Of a stretch of 64,000 bases of DNA, positions 1 through 64,000 are shown in pieces. The translations under genes and the position numbers were made by a program. Each line of letters opens with the position of its first letter. Positions within the stretch are counted from its first letter, which is position 1. Source of the DNA: Tenacibaculum sp. (GTDB lineage: Bacteria; Bacteroidota; Bacteroidia; Flavobacteriales; Flavobacteriaceae); the NCBI GenBank assembly GCA_020629275.1, contig JAHDDQ010000004.1, positions 20,741-84,740 on the forward strand, given 5' to 3'. The notes below the pieces were generated by a model that was not told the origin of the DNA, did no database searches, and was given only the letters and a program-made list of their open reading frames with translations.

Positions 1-2181
1 ATCGCCAGGAATTACCCCGTTTAAGTTTGTAACAGTCATTTTAACAACACCATCACCACTAATACTGTTAGGAGAAAATGTAATATTAGCACCAGCGGGT
101 TCACCTGAAACACTAAAAGATACTGTTTCATTAAAACCGTTTACAAAATCTAAATTCAAATCATATTCTATACTTGGATTACTAGTATTACAAATTGTTT
201 GCTTTGTTGTAGTGTTATTTAAAACAAAGGTAGGTACAGTAGAATTAATAGTAAAGTTAGAAGTATTTATATTATAAAAAATATTATCAATAGCTTCTAC
301 CATTATTCGAGCGTTAGTAGTCGGATTATTGGGTACTGTTATTGTATGACTTCCATCATTAGGAGTAGTGTTTGAAAGAGTTATAGGAAATGTTAAACCT
401 CCATCTACGGATAATTTAATTCTTACATTCTGACAGTCAATAGGAGCTTGATCAGTTGTAGATTTGTCCCAAGTAATAGTTTGTGTACTTCCTGTATTCC
501 ATGTTACAGTAGTATTCGGAGCAGTAACTAAAAACGGATTTGCATCAGTCACAGTAATTTTCATGTCATCTCTAGAGCTTGCACCACCACCGATATGATT
601 ATCACGTACTACTAAAGCAAAATTCATTTCTCTAGCTACTGTTGGTAAAACTTCCCACGTAGTGGCTAATGAACCAGACACAACAGTTGGCAATGAAGGT
701 AAATATCTATCAGGAGAATCAGTTGGAGAGATAGACCTAAATGCTGGACCAGATGTATTTGTTGAAAGAGGGGGCATAGTAGCAATCTCATTATCGATTT
801 GCTCCCAACAATAGGTTAAGCTACTGGCTCCATTAATGTCTGTTGCTGCACCTTTTAAAATAAGAGGAGTACTTTTTGGAACAGAAACATCAAATCCAGC
901 ATTAGCTACAGGCGCAGTATTACCAGTATTTATTTCTGAAGCACATGTAGTACCTTGTATGAAAGTCCACATTTGATCAATACTTACAGCGTGAAAGTGA
1001 TCATCACTATTACTTTGAACATTTGGGGCACAAATACCAGCATATCCCATAATTGTAGAAGCACTACCAGGTTCAACTGCTGTACCAGCATTTCTTTGAC
1101 AACTATTGTTTTGTGTATGAAAAGCTCCAAATTGATGTCCCATTTCATGACATACAAAGTCTATATCGAATGGATCTTGGAAAGGGGATAATAAACCTGA
1201 TTGTCCTCGAGCTTTTATGCCCGTTGTACATACACTTTCTACTCTCGCTACTCCGCTTAAATCATCAATAAGAAATAAATGTCCCATATCATAGTTTGCA
1301 TCACCAATTAAATCGTCTGCTGCAGTCTGATTTTCTACTAAACCTCCAGAAGCGCCTCCTGTGGCAAAAGGATCAGTATCTGGATCTAAGAATATTAAAG
1401 GGTTGGTTCCTCCAATTAATACAATAGTCATTCTAACCGCAATGTCTTTTTCATACACACCATTTATACGTGTCATAGAAGTATTCATAACAGAAAGTAT
1501 AGCTGCTCTTTGGTCATCTTCAGAACTTGCAGTAAGTCCTAATCGATTTATGTGGAATTGAGAATACTCACCTGTACCAGTAAGTGCTAAACGATATACC
1601 CTTAAAACTCCATCATCCGCATTTCTTTTATTGATAAGCTTATCTGTTTGCTTCTTTAAAATATCATCAGACTCTACAGAGCAATTGAAACTAGGTCTTT
1701 TACTTTTTATATCGCTCTTGTTATAAGCAATATATGTTCTGTTATCTTTTGCATAGGGATCTATATATAATGTACTTTTAGAAGACGAATAAATAGTTAT
1801 GTGAATACCATCTACTCCAATACTTAATTTACCTGTTGAAGTTGGATCATCTTTCTTTTGTATAGAATATGACTTGATAAAACCATATTTTGGGTCTAAA
1901 TCTTGAGTAAAGTTAGAAGTTTCTTGAATTGAGTATGTAGAAATTTTACCATTATTTCCAGGGAGTGAGATTGTTTTTCCTTCTCCCCTAGAAGATTGTT
2001 GTAATTCAACTTTAAATTGGTTTAAGTTTAAATTAAACAAATCAAATTTACTAGGTCGAGTTTTCCTTTGGTAGAGTTCTGTTTTAGAAGCAAGGCTATT
2101 TTGCTCTATTTTTTTCCATGAACCTTGTGCATATGTAGAACAATAGCATAGTAGGAATAGGAAGAGTGTTGTTTTTTTCAT
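1..2181 (-). CDS. Secreted reprolysin-like zinc metalloprotease, copy 1 (C-terminus outside window)
   Basis: The reading frame is open from the ATG at 2179-2181 to the left edge, so the C-terminal part is missing. It begins with a signal peptide (MKKTTLFLFLLCYCSTYAQG). A propeptide-like region follows, then a reprolysin/M12B-type catalytic domain with the zinc motif HEMGHQFGAFH near residue 343 and a downstream Met-turn (TIMGYAGICAPN). After that come Ig/PKD-like segments. Its catalytic domain is about 90% like copy 2, but its post-catalytic region differs from copies 2 and 3. By family it is a zinc endopeptidase acting outside the cell. The type IX sorting domain seen in the other two copies would lie beyond the edge. 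It is the last of three tandem genes on the minus strand, with its own 5' intergenic region. Confidence 0.88.
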   Translation of the reverse strand, partial: MKKTTLFLFLLCYCSTYAQGSWKKIEQNSLASKTELYQRKTRPSKFDLFNLNLNQFKVELQQSSRGEGKTISLPGNNGKISTYSIQETSNFTQDLDPKYGFIKSYSIQKKDDPTSTGKLSIGVDGIHITIYSSSKSTLYIDPYAKDNRTYIAYNKSDIKSKRPSFNCSVESDDILKKQTDKLINKRNADDGVLRVYRLALTGTGEYSQFHINRLGLTASSEDDQRAAILSVMNTSMTRINGVYEKDIAVRMTIVLIGGTNPLIFLDPDTDPFATGGASGGLVENQTAADDLIGDANYDMGHLFLIDDLSGVARVESVCTTGIKARGQSGLLSPFQDPFDIDFVCHEMGHQFGAFHTQNNSCQRNAGTAVEPGSASTIMGYAGICAPNVQSNSDDHFHAVSIDQMWTFIQGTTCASEINTGNTAPVANAGFDVSVPKSTPLILKGAATDINGASSLTYCWEQIDNEIATMPPLSTNTSGPAFRSISPTDSPDRYLPSLPTVVSGSLATTWEVLPTVAREMNFALVVRDNHIGGGASSRDDMKITVTDANPFLVTAPNTTVTWNTGSTQTITWDKSTTDQAPIDCQNVRIKLSVDGGLTFPITLSNTTPNDGSHTITVPNNPTTNARIMVEAIDNIFYNINTSNFTINSTVPTFVLNNTTTKQTICNTSNPSIEYDLNLDFVNGFNETVSFSVSGEPAGANITFSPNSISGDGVVKMTVTNLNGVIPGD

Positions 2182-2340
2182 TTGGTAGTTTTTATACTTA
2201 GTTTTTGTTTTCGAGGTATTGATATGTGTTATATCTTTGTAAATGTATGAATTAAAGAATAATTTTCAGTGTTTTTTTAAGTAAAGAGCCTAATTAGGCT
2301 GTATAAACGAGCTTACATAGATGTTCAATATTTAGAATAA

Positions 2341-2373
2341 AAAAAAGGAACGTTTTAGAAACGCTCCTTTTTT
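2341..2373 (-). terminator. Intrinsic terminator after metalloprotease copy 2
   Basis: A 9-bp stem (ggaacgttt at 2347-2355 with aaacgctcc at 2359-2367, one G-U pair) lies between A and T runs, 28 bp after the stop codon of the minus-strand gene. It separates copy 2 from copy 1 and suggests separate transcripts. Confidence 0.75.
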
Positions 2374-2400
2374 ATTCTATTATGAAAGAAAAATTATATC

Positions 2401-5376
2401 TTATTTAATAATTAGTTTTTTAATGGTTTGTTTACCTCCATTATTAACTTTTAGTAAATAAATACCAGCATTGTAGTTATCGAAACTTAATTCTTTAGAG
2501 AAAATAGAAGATGTATTTTTGAATTCTAAATTTTCAATTAACCTTCCACCTAAATCAAATAATTGTACAGCTACTTTAGCTGTATTTAATACTTCAAAAC
2601 TTAGATTAAATTTACCTGAAGAAGGATTAGGGAATAAATTAAACTTGTTGAAAGAGAAATCATCAACAGTTGCTGTAGGTGCATCAACAAAAACAGTATA
2701 ATCCTCAACTTCACCATTAAATCCACCTTCACAAGAATTAGGGTCTCCTTCCGATACAACTTTAGTTGTTACTCTAAAAGTCGTATTACCAGGTTTAGCA
2801 TCGTTAGGTACCGTTAAATTATAAGGACTTGCGCTAGTAGTAGTAACACCAGAAGAAGAGGCAGAACCTAAATCATACTCTTCATTAGCGTCAAATTGAC
2901 AATTTTGATTCCAGTCAATCCAAACAAAAGTTCTTGTAGAAACAGGAGTAAAAGGAGTACTAGTTGTATTAACATCAATACTTATTTGATGATCTTCTCC
3001 AGGTTTAACTGTAGTAGATATTGATTTAAAATCACTATAACCGTTCGTCTTAGTTGAAGCGTTATCAATAGTATTAAACTGTACGTCTCTTGTTGATATT
3101 TGAGATGTTGTAGAACCTATTGATTCACATACATCATTGCTAAGGTTAAGATTTATATCTATGCTTTTATTTACTGAAGCCGAAGTAGCTATTACAGAAA
3201 ATGTGTACGGACCAGCAGGAATATTATCAATATTTGAAATAGTTAATACAATGGTTTGGTTTCCTGTAAAATTATTTTTATCAAAGTTCACTGTAGCATT
3301 GGTAGGAGCATTGTTAACAGATAATGTAATATCATCAGAAAAGCCGTTTCCAATTGTAAATTCTAGTTCGAAATCTAAAGCACTAGCTGAAGTTTTACAG
3401 ATACCTAAATCACCAGTTTTGTTCACCAATGTAAAATCAGGTGTGTTATTTATAGAGAACTTCTTCGAAATATTATAAAAAATATTATCAGCAGCTTCTA
3501 TCATTAAAATAGCATCATCAGTAAAAGCAAGATTAGGTAAGGTTACCATTTCACTACCATCATTATTAGTATTCATTGCTAACTGTGTTGGAAAAGTAAC
3601 ACCACCGTCAGTTGATAATAGAATGTTTACTTTCTGGCAATTAATAGGTGCAACATTAGTTCCGCTTACGTTCCAAGTAATCTCTCTGCTTGTATTAGGT
3701 CCCCAGTTAAATTGATCATTAACAGTAAAAGGTTGGCTTTCTACTATAGTTACTTTTAAATCGTCTCTAGAACTTGAACCACCGCCGATATGATTGTCAC
3801 GAACTACTAAGGCAAAATTCATTTCTCTTTCTACTAAAGGTAGAACTTCCCACGTACTAGCTAATGTACCAGACACTACAGTTGGTAATGCAGGTAAATA
3901 TCGATTAGGAGAAGCAGTAGGAGAGATAGATCTAAATGCTGGACCCCCAGTACTTGTTGCAACAGGAGGCATCGTCGCGATTTCGTTGTCTATTTGTTCC
4001 CAACAGTATGTTAAACTAGCAGTACCATCTGCATCAGTAGCAGTACCTTTTAAAACAAGAGGAGTTCCTTTTGGAACTGATACATCAGAACCAGCATTGG
4101 CTACTGGAGCTGCATTTCCTGTATTGGTTTCTGTAGCACAAGTTGTAGTTTGTATGAAAGTCCACATTTGATCAATACTTACAGCGTGAAAATGGTCATC
4201 ACTATTACTTTGAACGTTTGGAGCACAAATACCAGCATATCCCATGATTGTGGAAGCACTACCAGGTTCTACAGCAGTACCTGCATTTCTTTGACAACTA
4301 TTGTTTTGCGTGTGTAAAGCTCCAAATTGATGGCCCATTTCATGACACACAAAATCAATATCGAATGGATCTTGAAAAGGCGATAATAAACCTGATTGCC
4401 CCTGAGCTTTAGCACCTGGTAAACATACACTTCTTACTCTAGCTACTCCACTCAAATTATCGATAAGAAATAAATGTCCCATGTCATAATTTGCATCACC
4501 AATTAAATCATCAGCTGCAGTTTGATTTTCATCTAAACCTCCAGAAGCACCACCTGAGGCAAAAGGATCAGTATCTGGATCTAAAAAGATTAAAGGGTTG
4601 GTTCCTCCAATTAAGACAATAGTCATTCTAACAGCAACGTCTTTTTCGTAGACACCATTAATACGTGTCATAGAAGTATTCATAACTGAGAGCACAGCTG
4701 CTCTTTGGTCATCTTCAGAACTTGCAGTAAGCCCTAAGCGATTAATATGAAATTGAGAATATTCGCCAGTTCCTGTTAAAGCTAAACGATATGTTCTTAA
4801 TACTCCATCATCAGCATTTTTTTTATTGATAAGTTTATCTGCTTGTTTTTCTAAAGTATCATCAAATTCCACAGAGCAATTAAAATCGGGTCTATTATTT
4901 TTAATATCCTTTTTATTATACGCTATGTATGTTTCATTGTCTTTAGTGTAAGGGTCTATAAACAATGTGCTTGCAGTAGATGAGTAAATAGTTATATGGA
5001 CACCATCTTTACCTATACTCAATTTACCTGTTGAAGTTGGATCATTAATTTTTTGTAAAGAGTAAGATTTAATAAAACCATACTTAGGATCTAAACTTTC
5101 AGTAAAGTTAGAGGTTTCTTTGATGGAATATGTTGAAATTTCTCCATTATTTCCAGGTAATGAAATTGTTTTTTTTATTCCTCTAGAAGATTGTTGTAAT
5201 TCTCCTTCAAACTGATTAAGATTTAAAGAAAACAGATTGAATTTTTCAGGCTGTGTCTTTCTTAAATGTAGCTCACTCTTTGAAGCTATATTTTTGGAAT
5301 CCATTTTTTTCCACGAACTTTGCGAATAGGTAAAACTTACACACAACAAAAGTAGAAGTGACGTAATTTTTCTCAT
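2401..5376 (-). CDS. Secreted reprolysin-like zinc metalloprotease, copy 2 (mosaic)
   Basis: The 991-residue protein has, in order: signal peptide (cleavage after TYSQ), propeptide-like region, reprolysin-type catalytic domain with HEMGHQFGALH near residue 344 and a Met-turn (TIMGYAGICAPN), a PKD-like region (SDVSVPKGTPLVLKGTATD), a GEVED domain (DWNQNCQFDANEEYD ... GEVEDYTVFV), and a C-terminal type IX secretion sorting domain of about 75 residues (NLFPNPSSGKFNLSFE, ending KKLIIK). The likely role is an extracellular zinc protease secreted by the T9SS. The catalytic half resembles copy 1. The signal peptide, 5' flank and C-terminal half match copy 3, including a 709-bp identical tract, so this copy looks like a recombinant of its neighbours. 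Confidence 0.93.
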   Translation of the reverse strand: MRKITSLLLLLCVSFTYSQSSWKKMDSKNIASKSELHLRKTQPEKFNLFSLNLNQFEGELQQSSRGIKKTISLPGNNGEISTYSIKETSNFTESLDPKYGFIKSYSLQKINDPTSTGKLSIGKDGVHITIYSSTASTLFIDPYTKDNETYIAYNKKDIKNNRPDFNCSVEFDDTLEKQADKLINKKNADDGVLRTYRLALTGTGEYSQFHINRLGLTASSEDDQRAAVLSVMNTSMTRINGVYEKDVAVRMTIVLIGGTNPLIFLDPDTDPFASGGASGGLDENQTAADDLIGDANYDMGHLFLIDNLSGVARVRSVCLPGAKAQGQSGLLSPFQDPFDIDFVCHEMGHQFGALHTQNNSCQRNAGTAVEPGSASTIMGYAGICAPNVQSNSDDHFHAVSIDQMWTFIQTTTCATETNTGNAAPVANAGSDVSVPKGTPLVLKGTATDADGTASLTYCWEQIDNEIATMPPVATSTGGPAFRSISPTASPNRYLPALPTVVSGTLASTWEVLPLVEREMNFALVVRDNHIGGGSSSRDDLKVTIVESQPFTVNDQFNWGPNTSREITWNVSGTNVAPINCQKVNILLSTDGGVTFPTQLAMNTNNDGSEMVTLPNLAFTDDAILMIEAADNIFYNISKKFSINNTPDFTLVNKTGDLGICKTSASALDFELEFTIGNGFSDDITLSVNNAPTNATVNFDKNNFTGNQTIVLTISNIDNIPAGPYTFSVIATSASVNKSIDINLNLSNDVCESIGSTTSQISTRDVQFNTIDNASTKTNGYSDFKSISTTVKPGEDHQISIDVNTTSTPFTPVSTRTFVWIDWNQNCQFDANEEYDLGSASSSGVTTTSASPYNLTVPNDAKPGNTTFRVTTKVVSEGDPNSCEGGFNGEVEDYTVFVDAPTATVDDFSFNKFNLFPNPSSGKFNLSFEVLNTAKVAVQLFDLGGRLIENLEFKNTSSIFSKELSFDNYNAGIYLLKVNNGGKQTIKKLIIK
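2426..3134. repeat. 709-bp tract identical to 5636-6344
   Basis: Reading the two regions side by side at an offset of 3210, every base from 2426 to 3134 matches 5636 to 6344. The first differences are at 2425 and 3135, and beyond 3135 identity falls to roughly 93%. The tract encodes the GEVED and sorting domains of metalloprotease copies 2 and 3. This pattern is expected from recent gene conversion. Confidence 0.9.
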
Positions 5377-5559
5377 AAGGTGAATTTTAAAATTATTATA
5401 TTATCTATTAATTATGTATATAATTATCAATGATTTAATAAGTATATGAATTAGTTGGTAAAAATATGAATAAAAATGTATACTTGGTATAATTATTTTT
5501 TAAATGAATTAGGAGTTATGTTTGCTTACTAAGCAATAAGCAATAAGCAACAAGTGAAA

Positions 5560-5591
5560 AAAAAGGAGCGTCTTAGAACGCTCCCTTTTTT
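5560..5591 (-). terminator. Intrinsic terminator after metalloprotease copy 3
   Basis: The stem GGAGCGT (5565-5571) pairs with ACGCTCC (5578-5584) and is flanked by A/T runs just after the stop of the minus-strand gene. It is nearly the same sequence as the terminator of copy 2. Next to it, at 5529-5554, is a short threefold repeat of AAGCAAT. Confidence 0.75.
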
Positions 5592-5610
5592 ATCTTAAAA
5601 ATGATGAAAT

Positions 5611-8589
5611 TTATTTAATAATTAGTTTTTTAATAGTTTGTTTACCTCCATTATTAACTTTTAGTAAATAAATACCAGCATTGTAGTTATCGAAACTTAA
5701 TTCTTTAGAGAAAATAGAAGATGTATTTTTGAATTCTAAATTTTCAATTAACCTTCCACCTAAATCAAATAATTGTACAGCTACTTTAGCTGTATTTAAT
5801 ACTTCAAAACTTAGATTAAATTTACCTGAAGAAGGATTAGGGAATAAATTAAACTTGTTGAAAGAGAAATCATCAACAGTTGCTGTAGGTGCATCAACAA
5901 AAACAGTATAATCCTCAACTTCACCATTAAATCCACCTTCACAAGAATTAGGGTCTCCTTCCGATACAACTTTAGTTGTTACTCTAAAAGTCGTATTACC
6001 AGGTTTAGCATCGTTAGGTACCGTTAAATTATAAGGACTTGCGCTAGTAGTAGTAACACCAGAAGAAGAGGCAGAACCTAAATCATACTCTTCATTAGCG
6101 TCAAATTGACAATTTTGATTCCAGTCAATCCAAACAAAAGTTCTTGTAGAAACAGGAGTAAAAGGAGTACTAGTTGTATTAACATCAATACTTATTTGAT
6201 GATCTTCTCCAGGTTTAACTGTAGTAGATATTGATTTAAAATCACTATAACCGTTCGTCTTAGTTGAAGCGTTATCAATAGTATTAAACTGTACGTCTCT
6301 TGTTGATATTTGAGATGTTGTAGAACCTATTGATTCACATACATTATTACTAAGGCTAAGGTTAATGTCTATACTTTTATTTACTGAAGCCGAAGCAGCC
6401 ATTACAGAAAATGTGTACGGACCAGCAGGAATATTATCAATATTAGAAATAGTTAATAAAACAGTTTGGTTTCCTGTAAAATTATTTTTATCGAAGCTCA
6501 CTGTAGCATTGGTAGGAGCATTGTTAACAGATAATGTAATATCATCAGAGAAGCCATTTCCAGTATTAAACTGTAGTTCAAAATCTAAAGCACTAGCTGA
6601 TGATTTACAGATACCTAAATCACCGGTTTTGTTCACTAATGTAAAATCAGGTGTATTATTTATAGAAAATTTCTTTGAAATATTATAAAAAATGTTGTCA
6701 GCAGCTTCTATCATTAAAATAGCATCATCAGTAAAAGCAAAATTAGGTAAGGTTACCATTTCACTACCATCATTATCAGTATTCATTGCTAACTGTGTAG
6801 GGAAAGTAATACCACCATCAGTTGATAATAGAATGTTTACTTTCTGACAATTAATAGGTGCAGCATTAGTTCCGCTTACGTTCCAAGTAATATCTCTACT
6901 TGTATTAGGTCCCCAGTTAAATTGATCATTAACAGTAAAAGGTTGACTTTCTACTATAGTTACTTTTAAATCGTCTCTAGAACTACCAGCTCCTCCAGGA
7001 TTATTATCACGAACCACTAGAGCAAAATTCATCTCTCTTGCAACCGAAGGTAAAACCTCCCATGTAGTTGCAAGTGAACCAGAAGTTACTGTTGACAAAG
7101 CAGGTAAATATCTATTAGGAGAGGTTGTAGGAGATATAGATCTAAATGCTGGACCTCCAGTGCTAGTCGAGACAGGAGGCATTGCTGCGATTTCAACGTC
7201 AATCTGTTCCCAACAGTAAGTTAAGCCATTTGTGCCATCAGCATCAGTAGCTGATCCTTTCAATATTAATGGAGTACCTTTTGGAACTGATACATCAGAA
7301 CCAGCATTAGCTATTGGAGCTGCATTACCTGTGCTAGTTTCTGTAGCACAGCTTGTATTATTTTGAATGGTGTTCCACATACTAGTTAAGCTAAAAGCAT
7401 GAAAGTAGTCATCACTATTGCTTTGTACATTTGGTGCACAAATACCAGCGTATGCCATTATTGTTGATCCACTACCAGGTTCAACAGCATTTGAACCAGA
7501 GCGATTTCCACTACATGAATTATTAAATGTATGAGGACCACCAAATTGATGCCCTAATTCATGAGCTACGAAATCAACATCATAAGGGTCACCGATAGGA
7601 GAGTTTGTTCCAGTAATACCTCTACCTTTAGAACCATCGATACAAACAACACCTAAACCAGCAAGCCCACCACCACCTGTACTAAAGGTATGGCCTATAT
7701 CATAATTAGCATTTCCAATTATATTATCACAAACTGTTTGACTCTCATTAATCAATGTATTAGCGCTACTATTCGATAGATTATCTGTAGCGGCATCTAG
7801 AAAGATAAGAGGATTATTTCCACTAGAATCTAAAATTATATTCATCGTAACAGAAAGGTCTTTTTGATAAATTCCATTTACTCTGGCCATAGTGGTATTC
7901 ATGGCAGAAAGAACCGCAGCTGTTTGTTGAACTTCTGTTCCTCCACTAACGCCTTGATTACTTACATGAAATTGGGCGTATTCACCAGTACATGCTAACG
8001 CCAACCTGTAAGTTCTTAATACTCCATCATTAGCAGTTCTTTTTTCTGTAATTTGATTTATTTGTTTTTCAGCATGATTGTCATCAAACAAGCATTCAAA
8101 ATCAGTATTTGTATTTGAGATATCTTTCCTGTTGTAGGAGATATAAACTCTATTGTCCTTAGTATATGGATCTACATATAAAGTAGTATGGTCTGGAGAA
8201 TAAATTGTTATATGAACCCCGTCATTACCAAAGCTAATCTTACCGTGTGTGTTATTATTAATACTTTTAATATTGTATGATTTTATTACACCATAGATAG
8301 GATTTAAAGGTTTAGTAAAATTTGAAGCTTCCTCTAATGTAAACTCAGTAACTTTACCGTCATTCTCAGGAAGGAATATGGTGTTTTTTATCCCTTTCGA
8401 AGATTGTAATAACTCGTTTTTGAACTGATTTATGTCTAATTTGTATAGATCGAATGTTTCTGGGTTATTTTTTCTTTGGTAAAGTTCGCTTTTAGACGCT
8501 AAGTTTTCTGGATTGATTTTTTTCCACGAACTTTGCGAATAGGTAAAACTTACACACAACAGTATTAGGAATAGTGTAATTTTTCTCAT
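5611..8589 (-). CDS. Secreted reprolysin-like zinc metalloprotease, copy 3
   Basis: This 992-residue paralogue has the same layout as copy 2: signal peptide ending TYSQ, propeptide-like region, catalytic domain with HELGHQFGGPH near residue 340 and Met-turn TIMAYAGICAPN, PKD-like region, GEVED domain and T9SS type A sorting domain. In the catalytic domain it diverges from copies 1 and 2 (for example a Ser/Gly-rich stretch where they have PDTDPFA), so its substrate range may differ. The 5' end and C-terminal half are nearly the same as copy 2. It is the first of the three in transcription order, divergent from lipB. Confidence 0.93.
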   Translation of the reverse strand: MRKITLFLILLCVSFTYSQSSWKKINPENLASKSELYQRKNNPETFDLYKLDINQFKNELLQSSKGIKNTIFLPENDGKVTEFTLEEASNFTKPLNPIYGVIKSYNIKSINNNTHGKISFGNDGVHITIYSPDHTTLYVDPYTKDNRVYISYNRKDISNTNTDFECLFDDNHAEKQINQITEKRTANDGVLRTYRLALACTGEYAQFHVSNQGVSGGTEVQQTAAVLSAMNTTMARVNGIYQKDLSVTMNIILDSSGNNPLIFLDAATDNLSNSSANTLINESQTVCDNIIGNANYDIGHTFSTGGGGLAGLGVVCIDGSKGRGITGTNSPIGDPYDVDFVAHELGHQFGGPHTFNNSCSGNRSGSNAVEPGSGSTIMAYAGICAPNVQSNSDDYFHAFSLTSMWNTIQNNTSCATETSTGNAAPIANAGSDVSVPKGTPLILKGSATDADGTNGLTYCWEQIDVEIAAMPPVSTSTGGPAFRSISPTTSPNRYLPALSTVTSGSLATTWEVLPSVAREMNFALVVRDNNPGGAGSSRDDLKVTIVESQPFTVNDQFNWGPNTSRDITWNVSGTNAAPINCQKVNILLSTDGGITFPTQLAMNTDNDGSEMVTLPNFAFTDDAILMIEAADNIFYNISKKFSINNTPDFTLVNKTGDLGICKSSASALDFELQFNTGNGFSDDITLSVNNAPTNATVSFDKNNFTGNQTVLLTISNIDNIPAGPYTFSVMAASASVNKSIDINLSLSNNVCESIGSTTSQISTRDVQFNTIDNASTKTNGYSDFKSISTTVKPGEDHQISIDVNTTSTPFTPVSTRTFVWIDWNQNCQFDANEEYDLGSASSSGVTTTSASPYNLTVPNDAKPGNTTFRVTTKVVSEGDPNSCEGGFNGEVEDYTVFVDAPTATVDDFSFNKFNLFPNPSSGKFNLSFEVLNTAKVAVQLFDLGGRLIENLEFKNTSSIFSKELSFDNYNAGIYLLKVNNGGKQTIKKLIIK
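5636..6344. repeat. 709-bp tract identical to 2426-3134
   Basis: This is the partner copy of the identical tract in metalloprotease copy 2 and encodes the same GEVED and sorting-domain residues. Confidence 0.9.
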
Positions 8590-8673
8590 AAGGTGAATTT
8601 TTAAATTATTATCTAATTATTATCTGTGCAGTTATCAGTATTTTAATAAGTATGCAGACTAATCGATAAAAAT

Positions 8674-9393
8674 ATGAATAAAAACGTATATTTAGTAGAG
8701 TTATCTCAAAAAGATTATAAAGAAACTTGGGATTATCAATCTGATTTACTTCAAAGTATAGTTGATACGAAAATAAGAAGTAGGAAAGAAGCGCAAGAAT
8801 TACCAACAAATAACTACTTTTTGTTTGTAGAACATCCTCACGTTTATACACTTGGAAAAAGCGGAGATATGAAACACTTATTGTTAAGTGAAATTCAAAT
8901 GAAAGCTAAAGGAATCACCTTTCACAAGATAAATAGAGGAGGAGATATAACCTATCATGGTCCGGGACAGATAGTTGGTTATCCAATATTAGATTTAGAA
9001 AATTTCTTTACAGATATCCATAAGTATCTCCGTCTATTAGAAGAAGTTATTATAAAAACTATTGCTGAATATGGACTAAATGGAGAGAGAAGCGAAGGTG
9101 AAACAGGAGTTTGGTTGGATGTAGGTACACCGTTTGCTCGTAAAATTTGTGCGATGGGTATTCGAACGAGTAGGTGGGTAACAATGCATGGGTTTGCACT
9201 AAATGTGAATACAGATTTAGGGTATTTTGATCATATAATTCCTTGTGGTATTCGTGGTAAAGCAGTTGCCTCTATGGAGGCTGAGTTAGGAAGGAAATTA
9301 GATGTAAAAGAGGTAAAGTCTAAAATAGTAAAACACTTCAAAGGTTTATTTGAAGTTGACCAAATAATACCAAAAGAAAAAAGCGAATTGTAA
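8674..9393 (+). CDS. lipB: Octanoyltransferase LipB
   Basis: LipB moves an octanoyl group from acyl carrier protein to lipoyl domains, the first step of endogenous lipoate synthesis in the cytoplasm. The 239-residue protein has the family signature RGGDITYHGPGQIVGYPI. The catalytic lysine sits in ARKICAMGIR (about residue 157) and the acyl-carrying cysteine in IIPCGIRG (about residue 191). Length is normal for bacterial LipB. The ATG start leaves 84 bp to the divergent metalloprotease. A terminator hairpin overlaps its stop codon. Confidence 0.95.
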   Translation: MNKNVYLVELSQKDYKETWDYQSDLLQSIVDTKIRSRKEAQELPTNNYFLFVEHPHVYTLGKSGDMKHLLLSEIQMKAKGITFHKINRGGDITYHGPGQIVGYPILDLENFFTDIHKYLRLLEEVIIKTIAEYGLNGERSEGETGVWLDVGTPFARKICAMGIRTSRWVTMHGFALNVNTDLGYFDHIIPCGIRGKAVASMEAELGRKLDVKEVKSKIVKHFKGLFEVDQIIPKEKSEL

Positions 9394-9413
9394 ATTACAA
9401 TTCGCTTTTTTTT
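9381..9413 (+). terminator. Intrinsic terminator overlapping the lipB stop codon
   Basis: AAGCGAATTGTAA (9381-9393) pairs with TTACAATTCGCTT (9395-9407), followed by a T run. The 5' arm contains the last codons and stop of lipB. It is A/T-flanked on both sides, so it could also end the convergent YceI transcript. Confidence 0.8.
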
Positions 9414-9429
9414 ATAATTATAAAACTAA

Positions 9430-10071
9430 TTATTTTCTTGCTTTGATCTCAAAAGAAAATTGAATTAAGTCATTAATTGCTTTGTCTTTTAAATCGTCAA
9501 AGAATTTACCTGAACCGTACTTAACTCCAAAATCAGTTCTGTCAACGCTAAAAGGCTCACTTTTAAAAGTAATATCATTTCCGTTTTCCGTAAGTGTAGT
9601 CGGTATTGTAATACTTTTAGTAATGTCTTTGATTGTTAAGTTTCCAGTAACATGTAATTTACCTTCTTTAACTTCCGAGCTAGCAACTACGAATTTAGCA
9701 GTAGGGAACTTTTCAACATTGAAAAAATCTTTATTCTTTAAATGCCCTTCTAAGTTACCTTTCTTTTTACCTTCTAAATCTGAACATGAAATAGTTTTCA
9801 TATCTACTACAAATTCACCAGCTTTTAATACGCCATTTTCAACATCAAATAAACCTTTTTCAAGAGTTATTGTTCCATTATGAGCATCTCCTACTTTTTT
9901 GTCACCTTTCCAAGTCATTGTAGACTCTGCAACGTTTACATTATAAGAATTAATAGGGTTTACAACCTTTTGGTCTACTTTTACTTCTTCTTTAGTTTCT
10001 ACTTTTTTCTCTCCTTTACAAGATGTTAATACACTTGCAATTACAGCTAATGATAAGATTAGTTTTTTCAT
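9430..10071 (-). CDS. YceI-family lipoprotein
   Basis: The 213-residue protein starts with a lipoprotein signal (VIASVLTSC, lipidated Cys about residue 18). A YceI lipocalin-like domain follows, with typical blocks WKGDKKVGDAHNGTI, HLKNKDFFNVEKFPTAKF and SVDRTDFGVKYGSG. Family members bind isoprenoid-like lipids in the periplasm, but the ligand here is unknown. A minus-strand promoter element TATATTTG lies at 10113-10120. A second YceI protein without a lipobox lies at 43421-43984. Confidence 0.9.
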   Translation of the reverse strand: MKKLILSLAVIASVLTSCKGEKKVETKEEVKVDQKVVNPINSYNVNVAESTMTWKGDKKVGDAHNGTITLEKGLFDVENGVLKAGEFVVDMKTISCSDLEGKKKGNLEGHLKNKDFFNVEKFPTAKFVVASSEVKEGKLHVTGNLTIKDITKSITIPTTLTENGNDITFKSEPFSVDRTDFGVKYGSGKFFDDLKDKAINDLIQFSFEIKARK

Positions 10072-10141
10072 TTTGTTTTATTTATTTGTTTTTGAATTTA
10101 TTTTCCATGGCAAATATATACACTATTTACCTCCTAAGAAA

Positions 10142-10594
10142 TTATTTTTTGTCTTTTGTGTCAATTACAATTGTTACTGGTCCGTCATTTAGTAATGTAA
10201 CTTTCATATCGGCTCCAAATTTACCTGATTGTATTTTCTTACCTAGATCATTTTCCAGTTGTAAAATAAAATTTTCATACATAGGAATTGCAAAATCTGG
10301 TTTTGATGCTTTAATATAACTTGGTCGATTTCCTTTTTTTGTTGATGCATGTAATGTAAATTGGCTAACAACGATAACGTCACCATTCATTGCTAATAAC
10401 GAAGCATTCATCACATTATTTTCATCATTAAAAATTCTAAGGTTAACAATTTTCTTACTAAGCCATTTTATATCGTCTATTGTATCTAAATCTTCAATAC
10501 CTAAAAAAATTAAAAGTCCAGAGTTTATAGTTGCTATCTTTTCACTATTAACGGTTACACTGGCTTCAGAAACTCTTTGAATAACAACTTTCAT
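10142..10594 (-). CDS. dtd: D-aminoacyl-tRNA deacylase
   Basis: Dtd removes D-amino acids (and glycine) wrongly attached to tRNA. The 150-residue protein is the standard size. It shows the two active-site motifs, SQFTLHASTKKGNRPSY (SQxT type) and DGPVTIVID (GPVT, the cross-subunit Gly-cisPro element). It starts MKVVIQRVSEASVTV, a typical Dtd N-terminus, 18 bp after the rsgA stop, so the two are likely co-transcribed. Confidence 0.95.
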   Translation of the reverse strand: MKVVIQRVSEASVTVNSEKIATINSGLLIFLGIEDLDTIDDIKWLSKKIVNLRIFNDENNVMNASLLAMNGDVIVVSQFTLHASTKKGNRPSYIKASKPDFAIPMYENFILQLENDLGKKIQSGKFGADMKVTLLNDGPVTIVIDTKDKK

Positions 10595-10612
10595 ATTTTG
10601 ATTAAACTATAA

Positions 10613-11557
10613 TTATTCCCAAATATCCGTTCGGTAATTTTCTTCTTCACCTTCAATAATTTGCAAGTAACTTTTATATCTAGACCACGATATTACTTCA
10701 TCTTCTAATGCATCCTTAACAGCACATTGAGGTTCGTTTACATGAATGCAGTTATTAAATTTACATGCTTGTTTTAGAGCAAAAAATTCAGGGAAATAAT
10801 CACCTAATTCATCTTTTTCCATGTCAACGACTCCAAAGCCTTTAATACCGGGAGTATCTATGATTTTCGCATCGAAGCTTAGGTCAAACATCTCTGCAAA
10901 AGTTGTAGTATGTTGTCCTTGCTTGTGTTGCTCAGAGATTGCTTTAGTTTTTAAGTTTAAATTAGGTTCTATAGTATTTACTAACGTTGTTTTTCCTACT
11001 CCTGAGTGTCCAGCAAACATACTTACTTTCCCTGTCATAAGATCTTTTACTTTCTCTACATTTTTACCTGTAACAGCAGAAACTTCTATACAGTCATATC
11101 CAATAGGTTCATAAATATCTTTCAAGTACAAAATTTCAGCACGCTCTTCAATACTATACGTGTCTAATTTATTGAATACTAATACTGCTTTGATAGAATA
11201 TGCTTCAGCGGTTACTAAAAAACGATCTATAAATGTTGTTAATGTAGGAGGATTATTAATAGTAATAAGTAAAAAGACTTGATCGATATTAGAAGCTATG
11301 ATATGAGTTTGTTTGGATAGATTAACAGACTTACGTACGATATAATTTTTACGATCTTTAATCGTAGTAATAACCCCAGTTTCTTCATCTGTTTTTGTTT
11401 CTATTGAAAACTCAACAATATCACCAACAGCAATAGGATTTGTACTTTTAATTCCTTTAATTCGGAATTTACCTTTAATTCTACATTTATAAAATGTATT
11501 GTTTTCGGCTTTAACCCAGTACCAACTTCCAGTAGATTTATAAACAGTTCCTATCAT
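10613..11557 (-). CDS. rsgA: Ribosome small subunit GTPase RsgA
   Basis: RsgA is a late 30S ribosome assembly factor. In the 314-residue protein an N-terminal OB fold is followed by a circularly permuted GTPase: G4 FNKLD comes first, then the P-loop GHSGVGKTTLVN, then TTTFAEM and G3 DTPGIKGFG. A zinc finger at the end has Cys/His ligands in CKFNNCIHVNEPQC. All expected motifs are present and length is normal. It lies upstream of dtd with an 18-bp gap. Confidence 0.95.
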   Translation of the reverse strand: MIGTVYKSTGSWYWVKAENNTFYKCRIKGKFRIKGIKSTNPIAVGDIVEFSIETKTDEETGVITTIKDRKNYIVRKSVNLSKQTHIIASNIDQVFLLITINNPPTLTTFIDRFLVTAEAYSIKAVLVFNKLDTYSIEERAEILYLKDIYEPIGYDCIEVSAVTGKNVEKVKDLMTGKVSMFAGHSGVGKTTLVNTIEPNLNLKTKAISEQHKQGQHTTTFAEMFDLSFDAKIIDTPGIKGFGVVDMEKDELGDYFPEFFALKQACKFNNCIHVNEPQCAVKDALEDEVISWSRYKSYLQIIEGEEENYRTDIWE

Positions 11558-11678
11558 AACAGCAAAGATGAGAAAATAACAGAATATTTTATCTGCTATA
11601 CTAGAGTTAAATTTTACTATTTAAGAATATTTTAAATTTATAAGCTTTGTTTCAATATAGGTTGTGACTAAAAAGTTA

Positions 11679-11711
11679 AAAGGTTCTTACATTTTTAATG
11701 TAAGAACCTTT
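11679..11711 (-). terminator. Terminator of the aromatic amino acid operon
   Basis: A 14-bp perfect stem (AAAGGTTCTTACAT 11679-11692 with ATGTAAGAACCTTT 11698-11711) follows the DAHP synthase/chorismate mutase stop codon by 6 bp on the minus strand. It separates the aromatic operon from rsgA. Confidence 0.8.
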
Positions 11712-11717
11712 CCAGTA

Positions 11718-12800
11718 TTATGAGTTGATAATATTTTTTTGATGATTAATACTCTCTTGATGAATTGCTTTGAAGATTTTCAAAACAAATTCTTCACTTA
11801 GGTTATTCTCTTCACCTTCAAGAATCATTTTACCAAGAATTTCATTCCAACGTCTTGTTTGTAAGATCGCTACATTCTTTTCTTTCTTCAAGGCACCTAT
11901 TTTATCTGAAATTTTCATACGCTTACCTAACATTTCGATTAATTGATGGTCAACTACATCAATTTGCGTTCTCATGGTATTTAAAGCATTTCTATAATCT
12001 ACTTCAGTGTCAGTTGTTTTTCTGATTTTTAGATCTTCCATCATTTGGATTAATGATGTAGGAGTAATTTGTTGTTTCGCGTCACTCCAAGCATTATCAG
12101 GATCGTAATGAGTTTCTACCATTAATCCATCAAAATTCAAATCTAAAGCCGTTTGACAAATATCGAAGATGATATCTCTTCTTCCTGCTATGTGAGAAGG
12201 GTCACATATTAAAGGAAGGTCTGGGAAACGGTTTTGTAATTCAATAGGAATTTGCCATTCTGGATTATTACGGTATCTTGTTTTTTCATAGGTTGAAAAA
12301 CCACGATGAATTACACCTAATTTTTTGATATCAGCAGTATATAAACGCTCAATAGCACCAAGCCACAACGCTAAATCTGGATTCACAGGGTTCTTCACAA
12401 GTACAATTTTATCAGTACCAGCTAATGCATCTGCAATTTCTTGAACGATAAAAGGACTCACAGTAGTACGAGCGCCAATCCATAAGATGTCAATATCGTG
12501 CTCTAAGGCTAGCTTTACGTGATCTTTATTTGCAACTTCAGTAGCCACTAACATTCCTGTTTCTTTTTTTGCTCTTTGTAGCCATTTTAAACCCAATGCA
12601 CCAACACCTTCAAAATTCCCAGGCCTAGTTCTTGGTTTCCAAATACCAGCTCTTAATACAGTAGCATCAGTATTTTTGAGTTCATGAGCTATTTTTAAAA
12701 CCTGCTCTTCAGTTTCAGCACTACAAGGTCCTGCAATTACTAACGGGTGGTCTAATTCGAATTTTGATAACCATCCTCTTAAGTCTTTGTTGTTTTTCAT
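11718..12800 (-). CDS. Bifunctional DAHP synthase / chorismate mutase
   Basis: This 360-residue fusion carries out the first step of the shikimate pathway (PEP + erythrose 4-phosphate) and the branch-point conversion of chorismate to prephenate. Residues about 1-255 are a short type I-beta DAHP synthase (AGPCSAETEEQ, GIWKPRTRPGNFEGVG, LICDPSHIAGRRDII, VETHYDPDNAWSD). Residues about 265-355 are an AroQ-type chorismate mutase (MRTQIDVVDHQLIEMLGKRM ... ILQTRRWNEI). The fusion is common in Bacteroidota. It is the last gene of the pheA operon, 5 bp after tyrA, and would follow the Phe/Tyr attenuator. Confidence 0.93.
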   Translation of the reverse strand: MKNNKDLRGWLSKFELDHPLVIAGPCSAETEEQVLKIAHELKNTDATVLRAGIWKPRTRPGNFEGVGALGLKWLQRAKKETGMLVATEVANKDHVKLALEHDIDILWIGARTTVSPFIVQEIADALAGTDKIVLVKNPVNPDLALWLGAIERLYTADIKKLGVIHRGFSTYEKTRYRNNPEWQIPIELQNRFPDLPLICDPSHIAGRRDIIFDICQTALDLNFDGLMVETHYDPDNAWSDAKQQITPTSLIQMMEDLKIRKTTDTEVDYRNALNTMRTQIDVVDHQLIEMLGKRMKISDKIGALKKEKNVAILQTRRWNEILGKMILEGEENNLSEEFVLKIFKAIHQESINHQKNIINS

Positions 12801-12805
12801 TTGAT

Positions 12806-13690
12806 TTATTTTTTGATAAGTTCGGTTTCTTTAATTCCGTTTAAAATTTGTTTAATATGATTAGTGTTTTTCATTTCAGCATATATAGCTGAATAATCGT
12901 CTTGTTCTAATAATGTTTTAAAGTGCTCTAGGTTATTTATATATTCTTTAAGTGTCTCTATTACATTTTTTTTGTTCTGTTGAAAGATAGGAGTCCACAT
13001 AGCTGGTGAACTTTTGGCCAATCTAACAGTAGAGGCAAATCCACTACCAGCCATATCGAAAATATCACGTTCATTTTTTTCTTCATTTATAACTGTTTTA
13101 CCTAGCATGAATGAGCTTATATGCGATAAATGAGATACATATGCAATGTGTTTGTCATGAGAATCAGCATCCATATAACGAATACGCATTCCAAGACTGG
13201 TAAATATTCCTAAAGCTTTTTCTTGTAGTTTAAAAGCTGTTTTTTCTACTTCGCATATAATGTTGGTTTTATTTCTAAACAAATCCTTTTGAGCAGCATT
13301 TGGACCAGAAAATTCTGTACCAGCGATTGGATGTGTTGCTAGAAAATTTCTTCGTTTTGGGTGGTTTTTAATAACTTCACAAATTGAACGCTTAGTAGAG
13401 CCAACATCAAAAACTAAAGTGTCATCTGAAATGGTATCTAATAATGTAGGTATTAAATTTAAAGAAGCATCTACTGGTATTGCTATAATTATTACAGCAT
13501 TACTTTTTTCTTGTATATCTTTTAATGTGGCTTTATGGTCAATAACTCCTAATTCAAGAGCTTCTTGTAGGTGATTGGTATTATTATCTATTCCAAAAAT
13601 AATGGAATTTTTATAATTCGATTTAATATCGATAGCTAAACTTCCACCAATTAATCCAAGACCAACAACAAAAATATTCATGTCTTTCAC
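12806..13690 (-). CDS. tyrA: Prephenate dehydrogenase
   Basis: The enzyme oxidises prephenate to 4-hydroxyphenylpyruvate, committing it to tyrosine. The 294-residue protein has a Rossmann NAD(P)-binding start (IFVVGLGLIGGSLA) and TyrA blocks DVGSTKRSI, FLATHPIAGTEFSGP and VSHLSHISSF (substrate-binding His). There is no fused chorismate mutase or ACT domain; mutase activity is supplied by the next gene. It lies 2 bp after the aminotransferase gene. Confidence 0.93.
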   Translation of the reverse strand: MKDMNIFVVGLGLIGGSLAIDIKSNYKNSIIFGIDNNTNHLQEALELGVIDHKATLKDIQEKSNAVIIIAIPVDASLNLIPTLLDTISDDTLVFDVGSTKRSICEVIKNHPKRRNFLATHPIAGTEFSGPNAAQKDLFRNKTNIICEVEKTAFKLQEKALGIFTSLGMRIRYMDADSHDKHIAYVSHLSHISSFMLGKTVINEEKNERDIFDMAGSGFASTVRLAKSSPAMWTPIFQQNKKNVIETLKEYINNLEHFKTLLEQDDYSAIYAEMKNTNHIKQILNGIKETELIKK

Positions 13691-13692
13691 GT

Positions 13693-14838
13693 TTAAATTC
13701 TATTTATAGCTTCTTTTATTTTTGTTGTATCAACGCACAATGAAAATCGGATATATTTTTCTCCTTTAGAACCAAAAATGTGTCCTGGTGCAATGAAAAT
13801 ATGCTTATCATATAGTAATTCATTAATAAAAATATCAGCTGATTCTATTTCATCAGGTAGTTTTGCCCAAACAAATAATCCTGTAGTATCGTCTGAAAAT
13901 GAACAGTTTAATTTTAGGGCTAACTTTTGTATTAGCTTTTTACGTTCGTCATAAATTTTATTTTGATTTATAATCCAACTTCTAGGTGTTTCGAGTGCAG
14001 CAATTGCTCCTTTCTGGATACTGTAAAACATTCCAGAATCCATTTGAGTTTTAACTTTCAATATTTCATTTATAAAATTTTTATTTCCTAATAGCATTCC
14101 TACACGCCATCCTGCCATATTAAATGTCTTACTTAAGGAGTTTAATTCCAATGCCACGTCTTTAGCACCTTCATAAGCTAAAATACTTTTAGGAGTATTG
14201 TTTAAAATGAAACTGTAAGGATTATCATTAACGATTAATATGTTGTGTTTTTTTCCAAAGTCAATCAACTGTTTGAAAGTAGTATCAGTACCTTTTGTTC
14301 CTGTTGGCATATGAGGATAATTAACCCACATAATTTTAACTTTTAATAAATCTAATTGTTCTAGTTTTTTAAAGTTAGGCTGGTAATTATTTTCTTCAAT
14401 TAAATCATAAAAAATAGGTGATGCACCTACTAATTTAGTTACTGAGGTGTAAGTTGGATAGCCAGGGTTTGGTATAAGAACCCCATCACCCTCATTGAGA
14501 AGAGCCATAGAAATATGTAAAATACCTTCTTTACTCCCCATTAGAGGTAAAACTTCAGTTTCACTATTTAATAATACATTGTAATGATGTTCGTAAAAAG
14601 AGGTTATAGCATCTCTAAACTCAGGTAATCCTTGGTAACTTTGATACTTGTGTGCATTTTCTGAAGTTAAACTTTCATTCAATGCATTAAGCACAGCTTT
14701 TGGAGGATTTAAATCAGGACTGCCAATTCCCATATTAATAATAGGTTTTCCGTTTTTTATTAGTTGACGTACTTCTTTTAATTTAGTTGAAAAATAGTAC
14801 TCTTTAACACTATGTAGTCTTTGTGCAAATTCAATCAT
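13693..14838 (-). CDS. Class I/II PLP aminotransferase (aromatic or prephenate)
   Basis: The 381-residue fold-type I aminotransferase shows GIGSPDLNPP near the N-terminus, the glycine-rich GSKEGILH, PNPGYPTY, the substrate Asn/Asp in VNDNPYSFI, and the PLP lysine in ELNSLSKTFNMAGWRVG. Its place between pheA and tyrA, overlapping pheA by 4 bp, suggests it aminates phenylpyruvate/4-hydroxyphenylpyruvate or prephenate. The sequence alone does not separate these from an aspartate or LL-DAP aminotransferase. Confidence 0.88.
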   Translation of the reverse strand: MIEFAQRLHSVKEYYFSTKLKEVRQLIKNGKPIINMGIGSPDLNPPKAVLNALNESLTSENAHKYQSYQGLPEFRDAITSFYEHHYNVLLNSETEVLPLMGSKEGILHISMALLNEGDGVLIPNPGYPTYTSVTKLVGASPIFYDLIEENNYQPNFKKLEQLDLLKVKIMWVNYPHMPTGTKGTDTTFKQLIDFGKKHNILIVNDNPYSFILNNTPKSILAYEGAKDVALELNSLSKTFNMAGWRVGMLLGNKNFINEILKVKTQMDSGMFYSIQKGAIAALETPRSWIINQNKIYDERKKLIQKLALKLNCSFSDDTTGLFVWAKLPDEIESADIFINELLYDKHIFIAPGHIFGSKGEKYIRFSLCVDTTKIKEAINRI

Positions 14839-15659
14839 AGCTTTCCGTTTTTATATTCACCTAAAATTTTAAAGTCTTCAGCCATAATGTTCATTATAGC
14901 TTTAGCTTTGGCGTAATCTTCATACTTATCAAAAGTTACATCTACAAAAAATGAATATTTCCAAGGAGTTTCTATTCTTGGTAATGATTGTATTTTAGTT
15001 AAATTTAAGTTGCAGTCACTTAAAACGTTAAGTATAGATGCTAGACTTCCTCTTTTATGTTCAAGTTCAAATTTAATAGAAGCTTTACTAATATCTGTGT
15101 TAGACATTATCTTGCCTTGTGGTTCTACGATAACAAATCGTGTAGCATTATTTTGTATCGTTTGGATATCGTTAGCTAAAATATTTAAATCAAAAATTTC
15201 AGCAGCTTCCTTACTTGCTAAAGCTCCGACACCTATCAACTGTTTTTTTTGAATCCTTTCAGCTACCTCCGCAGTATCTTTGTCTTCTATGAGCTTTATA
15301 TGAGGATGTTTTTTGAAGAAAGATTTGCATTGTAATAGCGCCATTGGGTGAGAATACACTTCCTTTATATCTTGTATTTGCTGATTTTGAAGTGACATTA
15401 GATTCATGCTAATGTTTAAAAAGTATTCTCCAGTGATGCTGAGATTGTTATCGGCTATCAACGCATAATTCGGAATAATAGATCCAGCAATTGAATTTTC
15501 AATAGCCATAACACCATTATCGCATTCTTTTAGCAGTAAGCTGTTAACCAAAGAGTCAAAAGACATACACTTATTCAGTGAGATATCTTCGCTAAAATAA
15601 TTTTTTGCAACTATGTGATGGTTGCTACCTTCTATACCTTGTATGGCTATTCTTTTCAT
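14835..15659 (-). CDS. pheA: Prephenate dehydratase
   Basis: PheA converts prephenate to phenylpyruvate for phenylalanine. The 274-residue, monofunctional protein has a dehydratase domain (IAIQGIEGSNHHIVA, NGVMAIENSIAGSI, and the catalytic NNATRFVIVE) and a C-terminal ACT domain (HKRGSLASILNVLSDCNLNL). The usual ESRP effector motif reads QSLPRIE here, so Phe feedback may be altered. It is the first structural gene of the operon. An intrinsic terminator ends only about 9 bp upstream of its ATG, as expected if read-through is controlled. Confidence 0.93.
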   Translation of the reverse strand: MKRIAIQGIEGSNHHIVAKNYFSEDISLNKCMSFDSLVNSLLLKECDNGVMAIENSIAGSIIPNYALIADNNLSITGEYFLNISMNLMSLQNQQIQDIKEVYSHPMALLQCKSFFKKHPHIKLIEDKDTAEVAERIQKKQLIGVGALASKEAAEIFDLNILANDIQTIQNNATRFVIVEPQGKIMSNTDISKASIKFELEHKRGSLASILNVLSDCNLNLTKIQSLPRIETPWKYSFFVDVTFDKYEDYAKAKAIMNIMAEDFKILGEYKNGKL

Positions 15660-15667
15660 TTTTAATC

Positions 15668-15745
15668 AAAAAAAAAGCCTCGAAAAAATCGAGACTTTAC
15701 ATGTATATTATGTTTTGTGTTAACAATATATGGTACAAAGTCTCA
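15668..15745 (-). promoter_or_regulatory. Transcription attenuator of the Phe/Tyr operon (antiterminator and terminator)
   Basis: On the minus strand the terminator stem is GTCTCGA (15695-15689) with TCGAGGC (15683-15677), loop of five U, followed by nine U (15676-15668). The terminator's 5' arm lies within GAGACTTT-complementary sequence: AAAGTCTC (15698-15691) can pair over 8 bp with GAGACTTT (15744-15737), which overlaps the stop codon of the leader peptide. Pairing of that upstream arm would break the terminator. A ribosome reaching the stop would cover it and allow termination, while a ribosome stalled in the Phe/Tyr codons would leave it free. The geometry is visible; the mechanism is inferred from classical attenuators. 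Confidence 0.88.
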
Positions 15746-15805
15746 ACTCCTACTAAAATAGTAAAAGTAAAAATAGAACCCTTGCCAAATGTTTTGTAAC
15801 ATCAT
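15743..15805 (-). CDS. Phe/Tyr-rich leader peptide of the pheA operon (20 aa)
   Basis: A 20-codon ORF starts at ATG 15805-15803 and stops with TGA at 15745-15743. It contains the run FYFYFYYF: eight of eight consecutive codons specify Phe or Tyr, the two end products of the operon downstream. The stop codon overlaps the 5' arm of the antiterminator. The promoter's -7 element lies 23 bp upstream, leaving a leader of about 15 nt. It is too short for ordinary gene calling, and its function is regulatory rather than as a stable protein. Confidence 0.88.
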   Translation of the reverse strand: MMLQNIWQGFYFYFYYFSRS

Positions 15806-15827
15806 TAGTTATTTTAATTATATGAGA

Positions 15828-15858
15828 CAAATCTAATTATTTAATTGAATAAAACAAG
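15828..15858 (-). promoter_or_regulatory. Promoter of the Phe/Tyr operon
   Basis: The minus strand reads CTTG (15858-15855), a 19-nt spacer, then TAGATTTG (15835-15828), a perfect match to the Bacteroidota -7 form TAnnTTTG. Transcription would start near 15821, just before the leader peptide. Confidence 0.75.
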
Positions 15859-15980
15859 TACTCTTAACATTATTTTTCAAGTTTTTTTAATAACGTAAAA
15901 ATTAGCTGTGTTTTTTGAAATTTTCATAATAAAGTACCCTATTTATTGTTTCTTTTAATCAAAGGATGAGTTAGTTAAAT

Positions 15981-16020
15981 CAAAATGTTTAATGTTTTTT
16001 AAATAACATTAAACATTTTG
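15981..16020. promoter_or_regulatory. 16-bp perfect palindrome, likely operator upstream of CIA30
   Basis: CAAAATGTTTAATGTT (15981-15996) is the exact reverse complement of AACATTAAACATTTTG (16005-16020), with an 8-bp A/T spacer. It directly abuts the -7 element TATATTTG at 16021-16028, so a dimeric protein bound here would cover the -33 region. Each arm holds an internal TGTTTAATGTT direct repeat. It has no U run in the CIA30 direction and so is unlikely to be a terminator. Confidence 0.7.
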
Positions 16021-16028
16021 TATATTTG
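16021..16028 (+). promoter_or_regulatory. -7 promoter element of CIA30 / oxidoreductase genes
   Basis: TATATTTG fits TAnnTTTG exactly and lies 82 bp upstream of the CIA30 start. No clear TTTG is seen at -33, and the palindrome occupies that place, which suggests regulated expression. Confidence 0.6.
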
Positions 16029-16109
16029 TGTGTGTTAATACGTTGTTTTGAAAAAGATTACAGAATGGTATCATTTTCTCTAACCAGCTATTATTTGAAA
16101 TAATTTAAA

Positions 16110-16640
16110 ATGAAACTATATATATTTAACTTTTTAGTAATGATGATACTACCAGCTCAAGTGATTTTTGATTTTAATAAAAATGCAGATACTTCCAAAT
16201 GGAAGATAATTGATGATGTAGTTATGGGTGGAAAATCATCGGGTAATTTTTATATTAATGGATCGGGTAACGGAGTATTCGAAGGAGAAGTTTCATTAGA
16301 AAATAATGGGGGATTCTCTTCTCTACGCTTAAGATTTGATAAAGTAAGCACAGAAGGATTTACCAAAATAGTTGTAAAAGTTAAAGGAGACGGAAAGAAA
16401 TATCAGTTTAGAATAAAAACCAAGACGTCGGATTATTATTCGTACATAAGTTATTTTGAATCTAAACAAGAATGGACAGATATTGAAATTCCTTTAAAAA
16501 CCATGTCTCCGGCTTTTCGAGGAAGAAAGTTAGATATACCTAATTACGATGCAGATTTTATTGAAGAAATTGCTTTTTTAATAGGAAATAAAAAAGAAGA
16601 ACGATTCAAGTTGGAAATAAATAAGATCATGTTAAAATAA
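16110..16640 (+). CDS. CIA30-family protein
   Basis: The 176-residue protein has a short hydrophobic start, then a CIA30/NADH:ubiquinone oxidoreductase assembly-type beta-sandwich: WKIIDDVVMGGKSSGNF, FEGEVSLENNGGFSSLRLRF, and VKVKGDGKKYQFRIKT. Bacterial members are single-domain carbohydrate-binding-like folds of unproven function, so a role in complex I should not be assumed. It lies 30 bp upstream of the FAD oxidoreductase gene, a pair seen in other flavobacteria. Both are probably driven by the palindrome-linked promoter. Confidence 0.82.
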   Translation: MKLYIFNFLVMMILPAQVIFDFNKNADTSKWKIIDDVVMGGKSSGNFYINGSGNGVFEGEVSLENNGGFSSLRLRFDKVSTEGFTKIVVKVKGDGKKYQFRIKTKTSDYYSYISYFESKQEWTDIEIPLKTMSPAFRGRKLDIPNYDADFIEEIAFLIGNKKEERFKLEINKIMLK

Positions 16641-16669
16641 ATAGACTAGTTAGCTTATAAATTAAAGAA

Positions 16670-17923
16670 ATGAAAAAAGAAGATTTTAAAATTCATATTA
16701 TTGGAGCTGGAGTTAGTGGTCTTATTGCTGCTAAGGTTTTAGAATCAAGTGGGTATAAACCTGTTATTTTTGAGGCTTCTAATGATGTAGGAGGTAGGGT
16801 TAAAACAGATATAGTTGAGGGCTATCAGTTAGATCATGGATTTCAAGTATTGCTAACAGATTATCCTTTAGCAAAAAAATATTTAGACTATGAGTTATTA
16901 GAACTGCAAAAGTTTGTTCCTGGAGCTGTTGTGTATAAGCAAAAGAAAAAAGTGCTTTTAGGAGATCCTCTGAGAGATCTAAGTTTGCTGTTTCCGACGC
17001 TTTTTTCTGATATAGGAACTTTGGCAGATAAGCTCAGGATTTTTAGATTAAATACCCGTTTAAAAAGCAAATCATTAAAATTGATCTTCGAAGAAGAAGA
17101 AACATCAACAAAGGCTTATTTAGAAAGCAAAGGTTTTTCCAATCGAATTATAGGTGAATTTTTTAAACCTTTTTTTAGTGGTATTTTTTTAGAGTCTAAA
17201 TTGGCTACATCAAGTAGAATGTTTGAGTTTGTATATAAAATGTTTGGTAATGGATATGCTACTATTCCCAAAAAAGGAATCCATGCAATTCCTAGACAAC
17301 TCTCAGATGGATTACAGCATACTAGAATTCATCTGAATACCAAAGTGAAATCAGTTGAAAATAAAGCAATAGTATTGCATAGTGGAAAGAAGTATGAAAG
17401 TGATCTTACAATTATTGCTACAGAAGCAGGGAGTTTAATAAATCGTACCCATGGAAAGTTCAGAGATTGGAAATCTTGTCAAACATTATATTTCACAGCA
17501 AATAATAGACCTATAAAAAAACCAGTTATTGGATTAATTGCTGATGACTTTTCGTTAATAAATAATTTATTTTATCACACGAGCCTAGCTATGTCTAAGA
17601 AAGGAGATAAAGAATTATTGTCTGTTACTGTTGTGAGAGAACACGCTTTAACTGACGAAAAGCTTATCGAAGAGGTAAAAAAAGAGCTAGAAGTTCTGTG
17701 TGGAATAAGTGATGTAGAGTTTTTGAAACTCTACAATATAACTAAAGCATTACCAAATAATGACACTATTTCTTATGAAAATACATTAGATCAAATAAGA
17801 GTTGATGATACAATCATTTTAGCTGGAGATGTATTATTGAATGGTTCATTGAATGCAGCGATGGCTTCAGGAGAAAAAGCGGCAGAATATGCCATTGAGT
17901 TAATGACTGATAAATTGAACTAA
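16670..17923 (+). CDS. FAD-dependent amine-oxidase/phytoene-desaturase-like oxidoreductase
   Basis: The 417-residue flavoprotein starts with the dinucleotide-binding motif GAGVSGLIAAKVLESSGY, followed by the acidic strand end and GG doublet (VIFEASNDVGGRVKTD) typical of the amine oxidase/protoporphyrinogen oxidase/phytoene desaturase superfamily. A C-terminal FAD contact reads ILAGDVLLNGSLNAAMASGE. The substrate is not evident. It is too divergent to call CrtI, and no other carotenoid genes are here. It is likely co-transcribed with the CIA30 gene. Confidence 0.85.
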   Translation: MKKEDFKIHIIGAGVSGLIAAKVLESSGYKPVIFEASNDVGGRVKTDIVEGYQLDHGFQVLLTDYPLAKKYLDYELLELQKFVPGAVVYKQKKKVLLGDPLRDLSLLFPTLFSDIGTLADKLRIFRLNTRLKSKSLKLIFEEEETSTKAYLESKGFSNRIIGEFFKPFFSGIFLESKLATSSRMFEFVYKMFGNGYATIPKKGIHAIPRQLSDGLQHTRIHLNTKVKSVENKAIVLHSGKKYESDLTIIATEAGSLINRTHGKFRDWKSCQTLYFTANNRPIKKPVIGLIADDFSLINNLFYHTSLAMSKKGDKELLSVTVVREHALTDEKLIEEVKKELEVLCGISDVEFLKLYNITKALPNNDTISYENTLDQIRVDDTIILAGDVLLNGSLNAAMASGEKAAEYAIELMTDKLN

Positions 17924-17950
17924 TTTTGGTAAAGCAGATTTATTATAAAT

Positions 17951-18316
17951 TTATATTTCAGTAGATTTATATTCTTCTAATTTTTCAAGCGTTACATATT
18001 GTAATGCTTTTTTGTGTGTAGCGTTTAAATTTATCAATGGAGCTTTACCTGCTTTTTCAGCTTGCATCCATCGAGATATACACAAGCACCAGCTATCTCC
18101 TGGTTGTAAGCCAGGAAATGACCAGTGTGGAATTGGTGTAGATAAATCATTGCCTCTTGATTTAGTATAATCAAGAAATTCTTTTGTCATTATTGCGCAA
18201 ACTATGTGAGTTCCATGATCAGAAGTAGTCGTTCTACAGGTACCGTCTCTAAAGTACCCGGTCATAGGATCTGTACAACAGCTTAAAATAGGTTTACCAA
18301 AAACATTTAATTCCAT
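17951..18316 (-). CDS. DUF2237 family protein
   Basis: The 121-residue protein has the cysteine-rich DUF2237 signature: NVFGKPILSCCTDPMTGYFR, DGTCRTTTSDHGTHIVCA, LSTPIPHWSFPGLQPGD and WCLCISRW. The conserved Cys pairs suggest metal or redox function, but none is established. It is convergent with the FAD oxidoreductase and sits downstream of the small Lacal_2735-like gene and folE on the minus strand. Confidence 0.88.
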   Translation of the reverse strand: MELNVFGKPILSCCTDPMTGYFRDGTCRTTTSDHGTHIVCAIMTKEFLDYTKSRGNDLSTPIPHWSFPGLQPGDSWCLCISRWMQAEKAGKAPLINLNATHKKALQYVTLEKLEEYKSTEI

Positions 18317-18324
18317 ATTGTTAA

Positions 18325-18501
18325 TTAGAATGCATTTTTTAAGCTTTCTATTTTATTTAAAATACGTTGCGCTTCGTGATGTTTTAAATGACTTTCATCA
18401 TTGTTTTGATTGATTAACTTTTTTCGCTCTAACATCAACTTTTCGTATTCGTCTTTAAGTTTATCTTCTAAAGTTTTTTTCTTAAAGATATTCAAAAACA
18501 T
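18325..18501 (-). CDS. Lacal_2735-like small protein (58 aa)
   Basis: This short ORF starts at the ATG at 18501-18499 and encodes 58 residues: MFLNIFKKKTLEDKLKDEYE at the start and a strongly charged helical remainder (about half Lys/Glu/Asp/Arg) ending RILNKIESLKNAF. Start, length and composition resemble the flavobacterial Lacal_2735 family (hydrophobic-aromatic start, then a lone coiled coil). It sits 3 bp after the folE stop codon and 8 bp before the DUF2237 start, in a tight minus-strand series. Function is unknown. Confidence 0.75.
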   Translation of the reverse strand: MFLNIFKKKTLEDKLKDEYEKLMLERKKLINQNNDESHLKHHEAQRILNKIESLKNAF

Positions 18502-18504
18502 AAT

Positions 18505-19188
18505 TTATTCTTTAAGGTAATTTTGTAGTTCACTTATTTTCTCAGGAGTATTAAAGGCACCTCCATAAAATGATGTAATAGTAGATGAAGTGTCATCTTT
18601 AATACCTCTAGAAGATACGCATAAATGTTTAGCATCAATAATAACAGCTACATCTTCTGTGTTTAGTATTGTTTTGAGTTCACTAGCGATTTGGTTTGTT
18701 AATCGTTCTTGGACTTGTGGTCGTTTTGCATAATACTGTACAATTCTATTAAGCTTAGATAACCCAATTACTTTACCAGAAGAAATATATGCCACGTGAG
18801 CTTTTCCAATGATAGGAACAAAATGATGTTCACAGTTAGAGTAAAAAGTAATATTCTTTTCTACCAACATTTGATTGTATTGGTATTTGTTGTCAAATAA
18901 AGCTACCTTAGGTTTATTTTCAGGATTTAGTCCAGAAAATATTTCATCAATATACATTTTTGCAACTCTATTAGGAGTACCTTTTAAACTGTCATCAGTA
19001 AGGTCTAAACCCATTACATTCATAATTTCTTTGAACAGAACGGCAATTTTTTCTTTTTTAATTTGATCTGAAGTTTCAAAGGCATCAGCACGCATAGGAG
19101 TTTCCAACCCTGTGTAAATGTGATCATTTCCAATTTCTTCATCAGTAAACCCATTAAGTTTACTTTCTTTAGTAAGGGTATTCAACAT
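18505..19188 (-). CDS. folE: GTP cyclohydrolase I
   Basis: FolE converts GTP to 7,8-dihydroneopterin triphosphate for folate or pterin synthesis. The start chosen is the ATG at 19188 (MLNTLTKESK), giving 227 residues; an upstream in-frame alternative start at 19227 would lie deeper inside the preceding gene. Zinc ligands are in SNCEHHFVPI and KHLCVSSRG; other motifs are VIGLSKLNRIV and KRPQVQERLTNQI. It overlaps the 3' end of the pterin synthase gene by 20 bp, so the two steps are translationally linked. Confidence 0.95.
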   Translation of the reverse strand: MLNTLTKESKLNGFTDEEIGNDHIYTGLETPMRADAFETSDQIKKEKIAVLFKEIMNVMGLDLTDDSLKGTPNRVAKMYIDEIFSGLNPENKPKVALFDNKYQYNQMLVEKNITFYSNCEHHFVPIIGKAHVAYISSGKVIGLSKLNRIVQYYAKRPQVQERLTNQIASELKTILNTEDVAVIIDAKHLCVSSRGIKDDTSSTITSFYGGAFNTPEKISELQNYLKE

Positions 19189-19579
19189 AATTTCTTGGTG
19201 TTTCGTAAAGTTTAATTTTAATGTCAAAAGAGGAATCGATTTTTGCTTTTATTAAATCGTAAATTACTATTGCTATGTTTTCAGCAGTAGGATTTAATTT
19301 TTCGAATTCTGGAACGTCTAGATTTAAATTCTTATGATCGAAACGCTCAAGAACTTCAGATTTAATAATGTCAGATAATATTTTTGTATCGATTACATAG
19401 CCTGTATCTGGATCACAAAAGCCAATGACTTTAACTTCCATTTCATAATTATGTCCATGATAATTCGGGTTATTACATTTTCCAAATACAGCTTTATTTT
19501 TAGCATCATCCCAATTAGGGTTGTGTAACCTGTGGGCTGCATTAAAATGTTCTCTTCTAACAATAGCTAGTTTATGCAT
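19169..19579 (-). CDS. 6-pyruvoyl-tetrahydropterin synthase / QueD-family protein
   Basis: The 136-residue T-fold enzyme uses the product of folE. Zinc-binding histidines are in EHFNAAHRLH and YHGHNYEME, and the catalytic cysteine is in FGKCNNPNYHGHNY. That CNNPN form is the one seen in true 6-pyruvoyl-tetrahydropterin synthases rather than in classic QueD, so a biopterin-like product is possible. No queC or queE lies nearby to settle it. It overlaps folE. Confidence 0.88.
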   Translation of the reverse strand: MHKLAIVRREHFNAAHRLHNPNWDDAKNKAVFGKCNNPNYHGHNYEMEVKVIGFCDPDTGYVIDTKILSDIIKSEVLERFDHKNLNLDVPEFEKLNPTAENIAIVIYDLIKAKIDSSFDIKIKLYETPRNYVEYPY

Positions 19580-19606
19580 TCTTATTATTGGTTTTTATTT
19601 TTCTGA

Positions 19607-19834
19607 TTAAAATAAAGGTTCTGGTTTTCCCTTTAATCTAATCTCTATCCTTTTTTTCTTAGCTGTCAAACGTTTCATGATGTCCATTAGCTGAGAGTCT
19701 TTTGTTTTTTTGTAAATTTCATTAATGGCTAGAATCAATCTTTTAGCTTCTCTAGACGCAACTACTCTATCACTGGTAGACATATGGCTCATTTTTGCTT
19801 TTTCAAACTCTTGTGCTTGGTTTAGTAAATCCAT
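19607..19834 (-). CDS. Conserved small hypothetical protein (75 aa)
   Basis: I do not recognise a named family. The protein is hydrophilic, helical and basic at the end (MKRLTAKKKRIEIRLKGKP), with no signal peptide or membrane segment. The sequence SDRVVASREAKRLILAINEI looks like an amphipathic helix. It lies 27 bp upstream of the pterin synthase gene on the same strand, probably in the same transcript. Confidence 0.6.
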   Translation of the reverse strand: MDLLNQAQEFEKAKMSHMSTSDRVVASREAKRLILAINEIYKKTKDSQLMDIMKRLTAKKKRIEIRLKGKPEPLF

Positions 19835-20025
19835 ATGATATATATTTTTGTTTAAGTTATATCAAATATAGTTAAACAAAATTAAATATCTGTATTTTAA
19901 CCTATAAAATATTATTATGTAAGGATTGTTATCACTTATAATTAATAAAGATATTTTTATGGTTCGTGAGGTTAGAAGAGATGTAGTGTATTATTGAAAT
20001 AAGATTTTTTGAAAGCATAAAAAAA

Positions 20026-20046
20026 GCCTCTCAAAAATTGAGAGGC
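20026..20046 (-). terminator. Terminator after tRNA-Asp
   Basis: A 9-bp stem (GCCTCTCAA 20026-20034 with TTGAGAGGC 20038-20046) has a 3-nt loop and A/T runs on both sides, 6 bp beyond the tRNA 3' end. The rest of 19835-20052 shows no gene. Confidence 0.85.
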
Positions 20047-20052
20047 TTTTCG

Positions 20053-20126
20053 CGGTCTGGACGGGACTCGAACCCGCGACCCCATGCGTGACAGGCATGT
20101 ATTCTAACCAGCTGAACTACCAGACC
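20053..20126 (-). tRNA. tRNA-Asp (GTC)
   Basis: The 74-nt gene on the minus strand has acceptor stem GGTCTGG/CCAGACC, anticodon loop CCTGTCACG with anticodon GTC, T loop GGTTCGAGTCC and discriminator G. CCA is not encoded. A good promoter lies upstream: TTTG (20173-20170), 19-nt spacer, TATATTTG (20150-20143). Confidence 0.96.
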
Positions 20127-20142
20127 GTTGCGATTGCGGGTG

Positions 20143-20173
20143 CAAATATACAAGCCTTTTTCGATTCTGCAAA
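20143..20173 (-). promoter_or_regulatory. Promoter of tRNA-Asp
   Basis: TTTG, a 19-nt spacer and TATATTTG on the minus strand match both elements of the Bacteroidota housekeeping promoter. The -7 element ends 17 bp before the tRNA. Confidence 0.75.
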
Positions 20174-20190
20174 CTTTTTAAGAGAAAAAA

Positions 20191-21117
20191 TTAAAATTTA
20201 TTTCTGCTCACTAGGTAAGTTGTTAATACAGTGTGAAGTCCGTCATTAATATTTACAGGGACATAACTGATTTTATATTGCAGGCATTTGTTTTTTAGAG
20301 TTGAAAAGTATTTAGACACTTCATTAGTGTAGTCCTTTCTTATAGAATCAGCATACAAGTCTATTTCTTGATTTGTTTCCACATCTACATATTTTCTTGG
20401 AGTATTATCAAAATCAAAATTAAACTCTGTTTTTCCGTCATAAGTATGAAATAAGACTACTTCATGTTTGTTATGTTTGAGATGGCGTAAAGCGTCAAAC
20501 AATTTATCTTGATCTTCCGAAGTTTGAAACATGTCTGTGAATAAAAAAATCAAAGAACGCCTATGTATCTTTTCTGCAATTTCATGCAAGTATGTATAAG
20601 TTTCTGTGCTTTTAGTTTCTTTGGGACTAATCAGCAGGTTCTCTAATTGACGTAATAATAGTTTTCTATGTCTTTCACTTCCTTTTTCAGGGGCATAGTA
20701 TTCATAGGTATCAGCGTATATACTTAAACCTACAGCATCTCGTTGTTTTTTGAAAACTTCAAGTAAACACGCTGTTGCAACAGAAGAAAAACCAATTTTA
20801 TTAAGGTTGTCAAATTGCTGTGTTTGTTGAATAGGATAATGCATAGATGATGAATTATCTATAATCACATGACATCTTAAATTAGTCTCCTCTTCATATT
20901 TCTTTATGTATAACTTTTCAGTTTTAGCAAAAAGTTTCCAATCTATGTGGCGAGTGTTTTCTCCTTTATTGTATAGTTTATGTTCAGAAAATTCAACAGA
21001 AAAACCATGGAATGGACTTTTGTGCATTCCTGTTATAAAACCTTCGACAATTTGCTTAGCCAAAAAATCAAGGTTTTTTATTTCAGATGATTGGATATTT
21101 GAAAGATCAATACTCAT
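20191..21117 (-). CDS. DUF58 domain protein (vWA-like)
   Basis: The 308-residue protein carries the DUF58 core near residues 35-80 (GMHKSPFHGFSVEF, YNKGENTRHIDWKLFAKTEK) and a von Willebrand A-like fold with DNSSSMHYPIQ, a MIDAS-like DxSxS. Such proteins usually work with a MoxR AAA ATPase in a chaperone-like or metal-centre maturation role, but no MoxR gene is beside it. No membrane segment is seen. It sits downstream of trxA, separated by a terminator. Confidence 0.88.
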   Translation of the reverse strand: MSIDLSNIQSSEIKNLDFLAKQIVEGFITGMHKSPFHGFSVEFSEHKLYNKGENTRHIDWKLFAKTEKLYIKKYEEETNLRCHVIIDNSSSMHYPIQQTQQFDNLNKIGFSSVATACLLEVFKKQRDAVGLSIYADTYEYYAPEKGSERHRKLLLRQLENLLISPKETKSTETYTYLHEIAEKIHRRSLIFLFTDMFQTSEDQDKLFDALRHLKHNKHEVVLFHTYDGKTEFNFDFDNTPRKYVDVETNQEIDLYADSIRKDYTNEVSKYFSTLKNKCLQYKISYVPVNINDGLHTVLTTYLVSRNKF

Positions 21118-21130
21118 ATATCGAAAATAA

Positions 21131-21158
21131 AAAAAGGTTTGACAAAAGCCAAACCTTT
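21131..21158 (-). terminator. Terminator after trxA
   Basis: AAAGGTTTG (21133-21141) pairs with CAAACCTTT within 21149-21158 of the same hairpin. On the minus strand it follows trxA and ends in a T run. It lies just before the DUF58 start. Confidence 0.78.
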
Positions 21159-21187
21159 ACATTCATTCTTTTTAAGAACTACATATA

Positions 21188-21505
21188 TTATAATGCAGCA
21201 TCAATTTTGTCCGTGTATGCTTTCTTTGGAGCAGCACCAACTTGTTTGGCAACAACTTCTCCGTTTTTGAAAACTAATACTGTAGGAATATTTCTTACAC
21301 CGTATTTTGCAGCAAATTCTTGATTTGCGTCTACATCTACCTTTCCAACAACAGCTTTACCCTCGTATTCGCCGCTAATTTCATCGATAATAGGACCAAC
21401 CATTCTACAAGGGCCACACCATGTTGCCCAAAAATCTACTAAAACAGGTTTGTCAGATTTTAATACTACTTCATCAAATGATGCATCTGTAATTTCTAAT
21501 GCCAT
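21188..21505 (-). CDS. trxA: Thioredoxin
   Basis: The 105-residue cytoplasmic thioredoxin has the redox site WATWCGPCRMVGP, the cis-proline loop RNIPTVLVF and the usual single-domain length. It reduces disulfides of ribonucleotide reductase, peroxiredoxins and others. A TACATTTG promoter element lies at 21539-21532 on the minus strand. It is divergent from metK. Confidence 0.96.
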   Translation of the reverse strand: MALEITDASFDEVVLKSDKPVLVDFWATWCGPCRMVGPIIDEISGEYEGKAVVGKVDVDANQEFAAKYGVRNIPTVLVFKNGEVVAKQVGAAPKKAYTDKIDAAL

Positions 21506-21648
21506 TTATTTTCTTTTTTATTTACTATACACAAATGTAATAATTTATTTCACTAAATAAACCTTTTGATAGATTGGTTTTTCTTATATGAGCATCGATT
21601 TTACAAATAAACAATGCCCGTAAGTTTTTATAAGTTAGATAATAGTAC

Positions 21649-21656
21649 TAAATTTG
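21649..21656 (+). promoter_or_regulatory. -7 promoter element upstream of the metK riboswitch
   Basis: TAAATTTG matches TAnnTTTG and places the transcript start near 21662, just 5' of the first riboswitch stem. Confidence 0.6.
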
Positions 21657-21667
21657 CGACTTAAATT

Positions 21668-21760
21668 TTGGAGGAAAGATTTGATTCTGATTGCAACCTC
21701 GTAAAAAAATGCTAAAGCAGTAATGTTTTACTTCTTTTGCGACCAATAGTTTCAAGTCTT
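21668..21760 (+). promoter_or_regulatory. SAM-II-like riboswitch (long-loop form) upstream of metK
   Basis: The leader holds a P1 helix GAGG (21671-21674) with CCTC (21697-21700), a loop ending ATTGCAA, then GTAAAAAAATGCTAAAGC (21701-21718). The arrangement is the SAM-II core, with its conserved ATTGCAA and GCTAAA. A pseudoknot is possible between GATTTGA (21678-21684) and TCAAGTC (21752-21758), with an extra AGTAA/TTACT hairpin in between, as in the long-loop variant. Binding of SAM would be expected to reduce metK expression. The assignment rests on pattern memory; a covariance-model search would settle it. Confidence 0.7.
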
Positions 21761-21790
21761 AGTTAATAATTAAATTACAAACATACTATA

Positions 21791-23038
21791 ATGCCTTATT
21801 TTTTTACATCAGAAAGTGTATCAGAAGGACACCCAGATAAAGTTGCAGATCAAATTAGTGATGCTTTAATAGATAATTTTTTAGCATTTGATCCAGAAGC
21901 AAAAGTTGCTTGTGAAACATTAGTAACAACAGGTCAGGTAGTACTGGCAGGTGAAGTGAAATCTAAAACATATCTTGACGTTCAAAAAATTGCAAGAAAC
22001 GTAATCAACAAAATTGGATATACTAAAAGTGAATACATGTTCGATGGTAATTCATGTGGTATATTTTCTGCAATACATGAACAGTCAGACGATATTAATA
22101 GAGGAGTAGATAGAGCTTCGAAAGAGGAGCAGGGTGCAGGAGATCAAGGAATGATGTTCGGTTATGCTACTAATGAAACGGAAACGTACATGCCATTAGC
22201 ACTAGATCTTGCACATCTAATATTGAAAGAACTTGCAGAGTTACGTAGAGAAAACAATGAAATTAAATATTTAAGGCCAGATGCAAAGAGTCAGGTAACT
22301 ATTGAATATTCAGATGATAATATTCCTCAACGAGTTGAAGCTATTGTAGTTTCTACTCAGCATGATGATTTTGATGCTGATGAAGCTATGCTTTCTAAAA
22401 TTAGAGAAGATATTGAGAATATTTTAATACCAAGGGTAATCGCTAAATTACCTGAGAATATTCAGAAGTTATTCAATAATGATATTAAGTATCATATAAA
22501 CCCAACTGGTAAATTTGTAATAGGTGGTCCTCATGGTGACACAGGTTTAACAGGAAGAAAAATTATAGTTGATACTTATGGAGGGAAAGGAGCACACGGT
22601 GGAGGTGCATTTTCTGGTAAAGATCCTAGTAAAGTAGATAGAAGTGCTGCTTATGCAACACGTCATATTGCAAAAAATTTAGTTGCTGCAGGAATTGCAG
22701 ACGAAATTTTAGTACAGGTTTCTTATGCTATCGGTGTAGTTGAGCCTATGGGAATATTTGTTGACACATACGGAACTGCAAAGGTTGATCTAACAGATGG
22801 TGAAATCGCTAAAAAGGTTTCTGAGATTTTTGATATGAGACCTCATGCCATTGAAACTAGATTAAAACTACGTACACCAATTTACAGTGAAACTGCAGCT
22901 TATGGACATATGGGTAGAACTAATGAAATTGTTACTAAAACCTTTGTTCAACCTAATGGAGACAGTAAAACGTTAGACGTAGAATTATTTACTTGGGAAA
23001 AGTTAGATTATGTAGCAAAAATTAAGGAAGCTTTTTAA
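21791..23038 (+). CDS. metK: S-adenosylmethionine synthetase
   Basis: MetK makes SAM from methionine and ATP. The 415-residue protein begins [20 protein letters not shown] and has the ATP-binding [12 protein letters not shown] and the P-loop-like [18 protein letters not shown]. It is slightly longer than Escherichia coli MetK (384 aa), as is usual in Bacteroidota. It follows a SAM-type riboswitch by about 30 bp, which fits end-product control. It is monocistronic, with a terminator directly after it. Confidence 0.97.
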
Positions 23039-23059
23039 TTTTCATATCCATAACACATA

Positions 23060-23098
23060 AAAATACCTGAAATAGCATTTGTTATTTCAGGTATTTTT
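23060..23098 (+). terminator. metK terminator
   Basis: AAAATACCTGAAATA pairs with TATTTCAGGTATTTT around a 7-nt loop, 21 bp after the metK stop, with a T-rich tail. Confidence 0.85.
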
Positions 23099-23183
23099 AT
23101 TTAAATATTTTATAAGCTAATTAGCTGAGATTCTTATTTCTTAAAAGTATATGAAACTGTAATCATATCTATGAGAATAGATA

Positions 23184-24926
23184 TTACTTTATATTTAGTA
23201 TATAGGGAAGTCTAGTTTGAATACCTTCTAACTTTTTAAATTGCTTTATTTGGTTAAATAGTTGATAGTATTCATCACCTAGCGTTTCTTTTAGGATGTC
23301 TTCTTTTTTAATGTTACCAGCTATAGGTAATGTACTAAGTACATCTCTATAGTCTTTGTTGTAATTAGGATAATTGCGTATTCTGAAATCTTGAATATTT
23401 GCTAATTGAACAGCAGCAAGAACGGCATCTTCCAATCCTCCAAGTTCATCTACTAATCCATTTTTTAAAGCTTCTTTACCAGTCCAAACTCTTCCCTGTG
23501 CTATCGCGTCTACAGCTTCAAAAGTCATCTTTCTACCCGTTGCTACTCTAGTAACAAAAGTTGTATAAATTTGTTCTACACCTTCTTTGGTTACATTATA
23601 AAATTTATCTGATATAGGTTCGAATACACTATATTTCGCACTATTATTAGTTGAAACTTGTTCTGCATTTATACCGATATCTTTTGAAAGTTGATGAGCG
23701 TTTGGTATAGCGCCAAAGACACCTATAGATCCAGTTATTGTAGTAGGTTCAGCAAAAATTAAGTCAGCATTACAAGCTATATAATATCCACCAGAAGCAG
23801 CTACATTACCCATAGAAACTACCAAAGGTTTTTCAGTTAACTCTAATTCACGCCATATTAATTCAGAAGCTAAAGCACTACCACCCGGAGAATTCACACG
23901 CAGAACAATTGCTTTTACATTGCTATCATTTCTGGCTTTTCTAATAGCAGAATTAATTAAGTCTTGCCCGATAATATTTTCGTTGCCTTTACCATACATT
24001 ATTTCTCCTTGAGCATAGATTACCGCAATTCTATTTTTTGATAACGAAGTTTTCCTTCCTTTACCTGAAGCAATATAATTCTTAATAGAGATAGTATTGA
24101 TACTAGATTTTGCCGCATCTTCAAGTCGATCTAAATATTCATCTTCATATATTGCTGCATCAATAAGGTTATTTTTCTTAGCTAATTCAGCATTTCTTCC
24201 TTCAGAATTGTCAGCAATTGAATTAAGTGTCTCTACAGGTATCTTTCTGCTCTTACTTACTGATGAAGTAATTTCAGACCAAATTGAGTTTAAAAATGAA
24301 GAAACTTGTTCTCTATTTGCATCACTCATTTTATTGGATAAAAAAGGCTCAACTGCACTTTTATATTTACCATGACGAATAACTTCCATCTTAACACCAT
24401 ATTTATCTTCAAAATCTTTGAAATAAAGTACTTCTGAGGTTAAACCGCCAAATTCAATTTGACCAACTGGATTTAAAAATAAACTATCTGCAACAGAGCT
24501 TAAATAATAATTTTTTTGAGTGTATACATCGTTGTATGCGTAAACGAATTTACCAGATTCTTTAAACTCTTCAAGCTTTTTTCTTATCGCTTGTATTTGC
24601 GCAATACCAGCACGTACTGTAGGTGTTTTTATACTAATTCCCTTTATATTGTCGTCAAGCTGAGCATTATCAATAGCGTTAAGAATTTTATTTAAAGCTG
24701 TTTTACCTCTATTAATTTCTAGTGCTTGAATAATTGGATTTCGCTCACTAGGAGCATAATCTTTAACAACATCTGATAACTGGATTTCTAGAACTGAATT
24801 TGGTTCAACGATAACAGGATCACTACTACCCATAGCAGCACCAATACCAGCAAAGAGAATAAAAAGTAAGAATAAAGCGATGAAAAAGCCTAAAATTGAG
24901 GCTAATAAATTGCGTAAGAATTTCAT
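23184..24926 (-). CDS. sppA: Signal peptide peptidase SppA, 67 kDa type
   Basis: The 580-residue protein is the double-domain (67K) form that cuts leftover signal peptides in the inner membrane. An N-terminal membrane segment spans about residues 5-32. The tandem SppA/ClpP-like domains include the catalytic Ser in NVAASGGYYIACNAD and an upstream catalytic Lys in the first half. The core VNSPGGSALASELIWRELE and GSIGVFGAIP are family blocks. A TATATTTG element lies at 24957-24950. Confidence 0.94.
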   Translation of the reverse strand: MKFLRNLLASILGFFIALFLLFILFAGIGAAMGSSDPVIVEPNSVLEIQLSDVVKDYAPSERNPIIQALEINRGKTALNKILNAIDNAQLDDNIKGISIKTPTVRAGIAQIQAIRKKLEEFKESGKFVYAYNDVYTQKNYYLSSVADSLFLNPVGQIEFGGLTSEVLYFKDFEDKYGVKMEVIRHGKYKSAVEPFLSNKMSDANREQVSSFLNSIWSEITSSVSKSRKIPVETLNSIADNSEGRNAELAKKNNLIDAAIYEDEYLDRLEDAAKSSINTISIKNYIASGKGRKTSLSKNRIAVIYAQGEIMYGKGNENIIGQDLINSAIRKARNDSNVKAIVLRVNSPGGSALASELIWRELELTEKPLVVSMGNVAASGGYYIACNADLIFAEPTTITGSIGVFGAIPNAHQLSKDIGINAEQVSTNNSAKYSVFEPISDKFYNVTKEGVEQIYTTFVTRVATGRKMTFEAVDAIAQGRVWTGKEALKNGLVDELGGLEDAVLAAVQLANIQDFRIRNYPNYNKDYRDVLSTLPIAGNIKKEDILKETLGDEYYQLFNQIKQFKKLEGIQTRLPYILNIK

Positions 24927-24962
24927 TTTATTGGGTTAAAATTAGACAACAAATATACTGTT

Positions 24963-25367
24963 TTATCGAAGTACCATTCTGTATTTTCGTTGCGCAAATT
25001 CGAAATAATTGAATAATTTATAGTTTACATCATAGCCGTAATCAATGTGTTGTTCGTATTCTATTATATTTCCGTAGATATTAGGATTAAATACTGTAGG
25101 ACGATTAACTCTAGTATTCCATATACCTACATAGTATAAATTCTTATTTTGTAAATATACTTGAGAGAAATAACCACTAGGCAAAGCAATAGTATTTAAA
25201 TAGGTAGAAAATCCAGGATCCATAATGATGATTTCGTATTCTAAGCTATCATTTTTAATTACAACTGGCTCTTCCTGTTTAATTGTGTTTGTTTTCGGAG
25301 ATGAACTGCATGCCCAAAATAGTATAGTAAGTACAAATAATGTACAAAATTGGTTTAAAATTTTCAT
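24963..25367 (-). CDS. DUF6146-like lipoprotein
   Basis: The 134-residue protein has a lipoprotein signal (VLTILFWACSSS, Cys about residue 20), then IIMDPGFSTYLNTIALPSGY, NRPTVFNPNIYGNIIEYEQ, IDYGYDVNYKLFNYFEFA, matching DUF6146, a flavobacterial family with no known role. It lies between sppA and dsbD, with a terminator hairpin upstream that separates it from dsbD. Confidence 0.78.
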   Translation of the reverse strand: MKILNQFCTLFVLTILFWACSSSPKTNTIKQEEPVVIKNDSLEYEIIIMDPGFSTYLNTIALPSGYFSQVYLQNKNLYYVGIWNTRVNRPTVFNPNIYGNIIEYEQHIDYGYDVNYKLFNYFEFAQRKYRMVLR

Positions 25368-25391
25368 GGCATAATATTAGTATATAAAGAT

Positions 25392-25420
25392 AAAAAAAGA
25401 TATACGGTTAGCGTATATCT
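25392..25420 (-). terminator. dsbD terminator
   Basis: The stem AGATATAC (25399-25406)/GTATATCT (25413-25420) on the minus strand is followed by a run of T, 29 bp after the dsbD stop. Confidence 0.75.
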
Positions 25421-25448
25421 TATTGCTTTTTAATATGTTAATGTTTTG

Positions 25449-27515
25449 TTATTTTAATAAATCAGTTTGATTGAAAAGTGAATTAAGGCTTTTTTTAGCT
25501 TTTCCTTTACCGTCATTTAACCACTCTAAATACTTATCTTTATCTGGAGTGTAACCTACAGGTGTATTTAGTACCTGTTTACCATCTGAGCTAACTAAAA
25601 CATAATAAGGCTGTGTATTTGTTTTAAAGAAAATTGTTTGAAAATGAGACCATTTATGTCCGTATGTATTTAGTGTTCTTGTACCTCCGTTCACTCTATT
25701 AACTACTATTTGTTCTTCTTTAGGTAATTCTTTTCTATCATCTACATAGAGAGAAATTAAAACATAATCATTTCGTAAGACATTGTCAACCTCTTGTATA
25801 GGCCAAACATGCTCCTCCATTTTTCTACAATTAACGCAAGCATACCCTGTAAAATCTAACATTATAGGTTTTCCTTCTTTCTTAGCAAAAGCTAGGCCTT
25901 CTTTTAAATCTTTGAAACAAGTTAAGTTATTAGGGCATTTGTTAGGATATATAAAACTATAACCTACAGGAGGCGCTAATCCGCTTAGTAAAGAAAGTGG
26001 TGTAAACGTATTTGTTTCTTTATTGATTCTGAAACCTGAAGCTAAATAAATGGTGAAGGCAGCTATTAAAATTCCAAAACTAATTCTAGCAAAACCAATT
26101 TTCTGCATTCTAGAATCGTGGGGGAATTTTACAATTCCAAATAAATATAGTGCGAGTCCAGCAAAAATTACAATCCATAAAATTAAAAAAGGCTCTATTT
26201 TTAAAATATTCCAATGCGCAACCAAATCTGCATTAGATAAAAATTTGAAAGCTAAAGCTAATTCTAAGAAACCTAAAATTACCTTAACATTAGTCATCCA
26301 TCCACCGGATTTAGGGAGTGATTTAAGCATATTAGGAAATAAAGCAAATAAGGTAAAAGGTAATCCTAAAGCTACACCAAAACCAGCCATTCCAGAAGTA
26401 AGTTGCCATGCGCCGCCGTCAGACGATAATGATCCTGCTAATAATGAACCTAGTATAGGCCCAGTACAAGAAAAAGAAACGATAGCAAGTGTAAGTGCCA
26501 TAAAGAACACACCTATAATTCCTCCAGATCCTTCTTTTTCAGTAGTAGTATTTGTCCATTTACTAGGAAGCGTTAGTTCGTAAAAACCAAAAAAAGACCC
26601 TGCAAAGAAGACAAAAACAATAAAGAAAATTATGTTTAACCAAACGTTAGTTGAGATCTCATTAAGTATATCAGGATTAATAGAATCTATTAAATGAAAA
26701 GGAATACTTAAAAGTAAGTATACTGCTAAAATAAAGAATCCATATAGAATAGCTTTAGATACCCCAGCTCCTTTAGAACTATCTTTTTTAGTAAAAAAGC
26801 TTACGGTTAAAGGAATCATAGGAAAAACACAAGGAGTTAATAAAGCTAACAACCCACCAAGAAAACCTAATCCGAAGATGTTTAATAAAGAAGAACTTTT
26901 ATTTGTTTTTGCCGCTAAAGTACTTGAGTTATTTTCTTTATCTATAGCATTAATGTCTATAGAAGGCAATTGTAATTCATTTTCTGTAATTCCATACAAA
27001 AGCATATTAGCTTCTGTATTGGTTAGTTTAGCTAAGTCCTTTTTCGTTTCATTAGTTTTATTATTGCCAGAAGGCGCAATAAAAGTAAGTGTTTCAACTT
27101 TTGGAGGTAAACATCTAACATCGTCACAAACCATAAACTCTATTTCAGTAGCTATTTTTGCGCTTTTGTTAAGTAATTTAATTCGTTGTTTAAATGTTGT
27201 TTTCTTTGCGAAATATTTAATTCGCATTTTAAATGTTTTATCATCTTCAGTAATTCCTTCTTCTTCCGAGGTGTTTCCTACCAACTCATAGTCATCATTA
27301 GGAGCATACGTAAATACAGTAGGACGTGGTCCTCCTTTTGGTACTTTTTGAGCATATAAATGCCAGCCATTATCAATAATAGCAGTAGTGATTAAATCAT
27401 ATTCTGTTTCAGATATCTTCTTAACACTCGTTTTCCATTGCACAGGATCAAATAGTTGAGCTTCAGAAACGAAATATGATGTTACGCATAGAAAAAGAAA
27501 AACTAATTTTTTCAT
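25449..27515 (-). CDS. dsbD: DsbD-type thiol:disulfide interchange protein
   Basis: The 688-residue protein carries electrons from cytoplasmic thioredoxin to periplasmic partners. After a signal peptide, an N-terminal DsbD-alpha-like domain contains DDVRCLPPKVETL. A CcdA-like core of eight membrane segments (about 210-500) has Cys in LTPCVFPMIPLTVSF and FSCTGPILGSL. The C-terminal thioredoxin domain has the redox site GYACVNCRKMEEHVWP. The order of the three domains is standard. It is monocistronic by its own terminator. Confidence 0.92.
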   Translation of the reverse strand: MKKLVFLFLCVTSYFVSEAQLFDPVQWKTSVKKISETEYDLITTAIIDNGWHLYAQKVPKGGPRPTVFTYAPNDDYELVGNTSEEEGITEDDKTFKMRIKYFAKKTTFKQRIKLLNKSAKIATEIEFMVCDDVRCLPPKVETLTFIAPSGNNKTNETKKDLAKLTNTEANMLLYGITENELQLPSIDINAIDKENNSSTLAAKTNKSSSLLNIFGLGFLGGLLALLTPCVFPMIPLTVSFFTKKDSSKGAGVSKAILYGFFILAVYLLLSIPFHLIDSINPDILNEISTNVWLNIIFFIVFVFFAGSFFGFYELTLPSKWTNTTTEKEGSGGIIGVFFMALTLAIVSFSCTGPILGSLLAGSLSSDGGAWQLTSGMAGFGVALGLPFTLFALFPNMLKSLPKSGGWMTNVKVILGFLELALAFKFLSNADLVAHWNILKIEPFLILWIVIFAGLALYLFGIVKFPHDSRMQKIGFARISFGILIAAFTIYLASGFRINKETNTFTPLSLLSGLAPPVGYSFIYPNKCPNNLTCFKDLKEGLAFAKKEGKPIMLDFTGYACVNCRKMEEHVWPIQEVDNVLRNDYVLISLYVDDRKELPKEEQIVVNRVNGGTRTLNTYGHKWSHFQTIFFKTNTQPYYVLVSSDGKQVLNTPVGYTPDKDKYLEWLNDGKGKAKKSLNSLFNQTDLLK

Positions 27516-27649
27516 GATAAATACAATAAATTATAAGTTGTAGTAGTATGACGTAAATGTAACCTTTTTCCTACAATAAAAATTAGTATATTTTTTTGAG
27601 ATTTGTATTTTTAAGTTTTAAGAGTACCTTTAAAACAAAATATAACACC

Positions 27650-28210
27650 ATGAAAAAACGTTGTGCTTGGGCGGGAACCGATCCTTTATATATTGCTTAT
27701 CACGATACAGAATGGGGAGTTCCTGTTTATGATGATGAAACACTATTTGAGTTTTTGATTTTAGAAACATTCCAAGCAGGTTTAAGTTGGATTACTATAC
27801 TTAAGAAGCGAGAAAATTTCAGAAAAGCATTTGATAATTTTGCGTGTAAGAAAATAGCGAATTATTCAGAAGAAAAATATGAAGAGCTCATGAATGATAA
27901 AGGAATTATCAGGAATAAATTAAAAATAAAAGCGACTATAACCAATGCTCAGTTATTTATGAAAATCCAAGAAGAATTTGGAAGTTTCTCTAAGTATATA
28001 TGGGATTTTACAAATGGAAAACCAATAAAGAATAATTTTAAAACAAGTGAGGATGTACCAGTTACAACAGCATTATCTGATCAAATTTCCAAGGACTTAA
28101 AAAAAAGAGGTTTTAAATTTGTTGGTTCTACAGTAATGTATGCTTTCATGCAAGCAACAGGTATTGTTAACGATCATATAACAGATTGTTTTAAATATAA
28201 TGAAGTATAA
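27650..28210 (+). CDS. tag: DNA-3-methyladenine glycosylase I
   Basis: Tag removes 3-methyladenine from alkylated DNA. From the ATG at 27650 the protein is 186 residues; an in-frame alternative start at 27596 gives an unlikely N-terminal extension. Motifs are CAWAGTDPLYIAYHDTEWG, FLILETFQAGLSWITILKKR (with the active-site Glu) and the zinc-binding end GIVNDHITDCF. The stop codon overlaps the start of the channel gene by one base. Confidence 0.95.
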   Translation: MKKRCAWAGTDPLYIAYHDTEWGVPVYDDETLFEFLILETFQAGLSWITILKKRENFRKAFDNFACKKIANYSEEKYEELMNDKGIIRNKLKIKATITNAQLFMKIQEEFGSFSKYIWDFTNGKPIKNNFKTSEDVPVTTALSDQISKDLKKRGFKFVGSTVMYAFMQATGIVNDHITDCFKYNEV

Positions 28211-29127
28211 TGATTAAAAAAGCAAAAGATCCAGGGTTTGGGTATAACTCAACAGAAAATGTAAAGGAAATAATAGATAAAGATGGTAGCTCAAATATAG
28301 TTCACCATAATAGAAAGTTTAGTGTTGACGATCTTTATACTTTTTTTATAGAACTTAGTTGGTGGTATTTTTTCATATTAGTTATTTTAGGATATACGTT
28401 TCTTAATATTTGCTTTGGTTTACTTTACACCTTAATAGGTATAGAGCAAATAACACCATCTAAAGGAGATCTTTTTAAAGATTTTTTGAATGGTTTTTTC
28501 TTTAGTGCCCAAACCCTTACTACTGTTGGTTATGGAGGTATAGCACCCAAAGGGATATTAGCAAATATTATAGCTTCATTTGAAGCAATGATAGGATTAC
28601 TTAGTTTTTCATTTATAACCGGACTGTTATATGGAAGGTTTTCTAAGGCAAAAGCAGCAATTAGATTTAGTGATCATATAATTGTAAGAGATTTTAAAGA
28701 AGGAAGAGCTTTAATGTTTAGGTTAATGAATAGTAGAAAATCTATTATGATTGAACCAGAAGCCACAGTAACATTATCAATAAATAAGGTTGATGAATTA
28801 GGGAACTACAAACGAAGCTTTTTTAAACTACAACTAGAAAGAGAAAAGATAACATATTTACCAACTCTATGGACTATAGTACACGAAATAAATGAGGACA
28901 GCCCTTTTTATGGGTTGTCAAATGGAGAAATGATGAATTTAGACGCTAACCTATATGTTTTAATTCAATACCATGAAGAATCTTATGGGCAAAAAGTATA
29001 TCAAGCGACGACTTATAATTGCTCTGAACTCATTTTTAATAAAAAGTTTAAGTCATCTACGGCCTTTAACGAAGATGGTTACACTATTCTGGATCATGAA
29101 AAATTGAATGACGTAGAAAAGTTATAA
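28210..29127 (+). CDS. Inward-rectifier (Kir/KirBac) potassium channel
   Basis: The 305-residue protein has two membrane segments (about 48-75 and 118-142) around a pore loop with the potassium filter TTVGYGG. The C-terminal cytoplasmic domain (about 150-300) is the immunoglobulin-like Kir domain (AAIRFSDHIIVRDFKEGRAL, FYGLSNGEMMNLDANLYVLI). Kir channels carry K+ across the inner membrane. It is translationally coupled to tag. Its end abuts the regulated thiF promoter. Confidence 0.92.
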   Translation: MIKKAKDPGFGYNSTENVKEIIDKDGSSNIVHHNRKFSVDDLYTFFIELSWWYFFILVILGYTFLNICFGLLYTLIGIEQITPSKGDLFKDFLNGFFFSAQTLTTVGYGGIAPKGILANIIASFEAMIGLLSFSFITGLLYGRFSKAKAAIRFSDHIIVRDFKEGRALMFRLMNSRKSIMIEPEATVTLSINKVDELGNYKRSFFKLQLEREKITYLPTLWTIVHEINEDSPFYGLSNGEMMNLDANLYVLIQYHEESYGQKVYQATTYNCSELIFNKKFKSSTAFNEDGYTILDHEKLNDVEKL

Positions 29128-29149
29128 ATATTACCTCTTTAGAAGAAAC

Positions 29150-29195
29150 CTACCTTTTTGTGTAGTATAGAATAAATGAATGGGAATTATTTTTG
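29150..29195 (+). promoter_or_regulatory. LuxR-box-like dyad and promoter of thiF
   Basis: The 16-bp dyad CTACCTTTTTGTGTAG (29150-29165) is followed after exactly 22 bp by TATTTTTG (29188-29195), a perfect TAnnTTTG. The dyad centre falls near -41 relative to the predicted transcript start, where class II activators bind. The same arrangement occurs at 30802-30847 and 31540-31585. No canonical TTTG is seen about 20 nt upstream of the -7, which fits activator dependence. Confidence 0.82.
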
Positions 29196-29212
29196 CATAA
29201 AAATATAATCCC

Positions 29213-29968
29213 ATGCAAAACAGATATAATAAAAATAATGTTTACCTCTCCGAAAAAGAGCAAGAGCAGATAAAGAATTGCCCAATAATAATTGTGGGTG
29301 CTGGTATAGGAAGTGTAATAGCTGAGTGTGCTTTGCGATTTGGATTTGAAAATATTACAATAGTAGATACAGAGAAAGTAAAGTTGTCTAATTTGAGTCA
29401 TCAAAACTACACAGAAGACGATATAAATACTAATGCAGTAGAAGCTATTAAAAAAAGACTGATAGCAATTAATAAGGATGCGAAAATTAAAGTGTATGAT
29501 AATCCTTTAACGGAAGATATTACAGTATCATTAATAAAAGATCACAAAATAGCAATTAATGCTTTAGATTTCACCTCAGAAATTCCATTAGAATTTGATC
29601 GAACCTGTCAACAAAAAAGTATTCCAGTATTGCATCCGTACAATTTAGGATGGGGAGGTTTGGTAACTATTATAGCACCAGATGGATTGGCGCTAGACTT
29701 ACTTGAAAAGCCTGAAGAAATGTTAAACGAGATTCAAATAGCAGAATATGTTTCAAGTTATTTGAAATTCTGGAGAACACCTCACATTTGGATCGATGAA
29801 GTTTTGGAGAAATATAAAGATAAAGAAGATACTTTTCCTCCAGCCCAACTATCCATAGCTTCTTGGACTGTAGCATCTATGTGTACTCATTTACTATTTA
29901 ATATTGTTACCAACAAAGAATTTAAAAAGTTCCCAGAGTTTTACTTATCAACAGTAATGAATGGTTAG
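29213..29968 (+). CDS. ThiF/E1-like adenylyltransferase
   Basis: The 251-residue protein has the ThiF/MoeB/E1 nucleotide fold: IIIVGAGIGSVIAECALRFG, the acidic VDTEKVKLSNLSHQNY, and AINALDFTSEIPLEF. Enzymes of this family adenylate a C-terminal carboxylate or similar group. The zinc CxxC pairs of MoeB and ThiF are not evident. Its promoter carries the same 16-bp box as the acyl-synthase and peptide promoters, so it very likely belongs to that pathway, either in signal synthesis or peptide modification. It is convergent with the LuxR gene, overlapping it by 4 bp. Confidence 0.82.
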   Translation: MQNRYNKNNVYLSEKEQEQIKNCPIIIVGAGIGSVIAECALRFGFENITIVDTEKVKLSNLSHQNYTEDDINTNAVEAIKKRLIAINKDAKIKVYDNPLTEDITVSLIKDHKIAINALDFTSEIPLEFDRTCQQKSIPVLHPYNLGWGGLVTIIAPDGLALDLLEKPEEMLNEIQIAEYVSSYLKFWRTPHIWIDEVLEKYKDKEDTFPPAQLSIASWTVASMCTHLLFNIVTNKEFKKFPEFYLSTVMNG

Positions 29969-30723
29969 ATCAACTTATTATTTGTTGCGTAAGCTATAGC
30001 CTCAGAAATATTGGCGACTTCTAACTTGTCAAATAATTTTTTTCTATGGAACTTAACCGTATCTGGCGAAACAAAAATAGAATTAGCTACCTCGTTAATA
30101 GTATATCCTCTAGAGGAATATTGTAATATTTCTTTTTCTCTACTGGTTAACTTTATTTTCTCCGTAGCTTTCCAGAAGTCCCCTTCTAAATCATATTTAA
30201 AAATCTTATTATCTCCTTTCTTATAAATTTTAATATTACCCGATTGTTGTTCAGCCGATAATGATATGATACAAATAGCTTTCCATATTTGTCCATTAGC
30301 TGTTAGAAATAAGGGAGTTAACTTTTGGTTGATTAAAATAACTTTACCTTCTTGGTTCTTCAAATTAAAGTCATACGAAATAGTATGCCACTTACGATCC
30401 TCAACAGGAATTTTATCATAAAAATCAAACCCTATGGTATTAATCTTTAATAATAAATCTAAGTCAGATTTGGTAACATATTTGAAGTAAAAGGAATACC
30501 CCATTTCTTTTACTTCTTCAGCTGAATGTCCACAAAGAAACAAAGGGTTATCTGAAACATATTCAAATCCTTTCTTCTGATAATCGATAACATAAATGCT
30601 TTTATAGGTGGTCCTAGCAAAAGCCTTTATAGGTTCTAAATAATCAGAAGTCTGATTTTGCTCATCATTAGAAATACTTCCCACAGTATTTTTAAATGAG
30701 AAGAAATCATTTATATCGGTCAT
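29965..30723 (-). CDS. PAS-LuxR family transcriptional regulator
   Basis: The start chosen is the ATG at 30723 (MTDINDFFSFKN), 252 residues; an upstream TTG at 30771 would add a Cys-rich extension that overlaps the promoter. Residues about 45-165 look like a PAS sensor (IYVIDYQKKGFEYVSDN). Residues about 190-250 are a LuxR/FixJ helix-turn-helix (LTSREKEILQYSSRGYTINE, SPDTVKFHRKKLFDKL). There is no receiver domain. It is divergent from the acyl-synthase gene. It is the best candidate to bind the three 16-bp dyads around it. Confidence 0.9.
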   Translation of the reverse strand: MTDINDFFSFKNTVGSISNDEQNQTSDYLEPIKAFARTTYKSIYVIDYQKKGFEYVSDNPLFLCGHSAEEVKEMGYSFYFKYVTKSDLDLLLKINTIGFDFYDKIPVEDRKWHTISYDFNLKNQEGKVILINQKLTPLFLTANGQIWKAICIISLSAEQQSGNIKIYKKGDNKIFKYDLEGDFWKATEKIKLTSREKEILQYSSRGYTINEVANSIFVSPDTVKFHRKKLFDKLEVANISEAIAYATNNKLI

Positions 30724-30739
30724 AACGGAGGAGTTTACA

Positions 30740-30772
30740 CAAATATAACTTTTTTTATAAAAACTACACAAA
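30740..30772 (-). promoter_or_regulatory. Promoter of the luxR-type gene
   Basis: The minus strand reads TTTG (30772-30769), a 21-nt spacer, then TATATTTG (30747-30740). The -33 element lies inside the distal dyad at 30764-30779, so the bound regulator could repress its own gene. Confidence 0.68.
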
Positions 30773-30847
30773 CGGGTGGTTTTTACTTAATATGCTGGTA
30801 ACTACACCTTTGTGTAATATATCCACTAGCATCTCTAGGTAGTTTTG
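30764..30847 (+). promoter_or_regulatory. Tandem LuxR-box-like dyads and promoter of the acyl-synthase gene
   Basis: The proximal dyad CTACACCTTTGTGTAA (30802-30817) is followed after 22 bp by TAGTTTTG (30840-30847). A degenerate distal dyad CTACACAAACGGGTGG (30764-30779) starts exactly 38 bp upstream of the proximal one. The same 38-bp and 22-bp spacings recur at the peptide operon promoter. Confidence 0.82.
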
Positions 30848-30865
30848 AGAGTAAAATATACCATT

Positions 30866-31555
30866 ATGATACTAGCTAAAAACTATTTAGGAAAACTTAA
30901 TTCAACTCAAATATTTGACCTTGCAAAATTCGTTGTAGATGAAAATTTTAGTCATCATGCAGATAACAATTTACCAGAAGAGTATGTAAATGACATAAAA
31001 TCTATCTGTAATGAAGAAGCAAAGTATTATAATGATTCTGAAATTTATGTTTCTAAAAATGATTTAGGCTCGATATCTGGAGCAATACGTGTTTTAAAAT
31101 GGAATTACATTGATGAATTACCAATACAAAAGATTTTTGGAATAAATCCCTTACTTGCTTTAAAAAGTCCTAAAATAAACGATATATATCATATAGGGCG
31201 ATTTGCTATTAGTAAGAATACTACGGATAAAAATTTATTTAAAAAATTAATGGTATTAGCTATAACTCCAATTTGTAAGGAAGAAGGAAATATAGCTTTT
31301 GCAGAATGTGATAGTAAACTACTAAGAATACTTAATCTTTTAGGTATTAAAACACATGTTATTGGTGATTCAATAGAATATTTAGGTTCAGAAACTATTC
31401 CAGTAGCAATGACTTCAGAAGGTTTAATGAACTTTTATAATAAGTACAAATATCTGGTTTCAGAAGAGGTCATAACACCAAATAATGAAGAAACGTACAC
31501 ACTACCTAAAAGTGTAGTTTTCAATGGTTCAAACCAAAGCTACCCTTTAGTGTAG
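30866..31555 (+). CDS. FeeM/LuxI-like acyl-transfer enzyme (GNAT fold), probable signal synthase
   Basis: The start chosen is the ATG at 30866 (MILAKNYLGKLN), 229 residues; a TTG at 30845 lies inside the -7 element. The layout resembles N-acyl amino acid synthases and acyl-homoserine-lactone synthases: AIRVLKWN, then IYHIGRFAISK (ExxRFAV-like), LFKKLMVLAITPICKEEG and AECDSKLLRILNLLGIKTHV. Such enzymes join an acyl chain to an amino acid. It sits beside a LuxR regulator whose probable box is in its promoter, as in autoinduction circuits. Alternatively it could acylate the Lys-rich peptides encoded downstream. Its last codons form two further boxes. Confidence 0.78.
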   Translation: MILAKNYLGKLNSTQIFDLAKFVVDENFSHHADNNLPEEYVNDIKSICNEEAKYYNDSEIYVSKNDLGSISGAIRVLKWNYIDELPIQKIFGINPLLALKSPKINDIYHIGRFAISKNTTDKNLFKKLMVLAITPICKEEGNIAFAECDSKLLRILNLLGIKTHVIGDSIEYLGSETIPVAMTSEGLMNFYNKYKYLVSEEVITPNNEETYTLPKSVVFNGSNQSYPLV

Positions 31556-31585
31556 TAATGACTAGGGAGTTAAAAGTTAGCTTTG
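31502..31585 (+). promoter_or_regulatory. Tandem LuxR-box-like dyads and promoter of the peptide operon
   Basis: The distal dyad CTACCTAAAAGTGTAG (31502-31517) and proximal dyad CTACCCTTTAGTGTAG (31540-31555) start 38 bp apart. The proximal dyad is 22 bp upstream of TAGCTTTG (31578-31585). Both lie inside the 3' end of the acyl-synthase gene, whose stop codon is the last three bases of the proximal dyad. The predicted 5' leader to the first peptide is about 115 nt. Confidence 0.82.
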
Positions 31586-31706
31586 AAATGTATTCAAGAA
31601 ACAACAATACACAATAACAAAAAAACCTTGGCCAAAGGGGAAGACCAAAAACGGGAACATGTCTTAAAACTGCATTCATATTTACTAATACTAAAAACTT
31701 TAAAAA

Positions 31707-31844
31707 ATGAAAAATTCAAATCCAGAAAACTTCTTAGACACACAAGAATTATCAGCATTGGAAAACGAAACTGTAACAGGAGGAGCAGACGCAGTTGACG
31801 TGGAAGTTAAAAAAGAGAAAAAGAAGGAAAAAGCTTCAAACTAA
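31707..31844 (+). CDS. Double-glycine leader peptide 1 (45 aa)
   Basis: This is the first of six tandem small genes. The leader is MKN followed by NPENFLDTQELSALENETV and TGG, a double-glycine site as cut by C39 peptidases, with Leu at -12 and a hydrophobic residue at -4. The core ADAVDVEVKKEKKKEKASN is short, acidic then Lys-rich, with no Cys. The C39 exporter encoded 2.7 kb downstream is the expected processing partner. The product could be a modified peptide, a signal or a bacteriocin; homology does not decide. Confidence 0.85.
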   Translation: MKNSNPENFLDTQELSALENETVTGGADAVDVEVKKEKKKEKASN

Positions 31845-31868
31845 TTACTAACCAATAAACTTTAAAAA

Positions 31869-32003
31869 ATGAAAAATTTAAATCCAGAAAATTTCTTAGA
31901 TACACAAGAATTATCAGCATTGGAAAATGAAACTTTAACAGGTGGAGCTGATAATGTAGACGAAATCGTAGTAGAGAAAAAGAAAGTTAAAAAAAGAAAA
32001 TAA
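31869..32003 (+). CDS. Double-glycine leader peptide 2 (44 aa)
   Basis: It has the same leader as peptide 1 with two changes (MKNL start, ETLTGG end), 24 bp after the stop of peptide 1. The core ADNVDEIVVEKKKVKKRK keeps the acidic-to-Lys/Arg layout and ends KKRK. Nucleotide identity of the leader region to its neighbours is very high, showing tandem duplication with divergence mainly in the core. Confidence 0.85.
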   Translation: MKNLNPENFLDTQELSALENETLTGGADNVDEIVVEKKKVKKRK

Positions 32004-32016
32004 TTAATTAAGAAAG

Positions 32017-32148
32017 ATGAAAAATTCAAGCCCAGAAAACTTCTTAGATACACAAGAATTATCAGCATTAGAAAACGAAACTGTAACAGGTGGTAATGCT
32101 GTTGAAGATGTAAAAGTAGAAAAGAAGAAAGAAAAAAAGAGAAAATAA
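32017..32148 (+). CDS. Double-glycine leader peptide 3 (43 aa)
   Basis: Leader MKNSSPENFLDTQELSALEN then ETVTGG. Core NAVEDVKVEKKKEKKRK, again acidic then Lys/Arg-rich and ending KKRK. It begins 13 bp after peptide 2. It has no Cys, Ser or Thr in the core, so lanthionine or sactipeptide chemistry is excluded for this copy. Confidence 0.85.
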   Translation: MKNSSPENFLDTQELSALENETVTGGNAVEDVKVEKKKEKKRK

Positions 32149-32174
32149 TAACTAACCAATAAATATTTAAAAAG

Positions 32175-32363
32175 ATGAAAAATTTAAATCCAGAAAATTT
32201 CTTAGACACACAAGAATTATCAGCATTAGAAAACGAAACTGTAACAGGAGGATCTGCGGCTGTAGATGATGTAATAGTTAAGAAAGAGAAGAAGAAAGAA
32301 TTTCTTAATAACTCTTTTAAAAGGGGTGGTCATTTCTCAGAAACACCCCTTTTTATTTTCTAA
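32175..32363 (+). CDS. Double-glycine leader peptide 4, extended C-terminus (62 aa)
   Basis: The leader matches peptides 1-3 (LDTQELSALENETVTGG). The core begins SAAVDDVIVKKEKKKE like its siblings, but instead of stopping it continues FLNNSFKRGGHFSETPLFIF. The extra 20 residues are encoded by the downstream terminator hairpin. In another frame a TAATAA pair lies right after the Lys run (at about 32304-32310), so a small indel in the purine-rich stretch most likely removed the stop. Confidence 0.8.
   Translation: MKNLNPENFLDTQELSALENETVTGGSAAVDDVIVKKEKKKEFLNNSFKRGGHFSETPLFIF
32319..32355 (+). terminator. Internal terminator in the peptide operon
   Basis: AAAAGGGGTG (32319-32328) pairs perfectly over 10 bp with CACCCCTTTT (32344-32353), 15-nt loop, followed by T-rich sequence. 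It lies inside the extended 3' end of peptide 4. Partial termination here would give more transcript for peptides 1-4 than for peptides 5-6, the oxygenase and the exporter. Confidence 0.8.
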
Positions 32364-32381
32364 TTAAACAAAGAAAAGGAT

Positions 32382-32534
32382 ATGAAAAACAAAGAAACCC
32401 CAGAAAGTATTTTAGAAACACAAGTGCTAACAGCCCTGGAAAATAGATGCTTAAAAGGAGGTAATGCTACCGAAGATAATTTAACAACAAAATGTAAATG
32501 CAAATGCAAATGTAAGGAGGAAGCTACTTCTTAA
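32382..32534 (+). CDS. Double-glycine leader peptide 5, Cys-Lys repeat core (50 aa)
   Basis: The leader is a divergent relative of peptides 1-4 (PESILETQVLTALENRCLKGG), with Cys at -5. The core NATEDNLTTKCKCKCKCKEE contains four alternating Cys-Lys pairs, which no sibling has. The regular CK spacing could bind metal, form disulfides on export, or be the substrate for a Cys modification. It lies after the internal terminator and 18 bp beyond the stop of peptide 4. Confidence 0.82.
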   Translation: MKNKETPESILETQVLTALENRCLKGGNATEDNLTTKCKCKCKCKEEATS

Positions 32535-32583
32535 ATAACACGTATTTATTATAAAACCAACAAATCCTATAAAACTCAAAAAA

Positions 32584-32724
32584 ATGATTAACAAAAAAAT
32601 AAAGCCAGAAGACTTTTTAGATATTCAAGAATTGTCAGCATTAGAATGCTTCAATTTAAAAGGAGGAAAAGATGAAATAGTTCTTAAAAAAGGGTTCAAG
32701 AAAAGAGATCACATTAAACATTAG
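32584..32724 (+). CDS. Double-glycine leader peptide 6 (46 aa)
   Basis: Leader MINKKIKPEDFLDIQELSAL then ECFNLKGG, with Cys at -7. Core KDEIVLKKGFKKRDHIKH is basic and has two His but no Cys. It ends 5 bp before the JmjC oxygenase gene, so it is likely translationally coupled to it, and could be the preferred substrate. Confidence 0.82.
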   Translation: MINKKIKPEDFLDIQELSALECFNLKGGKDEIVLKKGFKKRDHIKH

Positions 32725-32729
32725 AAAAG

Positions 32730-34025
32730 ATGGAAAATAATTTCAATAGAGATTGGTGGCTTTCATTTATCGAAAAAAACCTCTCATTCTCGCAAACACA
32801 GGTATATAAAAATGTGTTTACTAAAGATTTGGTAAGTACATTAAATGAAGGAGTTCGTGAAATGCTTAGATCTAGAATTAATAGGCTAGATATTAATAGC
32901 GGATTCAGGTTGTATATTAATGATAAAGAATTAAGTGATTCTGAAATCAGAAAGGTAATTAAGAATAATAAATTAGGTGAAACTGAAGATATCGAAGCAT
33001 ATTGTAGTCGTGTATTTGGTGAAAAATTCGGAATTATTACCAATTATGGAGAAAAGCATTCTGAGATTTTAGCAGAACATATTCTAAGAACAGTACAACC
33101 ATTGTTTGATATTATAGGAATTCCACCATGGGGCCTAGAGCTAACTACTTTTATTGGAAATTATGGATGGACACCTTTAGGAATTCATACCGATAATAGA
33201 GGAGAAAATGTATTGCACTATCATTTAGGACCTGGTAATAAAAAAATGTACGTATGGGACGAAGAGGTTTACGAAAAGGAAGGAAAAGGAGTTTCAAATA
33301 ACAAGAATGTTGAGCCGCTATTGCCGCATGCTAAAGAATTTGAATTCGGAACTGGAGATTTATATTACATGCCTTGGAATAAACATCATATAGGGTATTC
33401 AGGAGAGTTCTCTGTAGGAGTAACCTTATGGTTCAACAACCCTACTCGATACGATTTTTCTAAGTTGATGATAGAAACTATTCAAAATCTATTTTTGAAG
33501 AATGATCAAAGTATCATAGAAAGTCAAATAGACTACGTTACTAATGAAAATACCTTTTTAGATTTTATTAATACGTTAAATGTTGATAGAGAAACATTAA
33601 ACGCACCATTAGAAGACTTCCTTAAGCATACTTACAACGAGTACAAGAAGTGCTTAATAAGTAATGGAGGATGGCAGAATATACCTTTGAGTCATCATAA
33701 AAAAATAGAAAGTACTAAAGAGTATTTTCCTAATCTAGAAACGAAAAGAGTAAGAACGAATAATCTTTACAAGATCAATACAGAACGAAATGGTGATCGA
33801 TTAGTAATTTATGTTAGAGGAACTAGATTATCATTTAAATATTTTGACGAATTACAAGAAATAATAGACATGTTGAATGTAGGAGAGTCAATAGCTGTTA
33901 TAGATATGATTAATCGATTTGACAGACTGCCTAAAGATGTTGTTTTATACTTTTTAAAAGTTCTCATAAATAACAAAGGAGCTAAAATTGAAGAAGTTGA
34001 ATTAACAGAAGCAGTGTTATGTTAG
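32730..34025 (+). CDS. JmjC/cupin-type Fe(II)/2-oxoglutarate oxygenase
   Basis: The 431-residue protein has a double-stranded beta-helix core with iron ligands HxD in LGIHTDNRG (about residues 153-155) and the distal His in MPWNKHHIGYSG (about 219-220), plus HYHLGPGNKKMYVWD between them. The rest is helical, and the last about 90 residues (LYKINTERNGDRLVIYVRG onward) look like the winged-helix tail of ribosomal-oxygenase-type JmjC enzymes. That family hydroxylates His, Arg or Lys of proteins. In an operon with leader peptides and a C39 exporter it is the obvious candidate tailoring enzyme. It overlaps the next gene by 7 bp. Confidence 0.83.
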   Translation: MENNFNRDWWLSFIEKNLSFSQTQVYKNVFTKDLVSTLNEGVREMLRSRINRLDINSGFRLYINDKELSDSEIRKVIKNNKLGETEDIEAYCSRVFGEKFGIITNYGEKHSEILAEHILRTVQPLFDIIGIPPWGLELTTFIGNYGWTPLGIHTDNRGENVLHYHLGPGNKKMYVWDEEVYEKEGKGVSNNKNVEPLLPHAKEFEFGTGDLYYMPWNKHHIGYSGEFSVGVTLWFNNPTRYDFSKLMIETIQNLFLKNDQSIIESQIDYVTNENTFLDFINTLNVDRETLNAPLEDFLKHTYNEYKKCLISNGGWQNIPLSHHKKIESTKEYFPNLETKRVRTNNLYKINTERNGDRLVIYVRGTRLSFKYFDELQEIIDMLNVGESIAVIDMINRFDRLPKDVVLYFLKVLINNKGAKIEEVELTEAVLC

Positions 34026-34522
34026 ATCATTATGAAATAAAGAAAGAAGGAAAAAACAAATATGTATTCTACAATAAAGAAAATGTAGAATATCAATTAG
34101 TTGTGAAAGTCTCAGGATTACAGTATCAAAATGAGGAAGGTAGCTATAAAAATGTTTTAGAAATCGCTTTAAACTGCGATACCAATACAGCGAATAAAGA
34201 TTATTTAACGGTAAAGACTTTGGCAGCTTTTTGTACCCAAGTAACTAAGCATTACGATGCCGTTTACATGCAAATACATAACCAGCCAGAAATAATAAAT
34301 AATAATAAAATAGAACGAAGAGGTATTTCCAGAATACGACTTTGGAACAGAGTAGTTAGTAAATACTTTAATGATTATATCATGTTAACTAATCTAGTTT
34401 TAGCGCCAAATAGTAATAGTGATTTACTAAGCGTTGTTGTAAAAAAAGACTCTGTTTATTTTAAAAAGGTAGTAGCGAATTTTTACCGCTTCTGTTACCG
34501 TAAAATGTATAAAACCATCTAG
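34019..34522 (+). CDS. Hypothetical protein of the peptide operon (167 aa)
   Basis: I do not recognise this protein with confidence. It has no signal peptide or membrane segment. It is alpha/beta in appearance, with repeated aromatic residues (YEIKKEGKNKYVFYNKENVEY) and a central block ISRIRLWNRVVSKYFNDYI reminiscent of small Bacteroidota families in which a basic R-x-R-L-W/Y motif precedes an aromatic helix. Overlap with the oxygenase gene and 4-bp spacing to the exporter point to a role in peptide binding, modification or immunity. Confidence 0.6.
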   Translation: MLDHYEIKKEGKNKYVFYNKENVEYQLVVKVSGLQYQNEEGSYKNVLEIALNCDTNTANKDYLTVKTLAAFCTQVTKHYDAVYMQIHNQPEIINNNKIERRGISRIRLWNRVVSKYFNDYIMLTNLVLAPNSNSDLLSVVVKKDSVYFKKVVANFYRFCYRKMYKTI

Positions 34523-34526
34523 CAAT

Positions 34527-36725
34527 ATGTTTAAAAGTCATAACTCAAATATTAAGTTCGTAAGACAGCATGATTTAATGGATTGTGGACCCGCTTCTTT
34601 AAGTATGATTACAAGTCATTATGGCAATAAGTTTTCATTACATAGCTTAAGAGCGTTATGTCAAATAGGTAAAGATGGCGTTTCTATGCTAGGAATTATT
34701 CATGCCGCAAAAAAGATAGGATTTACATCTAAATCTATTAAGTTAAACTTAAAACAATTAGTAGATAATTTTATAGCGCCATGTGTTTTATATTGGAATA
34801 AGAATCATTTTTTAGTTCTTGAAGCCATTACATCAATAAATGGTAAAAATAGATTTCATATTCTCGATCCTGCTCACGGAAGAGTGGTATTAACAGAAGA
34901 TGAGTTTAGGAATCCTTGGTTAAAAGGAGAAGAATCTGGAATTGCCTTATTTTTAAATCCTACAGATGCATTTTTTACACTCAAAGATCAAAATACACTA
35001 AAAGATCGTTTAAAACACATCTTAGTTTTATTCGCTCCATATAAGCGTAAGATAGGAATGTTGATGATTTTTGTATTAATAGGGAGTTTACTCAGTATTA
35101 TGCTTCCTTTCTTAACTGAGGCATTAATAGATAAAGGTGTAAACACAAAAGACCTAGACTATGTAAGCTTAATTCTTTTAGCACAATTATTCGTTTTTTT
35201 AGGAATAATGGGAACTACAATTTTAAGAAACTGGTTTACATTAATTGTTGGAGCCAAATTTAGTATAGATATTATTTATTCATATTTAAGTAAAATTTTA
35301 AAACTACCGATGAGTTTTTTCGATACCAAAAACTCTGGAGATTTTAATCAAAGAATACAGGATAATGTTAAGATAGAAGAGTTTTTTACATCAGATAGTA
35401 TTTTAACAGTATTCTCTATCTTAACATTAATCATATATTCAGTCATTTTACTGTATTACGATCCATATTTATTTATACTCTATCTTGGGTTAACAATCAT
35501 AGCTGTGTATTGGTCTTTCTTCTGGTTGAAGAGGAGAAAGGTGTTAGATTATCAATTATTTAGAGCTAAGTCTGAAAATCAAGAAGCCGTTTACGAATTC
35601 TACAACGGTATTAAAGAAATGAAATTAAATCAGTATGAAGATTATAAGAAAAATGAATGGATAACATTGCAAAAACGTTTACTATCTATAAATATAAAGT
35701 CATTAAAAATAGAACAATTTCAATCCATCGGTTTTACGTTTTTCAATCAACTTAAAAATATCTTAGTTACTTTTTTAGCAGCAAGTTATGTAATACAAGA
35801 TTCCATAACGCTGGGAGCTTTGTTAAGTGTTTCATTTATAATTGGGCAAATGAATTCTCCTATTCAGCAAGTATTAGTATTTATACGATCACAACAAGAC
35901 GCTATGTTGAGTTTTGACAGATTGAGTGAGGTTTATACGCAAGAGGAAGAAGAGAAAGATACAGATATTGTACTAAATCTAGCATCTGAGCCAGTTGATG
36001 TTACGTTAAAAAATGTAGACTTTAAGTATAATCTATTATCAAGGAATTACATTCTGAAAGATATAGATATTACAATTCCAAAAGGAAAAGTAACCGCAAT
36101 AGTAGGACATAGTGGAAGTGGGAAAACAACACTGATGAAATTATTATTGAAATTTTTCGCCACAGCTTCAGGAGAAATACGTTACGGAAATCATGAAATT
36201 GAAGAAATTTCAGCACAAAGCATTCGGGAGCATTCTGGTATTGTAATGCAGGATGGTTACATATTTAACGATACTATTGAAAGAAATATAGCACTAAATG
36301 AAAGAGAAATAAATCAAGAAAAATTGTACAAAGCTCTAAAGGCGGTCAATTTAGATGAGTTTGTAACATCATTAGCTTTAAGAGAAAAAACAAGGATAGG
36401 TTCCGGAGGAAATGATGTTTCTGGCGGACAAAAACAGCGAATCTTAATAGCTAGAGCTATTTATAAAAATCCAAAATATATTTTTTTAGATGAAGCTACT
36501 TCAGCGTTAGATGCAACAAACGAAAAAGAAGTTCATAATAATTTACAGAAGCTTTTTAAAAATAAAACAGTAGTAATTATAGCGCATCGATTAAGTACCG
36601 TACAAAATGCAGATCAGATTATAGTATTATCGAAAGGTGCTGTAGTTGAGCAAGGTACACACGAAGAATTAATTACAAAGAAAAATCACTATTACACATT
36701 AGTAAAAAACCAATTAAATATTTAG
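34527..36725 (+). CDS. C39-peptidase-containing ABC exporter (PCAT)
   Basis: The 732-residue protein cleaves double-glycine leaders and exports the core in one step. Residues about 8-130 are a C39 peptidase with oxyanion Gln14 and catalytic Cys20 in RQHDLMDCGPASL, His94 in NKNHFLVLE and Asp114 in ILDPAHG. Six membrane segments lie at about 170-460. The ATPase has Walker A GHSGSGKTT (about 527-535), signature SGGQKQR and Walker B IFLDEATSALD. All catalytic residues are present, so it should be active. The six double-glycine peptides upstream are its natural substrates. Confidence 0.94.
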   Translation: MFKSHNSNIKFVRQHDLMDCGPASLSMITSHYGNKFSLHSLRALCQIGKDGVSMLGIIHAAKKIGFTSKSIKLNLKQLVDNFIAPCVLYWNKNHFLVLEAITSINGKNRFHILDPAHGRVVLTEDEFRNPWLKGEESGIALFLNPTDAFFTLKDQNTLKDRLKHILVLFAPYKRKIGMLMIFVLIGSLLSIMLPFLTEALIDKGVNTKDLDYVSLILLAQLFVFLGIMGTTILRNWFTLIVGAKFSIDIIYSYLSKILKLPMSFFDTKNSGDFNQRIQDNVKIEEFFTSDSILTVFSILTLIIYSVILLYYDPYLFILYLGLTIIAVYWSFFWLKRRKVLDYQLFRAKSENQEAVYEFYNGIKEMKLNQYEDYKKNEWITLQKRLLSINIKSLKIEQFQSIGFTFFNQLKNILVTFLAASYVIQDSITLGALLSVSFIIGQMNSPIQQVLVFIRSQQDAMLSFDRLSEVYTQEEEEKDTDIVLNLASEPVDVTLKNVDFKYNLLSRNYILKDIDITIPKGKVTAIVGHSGSGKTTLMKLLLKFFATASGEIRYGNHEIEEISAQSIREHSGIVMQDGYIFNDTIERNIALNEREINQEKLYKALKAVNLDEFVTSLALREKTRIGSGGNDVSGGQKQRILIARAIYKNPKYIFLDEATSALDATNEKEVHNNLQKLFKNKTVVIIAHRLSTVQNADQIIVLSKGAVVEQGTHEELITKKNHYYTLVKNQLNI

Positions 36726-36730
36726 AAATT

Positions 36731-37057
36731 ATGAAAATTAAAATATTAGGAATCATTAGTTTATTGTTTTTAGTATCGAGTTGTGGAATTAGTAATAATT
36801 TATCCTCAAAATATGAAACAGTATATTCTAAAACAATAGCAGAAGAACATTATGAGTCAATATATAAAATCTTAAAAGAGAATATTGAAGGCTTTGACGC
36901 AAAGGAAGTTCAAAAAACAAAATATGTAGAGCAGAATAATAAATACTACCTTAAAATCCACCTAAAGAAAAAACATTTTAAACTAGTTTATAGGAGCGAT
37001 GTTGGTTATGATAGCAGGATAGAGACTATAAAGTCTGAAATAGAACGTGTTATATAA
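36731..37057 (+). CDS. Small lipoprotein of the peptide operon
   Basis: The 108-residue protein has a lipoprotein signal (ISLLFLVSSCGISNN, Cys about residue 18) and a short, charged domain ending SRIETIKSEIERVI. It is unrecognised. It is 5 bp downstream of the exporter, and the operon terminator follows. A membrane-anchored small protein at this place could be immunity or export-associated, but nothing in the sequence proves it. Confidence 0.75.
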   Translation: MKIKILGIISLLFLVSSCGISNNLSSKYETVYSKTIAEEHYESIYKILKENIEGFDAKEVQKTKYVEQNNKYYLKIHLKKKHFKLVYRSDVGYDSRIETIKSEIERVI

Positions 37058-37065
37058 CAACTAGC

Positions 37066-37099
37066 AAAAAAGAGATACTGGCATTAGTATCTCTTTTTT
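37066..37099 (+). terminator. Terminator of the peptide-export operon
   Basis: AGAGATACT (37071-37079) pairs with AGTATCTCT (37086-37094), extended by A/T pairs on both sides, with a run of T, 9 bp after the lipoprotein stop. Confidence 0.85.
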
Positions 37100-37125
37100 T
37101 ATATAATTACTAATAACTATAAAAG

Positions 37126-37338
37126 TTATTTGGTTAAAAGTTTAGACAGAAATAATAGAATTATTGTAACTACAATACCTATTGCAACATACTTAGCACT
37201 ATTTTGATAGTGCTTTTTGTTGTTAACAGCATCTTTTTTATAACTATAAATCATAAGTGCAACAAAAGCAATTATAAATAGACTAGCAAAGACAATTCTA
37301 CCAGTTGTAAACATTTTTAAAGCAATAAGAAGTAACAT
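37126..37338 (-). CDS. Small membrane protein (70 aa)
   Basis: Two membrane segments (about 10-30 and 48-66) flank a basic loop (SYKKDAVNNKKHYQN). No named family is recognised with certainty. An internal Met (MFTTGRIVF, codon at 37314) is an equally good or better start. It is convergent with the peptide operon, beyond its terminator. Confidence 0.65.
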   Translation of the reverse strand: MLLLIALKMFTTGRIVFASLFIIAFVALMIYSYKKDAVNNKKHYQNSAKYVAIGIVVTIILLFLSKLLTK

Positions 37339-37404
37339 AAATTATTACATTTTAATTATACGGGTAAGTACAAACTTTGTACTTTTAACAAAAGTACTAA
37401 TTAA

Positions 37405-38127
37405 ATGAAGAAGGCAATCGTTTTTGGAGCTACTTCTGGTATAGGAAAAGCTTTAACAGAGTTACTACTCCAAGATAATTATCAAGTGGCAGTAACAGGA
37501 CGTAGATTAGATAAATTGAAAACGTTTGAAGAGCAGCATGGCAAAAATGTTTTAATCAAGCAAAATGATATTCAAGATGTAGATCATGTTGAAGTTGTTT
37601 TCAATGAAATCGTAAAAAAATTTGGAGTTGTTGATTTAGTTATTCAATCTTCAGGCGTAGGGTATGTTAATTCGGAACTAGACTGGGAAAAAGAAAACCA
37701 AACCATAAATACGAACGTATTAGGTGTAACTAAACTGTATGATTTAGCTTACAAACTATTCAAAAAACAAGGCCTTGGTCATCTCGTAGGAATTAGTTCC
37801 ATAGCTTCAATACGCGGAAACCGATTTGCACCTGCTTATTTCGCATCGAAAGCATATCAAAAAGCTTATTTAGAAAGTTTATACCTAAAAACAAAAACAA
37901 TACCTTCCAAGAAAGTTTTTATAACAGATATTCGCCCAGGTTTTGTAGATACAGCCATGGCTCTTGGAGATGGGGTTTTTTGGTTGGTACCTTTAGAAAA
38001 AGCTTCAAAGCAAATTTTTTCAGCAATAAAAAGAAAAAGAAGAGTCGCTTATATTTCAAGAAGATGGCGACTAATAGCTTGGGTGCTTAAAATAGTACCA
38101 GCTTGGATAATGAAAAAGCTTACCTAG
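37405..38127 (+). CDS. Short-chain dehydrogenase/reductase
   Basis: The 240-residue SDR has the NAD(P) motif GATSGIGKAL, the Asn in NTNVLGV, the catalytic Ser in GISSIASIRG and YxxxK in YFASKAYQKAYLE. A hydrophobic C-terminal tail (WRLIAWVLKIVPAWIMKKL) suggests membrane association. The substrate is not evident. It overlaps an upstream alternative start of the HAD gene; with the ATG chosen there the genes are 11 bp apart. Confidence 0.9.
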   Translation: MKKAIVFGATSGIGKALTELLLQDNYQVAVTGRRLDKLKTFEEQHGKNVLIKQNDIQDVDHVEVVFNEIVKKFGVVDLVIQSSGVGYVNSELDWEKENQTINTNVLGVTKLYDLAYKLFKKQGLGHLVGISSIASIRGNRFAPAYFASKAYQKAYLESLYLKTKTIPSKKVFITDIRPGFVDTAMALGDGVFWLVPLEKASKQIFSAIKRKRRVAYISRRWRLIAWVLKIVPAWIMKKLT

Positions 38128-38138
38128 CACATAAATAC

Positions 38139-38819
38139 ATGAAAAAACAAAATTTAGTTGTATTAGATATTGATGATACATTAACCAGTAGTGAAAAAAA
38201 ACATACAAACTCATTATTATATGCGATGCGTAAGTTTGGGATCACAGAAGTAGATACAGATTGGAGAAATTATACAAATGCTACGGATAGTTATATTTTT
38301 AAAGTGAACTATGAGAAAACTTTTGATAAGGAGTTTTCATTTGATTTAATAGAAGAATTTGAAGAAGTAATGACTTCACATTTTCTAACCTATAAGAACT
38401 CGCAAGAAGTTTTAGGAGCGCGTAACATGGTTAATTACTTTCTTGAAAATACGAATTATGCTGTGTGTTTTGCTACAGGATCTTTATTAAAACCAGCATT
38501 ATTAAAATTAACACAAGCAGAAATTAAATATTACCCAGAAATTGTAGAAGTTTCAAATAGTATACTAACTAGAGAAGAAATAGTTACTTCAGCAATACAA
38601 AAGGCTAAACACTATTTTGAAGTTGGTGACTTCAAACATATAATTTCATTTGGAGATGGACTTTGGGATGCCACAACTGCAGAGAATTTAGGTATCCATT
38701 TTGTTGGAGTAAATACGAGAAATGTTGAAGACTTTAAAAAGCAAGGAGTCCAGTATCATATCAATACTTGGAATGACTTTGATTTAGATAAAGCAGAAAG
38801 AATTTTTAACATAGGATAG
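38139..38819 (+). CDS. HAD-superfamily hydrolase
   Basis: From the ATG at 38139 the protein is 226 residues. HAD motif I is VVLDIDDTLT, motif II is in ATGSLLKPAL, and motif III/IV is FGDGLWDATTAENLG. A helical cap lies between. This is the phosphoglycolate phosphatase-like layout, but the substrate cannot be named. It sits 1 bp before the MazG-like gene, suggesting a nucleotide or sugar-phosphate clean-up pair. Confidence 0.85.
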   Translation: MKKQNLVVLDIDDTLTSSEKKHTNSLLYAMRKFGITEVDTDWRNYTNATDSYIFKVNYEKTFDKEFSFDLIEEFEEVMTSHFLTYKNSQEVLGARNMVNYFLENTNYAVCFATGSLLKPALLKLTQAEIKYYPEIVEVSNSILTREEIVTSAIQKAKHYFEVGDFKHIISFGDGLWDATTAENLGIHFVGVNTRNVEDFKKQGVQYHINTWNDFDLDKAERIFNIG

Positions 38820-38820
38820 G

Positions 38821-39207
38821 ATGAAGAATAAAATTAAAGCAGTAACTGAATTTCATAACGCTTTTGGTTTAGGAGTAAAAGAAACTCCAATTGTTAATAT
38901 TGGAGAGGATAAAAAAATACTCCGATTTAATTTAATGAAAGAAGAAAATGAAGAGTATTTAGAAGCTGTTCAGAATAACGATTTAGTTGAAACAGCAGAT
39001 GCGTTGGGAGATATGCTCTATATTTTATGTGGAACTATAATTGAGCATGGAATGCAAGACAAAATAGAAGAAGTATTCAATGAAATACAACGTAGCAACA
39101 TGAGCAAGTTAGGAGCAGATGGGAAACCTATTTACAGAGAAGACGGTAAAGTAATGAAGGGGCCAAATTATTTTAAGCCAAACATAGCATCAATACTAAA
39201 AAAATAG
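38821..39207 (+). CDS. MazG/PRA-PH-like NTP pyrophosphohydrolase
   Basis: The 128-residue all-alpha pyrophosphohydrolase has metal-binding acidic residues in MKEENEEYLEAV (ExxE) and ETADALGDMLYIL (ExxxD), as in MazG and phosphoribosyl-ATP pyrophosphatase-like proteins. It would hydrolyse a non-canonical NTP to NMP and pyrophosphate. It directly follows the HAD gene and converges on the TlpA-like gene with 1 bp between stops. Confidence 0.82.
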   Translation: MKNKIKAVTEFHNAFGLGVKETPIVNIGEDKKILRFNLMKEENEEYLEAVQNNDLVETADALGDMLYILCGTIIEHGMQDKIEEVFNEIQRSNMSKLGADGKPIYREDGKVMKGPNYFKPNIASILKK

Positions 39208-39208
39208 A

Positions 39209-40150
39209 TTAGAAACCAGCATTGCCGTCTAGATCAGTTAAGTCTGGTGCGGCAATTTTTTCTAAAGCAGTAGTTAGCTCTGCAACACTACTCACCATTT
39301 TTTCAATATTACCGTCTTCATCAATAATCAGATGAGTTGGGTATTGTTTTACTTGAATCTTATCTTTCATAAAGCCTTTCTGATTGGCAACTACGGGGTA
39401 TCTAAATTGTTTTTTCGTTAAGAACTTTCTTAGCTTATCAGCTTCATCAAAAGCTAAACTTAAAAATACGACATCTTCGTAAGCTTCATATTTATCATAA
39501 AGTTGGTTAAGCTGTGGAAACTCTTCAACACATACTTTACAAGTAATAAACCAACATTTTACAATAAGAATTTTACCTTTAGTATTCTCGCTAGAAAAAC
39601 GATTACCATTTAAATCAACAACATTAAAATCAGGGTATTTAGTTCCTTCTTTATTGTAATACGCATAAGCTACTTTGGCTACGCTTTTAACAGCCTTACC
39701 AATTTTTTCCTTACCTTCTTCTATTGGATATAATTGGTAAGCTTCATTACCCGATAATAACATAACGGGTATGTAATTGCCACTAACCAATTGTTTTAAG
39801 AAATTCCCTTTTTCAATGTCTTCACCTTGAGCATTTACAGGCAGGAAATCGGAGGATAAATTTATATTGTCTTTAAAATAGGTGTCCCAGTTTTTTTTAC
39901 TACTTGTAATACTTTCTATATCTGGTAAGCCTTCTGTACTTATACTTTTACTTTCTGTTACATCGTTTTCCGTTAGATCTTCACTTTCGGTAGGTACAGG
40001 TTCTTCTGTTTCTTCTATAACAGCTATTTCGTTAGTATTATTAGCTGGTTCAATTACTTGATCAGGCTTTGAGCTTAAGTTTATAAGGATGTACCAAGTA
40101 ATAACAAATGAAGTTACAGCAGTACAAATAGTAATTAAAAGGTTTTTCAT
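39209..40150 (-). CDS. TlpA-like membrane-anchored thioredoxin
   Basis: The start chosen is ATG 40150 (MKNLLITICTAVTSFVITWY), 313 residues; a TTG at 40165 would put five residues before the anchor. An N-terminal anchor is followed by an acidic Glu/Ser/Thr-rich linker (about 35-75) and a C-terminal TlpA/AhpC-TSA domain with CxxC in KCWFITCKVCVEEFP and cis-Pro in VKQYPTHLIID. It probably reduces or oxidises periplasmic thiols. TATATTTG lies at 40185-40178. Confidence 0.88.
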   Translation of the reverse strand: MKNLLITICTAVTSFVITWYILINLSSKPDQVIEPANNTNEIAVIEETEEPVPTESEDLTENDVTESKSISTEGLPDIESITSSKKNWDTYFKDNINLSSDFLPVNAQGEDIEKGNFLKQLVSGNYIPVMLLSGNEAYQLYPIEEGKEKIGKAVKSVAKVAYAYYNKEGTKYPDFNVVDLNGNRFSSENTKGKILIVKCWFITCKVCVEEFPQLNQLYDKYEAYEDVVFLSLAFDEADKLRKFLTKKQFRYPVVANQKGFMKDKIQVKQYPTHLIIDEDGNIEKMVSSVAELTTALEKIAAPDLTDLDGNAGF

Positions 40151-40215
40151 AATTATAATCCCCAATGTGTATATTCACAAATATATGAAAAAGAGAATTA
40201 TATGTTAAAACTTTA

Positions 40216-41277
40216 TTAAATTTTCATTCTCCAACCATAAGGATCTTCAGAAATATTGTATTGAATATTCATTAATTTTTCCTTAAATAAATCAGCATAA
40301 GAATCATTCAATGTAGGTAATTCAAAGCTTTCATCATCATGACTGAAGCCTTTTATAGGATTGATTACTGTAGCAGTACCAGAACCAAAGATTTCTTTTA
40401 ATTCACCTTTTCTTGCAGCATCTTTAATTTCAGCAACAGAAATGCGCCTAACTTCAACATCGATATTATTATCTTCAGCTAACTGGATAACCGATTTTCG
40501 TGTGATACCGTCAAGAATTCTATCGTTATTTGGAGCTGTAAGTAACTTATTGCCTATTCTAAAGAAGATGTTCATAGTACCAGCTTCTTCCAAGTACTCA
40601 TGAGTATTAGCATCGGTCCATATTATTTGTTGAAACCCTTTTTCATGAGCCAATTTAGTAGGATAGAATTGTGCTGCATAATTACCTGCAGCTTTCGCAA
40701 AACCAACTCCACCATTAGCAGATCTACTATATTCCTGAGCAAATATAACACGAACTTCCCCAGCATAATAAGCTTGGGCAGGAGATAATACAATCATGAA
40801 TTTATATTCATCTGCAGGAGAAGCAGAAATAGCAGGTTGTGTAGCTATAACAAAAGGTCTTATGTATAAAGAATTACCAATACCTTTTTTTACCCAATCT
40901 TTTTCTAGATTTAGTAAGGTTTTTAAGCCATTTAAAAAGTAAGATTCTGGAAACTCAGGAATGGCCAAACGTTTAGACGATTTATTAATACGATTAAAGT
41001 TTTCTAAAGGCCTAAATAAAAAGACATCATCATTATTATCCTTATAAGCTTTCATTCCTTCAAAAACTGCCTGTCCATAATGAAAAACACGAGCCGAAGG
41101 AGCTAAAGAAATATTTCCATAAGGTTTAATTACTGGAGGTTGCCATTCGCCTTCTTTGTAATCACATTCAAACATATAATCAGAAAAAACAGTCCCGAAA
41201 GCAAGATTGTTAAAATCTACTGTATTAATTTTTGATTGTTGAATTGGAATAATACTAATTTCAGAAGAAGAATCCAT
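40216..41277 (-). CDS. ilvE: Branched-chain amino acid aminotransferase
   Basis: The 353-residue fold-type IV enzyme makes or degrades Leu, Ile and Val. It shows VFHYGQAVFEGMKAYK, the PLP lysine in GFAKAAGNYAAQ, EYLEEAGTMNIFF and IFGSGTATVINPIKGF. Length matches the longer (eukaryote-like) IlvE II type. It is monocistronic and divergent from the DUF4920 gene. Confidence 0.94.
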   Translation of the reverse strand: MDSSSEISIIPIQQSKINTVDFNNLAFGTVFSDYMFECDYKEGEWQPPVIKPYGNISLAPSARVFHYGQAVFEGMKAYKDNNDDVFLFRPLENFNRINKSSKRLAIPEFPESYFLNGLKTLLNLEKDWVKKGIGNSLYIRPFVIATQPAISASPADEYKFMIVLSPAQAYYAGEVRVIFAQEYSRSANGGVGFAKAAGNYAAQFYPTKLAHEKGFQQIIWTDANTHEYLEEAGTMNIFFRIGNKLLTAPNNDRILDGITRKSVIQLAEDNNIDVEVRRISVAEIKDAARKGELKEIFGSGTATVINPIKGFSHDDESFELPTLNDSYADLFKEKLMNIQYNISEDPYGWRMKI

Positions 41278-41399
41278 AGATAAGAGGTATAAGTTTTTGC
41301 AAAAATACGAAATACTTACGAGTTTAAAATTTGATAAACTGAGATTAAAAATTGTTAAAATTGTATCTTTGTGTAGTGTTAATTTATAATCAGCTTATA

Positions 41400-41891
41400 A
41401 TGAAAAACTTAATGATAGTAATTTTGTGTTTTACCTGTGTCGTAACCTCATGTAAAACAGAGAAAAAAAGTGAAAAAATACCAGAAAAAATTGAATTTGC
41501 CTCATTTGGTGACCAAATAAAGAGTGATAATGTATTATCTAAAAGTAAAGCTTACGAAACGTATAAAAAATTAAATGTAGGAGATACAATTGATATGAAA
41601 TTTGCTTCAAAAATTAATGAAGTTTGTAGTAAAAAGGGGTGTTGGATGAAGCTACCTTTAGATGGAGACCAAGAAACAATGGTGCGTTTTAAAGATTACG
41701 GATTTTTTATGCCTTTAGATAGTCAAGGAAAAGAAGTAATAGTAGAAGGAAAAGCTTTTGTAAAAGTTACATCTGTAGATGAACTTCGTCATTATGCTGA
41801 GGATGCAGGAAAATCTAAAGAAGAAATAGAAAAAATCATTGCACCTAAGAAAGAAATGGCATTCTTAGCTCATGGTGTATTAATGAAATAA
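41400..41891 (+). CDS. DUF4920 lipoprotein
   Basis: From the ATG at 41400 the protein is 163 residues with a lipoprotein signal (LCFTCVVTSCKTEKK). The DUF4920 core reads FASKINEVCSKKGCWMKLPL and YGFFMPLDSQGKEVIVEGKA. The paired Cys suggest a metal or redox site, with no known activity. A TATCTTTG promoter element is at 41364-41371. It is one base upstream of mnmD and probably co-transcribed. Confidence 0.85.
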   Translation: MKNLMIVILCFTCVVTSCKTEKKSEKIPEKIEFASFGDQIKSDNVLSKSKAYETYKKLNVGDTIDMKFASKINEVCSKKGCWMKLPLDGDQETMVRFKDYGFFMPLDSQGKEVIVEGKAFVKVTSVDELRHYAEDAGKSKEEIEKIIAPKKEMAFLAHGVLMK

Positions 41892-41892
41892 T

Positions 41893-42546
41893 TTGAAAAG
41901 AGAAATTATCATAACTTCAGATGGATCCAGTACTATTCATCTTCCCGATTGGGATGAACAATATCATTCCAAGCATGGCGCTATTCAGGAGTCGTATCAT
42001 GTATTCATCGAAAATGGATTAAAACAGATTCAGAAAGATGAAGTATCGATTTTAGAAATAGGGTTTGGTACTGGTCTAAATTGTTTTATAACTGCTACAG
42101 AATCTCCTAAAATTATAAATTATATAGGAGTAGAAGCTTATCCAGTAGCTTTTGAAGAAATTCAACAATTAAATTATGCGTCAGAATTAAAGGCTAACAA
42201 ATATCAAGAGCTCTTCAAAAAAATACACGCATGTAGTTGGGAAGAAAAGCATAAGATAAACAAATTATTTTCTTTGGAAAAAAGAAAGCAATTTTTTAGA
42301 GATATCGACGATGTGAATACTTTTGATTTGGTTTATTTTGATGCTTTCGGAGCTAGAGTTCAGCCAGAATTATGGACAGAAGAAGTGTTTGCAATTATGT
42401 ATAAAGCCATGAGGAATAAAGGTGTTTTGGTAACTTATTCGGCTAAAGGTAGTGTTCGAAGAGCAATGCAAGCTGTGGGCTTTTCTGTAGAAAGATTACC
42501 TGGGCCACCAGGAAAAAGAGAAATGTTAAGAGCTGTAAAAAATTAA
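41893..42546 (+). CDS. mnmD: tRNA (mnm5s2U34)-methyltransferase MnmD
   Basis: The 217-residue SAM-dependent enzyme carries out the last methylation of mnm5U34 in tRNA. It has ILEIGFGTGLNCFIT (SAM-binding), VYFDAFGARVQPELWTEEVF and KGVLVTYSAKGSVRRAMQA, and lacks the FAD-dependent MnmC(o) domain of the Escherichia coli fusion. Translation seems to start at TTG (41893-41895), one base after the DUF4920 stop. Confidence 0.92.
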   Translation: MKREIIITSDGSSTIHLPDWDEQYHSKHGAIQESYHVFIENGLKQIQKDEVSILEIGFGTGLNCFITATESPKIINYIGVEAYPVAFEEIQQLNYASELKANKYQELFKKIHACSWEEKHKINKLFSLEKRKQFFRDIDDVNTFDLVYFDAFGARVQPELWTEEVFAIMYKAMRNKGVLVTYSAKGSVRRAMQAVGFSVERLPGPPGKREMLRAVKN

Positions 42547-42564
42547 TAAAAGTAATAGCTATAA

Positions 42565-42696
42565 ATGAAGTTCAAAAGAAAATTTGGTGATCAGAAGAAA
42601 ACTAATCCACAAAGAGGGTTGTTTTTAATAGTACTATTAGTAGTAATATTGTATCTGTTTTTTAATGCTGAAAATATTTTAGGTAAATTATTGTAA
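42565..42696 (+). CDS. Small single-pass membrane protein (43 aa)
   Basis: This short ORF encodes a basic N-terminus (MKFKRKFGDQKKTNPQRG) and one membrane segment (LFLIVLLVVILYLFF). Its TAA ends at 42696, and the methylase gene starts at 42697 with no gap. Spacing to mnmD is 18 bp. The tight packing makes it a real gene in this operon, function unknown. Confidence 0.7.
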   Translation: MKFKRKFGDQKKTNPQRGLFLIVLLVVILYLFFNAENILGKLL

Positions 42697-43416
42697 ATGA
42701 AACCATTTCAGTTTAAAGAGTTTGAAGTACACCAAGATAAAACGGCAATGAAAATAGGTACGGATGCTGTTGTTTTAGGAGCATGGAGTTCTGTAGAGCA
42801 TTTTCCAGATACTATTTTAGATATCGGTTCTGGTACAGGTGTACTAGGTTTAATGTTAGCTCAAAGATGCGATGCACTAACTATTGATGCTATTGAAATT
42901 GAGGATAATGCCTATGAACAAACTGTTGAAAATTTTGAACGCTCAGATTGGGCAGATCGTTTGTTTTGCTACCATACTTCTTTCTTAGATTTTACTGAAG
43001 AAATGACTGCGGAAGATGAAAAATACGATTTGATAATTTCTAATCCTCCTTTTTATACAGATACATTTCAGACTGAGAATGAAGCTCGTAATAAAGCAAG
43101 ATTTACTTCATCACTAACTTTCGAAGAATTGCTAAAGGGAGTTTCTGAATTAGTAACTGATCAGGGTGTATTTTGTACAATAATTCCTTTTAAAGAAGAA
43201 GAAGATTTTATAAAATTAGCTAAGAATTACAATTTGCAACTGAATAAAATATGTAGGGTTAGAGGAAACGCTACTTCAGAAGTAAAAAGAAGTTTGCTAA
43301 GTTTTTCTTTTCAAGATAAAGCTGTAATTGAAGAAGAGCTTATTATTGAAAAAGAAAGGCATCAATATACTGATGCCTATATAAACTTAACCAAAGACTT
43401 CTATTTAAAAATGTAA
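42697..43416 (+). CDS. tRNA1(Val) A37 N6-methyltransferase (TrmN6/YfiC-like)
   Basis: The 239-residue methyltransferase begins with the family block FEVHQDKTAMKIGTDAVVLG, then ILDIGSGTGVLGLMLAQ for SAM and the adenine-N6 catalytic motif IISNPPFYTDTF. It is close to YfiC/TrmN6, which modifies A37 of tRNA1(Val). It groups with mnmD as a tRNA modification operon. Confidence 0.92.
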   Translation: MKPFQFKEFEVHQDKTAMKIGTDAVVLGAWSSVEHFPDTILDIGSGTGVLGLMLAQRCDALTIDAIEIEDNAYEQTVENFERSDWADRLFCYHTSFLDFTEEMTAEDEKYDLIISNPPFYTDTFQTENEARNKARFTSSLTFEELLKGVSELVTDQGVFCTIIPFKEEEDFIKLAKNYNLQLNKICRVRGNATSEVKRSLLSFSFQDKAVIEEELIIEKERHQYTDAYINLTKDFYLKM

Positions 43417-43420
43417 TCAA

Positions 43421-43984
43421 TTATAGGTTTAATACAACATCAAACCCAATGGCATCCGAAATAGCTTTATCTTTAACACTACTATTGTAGTTAATTCCCC
43501 AGCGTGTTCTATCGATTTTAAATTTTGCAGTCATTTCTAGCTTCTCAAAATTTAACTTACCATTGAATCGTATAACTTTAGTAATACCCTTTACAGTAAG
43601 GTTTGCTGTTATCTTTACATCTGTAGAAGAGACATAATTTACGTTAGTTATAATAAGTCGAGCTATAGGAAAAGATAGAACATCAAAAAAATCATTATTC
43701 TTTAAATGTTCAGTGAGGCTATTGTTAGCTTTGGGATTATCCATGTCAGTTGTAGTAATACTATTCATATCTATTACAAATGAACCGCCAGTAATTTTAT
43801 CATTGACTTTTATAAACTCACCTTTTTTAAATTTGATAAAACCATGATGGCCGTAAAACCTGAAGGTCATCTCTCCAAACCATTTGATTTGACTTTTTTC
43901 AGTATTAATTTTTAATGTTTCTTGAGCATTCATTACTATCACTGAACACATAATAATAAAAGCTAGTACGATACTTTTTTTCAT
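43421..43984 (-). CDS. YceI-family periplasmic protein
   Basis: The 187-residue protein has a cleavable signal peptide (FIIMCSVIVMNAQE) rather than a lipobox, and a YceI domain (IKWFGEMTFRFYGHHGFIKF, TEHLKNNDFFDVLSFPIARL, KIDRTRWGINYNSSVKDKAI). It is divergent from the membrane-anchored regulator gene at 44112 with a 127-bp shared region, which suggests it may be its target. Confidence 0.9.
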   Translation of the reverse strand: MKKSIVLAFIIMCSVIVMNAQETLKINTEKSQIKWFGEMTFRFYGHHGFIKFKKGEFIKVNDKITGGSFVIDMNSITTTDMDNPKANNSLTEHLKNNDFFDVLSFPIARLIITNVNYVSSTDVKITANLTVKGITKVIRFNGKLNFEKLEMTAKFKIDRTRWGINYNSSVKDKAISDAIGFDVVLNL

Positions 43985-44111
43985 ATTTTAGTTATAATTA
44001 ATTTTAGTTGAATAAAATTAGGGTGCACTCATCGTTAAAGTGTCAAAAGAGTGTCAAATAAGTGTAAACGACTGTAAAAATTCACGGAATTATATGTTCT
44101 TTGTTAGAATT

Positions 44112-44990
44112 ATGATGAATAGGAAAATATATGTATTGGTTATAGTAATGTTACTATCGTTACTAAATTGGTTTTTTTTAAGCCTCAACGAAGGGATATC
44201 AGAAGGAGAGTTTTCAGAAAAAGTAAAGATATCTTTAAGAGAAGTGGGTAATCAATTGCTACTTGTAAATAAAGATTCTACATCGCTAATTAATCCAATT
44301 ATAAAAATTGGAAAACTAAAATATGAACTATCATTTCAATCAACTTTACATATAAATCCGGATAGTTTAGTTGCAGTGATACAAAAGACTTTTGAAAGGT
44401 CTCAATTACCAAAACATTACAGAGTTGAAGTAATTCAATGTGAAGATAATGAAGTAGGTTACAGTTATGAAATTATAAACACAATAGATAATAGTATTGT
44501 ACCTTGTAAAGGGAGAATGTTACCATACAGCTGTTATACTATTGAAGTTGGGTTTATAACAGCACATAAAAACTCATTAAGGAACGTCTTTTTAATTCTA
44601 GGGTTGTTAACTATTTGTTTATTAACACACTACTTATTTCTTAGAAGAGAAAGAGAAAATAAAGAAGAAATAGGACAGGAGATAAATGAGCAATATTTTA
44701 CAATAGGTAGCTTTCAATTTTATCCAGAACAAAATAAATTAGTACAAGAAATAATAGAAATAAATCTTTCAAAGAAAGAATGCGAATTATTATCAATTTT
44801 TGCAAGTAGACCGAACGAAATCATAAAACGAGAAGAATTGACTAAAAAAGTATGGGAAGATAATGGTGTAATAGTAGGACGAAGTCTAGATACATACATA
44901 TCTAAACTTCGTAAAAAATTAAAGCCAGATAACACCATTAAGCTAATAAATGTTCATGGTGTTGGTTATAAATTAGAATTGAGAACATAA
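44112..44990 (+). CDS. Membrane-anchored winged-helix regulator
   Basis: I chose the ATG at 44112 (MMNRKIYVLVIVMLLSLLNW). Upstream in-frame starts at 44094 (ATG) and 44040 (GTG) are possible. A membrane segment at the start and a second one near residues 160-180 (LRNVFLILGLLTICLL) enclose a periplasmic domain with paired Cys (VEVIQCEDN, IVPCKGRMLPYSCYTIEVGF). The C-terminal 95 residues are an OmpR/CadC-type winged helix (LSKKECELLSIFASRPNEII, RSLDTYISKLRKKLKPDN). It is a CadC-like one-component sensor. Confidence 0.85.
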   Translation: MMNRKIYVLVIVMLLSLLNWFFLSLNEGISEGEFSEKVKISLREVGNQLLLVNKDSTSLINPIIKIGKLKYELSFQSTLHINPDSLVAVIQKTFERSQLPKHYRVEVIQCEDNEVGYSYEIINTIDNSIVPCKGRMLPYSCYTIEVGFITAHKNSLRNVFLILGLLTICLLTHYLFLRRERENKEEIGQEINEQYFTIGSFQFYPEQNKLVQEIIEINLSKKECELLSIFASRPNEIIKREELTKKVWEDNGVIVGRSLDTYISKLRKKLKPDNTIKLINVHGVGYKLELRT

Positions 44991-45003
44991 TTCTAATTAA
45001 AAA

Positions 45004-46374
45004 TTATCCCATAACAACCTCAGGGTTATAGCCTAAATACGGGACATCTTTTTCTACAAAGACAACTCCATAATCTTCCAATTCTTTTAAGATAGGCTCA
45101 TAAACCTCTTTGTTAATAGGTAACTGTACACCGGTCGAAGTTATTTCTCCATTCAATATTTTCAACGTTGCCATGGCTACTGGTAAACCAACAGTTTTAG
45201 CCATAGCAGTATAGGTTTGATCGTCTCCTTTAATAACCATACTACTTTCTATCTGATGATTACCGGTTTTATTTTTGTAACCAAATTGATGGTGCATCAC
45301 AATCATATCTTTATCATTAGATTCTAATACCCATGAATCCATCAATATTTTTTGTAAAATTTGAGCAGGAGTAGCATCTTTTAAAGCTACTTTTTTCTTG
45401 GCATTAAATAAATCAAGTTCTAAAAATTTATCCCACATCACATCATCTTGATCGATCTTTAAATAAGAACGAAATTTTAATTCTACAGAGTCTGATGGTG
45501 AATATGCTAAGAAAGAGTTGGTGAAGTCTCTATAACTCATATTTTCGGAATCTTCAATTTTATAACTATCGTCAGTCATTCCTAGTTGAACAAAAACATT
45601 CCACGCTCGAGAGAACCCTACTTTTCTAATGGTGCCTCTATACATTGTAGGAATACCATCTAAACCATAGATACTTCTGTATTTTAAAGAATCTCTATTT
45701 GCATAAGCCTCAAACTTACCACTACCATTTATAGTTAAGAACTCTGTTCTTCTGAATAATTTATGATAAGGAATATATTTATAAGTTCCCTCTTGGATAA
45801 ATTTTGAAGCACCTCCCTGTCCAGCTAAAACAACATTTCTAGGGTTCCACGTAAACTTATAATTCCACAAATTAGTATCACTTTCAGGGGCTACTAAACC
45901 ACCTGTAAACGATTCAAACAATAACATTTCTCCGCCATTATCTCTTATTTTGTTTATCACCTGCATAGCACTCATATGATCAATACCAGGGTCCAAACCT
46001 ATCTCATTCATAAAAATAAGTCCTTTGTCTTTTACTTCCTTATCGAGATCTTTCATTTCCTTAGAAATATAAGAAGCGGTTACCATATGCTTATTAAACG
46101 TTACGCAGTTCTTAGCAACCTCAATATGTAAATGAGCTGGAAGCATTGAAATAACAATATCAGATTTCTGAATAGCATCAATGCGCTGTTTTTCATTAAA
46201 AACATCTAAAACTATAGCTGATCCGTTTGGGTGATTGTTGATTTTGTTAGAAGCATTTTCTATGGAAATATCTCCAATAGTAACATGTAAATTTTCTTTC
46301 TCAGATTTATCTAATAGATATTTAATTAATGAAGAACTTGATCTTCCTGCACCAATAATCAGTATTTTTCTCAT
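45004..46374 (-). CDS. Saccharopine dehydrogenase/reductase-like protein
   Basis: The 456-residue protein has a Rossmann start ILIIGAGRSSSSLIKYLLD and blocks MNEIGLDPGIDHMSAMQVI, SFTGGLVAPESDTNLWNYKF and WNPRNVVLAGQGG of the LYS9/saccharopine reductase family. In Bacteroidota this type is thought to act in lysine catabolism, but neighbours give no support either way. TATATTTG lies at 46448-46441. Confidence 0.88.
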   Translation of the reverse strand: MRKILIIGAGRSSSSLIKYLLDKSEKENLHVTIGDISIENASNKINNHPNGSAIVLDVFNEKQRIDAIQKSDIVISMLPAHLHIEVAKNCVTFNKHMVTASYISKEMKDLDKEVKDKGLIFMNEIGLDPGIDHMSAMQVINKIRDNGGEMLLFESFTGGLVAPESDTNLWNYKFTWNPRNVVLAGQGGASKFIQEGTYKYIPYHKLFRRTEFLTINGSGKFEAYANRDSLKYRSIYGLDGIPTMYRGTIRKVGFSRAWNVFVQLGMTDDSYKIEDSENMSYRDFTNSFLAYSPSDSVELKFRSYLKIDQDDVMWDKFLELDLFNAKKKVALKDATPAQILQKILMDSWVLESNDKDMIVMHHQFGYKNKTGNHQIESSMVIKGDDQTYTAMAKTVGLPVAMATLKILNGEITSTGVQLPINKEVYEPILKELEDYGVVFVEKDVPYLGYNPEVVMG

Positions 46375-46454
46375 GAAATATGCCGTATTTTTGTTTAAAA
46401 TTTAGTTGCTTTTTTAGGTTTAAAAAAGTTTAATATTTAACAAATATAATAAAA

Positions 46455-46853
46455 ATGTATAAAAATTTAACAATAACAACATTGCTAGGAGTTTTTGCAG
46501 TTATATTAGGAGCATTTGGAGCACATGCCTTAAAAGCCAAACTATCTCCTGAAGCTATGAATGGTTTTGAAACAGCTGTTAGATATCAGTTGTTTCATGT
46601 TATAGTTTTATTGATTGTAAATTTAAATTCAATTTTATTGGATAAACAAAAAAGAATCCTGACTCTTTTCTTTGTTACAGGAATCTTATGTTTCTCTGGA
46701 TCTATTTATGCAATTTATCTAATGAATATTCCAGCTAAAACAATTTGGTTCATAACGCCACTAGGAGGATTATTACTCATTTTAGGGTGGGTTTTTTTAT
46801 GTTACATCTTTTACAAGAAAGCTTTAGTAAAGCAAAACATGGATAAAAAATAA
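46455..46853 (+). CDS. DUF423 membrane protein
   Basis: The 132-residue protein has four membrane segments and the DUF423/TMEM256 signature ILGAFGAHALKAKLSPE, YQLFHVIVLL and FSGSIYAIYLM. The function of the family is unknown. It is divergent from the saccharopine reductase gene and lies 65 bp upstream of pckA. Confidence 0.9.
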   Translation: MYKNLTITTLLGVFAVILGAFGAHALKAKLSPEAMNGFETAVRYQLFHVIVLLIVNLNSILLDKQKRILTLFFVTGILCFSGSIYAIYLMNIPAKTIWFITPLGGLLLILGWVFLCYIFYKKALVKQNMDKK

Positions 46854-46918
46854 GTAACAAGTAGCGAACAAAAAGGTTTATTTTTGTGACAAAATAAACA
46901 CAACTAAAAAAAATAGAG

Positions 46919-48532
46919 ATGACAAATCTTGAAACGAAAACGATTTCGTTAGATACTTTAGGAATTAAAGGAGCTACCGTTCGTTATCAGTTAACTTCTG
47001 AACAGTTACACAATCTAACTATTGAGAAAGGTCAAGGAAAAGAAACTGCATTTGGAGCGATAGCTGTTAATACAGGAGAATTTACAGGAAGATCGCCAAT
47101 GGATAGGTTTATTGTTAAAGACGCAATTACTGAAGACAAAATCTGGTGGGGAGATATCAATATTCCTTTCAATTCAGAAAAATTTGATAAGCTATATGAA
47201 AAAGTTACTTCATATTTATCGTCAAAAGAAGTATTTGTTAGAGATAGTTATGCTTGTGCTGATGAAGATTATAAATTAAATATTAGAGTTGTAAATGAGT
47301 ATCCATGGAGCAATATGTTTGCATATAACATGTTTCTTCGTCCTACTAAAGAAGAGTTAAAAAATTTCACACCTGAATGGACAGTAGTAAATGCTCCTGG
47401 TTTTATGGCAGATGCAGAAGTTGATGGTACTCGTCAACATAATTTTGCAATCTTAAATTTTACAAAAAAGATAGCTTTAATAGGAGGTACAGGATATACA
47501 GGAGAAATTAAGAAAGGAATTTTTTCTGCATTGAACTTTATTTTACCAGTAGATAAAAATACATTACCGATGCATTGTTCAGCAAATGTTGGTAAGGAAG
47601 GAGATACCGCAATATTTTTCGGGTTATCTGGTACAGGAAAAACTACACTATCAACAGATCCTGAAAGAAGTTTGATTGGAGACGATGAGCATGGATGGAC
47701 TTCAGAAAATACTGTTTTTAATTTTGAAGGAGGTTGTTATGCTAAGGTGATAGATCTTTCAAAAGAAAAAGAGCCTGAGATTTATGGAGCAATTAAAAAA
47801 GGAGCAATTCTTGAAAATATAATAATGGATGAGAAAGGAAACGTTGATTTTCACGATACATCTATAACACAGAATACTCGTGTAAGCTATCCTATACACC
47901 ATATAGAAAATATTAAAACACCTTCAATAGGAAAAAATCCTAAAAATATTTTCTTTTTAACGGCTGATGCTTTTGGAGTATTACCTCCAATTTCAAAATT
48001 AACACCTGGTCAGGCAGCTTATCACTTTATTTCTGGATATACAGCAAAAGTAGCAGGTACAGAAGCAGGAGTTACTGAGCCAGTACCAAGTTTTTCTGCT
48101 TGTTTTGGAGCACCTTTTATGCCGCTGCATCCTACAAAATATGCAGAGATGTTAAGTAAAAAGATGAAAGAAACTGGTGTAAATGTTTGGTTGGTTAATA
48201 CTGGCTGGTTTGCTGGTCCATATGGAGTAGGAGATAGAATGAAATTAAAGTATACGAGAGCAATGATTAGTGCTGCGTTAACAGGTGGTTTACCAGAAGA
48301 AATAAATCATGATAATTATCATATTCATTCAATTTTTGGGTTGGCACAACCTAGACAGTGTCCTGGAATTCCTACAGAACTATTAAGCCAGCGTCAAGCA
48401 TGGAATAATGACGAGGAGTATTATAAAACTGCACATAAATTAGCAGATTCATTCAGAACTAACTTTGAGAAATTTGAAGAATATGCAAATGAAGAAATTT
48501 TGGCAGGTGGACCTCCAATTATAAAAAAATAA
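46919..48532 (+). CDS. pckA: Phosphoenolpyruvate carboxykinase (ATP)
   Basis: PckA converts oxaloacetate and ATP to PEP and CO2 in gluconeogenesis. The 537-residue protein has GRSPMDRFIVKD, the kinase P-loop GLSGTGKTTLSTDPER, IGDDEHGW for metal, and the substrate-binding NTGWFAGPYGVGDRMKL. All catalytic residues are in place. It is monocistronic, with a strong terminator. Confidence 0.97.
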   Translation: MTNLETKTISLDTLGIKGATVRYQLTSEQLHNLTIEKGQGKETAFGAIAVNTGEFTGRSPMDRFIVKDAITEDKIWWGDINIPFNSEKFDKLYEKVTSYLSSKEVFVRDSYACADEDYKLNIRVVNEYPWSNMFAYNMFLRPTKEELKNFTPEWTVVNAPGFMADAEVDGTRQHNFAILNFTKKIALIGGTGYTGEIKKGIFSALNFILPVDKNTLPMHCSANVGKEGDTAIFFGLSGTGKTTLSTDPERSLIGDDEHGWTSENTVFNFEGGCYAKVIDLSKEKEPEIYGAIKKGAILENIIMDEKGNVDFHDTSITQNTRVSYPIHHIENIKTPSIGKNPKNIFFLTADAFGVLPPISKLTPGQAAYHFISGYTAKVAGTEAGVTEPVPSFSACFGAPFMPLHPTKYAEMLSKKMKETGVNVWLVNTGWFAGPYGVGDRMKLKYTRAMISAALTGGLPEEINHDNYHIHSIFGLAQPRQCPGIPTELLSQRQAWNNDEEYYKTAHKLADSFRTNFEKFEEYANEEILAGGPPIIKK

Positions 48533-48539
48533 GAATTTA

Positions 48540-48566
48540 TAAGCATCCGAAAGGATGCTTTTTTTA
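48540..48566 (+). terminator. pckA terminator
   Basis: AAGCATCC and GGATGCTT form an 8-bp stem with a GAAA loop and a run of T, directly after the pckA stop. Confidence 0.88.
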
Positions 48567-48603
48567 TGCTTAAAACTTAAGTATTTTAGCAAAAAACAGA
48601 AAA

Positions 48604-50226
48604 ATGAAACTACAAGGAAATATTGTTGATATTCAAAAGAAGAGAATATTTAAAGGAGAAGTAACGATCGTAGATGGTAAGATTAAAGAAATTAAAGAGG
48701 TAAACCATGCTGAAGAAAACTATATACTTCCTGGTTTTGTTGATGCTCATATTCACATAGAAAGTTCAATGTTAGTGCCTTCAGAATTTGCAAAAATAGC
48801 AGTGACTCATGGAACTATTGCAACGGTTTCAGATCCGCATGAAATCGCAAATGTATTAGGAATGAAAGGGGTAGAATTTATGATAGAAAATGGGAAAAAG
48901 GTACCATTGAAATTTAATTTTGGAGCTCCTTCTTGTGTTCCAGCAACTTCATTTGAAAGTGCAGGCGCAATTATCGATTCTGAAGATATTAAGGTAATGA
49001 TGGAGAATCCAGATATCAAATATTTAGCTGAGATGATGAATTATCCAGGGGTTCTATTTGATGACGAAGAAGTAATGAAGAAAATTCAATACGCTAAAGA
49101 TGTTAATAAGCCTATAGATGGTCATGCACCAGGATTACGGGGAGAAGATATAACAAAATATATAAGTGCAGGAATTTCTACAGATCACGAATGCTTTACG
49201 TATGAGGAAGCTTTAGAAAAACTCCAAAAAGGAATGAAAGTAATCATAAGAGAAGGTAGTGCAGCTAAGAATTTTGAAGCATTAATTAATTTACTTCCCG
49301 AATATTACAAAAATATGATGTTTTGTTCTGATGATAAACACCCTGATGATTTATTAGTAGGTCATATTAATCAATTATGCGAACGCGCTGTAGCAAAAGG
49401 AATTGATGTTTTCAAAGTGCTACAAGCCGCTTGTATAAACCCCGTTAAACATTATAATTTAGATGTTGGTTTATTAGCAGAAGGTGATGATGCAGATTTT
49501 ATTGTGGTAGAAGATTTGAAGAAATTTAAAGTGCTACAGACGTATATTAATGGGGGATTAGTAGCTGAAAACGGTCAATCCTTTGTAGAGTCGGTTGATT
49601 TTGAGGTGTTGAATAATTTCAATACTAAAAAAAAGAAGACTTCAGATTTTGAATTTCATTCTGCTTCTGAAAAAATTAGAGTGATTGAAGCATTAGATGG
49701 AGAATTAGTGACGAATGAGATTGAAACAAAATCGTTAATTGAAAAAGGAAATTTGGTCTCAGATACAGCAAATGATATTTTAAAGATGACAGTAGTGAAT
49801 CGCTATAAAGATGAAGAACCTTCTATTGCATTTATAAAGAATTTCGGATTAAAGGAAGGAGCTATAGCAAGTTCCGTAGGACACGATTCTCATAACATAA
49901 TAGCTGTAGGTGTATCAGATAAAGCTATTTGTGAAGCCGTAAATTTCTTAATTGAAAATAGAGGCGGAGTTTGTGCTGTTTCAAATACAGATAAAAAGAT
50001 AGTTTCTTTACCAGTCGCAGGGATTATGAGTGATAAACCTGCAGTTGAAATAGGAAAAGCGTATGCCGAATTAGATAAAATGGCGAAAAATATGGGGAGT
50101 ACATTAAGAGCACCATACATGACATTGTCTTTTATGGCATTATTAGTAATTCCTTCTTTAAAATTATCTGATAAAGGATTATTCGATGGAAATACATTTA
50201 AGTTTACTTCTTTGGAAGTTAAATAA
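48604..50226 (+). CDS. ade: Adenine deaminase
   Basis: Ade deaminates adenine to hypoxanthine in purine salvage. The 540-residue amidohydrolase shows the metal ligands in [11 protein letters not shown], the [10 protein letters not shown] block, GHAPGL and STDHEC, with the catalytic Asp in [16 protein letters not shown]-terminal domain ends in [20 protein letters not shown]. Length fits the Ade family. It is apparently monocistronic. Confidence 0.94.
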
Positions 50227-50339
50227 CATTAACACTTATACATACAACCAAATAAGTGTAATTAATAGAACTTAAGTAGTTGGTCATTCTCGTTCTCAAG
50301 GATAAAGATCTGTCTGTTTACAGGTGTAAAAAATAGAAC

Positions 50340-50619
50340 AATAAAGAAAAAGAGCTACAATTGCAGTAATAATAGTTAAAGAAAATAAAAAGACTACAAA
50401 AAATAGCAGTTAACTCAGCTACAGAAGCATACCATTTAATACTAAAATCAGAGAAAAAGTTGCCAATAATAAGATACAACTAGTACAACCAAACCAATAT
50501 AAGTAAAGGTTTTTAGGGTAATGCCCCAATATTCATTTTATTTTTTGAATATGGTGTTCGTTTTTCCAGTAACAACTATTAAAAGCAGGGTTTGAAGTAT
50601 ACAAACCAAAGACACTCAT
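50340..50619 (-). pseudogene. Decayed Bax-inhibitor-1/YccA-like gene
   Basis: The ade-ruvC gap on the minus strand holds a broken reading frame. From the ATG at 50619-50617 it reads MSVFGLYTSNPAFNSCYWKN, then HHIQKIK and a stop. In a second frame GITLKTFTYIGLVVLVVSYY follows, stopping at TGA. In a third, DFSIKWYASVAELTAIF. Joined, these resemble the start of flavobacterial Bax inhibitor-1/YccA membrane proteins (TSNPAF at the N-terminus, first and second membrane segments). The rest is missing or too degraded. The recognition is from memory and frame-shifted, so moderate confidence. The remainder of 50227-50753 shows no other gene. Confidence 0.5.
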
Positions 50620-50753
50620 TCTTTTTTTAATTGATTAATTTTGCACATTAAGAATTGGAAAAAATAATAATAGTAAAGGGCTTATGTAGTTTACTTATTT
50701 TAAAAATATTCATAACTTATAAATACCATATTAGTACAAAGTATAATAAAAAT

Positions 50754-51305
50754 TTGAAGACAGAAAAAATCATATTAGGTATTGATCCAGGAACTTCTAT
50801 CATGGGGTTTGGTATTATAAAAGTTGTAGGGAAAAAAATGGAATTTGTTCAAATGAATGAATTATTGCTGAAAAAGTACGATGATCATTACTTAAAGTTA
50901 AAACTCATCTTCGAGAGAACCATTGAACTAATAGATACTTATAAGCCAGACGAAATTGCATTAGAAGCTCCGTTTTTTGGAAAAAATGTGCAATCGATGT
51001 TAAAATTAGGAAGAGCTCAGGGTGTTGCCATGGCAGCTGGATTATCGCGTGAAATTCCTGTAACAGAATATGCTCCTAAAAAAATAAAAATGGCAATTAC
51101 AGGGAAAGGAACTGCGAGTAAGGAACAAGTTGCTATGATGCTTAAATCTCTATTGAATTTAAAAACACTTCCCAAAAACCTAGATGCAACAGATGGTTTG
51201 GCAGCAGCCGTTTGTCATTATTATAATTCAGGAAAAAAAATAGGAGGTAAAAATTACACTGGATGGGCGGCTTTCGTAAAACAAAATCCTAAAAAAGTGA
51301 AGTAA
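50754..51305 (+). CDS. ruvC: Holliday junction endonuclease RuvC
   Basis: RuvC cuts Holliday junctions after RuvAB branch migration. The start chosen is TTG at 50754-50756 (reads MKTEKIILGIDPGTSIMGFG), giving 183 residues. An ATG upstream at 50655 would add 33 non-conserved residues. The catalytic acids are Asp in GIDPGT, Glu in EAPFFGKNVQ and the C-terminal pair in NLDATDGLAAAVCH. Length is standard. It is followed by hemW 15 bp downstream. Confidence 0.93.
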   Translation: MKTEKIILGIDPGTSIMGFGIIKVVGKKMEFVQMNELLLKKYDDHYLKLKLIFERTIELIDTYKPDEIALEAPFFGKNVQSMLKLGRAQGVAMAAGLSREIPVTEYAPKKIKMAITGKGTASKEQVAMMLKSLLNLKTLPKNLDATDGLAAAVCHYYNSGKKIGGKNYTGWAAFVKQNPKKVK

Positions 51306-51320
51306 TACATAATTGAAGTA

Positions 51321-52454
51321 ATGTCAGGAATTTATATTCATATACCATTTTGTAAACAAGCATGTTATTATTGTGATTTTCATTTTTCTACCTCATTGAA
51401 GAAGAAAGATGAAATGATAAATGCTTTAATAACGGAGATGAGCATCCGTAAAAAAGAGCTTGAAAACGAACAAGTAGAAACAATTTATTTTGGAGGCGGT
51501 ACTCCTTCAGTATTAACTACTGAAGAAATTGAATTGCTAATACAAACTGTTCTTGAAAATTATAATGTAATAGAGTGCCCTGAAATTACTTTAGAAGCTA
51601 ATCCGGATGATTTATCAGAAGAAAAAATTATAACAATAGCGAACTCTTCAGTAAATAGATTGAGCATCGGAATACAATCATTCTTTGAGAAAGACCTGAG
51701 ATTAATGAATCGCGCTCATAATGTTATAGAAGCAAAAGAATGTTTGTCAATTGCAACACAGTATTTCAAGAATATTTCTGTAGATTTAATTTACGGTATA
51801 CCGAATACAACAAATGAAGAATGGAAAACTAACATAGCAACGGTATTATCTTACGGGATTCCTCATATTTCTAGTTATGCATTAACAGTAGAGCCAAAAA
51901 CTGCTTTAGAAAGCTTTATTGAAAAAGGAATAATAGATAATGTAGATGATGAGACAGCTCAAGCACAATTTTTAATTTTAGTGGACGAATTGGATGCAGC
52001 AGGATTTACACATTACGAATTATCTAATTTTGGAAAAAAAGAATACTTCAGTAAAAATAATTCTGCGTACTGGCAAGGAAAAAAATATATAGGAATTGGA
52101 CCTTCAGCACATTCATTTAATGGTAAAGAACGTAGTTGGAATATCAGTAATAATTCAAAGTATATAAAACTTCTTAAAGAAGGCAAACTAACAAACGAAA
52201 TCGAAAAGCTCTCTATGACCGATCGATACAACGAATATGTTATGACAGGTTTACGAACTATTTGGGGGGTTTCTTTTGAGAAAGTAACAATAGATTTTGG
52301 GAAACAATATTTAGCTTATTTGAAAATGCAAGCAGAAAAATTTATTGAAGAAGATTTATTGTATATTGAAAATGAAACACTAAAAACAACAAGAAAGGGA
52401 AAGTTTTTAACCGATGGAATAGCTTCTGACCTTTTTAAACTGAATTTAACTTGA
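51321..52454 (+). CDS. hemW: Radical SAM heme chaperone HemW
   Basis: HemW is the heme-delivery protein formerly mislabelled as coproporphyrinogen oxidase. The 377-residue protein has the radical-SAM cluster motif in PFCKQACYYCDFHF (CxxxCxxC), GGGTPSVL, RLSIGIQSF and a HemW C-terminal domain. It lacks the extra N-terminal residues needed for HemN activity. It overlaps the next gene by 4 bp. Confidence 0.92.
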   Translation: MSGIYIHIPFCKQACYYCDFHFSTSLKKKDEMINALITEMSIRKKELENEQVETIYFGGGTPSVLTTEEIELLIQTVLENYNVIECPEITLEANPDDLSEEKIITIANSSVNRLSIGIQSFFEKDLRLMNRAHNVIEAKECLSIATQYFKNISVDLIYGIPNTTNEEWKTNIATVLSYGIPHISSYALTVEPKTALESFIEKGIIDNVDDETAQAQFLILVDELDAAGFTHYELSNFGKKEYFSKNNSAYWQGKKYIGIGPSAHSFNGKERSWNISNNSKYIKLLKEGKLTNEIEKLSMTDRYNEYVMTGLRTIWGVSFEKVTIDFGKQYLAYLKMQAEKFIEEDLLYIENETLKTTRKGKFLTDGIASDLFKLNLT

Positions 52455-53203
52455 TTGCAGAAATAACATATAATTCAGAGAAATATACAATTGATTTATC
52501 CAATCCTTTAGATATTTCTATTGCTATAGATACGACTAAAGAGAATGTAAACGCTTGGTATATTGACGATCCAGAGATTATTCCAGAACAATTTGACGGT
52601 AATAGTGTAGAGGTAGCAAAAGGAGCACCTGTAAATTTTAATAGTATACATTTCAATCCACACTCGCACATTACCCATACAGAGTGTGTTGGGCATATTA
52701 CAGCGCAGGTACATTCAATAAATCAGAATTTAAAAAATTACTTTTTCTTAACCAATGTTATTACGATAGAGCCAGAGGAAATAGGAGAGGATAAAATTAT
52801 TACTAAGAAACAGCTACAAGATGTTCTAGGGAATAAAGCTCATGAAGCCCTTGTTATTAGAACAGTTCCCAACACATCAGATAAAAAATCGAGAAAATAC
52901 TCCAACACTAATCCTCCATATTTAGATGCCAAAGGCGCTAACTATTTAAAGCAAATAGGAATAAAACATTTATTAATAGATTTACCTTCTATAGATAAAG
53001 AAAGAGATGAAGGTAAACTAGCCTCTCATAATACGTTTTGGAATACAGAAGGAGATTTACGATTAGACGCTACAATTACGGAGTTTATTTATGTTCCAAA
53101 TACAATAAAAGACGGAGTTTATTTTCTTAATTTAATGGTAGCACCTTTTGAAAATGATGCTACGCCTAGTAAACCTATTTTGTATGACGTACAAAAAAAG
53201 TAG
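52451..53203 (+). CDS. Cyclase-family (kynurenine formamidase-like) hydrolase
   Basis: The 250-residue protein matches the metal-dependent cyclase family. The metal block is HFNPHSHITHTECVGHI, a variant of the usual HxGTHxDxPxH, and a second His is in KLASHNTFWN. An amide or ester bond is the expected target; the substrate is not evident. It appears to start with TTG overlapping the hemW stop, so it is translationally coupled. A terminator follows. Confidence 0.8.
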   Translation: MIAEITYNSEKYTIDLSNPLDISIAIDTTKENVNAWYIDDPEIIPEQFDGNSVEVAKGAPVNFNSIHFNPHSHITHTECVGHITAQVHSINQNLKNYFFLTNVITIEPEEIGEDKIITKKQLQDVLGNKAHEALVIRTVPNTSDKKSRKYSNTNPPYLDAKGANYLKQIGIKHLLIDLPSIDKERDEGKLASHNTFWNTEGDLRLDATITEFIYVPNTIKDGVYFLNLMVAPFENDATPSKPILYDVQKK

Positions 53204-53238
53204 CCTAAGTTTTCTACAAAGCTTGAGCTACTTTTTTA
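53193..53238 (+). terminator. Bidirectional terminator after the hemW-cyclase operon
   Basis: AAAAAAAGTAGC (53193-53204) pairs with GCTACTTTTTT (53226-53236) across a 21-nt loop. It overlaps the cyclase stop and lies between convergent genes. Confidence 0.72.
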
Positions 53239-53249
53239 TATTTAATTAT

Positions 53250-54251
53250 TTATTCAGAAACAAAATATTTCTGAGGAAATAGAATAGCAGGTGTTCTAAT
53301 ATATTTACTATCATAAAAGAATAAGGCTTTTATTTTAGAAATACTTATCGCTCTATACATCTTATCATAATCAAAAAGATCAGGATACATTTCTAGAGAA
53401 AATGTATTATCTTCTTTATGTTTAATAATATAGTTTCTTCCTTCCCTTAAAAGATAATAATCTCCTTTTTTATTAGTATCCTCTGCGTGTAATAATGAAC
53501 TTAAGTCCCAAGAATTATCCCATATTTCTGCACAATCTGCACACCCAGCTTTAGCATTTTCAATACCATATATCTTCGGTAATCGACTAACAATATCAGG
53601 AGTAAAGAAACTATAAGAATCTATTTTCTTGGGAATTTTAATTTTTTTAATTTTTTTTAGTTTATGGTTGTAAAAAACATATTTCCCATTGTGTTTTACT
53701 ACAAATCCGATGATATTACCTTGTTGGTTTTCTATAAACTCAAGATTTTCAGTATTGAATTTTTCGGAAATTATAGAAGTTAGTTTTTTATCTTTTTTAA
53801 GTAACACTACTTCATAATATTTCTCAAACCCTCTTACTAAAACACTAGCTTTTTCATTTTTATGATTATATAATTGAGTAAAATCTAAACGTGAATATTT
53901 GTTAGAGAGTTGTCTAGTTTTTTTGTTTTTAGAGTTTGTAATGTATGATTTGTTTTCATCAGAAAACACGTGATACATTTCCTTTTTTAATTGAATCGAA
54001 TTTATATATTTCCCTAAAGCTTTTTGCTTGCTACCAGTTTTCAGATTATAGATCACTTGTCCATCAAATTCAGCGTACATAAAATCGTTATAAATATTTA
54101 CAGATTTATACGTTGGTTTTAAAAGTTCATTAGCAGTAGAGTCAACGAGCCCCCATTTATCTTGATATTTAAACGGAACAATTTTTCTGTATTCTTGGCT
54201 CTGTACAACTAGAGTACAAATAAAAGTTAGTATTAAGATAATTTTCTTCAT
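53250..54251 (-). CDS. Secreted WG-repeat-like protein (333 aa)
   Basis: After a signal peptide (FICTLVVQSQEY) the protein has a WG-type repeat, KYQDKWGLVDSTANELLKP, and beta-rich segments likely to be degenerate repeats. A CxxC (AGCADCAEIWD) occurs near residue 230. No enzyme motif is seen. WG repeats are thought to mediate protein contacts. It lies 6 bp after the larger WG-repeat gene, so the two form a pair. Confidence 0.72.
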   Translation of the reverse strand: MKKIILILTFICTLVVQSQEYRKIVPFKYQDKWGLVDSTANELLKPTYKSVNIYNDFMYAEFDGQVIYNLKTGSKQKALGKYINSIQLKKEMYHVFSDENKSYITNSKNKKTRQLSNKYSRLDFTQLYNHKNEKASVLVRGFEKYYEVVLLKKDKKLTSIISEKFNTENLEFIENQQGNIIGFVVKHNGKYVFYNHKLKKIKKIKIPKKIDSYSFFTPDIVSRLPKIYGIENAKAGCADCAEIWDNSWDLSSLLHAEDTNKKGDYYLLREGRNYIIKHKEDNTFSLEMYPDLFDYDKMYRAISISKIKALFFYDSKYIRTPAILFPQKYFVSE

Positions 54252-54257
54252 TGGTTA

Positions 54258-56369
54258 TTAGTTTTTCTTATTCGTTATGTCTTCTCCTTTGTGATTATAT
54301 ACTTTACCACCTTTAGTAACGTATCTGGCTTTTTTGCCATCGTGTGTACTGGTATAACTATATACAGAGTTAGGAAAAGTAAAAATAATTTCATTTTTGT
54401 TATTAATTAATACTGTTTTATAAATACCTTTTTTATCGGTGAAACTTACTTTTGCACTACCACCAATAAAGTGATTCGCATATTTGTACATAAGAGGAAT
54501 TACAATTTTCCCTTTTGTATCGATAAAACCATATTTTCGAGTTTCTTTACCTTTTACCATTGCAAAACCGTTAGAAAATGAATCTACACTACTATATTTA
54601 AGTAAATCAATATTCTGAATTTTAGCCTTTTTATCAATGAATGCATATTCGTAGGTTTTCAATTCGCGATTTTTTTTCATTTCAACGAGTAGTAATCCAT
54701 CTGCTCCAAACATTTGGTTATCGGGTAAATCATTGAACGATTTCTTATTGATTTTTTTTCCATTTTTATTGTAGATGTCATAATAACTATAATAATATTT
54801 CTTACCCGTTTTAGTATTATGTGTTGTGTAGCCGTATCCTTCTGGTTTTATTGCTAATTGTTTTGAATACTCAACAATTATTAAATCATCATTTAATGTA
54901 ACATCTTTAAAGTTTCCCTCTAAAATCTTTCTATGGTCAGAAAAGCGATATACTTCATAGAAATCATTTTTATTTCTCGATGTCATCGAAGAGTAGAAAT
55001 AAGGGTTTGTATCTAAAGATCTACGTTTAGGAGATAAAAGCACCTTATAGTTATTCAAATCAACTAATCCTTTTTCTAAATTATGGTTAGCGTTTTTACA
55101 AATTTCTAGATAGCGATCGTTGTAAATTCGTTCAGACATAATATGATAATTTACAGGAGTTAAAGTTTTTCTTCTTTTATTATAAAGGTGTAATTTTCTT
55201 TCATTACTTGTGTGGATATAAAAATAATTAGGAATAAAATGATCGCTAATTCGTTCATATTTAGGAGTGATTACCCACTGTCCTTTTTTATTTATTAAAC
55301 CTTCCTTACCATTCTTTTTCGCTATGGTTATTCCACCAACATATTTTGTTGCGTTAGTAATATCGAATGTGATAGATTCTGTAGTAACTACAGGATTTTT
55401 ATAAATATTGACACTAGCTATTTCACCTGCATAGGTGTATAAGAATTTCTTCTTAGGCGCCTCTTTAGATATCATTTTTTCTGAAGGCTGATATGTATAT
55501 AAGTAATCAATTAAAGCCTCTTTTGTAGTTATCTTTTTCGCTTTTAGTTGTTTAATAGCATTCGAAGCAAACTTCTGTACTTCAGTTAAGTAAGTTTCTT
55601 GTGATTTGACATTAGAAGAAGAATTGAAACTGCTTTTTTTCCAAAGTGCCTTACCTGTGGCGTCTAAGGCTTCGATATATACTATTTCATTAGCACTTAT
55701 AAGATCAGTTTCAAACTCAAGTGCATCATTCTTTATCGATAGGAGATTAATTTTTCCTGTTGTTTTCTGACCTTTTTGAAGTGTGATTTTTTCTATTTTT
55801 TTAATATGTTGATAAGAGAAAACGGCAGAAACATGCTCGATTTTTCTTAAGTCAGTACATGGGTATACATCGTAATCTTCATCAATATTTGGCATTTCTT
55901 TAAAAGCCCCATCAAAAGTTTTTATCCTATTTAAAGTTAGTTGAGGTTCTTTTAGTTCAAGTTCTTCATAAGGTTTAGGGTAATCTGTAAGATCATAGGG
56001 TTCGCGAACAGTAATCCAAGAAGTATCATTTGTGATTTTTTGATATAATTGTATTTCTTCCAAAGAAGATTTAAACCGCTTATTTAAGTCTTCTTGAGAA
56101 ATAAGTGTAAAATTATCGATGTGTCTAGTCTTTATTTCAGTGGCTGGTCCGCCAGATATTTTTAAAGAAGAAAACGCCTTCAATTGATCAATCTTAGTAA
56201 TTAACTCTTCAAGTTCTTCTTGAATTTTAGCTAAGTCCTTGTTGGCATAAGATGAAGCTATAGCCTCTCTCGATTTTTGTGCATGAAGTACGTTATAAGA
56301 TAGGCTTGTAAAGAAGAAATACCCGCTTATGAAAAAGAGAAATAATATATTTCTTTGATTAAATTCCAT
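54258..56369 (-). CDS. Secreted WG-repeat protein (703 aa)
   Basis: A hydrophobic start (NILFLFFISGYFFFTSLSY) precedes a coiled-coil-like segment (about 38-65) and a long beta-rich region. WG-type repeats include KKNGKEGLINKKGQWVITP, ETRKYGFIDTKGKIVIPLMY and the trailing KGIYKTVLINNKNEII. It is probably exported and structural or adhesive; no catalytic site is seen. It is transcribed with the smaller WG-repeat gene. Confidence 0.75.
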   Translation of the reverse strand: MEFNQRNILFLFFISGYFFFTSLSYNVLHAQKSREAIASSYANKDLAKIQEELEELITKIDQLKAFSSLKISGGPATEIKTRHIDNFTLISQEDLNKRFKSSLEEIQLYQKITNDTSWITVREPYDLTDYPKPYEELELKEPQLTLNRIKTFDGAFKEMPNIDEDYDVYPCTDLRKIEHVSAVFSYQHIKKIEKITLQKGQKTTGKINLLSIKNDALEFETDLISANEIVYIEALDATGKALWKKSSFNSSSNVKSQETYLTEVQKFASNAIKQLKAKKITTKEALIDYLYTYQPSEKMISKEAPKKKFLYTYAGEIASVNIYKNPVVTTESITFDITNATKYVGGITIAKKNGKEGLINKKGQWVITPKYERISDHFIPNYFYIHTSNERKLHLYNKRRKTLTPVNYHIMSERIYNDRYLEICKNANHNLEKGLVDLNNYKVLLSPKRRSLDTNPYFYSSMTSRNKNDFYEVYRFSDHRKILEGNFKDVTLNDDLIIVEYSKQLAIKPEGYGYTTHNTKTGKKYYYSYYDIYNKNGKKINKKSFNDLPDNQMFGADGLLLVEMKKNRELKTYEYAFIDKKAKIQNIDLLKYSSVDSFSNGFAMVKGKETRKYGFIDTKGKIVIPLMYKYANHFIGGSAKVSFTDKKGIYKTVLINNKNEIIFTFPNSVYSYTSTHDGKKARYVTKGGKVYNHKGEDITNKKN

Positions 56370-56483
56370 ATAAAATAAGTTGAGAAATTAATGAATATAG
56401 CTTGTTCTGTAGCGTAAGAATTTAGCATCAATTTTTATGTTGAAAAAATCAATGCTAAATTCAAATCAAAAACAAACTGTTAT

Positions 56484-57218
56484 TTATGAAACTAATAATG
56501 TCTTTCTAGCAGTTAAATTAGGATATTTTTCAGCCAATAATTTAAAAAAGTTATCAGCTATTAAATTGGCAATTAATCCATTTTTGGTATAATTTGCATC
56601 TGCCATTTCATATGGTAGTATCATTTTATCATGAGCTAATACAGTAAATTCTGAACCATCAATAGAAAAGATAAGTTCGAAAACGTTAACCAAGGCTTCT
56701 TCTTTATTTAATTTTTCACTAAGAAAATCAGTTACACCACTTGCTAAGTCAGCTCCTTTCTTGGGGCCTTTAAATTGAATTTTAGCGGCATTAAGTTGCG
56801 CTTCTGAAAAAGTTAGATGTGTTTCTAATTCTCCATCCATATTAGCAGCTAAAAAATGAAGTTCATTATTGCTTAGTACTAAATGAGCTTTAGCATCTAC
56901 TCTGTTATATTTGGCTTTCACGCCCACCACTCTCCAAGCAACACTTTTCGCAGCATCTACAGCTGCATTTTTTGCTTTATTTTTCAAAGAAATAGGAATG
57001 CTAGCATCTGTAAAAGCATCAATGGATTTACCATGCATCCAATTATTTAGATAATCTAACTGTGTATTTAGAATCTCTGAAGTATGGTTTTTAATATTTT
57101 TTTTAGCCTCATCAGTATTAAAATCAGCAATTACAGCTTTACTTTTCTGCATTGTATATCTGTAATAAAAAAATGAACCAGCACATAAAATTCCGAAAAT
57201 CAAAATAGTTTGTAACAT
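56484..57218 (-). CDS. Membrane-anchored hypothetical protein (244 aa)
   Basis: A single N-terminal membrane segment (TILIFGILCAGSFFYYRY) is followed by a soluble alpha/beta domain with repeated Ala/Lys-rich helices. No family is recognised. It is divergent from the DUF4230 gene, which has the same one-anchor layout. Confidence 0.6.
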   Translation of the reverse strand: MLQTILIFGILCAGSFFYYRYTMQKSKAVIADFNTDEAKKNIKNHTSEILNTQLDYLNNWMHGKSIDAFTDASIPISLKNKAKNAAVDAAKSVAWRVVGVKAKYNRVDAKAHLVLSNNELHFLAANMDGELETHLTFSEAQLNAAKIQFKGPKKGADLASGVTDFLSEKLNKEEALVNVFELIFSIDGSEFTVLAHDKMILPYEMADANYTKNGLIANLIADNFFKLLAEKYPNLTARKTLLVS

Positions 57219-57392
57219 AATAGATAAGTTAGAATAATTTTATTAAAGTTTAGAGTAAAAGTATCGTTATTATGTGGTTAAATACGGTGTGTATGTATGA
57301 ACGGCTGGTTTGAATCTTTTTTCGTAGTATATTAAAGTAAATTTGATTTATAGAGTTTAATTTTTAGTTTTTAAAACTGTACTTTAGTACTT

Positions 57393-58010
57393 ATGGAATT
57401 ACTTTTTTTAGGATTAGGGGTAGGAGCGACTGCAGCCTATTTTATTTTTCAGAAATTCGTTGACTTTAGGAAGAAAAATGTCGCGCAAAATCAATCAATA
57501 ACTTTATTAGATAAAATTAGAAGAGTCGCAAAGTTGATTACCGTAGAAGGAGAGTTCGCAGAAATCTATCATCATGAAGATACAAGAGATAAGTTTTTAG
57601 GACTAATATCTAGTAAGAAAAAAGCAATTGTTATAATAAATGCTAAAACACATATAGGTTTCGATTTCAGAAAGATTAAGATGGATTCTGATACTGAAAA
57701 TAAAAAAATCATAATTTCTAATTTCCCTGAGCCTGAAGTATTGTCTATAGAACCCAATATTCGATTTTACGATATTAAAGAAGGGTTTTTAAATAAGTTT
57801 AGTTCTGAAGATTTAACGAAAGTGAATGCAGCCGCAAGAGAGCATGTTTTACAGAAGATACCTGAAACAAACTTAATGGAAGTAGCTAATAACGAAGCCT
57901 TAGAAGCTATTTTGTTAATGCAAAGTTTAGTAGAAACAATAGGTTGGAAGCTCGATTATTCATCTATTGAATTACCTGAAGCAAATATTCAACAAATAAA
58001 AGATAAATAA
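57393..58010 (+). CDS. DUF4230 protein
   Basis: The 205-residue protein has an N-terminal anchor (LLFLGLGVGATAAYFIF) and a DUF4230 domain with LITVEGEFAEIYHHEDTRD and VIINAKTHIGFDFRKIKMD. The family has no known activity. It is 13-19 bp upstream of the MmcQ/YjbR gene, in a three-gene run with 5-formyl-THF cyclo-ligase. Confidence 0.85.
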   Translation: MELLFLGLGVGATAAYFIFQKFVDFRKKNVAQNQSITLLDKIRRVAKLITVEGEFAEIYHHEDTRDKFLGLISSKKKAIVIINAKTHIGFDFRKIKMDSDTENKKIIISNFPEPEVLSIEPNIRFYDIKEGFLNKFSSEDLTKVNAAAREHVLQKIPETNLMEVANNEALEAILLMQSLVETIGWKLDYSSIELPEANIQQIKDK

Positions 58011-58029
58011 TTAGTAAAGTTGTTTGCCA

Positions 58030-58395
58030 ATGCATATTGAACAATATAGAAATTACTGTATACTGAAAAAAGGAGTCACAGAACATTTTCCTTTCGATGA
58101 TAATGCGTTAGTTTTTAAAGTTATGGGCAAAATGTTTGCACTTTCTGGCGTGAATAGTTGGGAAAGCAATGAAGGAAAAATTAATTTAAAGTGCGATCCA
58201 GACAAAGCATTAGAATTGCGAGGAGAATACGAAAGTATTAACCCTGGTTTTCATATGAATAAAAAACATTGGAACACAATTACAGTTAATAAAGATGCTG
58301 ACGACACTTTAGTGATGCAATTAATAGATCATTCCTACAATTTAGTTGTAACAGGACTAACAAAAAAGTTAAAAGAAGAATTGAAGTTACTGTAA
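58030..58395 (+). CDS. MmcQ/YjbR family protein
   Basis: From ATG 58030 the protein is 121 residues (MHIEQYRNYCILKKGVTEHF), with the family block FKVMGKMFAL, NLKCDPDKALELR and the ending HWNTITVNKD. It has a CyaY-like fold by family, with suspected DNA binding. A TTG two codons upstream was rejected as start. It lies 3 bp before the cyclo-ligase gene. Confidence 0.9.
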   Translation: MHIEQYRNYCILKKGVTEHFPFDDNALVFKVMGKMFALSGVNSWESNEGKINLKCDPDKALELRGEYESINPGFHMNKKHWNTITVNKDADDTLVMQLIDHSYNLVVTGLTKKLKEELKLL

Positions 58396-58398
58396 ACA

Positions 58399-58947
58399 AT
58401 GAAAAAGAAAGAACTAAGAGCTCTGTACAAGGAAAAACGTAACGATTTATCAGAGTTAGAAATAGAAAAACTTCAAACTAATATTTACAATCAAATTTAT
58501 CAATTAGATTTTTCTTCTGTAAAAAATATTCACATATTTCTTAGCATACAAAAGCACAAAGAGCTGAATACATACCCTATAATTAAATATTTACAACGTT
58601 TAGGGAAATCAATTATTATCAGTAAAAGTAATTTTTCAGACTCAACATTAACTCATTTTATTTTTGATAATAATACAGTTTTAAAAGAAAATAAATACGG
58701 TATTCCAGAGCCTATTCAAGCAGAAGCTATAGCGGTAGAAGAAATAGATTTAGTATTTGTTCCTTTATTAATTTCTGATGAACACAATTATAGAGTAGGA
58801 TATGGTAAAGGGTTTTATGATCGGTTTTTACAAAATTGCAGAAGTGATATACAAACAATTGGACTCAATTTCTTTAAACCAATTACGCATATTTCAGATA
58901 TTAACGAGTTTGATATTCCTCTTCAGCGTATAATTTATCCAACTTAA
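58399..58947 (+). CDS. 5-formyltetrahydrofolate cyclo-ligase
   Basis: The 182-residue enzyme converts 5-formyl-THF to 5,10-methenyl-THF with ATP. It starts MKKKELRALYKEKRNDLSEL and has the signature VFVPLLISDEHNYRVGYGKG followed by FYDRFL. Length is typical. It closes the DUF4230-MmcQ run. Confidence 0.92.
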   Translation: MKKKELRALYKEKRNDLSELEIEKLQTNIYNQIYQLDFSSVKNIHIFLSIQKHKELNTYPIIKYLQRLGKSIIISKSNFSDSTLTHFIFDNNTVLKENKYGIPEPIQAEAIAVEEIDLVFVPLLISDEHNYRVGYGKGFYDRFLQNCRSDIQTIGLNFFKPITHISDINEFDIPLQRIIYPT

Positions 58948-58986
58948 GAATATAATAATAACAAACTTTCAATTCTAAAAAGTAAA

Positions 58987-59029
58987 AACTAGATGTAATT
59001 CCGAAATAAATTAGCAATCACATCTAGTT
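58987..59029. terminator. Inverted repeat between convergent genes
   Basis: AACTAGATGT (58987-58996) is the exact complement of ACATCTAGTT (59020-59029) with a 23-nt loop. It lies 40 bp after the cyclo-ligase and 28 bp after the convergent gene's stop. U-tracts are weak, so terminator function is only likely. Confidence 0.5.
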
Positions 59030-59056
59030 AATAATTGTAAAATTTTTTATAAATAA

Positions 59057-59497
59057 TTATGCTTCAGGAGCAGCAGGTTCCTCATCGTCATCTTTAGAAA
59101 ATTGTCCGTAGAGGATAAAACCAATTACAGCAAGGTATATAAGTTTACCTCCAATTTTTTTCCAAAAAGAAAGTGGATTTGAAGAAAGTTCCAAATTATG
59201 TGTTTTTTTAAGCTCCTCTAATTGAGCTTCACTAAGATCATAGTAAATAGACTCATCTTCATTAACTAATACATATTTCCCGCCAGTATTCCAGGCAGGG
59301 ATAAAGATAATTCCGTATTCATTGTGAAGGTAACCAAGATTTAAGAAAGAACCATTTTGCTTTAGAGAGTCTTCATTTGGTAAATCTTTTACCGTAGCAA
59401 TTTTTTCACAAGGAAAACATACTGGTATTCTTCCTCTTCTGGCATGAGCTTCATTAGCAAAAAAAGCAACGAAAAGTAATAAAATAATTTTTTTCAT
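59057..59497 (-). CDS. Exported hypothetical protein with C-terminal membrane anchor (146 aa)
   Basis: A signal peptide (IILLLFVAFFANEAHA) is followed by a CxxC (PVCFPCEKIATV) and, near the C-terminus, a membrane segment (LIYLAVIGFILYG) then an acidic tail (SKDDDEEPAAPEA). The CxxC may bind metal or heme, but no family is recognised. It is monocistronic. Confidence 0.65.
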   Translation of the reverse strand: MKKIILLLFVAFFANEAHARRGRIPVCFPCEKIATVKDLPNEDSLKQNGSFLNLGYLHNEYGIIFIPAWNTGGKYVLVNEDESIYYDLSEAQLEELKKTHNLELSSNPLSFWKKIGGKLIYLAVIGFILYGQFSKDDDEEPAAPEA

Positions 59498-59688
59498 ATT
59501 GTTTAATTTATAGTTAGTTGATGATTAATAATTAGTTCAGCAAAACTAAAAAAGTATTATAATCTGTAACACTTATAATATATTTCCGTAATGAATAAAC
59601 ACATATTTGGCAACAATTTAAGAAAATAAGAACAATATTAAGAAAAATTGATTATAAGTAAATCTATTAGATTAATCAGAAACAAAAA

Positions 59689-59713
59689 AAAGCCTTACTA
59701 TTAGTAAGGCTTT
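59689..59713 (-). terminator. rho terminator
   Basis: AGCCTTACTA and TAGTAAGGCT form a stem in A/T flanks, 22 bp after the rho stop on the minus strand. Confidence 0.82.
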
Positions 59714-59734
59714 CATATATATTATGAGAGTTAA

Positions 59735-61426
59735 TTATCCGTTCATAGAAATTAAAAACTCATCATTATTTTTTGAAAATTTAATACGATCGTTAATAAA
59801 CGTCATGGCTTCAATAGGGTTCATGTCAGCTAAATATTTACGTAATACCCACATACGCTGAACTGTTTTAGGATCTAATAACAGGTCGTCTCTACGCGTA
59901 CTCGATTTAATTAAATCAATAGCAGGGTAAATTCTACGGTTAGAAATATTTCTGTCTAATTGAAGTTCCATGTTACCAGTACCTTTAAATTCTTCAAAGA
60001 TAACCTCGTCCATCTTTGAACCAGTTTCTGTAAGTGCAGTAGCTATGATAGTTAGCGAACCACCATTTTCAATATTACGCGCAGCACCAAAGAAACGTTT
60101 TGGCTTATGAAGTGCATTTGCATCAATACCCCCTGATAAAATTTTACCAGAAGCAGGAGCTACAGTATTGTATGCACGAGCTAAACGCGTTATAGAATCT
60201 AGTAAAATAACAACATCATGCCCACATTCAACTAAACGTTTTGCTTTTTCTAAAACGATATTAGCAACACGTACGTGTTTATCTGCTGGTTCATCAAAAG
60301 TAGAAGATACAACCTCTCCACGCACATTACGTTTCATATCGGTAACTTCTTCAGGTCGTTCATCAATTAATAGTACGATTTGATATACTTCAGGATGATT
60401 GGCTGCAATAGCATTAGCAACATCCTTTAAAAGCATTGTTTTACCAGTTTTAGGTTGTGCCACAATCATACCACGCTGTCCTTTACCGATAGGAGAGAAC
60501 AAATCGATGATTCGTGTAGATAATGAGCTTCCTTTTTCTGCTAAATTAAATTTCTCTTCGGCAAATAAAGGTGTTAAGTGTTCGAAAGAAACACGGTCTC
60601 TAACAATATTAGGATTTAAACCATTAATCTTAGAAACACGAATTAAAGGAAAATATTTCTCACCTTCTTTAGGTGGACGAACATTACCTCTTACAGTATC
60701 ACCAGTTTTTAGGCCAAAAAGTTTAATTTGAGATTGCGATACATATATATCATCTGGTGATGATAAATAGTTATAATCAGACGAACGTAAAAAACCGTAA
60801 CCATCTGGCATCATTTCTAAAACACCTTCACTTTCTATAATACCATCAAACTCAAAGTCAGGATCACGATAGCGATTTCCACTTTTATGTTTTGAAGATG
60901 GACTCTTATTATTCTTATTATTGTTGTTGTTTCTATTTTGGCTATTACCACGTTGATGCCTAGTATTGTTATTGCTAGTATGTGGTTTTTTATCTTCTCT
61001 AGTGTCTTGTTTAGCGTTAGAAGAATTGTTAGCAGATTTACTTTTTTCTTGAGTTACATTTGCTTTTTTAGGAGCAACTTTTTCTTTTGCTGTAACTTCA
61101 GGTTTTGGTTTACTAACAGTAGGAGCAGCAGGAACTTCAGGTGTTACTGGTGCAGCAGGTTTAGGTGAAGATTCAGCAGATTTAGAGATCCTTCTTCGTC
61201 TTGGTTTCTCTACTTTCTCTGCTTTTTCTGTCTTTTCTGTATTTTTATCTTCAGTAGGTGTTTTTACTTCTTCAGCCTGCCCTTTATTTGCTTCAGCTTG
61301 TACATCAAGAATTTTATATACTAAATCTAATTTTTTAAGTTGGCTTGTTCTTTTTAAACCGATAGATTTTGCTATTTCTTGAAGTTCAACTAATTTTTTT
61401 GCTTTTAAATTCGAGATTTCGAACAT
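59735..61426 (-). CDS. rho: Transcription termination factor Rho (with low-complexity insertion)
   Basis: The 563-residue helicase has an N-terminal Rho-N domain ([20 protein letters not shown]). An insertion follows at about 50-190, rich in Pro/Lys/Glu then Asn/Arg/Ser, then the RNA-binding domain ([20 protein letters not shown]) and the ATPase: P-loop [35 protein letters not shown]. Rho stops unused transcripts. The insertion is typical of Bacteroidota, and in Bacteroides a similar disordered stretch drives condensate formation. TATATTTG at 61553-61546 gives a leader of about 110 nt, room for autoregulation. Confidence 0.96.
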
Positions 61427-61545
61427 TAGAATATTTTTAATTAATAAAGTGTATTGAAAAAAGGGAAAATTTGTCTAGGTTAAACTTTCTTAATTGAAAT
61501 GCTTAATACTAAATATATTAAGTTCAGTGAGGTTTCCTTACAAGG

Positions 61546-61553
61546 CAAATATA
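61546..61553 (-). promoter_or_regulatory. -7 promoter element of rho
   Basis: The minus strand reads TATATTTG, a perfect TAnnTTTG, about 120 bp upstream of the rho start. Confidence 0.55.
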
Positions 61554-61599
61554 GATAAATAATTTAATATCCAAAGTTTCTTTTAAAAAAAAGAAACAG

Positions 61600-61607
61600 T
61601 ATATTTG
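61600..61607 (+). promoter_or_regulatory. -7 promoter element of DUF4293 gene
   Basis: TATATTTG lies 18 bp upstream of the start codon. A hairpin-like GTTTCTTTT/AAAAGAAAC palindrome sits just upstream (61577-61598). Confidence 0.55.
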
Positions 61608-61624
61608 CTTTCCAAAATTTAAAA

Positions 61625-62056
61625 ATGATACAAAGAATACAGTCTCTTTACTTATTAGTAGCAGGAATTATTTCTGGAGGCTTAACATTTGTATTTAAAT
61701 TATGGAGTACTAATAAAGAAGTTATTTTTTCTACAGACTTGTTAAACTCAAGTTCTATTTTAGATAAAAGTATACCTTTATTATATATAGTATCGGCTAT
61801 TTTATCAATTGCAGCTATTTTTTTATTTAAGAATAGACAATTACAATTTGTTTTTGGCCGACTTAACATATTGACAAACCTGTTTTTATTAGGAGTGTTG
61901 GTATATCTATCACTAACATTATCTGGAGAAGCTTCGGTTTCTGAGAAAGGTATTGGGATGTTCATACCTGTTATAACAATATTATTAGTTGTTTTAGCAA
62001 ACAAAGCCATTAAAAAGGATGAAGATCTTGTAAAATCTGTAGATAGGTTACGATAA
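61625..62056 (+). CDS. DUF4293 membrane protein
   Basis: The 143-residue protein has four membrane segments (about 8-28, 45-65, 78-98, 112-130) and the DUF4293 start MIQRIQSLYLLVAGIISGG. It is a conserved Bacteroidota family of unknown function, often beside rho as here. Confidence 0.9.
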   Translation: MIQRIQSLYLLVAGIISGGLTFVFKLWSTNKEVIFSTDLLNSSSILDKSIPLLYIVSAILSIAAIFLFKNRQLQFVFGRLNILTNLFLLGVLVYLSLTLSGEASVSEKGIGMFIPVITILLVVLANKAIKKDEDLVKSVDRLR

Positions 62057-62087
62057 ACCTAACATCTTAGTATATTTAGTGCGACGA

Positions 62088-62114
62088 AACCGAGAATTTT
62101 TTCTCGGTTTTTTT
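62088..62114 (+). terminator. Terminator after DUF4293 gene
   Basis: AACCGAGAA (62088-62096) pairs with TTCTCGGTT (62101-62109), followed by T5. Confidence 0.85.
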
Positions 62115-62156
62115 ATGATTATAATTCGCTATTTTTGAGAAGGTTATGTAAGTCGT

Positions 62157-62234
62157 CTAAGGGGAAACCCTTAGGCTCTATCTAAGGGTTTCCCCTTAGA
62201 GTATCAGGGTAAACCCTGAGTGCATATTCAGGGT
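62157..62234 (+). promoter_or_regulatory. Array of nested dyads upstream of the response regulator
   Basis: CTAAGGGGAAACCCTTAG (62157-62174) is the exact reverse complement of CTAAGGGTTTCCCCTTAG (62182-62199), with a 7-bp spacer. Each arm is itself a hairpin (AAGGG/CCCTT). A third dyad TCAGGGTAAACCCTGA (62204-62219) and a half-site TCAGGGT (62228-62234) follow. The last copy is 8 bp before the -33 element, so this is probably a multi-site operator. Confidence 0.7.
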
Positions 62235-62242
62235 GTTTGTAA

Positions 62243-62274
62243 TTTGCCCACAACGTATTAACCTCATAAATTTG
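62243..62274 (+). promoter_or_regulatory. Promoter of the response regulator gene
   Basis: TTTG (62243-62246), a 20-nt spacer and TAAATTTG (62267-62274) match both consensus elements. The start codon is 12 bp further. Confidence 0.78.
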
Positions 62275-62285
62275 TATATGTAATA

Positions 62286-62945
62286 ATGAAAGATAAAATC
62301 GAAGTTCACATAGCTGATGATCATAAGATTGTGATAGACGGAGTATCAGCTTTAATAAATACGGAGAGTGACATCGAGATAGTTGGTTATTCATTAACAG
62401 GGAAAAATGTTATTGAATGGTTTAAAAAAAATAAAGCCGACGTTTTAATTCTCGATATTAATATGCCAGAGTTAGATGGAATAGGCGTTTTGAAAACATT
62501 TAAAACAAGAAGCTTCCAACAGAATACAATTATATTATCTGGCTTAAGCGATCCGAAAATTGTTCAAGAGATGATCGCTTTAGGAGCGAAGGGATTCATA
62601 GAAAAAGGATCAGCTAGCGAACACATTATAAAAGCTATAAGAGCAGTTGCAAATGGAGAGCAGTATTATAGCGAAGAAATTAAAAACAGTCTGTTCGACT
62701 TGTATGTAACAGGAGCTAAAACAGACGAAGCAATAAAGAGTAGTGTGGTTACAGAACCACTTACGGACAGAGAAATAGAAGTTCTTAAATTGATAACAAA
62801 AGAACACAGTACGTCAGAAATAGCTGACAAATTAGACATAACAATAAAAACCGTCGAAACACACAGACGAAGTTTATATAAAAAAATTAAAGTAAAAAAT
62901 GTAGTAGGTTTGGCAATATACGCTGTTAAAAATAACATAGTTTAA
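62286..62945 (+). CDS. NarL/FixJ-type response regulator
   Basis: The 219-residue protein has a receiver domain (acidic pocket HIADDHKIVIDG, phosphate-accepting Asp in VLILDINMPELDG, Lys in KGFIEKGSA) and a C-terminal LuxR-type helix-turn-helix (EPLTDREIEVLKLITKEHST, LDITIKTVETHRRSLYKKI). The dyad array in its own promoter suggests autoregulation. A sensor kinase is not seen, but the secreted protein gene at the right edge may be its sensor. Confidence 0.93.
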   Translation: MKDKIEVHIADDHKIVIDGVSALINTESDIEIVGYSLTGKNVIEWFKKNKADVLILDINMPELDGIGVLKTFKTRSFQQNTIILSGLSDPKIVQEMIALGAKGFIEKGSASEHIIKAIRAVANGEQYYSEEIKNSLFDLYVTGAKTDEAIKSSVVTEPLTDREIEVLKLITKEHSTSEIADKLDITIKTVETHRRSLYKKIKVKNVVGLAIYAVKNNIV

Positions 62946-62995
62946 TTAACCTCCCTTCAATTTCTATATAGAGGTTCCCCGTCCTTATATATGTT

Positions 62996-63004
62996 CCCCC
63001 CCCC
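62996..63004 (+). repeat. C9 homopolymer tract upstream of lipoprotein gene
   Basis: A run of nine C lies between two short complementary arms (GTCCTT 62981-62986, AAGGAC 63005-63010) in an otherwise AT-rich leader, 110 bp before the lipoprotein start. GTTCCCC-like motifs occur at 62974-62980, 62993-63000 and 63053-63060. Confidence 0.6.
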
Positions 63005-63113
63005 AAGGACTATGTTATAGAATATTGTCAAGCCCTCTTCATTTCTTCAAAAGTTTCCCCCGAACTTTATCTTTCCTTAACGTTTAACATAAATCCACTT
63101 AAAATTTAGTACC

Positions 63114-63806
63114 ATGAGTAAAAGATACATACCTTTTGTGATGATGTTTGCATTAATATTATCATCTTGTTCAAGCGAAGAAAGTACAATTACAAACGAA
63201 GAAGCACCATTATTAAAAACATATAAGATTAGTAAAGATGCTGAAGGAAGATATTCAATAAATTACGAATTAAACGATGGCGCATACAGTGAAATGTCAA
63301 AAGATATTGCAGCTAAATCGAATAATATCAATGTATTTGAAGGAGCAAAGCGAACTAATAAAAAGGAAAGTAATAATGTTGCATTGGAAGAAGGAAAAAT
63401 AAAAATTGGTGTATTCGAAAATAACCAACAACGAAAATCGATAACAGTACAAGATGAAAACGCTGTATTTGCAAAGGGAGTTGATAATCCAGATTTTTTA
63501 GAGTCGTATAGTATAGAGTTTCTAGGAGGAAATCAATACGTACTAGACTTTAATGTAAAACAAGGTATTTGTGTAAGTTTTGAATATAATGACGAAAATA
63601 ATATCTATGAGGTACATCTAAAAGAAGGTCAATCGCATGGAACTTCATTCACCAAGTTATACACAAAATCTGAAAATTTACCATTAAATATAGATTTTGT
63701 AAATTACATTGAAGTAGGAACACAAACCAAAGGATTAAATACTAATAGTTCTATAGCCTATCAAACAAGAACGAATCCAAGATGGGGTACTGAACAGCTT
63801 AATTAA
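63114..63806 (+). CDS. Hypothetical lipoprotein (230 aa)
   Basis: The lipoprotein signal MFALILSSCSSEEST puts the lipidated Cys near residue 19. The mature part is a beta-rich domain with no recognisable family; the start of the mature part (LKTYKISKDAEGRYSINYEL) and an internal ESYSIEFLGGNQYVLDF suggest repeats. It lies between the response regulator and another secreted gene, 3 bp before the latter, so it is probably co-transcribed with that gene. Confidence 0.72.
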   Translation: MSKRYIPFVMMFALILSSCSSEESTITNEEAPLLKTYKISKDAEGRYSINYELNDGAYSEMSKDIAAKSNNINVFEGAKRTNKKESNNVALEEGKIKIGVFENNQQRKSITVQDENAVFAKGVDNPDFLESYSIEFLGGNQYVLDFNVKQGICVSFEYNDENNIYEVHLKEGQSHGTSFTKLYTKSENLPLNIDFVNYIEVGTQTKGLNTNSSIAYQTRTNPRWGTEQLN

Positions 63807-63809
63807 AGT

Positions 63810-64000
63810 ATGAAAACTGCTATAAGAAATATTATAATAATATTTGCTTTTATATTTTTTGTCACATCGGCGGAAGCTGAAAATTCAGGCTTTCGGATCT
63901 ATACATATAATTTTCAAAGTCAAGACACAAGTCTCCAAAAAAAATATGAATTAGCTAAAATCTTTTATGATGAAGGAAGACACGTTAGGGCATTAAAATT
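63810..64000 (+). CDS. Secreted protein, N-terminal part only
   Basis: The frame is open to the right edge (63 codons). It starts with a signal peptide (MKTAIRNIIIIFAFIFFVTS, cleaved after AEA), then NFQSQDTSLQKKYELAKIFY and DEGRHVRAL, a pattern like the first helix pair of a tetratricopeptide repeat. Tandem TPR plus histidine kinase proteins beside NarL-type regulators are common in this phylum, so it may be the missing sensor, but this is only an inference. Confidence 0.55.
   Translation, partial: MKTAIRNIIIIFAFIFFVTSAEAENSGFRIYTYNFQSQDTSLQKKYELAKIFYDEGRHVRALK

What the first reader, a model, noticed from the sequence alone, without database searches (positions are those of the whole stretch)
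29150..31585. Three promoters share a 16-bp dyad at exactly 22 bp from the -7 element
Seen: CTACCTTTTTGTGTAG at 29150 (thiF), CTACACCTTTGTGTAA at 30802 (acyl synthase) and CTACCCTTTAGTGTAG at 31540 (peptide operon) are each followed after exactly 22 bp by TATTTTTG, TAGTTTTG and TAGCTTTG, all perfect TAnnTTTG. Dyad centres fall near -41, the usual place for LuxR-type activators. The only DNA-binding gene between them is the PAS-LuxR. Chance placement of three such pairs with equal spacing in 2.4 kb is very unlikely. Inferred: an autoinducing regulon that ties thiF and the acyl synthase to the peptide operon.
Basis: partly seen in the sequence, partly recalled or inferred. Interest (0 to 1): 0.95.

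Follow-up and report, generated by a model that had tools for sequence, protein, structure and literature searches.

The report
Promoter switch of a Bacteroidota signalling cassette
Three neighbouring promoters in a flavobacterial genome carry the same 16-base site exactly 22 bases before the promoter's core element, and the same rule recurs beside the same regulator gene in dozens of relatives; it is likely the on-switch of a recently described bacterial cell-to-cell signalling system, which would turn on its own signal-making genes together with a predicted secreted-peptide operon.

Summary
CTAC-N6-GTGTAR followed after exactly 22 bp by TAnnTTTG occurs three times in the window (0 in 100 shuffles) and, without mismatch, nowhere else in the 4.1-Mb assembly. 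It belongs to a conserved thiF / PAS-luxR / acyltransferase cassette. Of 80 loci fetched with the acyltransferase, 78 carry the luxR and 66 a thiF; the composite stands before the acyltransferase in 73 of 79. In 397 family genomes the composite tracks the regulator (14 of 20 with it, 7 of 377 without). Given the published minus-7 position the dyad is centred at a predicted -42.5. The cassette matches the N-acyl-cyclolysine (ACL) signalling system published in 2025 (seen through a review; primary paper not held), so the system is known. Added here: a second operator 38 bp upstream at many acyltransferase and cargo promoters but at no thiF promoter; operators written inside the end of the acyltransferase gene, which explain its conserved, predicted-disordered tail; unlinked targets (protease and peptide operons); and a window ThiF lacking ATP-site residues invariant in its relatives. 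Binding, signal and expression are untested.

The parts
29150..29165 (+). Operator (16-bp dyad) of the thiF promoter; single, no distal partner found
29188..29195 (+). TATTTTTG minus-7 element, 22 bp from the dyad, 17 bp before the thiF ATG
   Evidence: consensus TAnnTTTG from PMC9723704 (passage)
29213..29968 (+). ThiF-like E1 adenylyltransferase, 251 aa (probable ACL cyclase, AclA by recall); same family as PDB 9egb/9egc/9egd; carries K7, E54, S62, H63, A75 where relatives have R, D, N, R, K
29965..30723 (-). PAS-LuxR regulator, 252 aa (probable AclR by recall)
30764..30779 (.). Degenerate distal operator CTACACAAACGGGTGG, 38 bp upstream of the acyltransferase operator, between luxR and the acyltransferase gene
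30802..30817 (+). Proximal operator of the acyltransferase promoter
30840..30847 (+). TAGTTTTG minus-7 element, 18 bp before the ATG
30866..31555 (+). LuxI/FeeM-like GNAT-fold N-acyltransferase, 229 aa (probable acylase of the ACL pathway); residues 206-229 predicted disordered
31502..31517 (+). Distal operator of the peptide operon, inside the acyltransferase ORF (encodes LPKSV)
31540..31555 (+). Proximal operator of the peptide operon; includes the acyltransferase stop codon TAG
31578..31585 (+). TAGCTTTG minus-7 element of the peptide operon, 121 bp before the first precursor ATG
31707..32724 (+). Six short ORFs with double-glycine-type leaders (31707, 31869, 32017, 32175, 32382, 32584), the first four lysine-rich and near-repeats of each other
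   Evidence: ORFs; no NCBIfam family above cut-off for any of the six, none in Pfam for the two scanned
32730..34025 (+). JmjC-like protein, 431 aa (weak PF08007 match, below cut-off)
34019..34522 (+). 167-aa protein of unknown family, with relatives in L071 and L109
34527..36725 (+). C39-peptidase ABC transporter (predicted leader cleavage and export)

Best explanation
Window 29150-31585 holds the control core of a conserved thiF / PAS-luxR / acyltransferase cassette, likely a member of the N-acyl-cyclolysine (ACL) signalling system of Bacteroidota, in which the PAS-LuxR protein would bind a 16-bp operator centred at a predicted -42.5 and so switch on thiF, the acyltransferase and the peptide operon together. 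Shown by sequence: the operator, its fixed 22-bp distance to TAnnTTTG, its recurrence at the same places across relatives, and its co-occurrence with this regulator. Inferred: the acyltransferase acylates an amino acid (lysine, if the ACL assignment holds), a ThiF closes the ring at the cost of ATP, the product binds the PAS domain, and the loaded LuxR contacts RNA polymerase as a class II activator; this would be positive feedback. The thiF promoter has one operator, the acyltransferase and cargo promoters often have two, 38 bp apart; this is predicted to give them a steeper or later response. No TTG is seen in the minus-33 region of the three window promoters, which fits promoters that would need the activator.
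For: Three perfect composites, 0 in 100 shuffles, no other perfect one in the assembly. Family scan, 397 genomes, gaps 8-34 bp: 30 of 69 matches lie at 22 bp, none at 18, 19 or 21 and one each at 20, 23 and 24; in the genomes with an acyltransferase relative 19 of 22. In the 80 fetched loci: composite with at most one dyad mismatch and a consensus or near-consensus minus-7 before the acyltransferase in 73 of 79, after it in 36 of 79, before thiF in 34 of 65; perfect in 42, 27, 13; perfect dyads there have TAnnTTT[GA] at 22 bp in 104 of 109 pairs, one-mismatch dyads in 39 of 44. Whole loci: 83 TAnnTTTG at 22 bp, 32 at 60 bp (distal partner), 17 at all other distances up to 60; three scrambled dyads none at 22. 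Perfect composite in 14 of 20 genomes with the regulator, 7 of 377 without (Fisher p 1.8e-16). In 18 of the 19 other regulator-bearing genomes, 46 composites with at most one mismatch against 7 for the backward control. Distal dyads at 37-39 bp: 51 among 75 acyltransferase, 31 among 40 cargo, 0 among 36 thiF promoters. Sigma-A box at -12 to -5 (PMC9723704, passage), giving centre -42.5. The acyltransferase model's best matches are FeeM, TofI and LasI, with MesI, BjaI and ordinary GNAT enzymes close behind; the ThiF family is solved as 9egb-9egd and next nearest to TcdA; the LuxR model resembles 3clo and the PAS quorum receptor VqmA. ACLs in Bacteroidota: review PMC13419125, passages. Natural-product-like cargo types in 63 of 80 loci.
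Against: No binding, expression or chemical data. The primary ACL paper is not held; gene names and the lysine-acylation and cyclization scheme are recalled. The window's own ThiF differs at five positions that are invariant or nearly so in the 119 best homologs, so this copy may not cyclize anything. The composite is missing at 6 of 79 acyltransferase promoters (L092, L121, L127, L132, L135, L137), 43 of 79 places after the acyltransferase and 31 of 65 thiF genes. Three genomes with an intact regulator have none even with one mismatch (G144, G288, G329). Seven genomes without the regulator have a perfect composite: G224 is a thiF with its site near a contig end, four (G027, G254, G101, G319) share one related operon under unknown control, G265 and G213 lie inside coding frames. 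Of the 14, the G297 match lies inside a gene. The loci were chosen by the acyltransferase and are related, so counts are not independent events and the Fisher value is only a guide. Fold matches put ordinary acetyltransferases close behind the signal synthases.
Confidence: 0.85

Rival explanations
1. The acyltransferase and ThiF are tailoring enzymes of the peptide (for example fatty acylation of its lysines), and the LuxR is only a pathway-specific activator without a diffusible autoinducer.
For: The window's first four peptides are lysine-rich, and GNAT-type acylation of ribosomal peptides is known (recalled). The cassette lies beside the peptide operon.
Against: The same acyltransferase and regulator stand beside unrelated cargo: NHLP-leader-type precursors in 25 of 80 loci, NRPS-like proteins in 14, class I lanthipeptide-type precursors in 10. 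Tailoring of one peptide class would not explain that.
Confidence: 0.07
2. The composite is a general flavobacterial promoter type bound by some other, global regulator.
For: Seven genomes without the PAS-LuxR have a perfect composite, four of them before one related operon.
Against: Only three perfect copies in this assembly, all in the cassette; strong association with the regulator.
Confidence: 0.05
3. The window's cassette no longer makes its own signal: the ThiF is a dead or altered enzyme and the cell listens to neighbours' ACLs, or uses the second ThiF-like protein elsewhere in its genome. This concerns only this strain and is compatible with the best explanation.
For: K7, E54, S62, H63, A75 against R (118 of 119, one gap), D, N, R, K (119 of 119 each) in the 119 best homologs; the second ThiF-like gene at G000:C28:30573-31310 keeps D, N, R, K at the last four.
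Against: The ORF is intact, has a perfect composite promoter and keeps D52, N60, Q64, D119; no assay.
Confidence: 0.35

Closest known systems
N-acyl-cyclolysine (ACL) signalling of Bacteroidota (Linares-Otoya et al., Nature 2025; seen only through passages of the review PMC13419125)
   Same: Phylum and presence in a gut member (here Parabacteroides distasonis, L135); by recall also lysine acylation, ATP-dependent cyclization, a dedicated transcription factor, autoinduction and co-localized operons for secreted products
   Different: Signal of this strain unknown; its ThiF lacks conserved ATP-site residues; some targets are unlinked; whether the 22-bp rule and the paired operators are in the paper could not be checked
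LuxI/LuxR acyl-homoserine-lactone quorum sensing of Proteobacteria
   Same: Synthase of similar fold, LuxR-type DNA-binding domain, dyad centred near -42.5 and feedback on the synthase gene (these two recalled for LuxR, predicted here)
   Different: PAS-like sensor instead of an AHL-binding domain, an additional ThiF enzyme, Bacteroidota promoter (TAnnTTTG)
VqmA-DPO quorum receptor of Vibrio
   Same: PAS domain joined to a LuxR-type domain; model match E 3.4e-08
   Different: Other ligand, no LuxI-fold synthase partner, other target site (all recalled)
3clo, putative PAS-LuxR-like regulator of Bacteroides
   Same: Best match of the full model and of the sequence profile
   Different: About 20% identical; named only a putative regulator in the record

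Membership tests
ACL signalling system | ThiF-type cyclase of the solved family | tested here: met
   336 bits to 9egb/9egc; that these entries are the published ACL enzyme is inferred
ACL signalling system | Cyclase with the ATP-site residues conserved in the family | tested here: not met
   Five positions differ in the window copy
ACL signalling system | Acyltransferase of signal-synthase-like fold next to it | tested here: met
ACL signalling system | Dedicated LuxR-type regulator, divergent from the acyltransferase | tested here: met
   Present in the window; 77 of 80 loci divergent within 2 kb
ACL signalling system | Production of an N-acyl-cyclolysine | not testable with these tools
   needs mass spectrometry
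ACL signalling system | Density-dependent autoinduction | not testable with these tools
   promoter anatomy only
LuxI/LuxR AHL quorum sensing | LuxI-family sequence match of the synthase | tested here: not met
   No Pfam family; only a TIGR03694 match of 19.3 bits, cut-off 111.95; similarity is of fold
LuxI/LuxR AHL quorum sensing | Autoinducer-binding domain in the LuxR | tested here: not met
   Only GerE in Pfam; model is PAS-like
Class II activator promoter | Operator at fixed distance centred near -42 | tested here: inconclusive
   Fixed 22 bp met; the centre rests on the box position in F. psychrophilum (PMC9723704), start sites here are not mapped

The most novel reading that the evidence does not exclude
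The 22-bp composite is the readable address of the whole ACL regulon: one operator sets the early cyclase gene, two operators 38 bp apart set a later, cooperative response of the acyltransferase and cargo, and the same address reaches unlinked operons (a secreted subtilase operon in two genomes of this genus, a radical-SAM peptide cluster in G248). In this strain the cyclase has lost its ATP site, so the cell answers a signal it can no longer make: a listener.
Probability: 0.3. Interest if true: 0.8.

Novelty: new variant of a known kind. Interest (0 to 1): 0.55.

Why it matters
The signalling system is known, but an exact sequence rule for its targets would make its regulon countable in Bacteroidota genomes, including gene clusters that do not sit beside the cassette. 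It predicts a two-threshold response from operator number alone, explains a conserved protein tail as DNA in disguise, and offers a natural strain in which receptor and operators are kept while the cyclase looks impaired.

Tried and rejected
Considered and rejected: chance; the bare dyad as a marker (16 against 11 control in the assembly, so it says little without the minus-7 element); LuxR autoregulation by the same geometry (dyad to TAnnTTTG distances toward luxR scatter, with small peaks at 16, 29 and 30 and none at 22), so the receptor gene seems not to follow the rule; direct ACL control of the density-dependent protease of Kordia algicida (PMC3117869, abstract and passages; serine protease AlpA1, PMC10565126, passages): a genome that matches K. 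algicida by coordinates (G353) has perfect composites only in the cassette; its one-mismatch matches elsewhere were not examined.

Literature: ten searches, of which I saw listings and starts of abstracts. No listing pointed to this operator; only the review PMC13419125 named the ACL system. The library is open-access only and the primary paper is not held, so I cannot say the operator is unpublished.

Not followed: the chemistry of the JmjC-like peptide cluster, an own-genome regulon search beyond one mismatch, the PAS ligand pocket.
Full report
Observation. CTACNNNNNNGTGTAR-N22-TANNTTTG has exactly three matches in the 64-kb window and none expected (0.00; 0 of 100 shuffles reach three). In the assembly to which the window belongs (4,137,795 bases, 211 contigs, completeness 89.12, contamination 6.86) the bare dyad occurs 16 times against 11 for the pattern read backwards, so by itself it is not informative; of these 16 only the three window sites have TAnnTTTG at 22 bp. 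With one mismatch two further places appear, control 0.

Spacing. In 397 genomes of the family, the pair with any gap from 8 to 34 bp gave 69 matches, 30 of them at 22 bp, none at 18, 19 or 21 and one each at 20, 23 and 24. In the 13 genomes with a match to the acyltransferase (one, G033, is a decayed frame), 19 of 22 matches lie at 22 bp; in the others 11 of 47. In 80 loci fetched with the acyltransferase alignment (117 relatives found, best 80 kept), perfect dyads in the three promoter regions are followed by TAnnTTT[GA] at 22 bp in 104 of 109 pairs, dyads with one mismatch in 39 of 44. Over the whole loci, 226 perfect dyads give 83 TAnnTTTG at 22 bp, 32 at 60 bp (22 plus 38, the distal partner), 13 at 29-30 bp and 4 at other distances up to 60; three scrambled dyads (1, 6 and 8 occurrences) give none at 22. 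The spacer sequence differs between the window promoters.

Where the sites stand. Composite with at most one dyad mismatch and a consensus or near-consensus minus-7: before the acyltransferase 73 of 79 loci, after it 36 of 79, before thiF 34 of 65; perfect 42, 27, 13. The six acyltransferase promoters without it are L092, L121, L127, L132, L135, L137; the two Hymenobacter ones (L121, L127) have TTTATTTG at the same 22 bp. Where no composite follows the acyltransferase, the cargo may be co-transcribed with it; I did not test that.

Position. In Flavobacterium psychrophilum the sigma-A box TAnnTTTG lies at -12 to -5 (PMC9723704, passage). With 22 bp between, the dyad covers -50 to -35 and is centred at -42.5, the class II place known from LuxR (recalled). 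No TTG lies in the minus-33 region of the three window promoters. This is a prediction: no start site was mapped here.

Paired operators. Among promoters with a proximal composite (window included; minus-7 criterion slightly different), a second dyad with at least 8 of 9 fixed bases lies 37-39 bp upstream 51 times in 75 acyltransferase promoters (45 at exactly 38) and 31 times in 40 cargo promoters (30 at 38), and no second dyad is found 18-109 bp upstream of 36 thiF promoters; three acyltransferase promoters have it at 28 bp, about one helical turn less, and seven further dyads lie at scattered distances. The window shows the same plan: 31502-31517 for the peptide operon, degenerate 30764-30779 for the acyltransferase, none for thiF. 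A different response threshold of the two promoter types is my inference.

Operators inside a gene. Of 80 acyltransferase frames (window plus the 79 loci with a complete frame) 28 end in the dyad, so that GTGTAG or GTGTAA supplies the stop; 24 of these 28 end in TAG against 6 of the other 52. The conserved tail LPKSVV...YxLV is the translation of the two operators; five of the 28 lack the LPKSVV part and the distal dyad (L079, L086, L100, L126, L137). At conserved codons with four or more synonyms the same codon is used in 0.88 of cases in the tail (7 columns, residue conserved at 70% or more) against 0.50 in the body (40 columns, 80% or more), p 7e-5. AlphaFold gives residues 206-229 pLDDT under 50. 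DNA constraint explains the tail better than protein function.

The proteins. The acyltransferase (no Pfam family) models as a GNAT fold (pLDDT 82.2); the best PDB matches are FeeM (N-acyl amino acid synthase), TofI and LasI (AHL synthases), with MesI, BjaI and many ordinary GNAT enzymes close behind. The regulator has a GerE domain and a PAS-like N-terminus; its model (pLDDT 89.9) matches 3clo of Bacteroides, then VqmA with its autoinducer, lower EL222, LasR and RhlR. The ThiF family has solved structures, 9egb, 9egc and 9egd (457 bits for the alignment), and next TcdA at 61 bits, an enzyme that closes a ring with ATP (chemistry recalled).

Known system. A 2026 review (PMC13419125, passages) reports that Linares-Otoya et al. 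(Nature 2025) found N-acyl-cyclolysines in Bacteroidota, widespread in gut and oral samples. The paper is not held. From recall of its abstract: lysine acylation and ATP-dependent cyclization, structural work on AclA, a transcription factor AclR, autoinduction, co-localized operons for diverse secreted molecules. The anatomy here is compatible with each of these; assigning ThiF to AclA, and the acyltransferase to the acylation step, is inference.

Conservation and cargo. Of the 80 loci, 78 have the regulator (77 divergent from the acyltransferase within 2 kb) and 66 a thiF (57 within 3 kb upstream). Downstream genes differ. By similarity clusters named after one scanned member each: NHLP-leader-type precursors in 25 loci, TolC-like plus HlyD-like export genes in 18, NRPS-like proteins in 14 and a NusG-like protein in 16 (12 with both), class I lanthipeptide-type precursors in 10, JmjC-like proteins like the window's in 3, small secreted peptides in 6; 63 of 80 loci have at least one of these types, 17 none. 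The HlyD-like, JmjC-like and small-peptide labels are by eye or by likeness to the window's gene, not by a family scan. Hosts include Tenacibaculum, Kordia, Aquimarina, Zobellia, Flavobacterium, Chryseobacterium, Hymenobacter, Saprospiraceae, Saccharicrinis and Parabacteroides.

Regulator and site go together. 20 of 397 family genomes have the regulator (one decayed, G215). A perfect 22-bp composite is found in 14 of these 20 and in 7 of the other 377 (p 1.8e-16; genomes are related, so this is a guide only). Of the 7, G224 is a thiF with its site near a contig end, four (G027, G254, G101, G319) share one related operon, and G265 and G213 lie inside coding frames. Among the 14, the G297 match lies inside a gene, though a one-mismatch composite stands about 250 bp from its regulator. 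G033, G135 and G396 have the regulator without an acyltransferase beside it and still have a composite near it. With one mismatch, 15 of 18 further regulator-bearing genomes (of 19; G215 left out) have the composite, 46 places against 7 for the backward control.

Unlinked targets. In the window's genome CTACACTTTAGTGTAA with TATCTTAG at 22 bp (one mismatch) stands at C136:50859, before a lipoprotein-like gene and a subtilase with a T9SS sorting tail; in G320, same genus, the homologous pair (31% and 44% identical) has a perfect composite. In G248 a one-mismatch composite (ending in TTTA) stands, about 1.5 Mb from its cassette, before an outer-membrane barrel, a short double-glycine-type peptide, a radical SAM/SPASM-type protein and a C39 ABC transporter. 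In G259 a perfect composite on another contig lies 338 bp before an outer-membrane barrel gene.

The window's ThiF. Against the 119 best homologs (of 983 found) the window copy has K7, E54, S62, H63 and A75 where they have R (118, one gap), D, N, R and K (119 each). By recalled MoeB numbering these include the ATP-contacting R14, R73 and K86. The frame is intact and D52, N60, Q64 and D119 are kept. A 36% identical ThiF-like gene elsewhere in the genome keeps four of the five. The strain may be a listener or may use the other protein; neither was tested.

Verdict. The system is a known kind; the exact promoter rule, operator pairing, in-gene operators, unlinked targets and the altered ThiF are what this analysis adds, with the caveat that the primary paper was not readable here.

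Noticed in passing
window 29213-29968: ThiF ORF intact but with five residues that depart from positions conserved in the 119 best homologs, four of them invariant there.
   Followed up: partly
L148 6562-7320 (G000:C28:30573-31310): A lone second ThiF-like gene, 36% identical, outside any cassette.
   Followed up: partly
L193 4860-7278 (G000:C136): Unlinked lipoprotein-like plus T9SS-tailed subtilase operon behind an acl-type composite; homologous operon in L159 (G320).
   Followed up: yes
L195 5540-12842 (G248): Unlinked cluster of outer-membrane barrel, short peptide, radical SAM protein and C39 transporter behind a one-mismatch composite.
   Followed up: partly
L151, L152, L153, L154: The same 22-bp composite before one related small operon in genomes where this PAS-LuxR was not found: possibly another regulator with the same geometry.
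   Followed up: no
16 of 80 loci, e.g. L115 3126-3647, L081 10747-11268: A NusG-like protein is an early cargo gene, in 12 loci together with NRPS-like proteins; it may act as an antiterminator for a long operon.
   Followed up: no
L064: Kordia algicida OT-1 carries a cassette; its density-dependent protease release had no identified signal in 2011 (PMC3117869, passages).
   Followed up: partly
L094 and L095: Two regulator-acyltransferase cassettes on one contig of Flavobacterium sp. ZT3R18.
   Followed up: no
L135: Cassette in Parabacteroides distasonis followed by genes that look, by eye, like plasmid-partition and recombinase genes, suggesting a mobile element.
   Followed up: no
window 62754-62939: A second LuxR-type DNA-binding domain in the window, matching only in that domain.
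   Followed up: no
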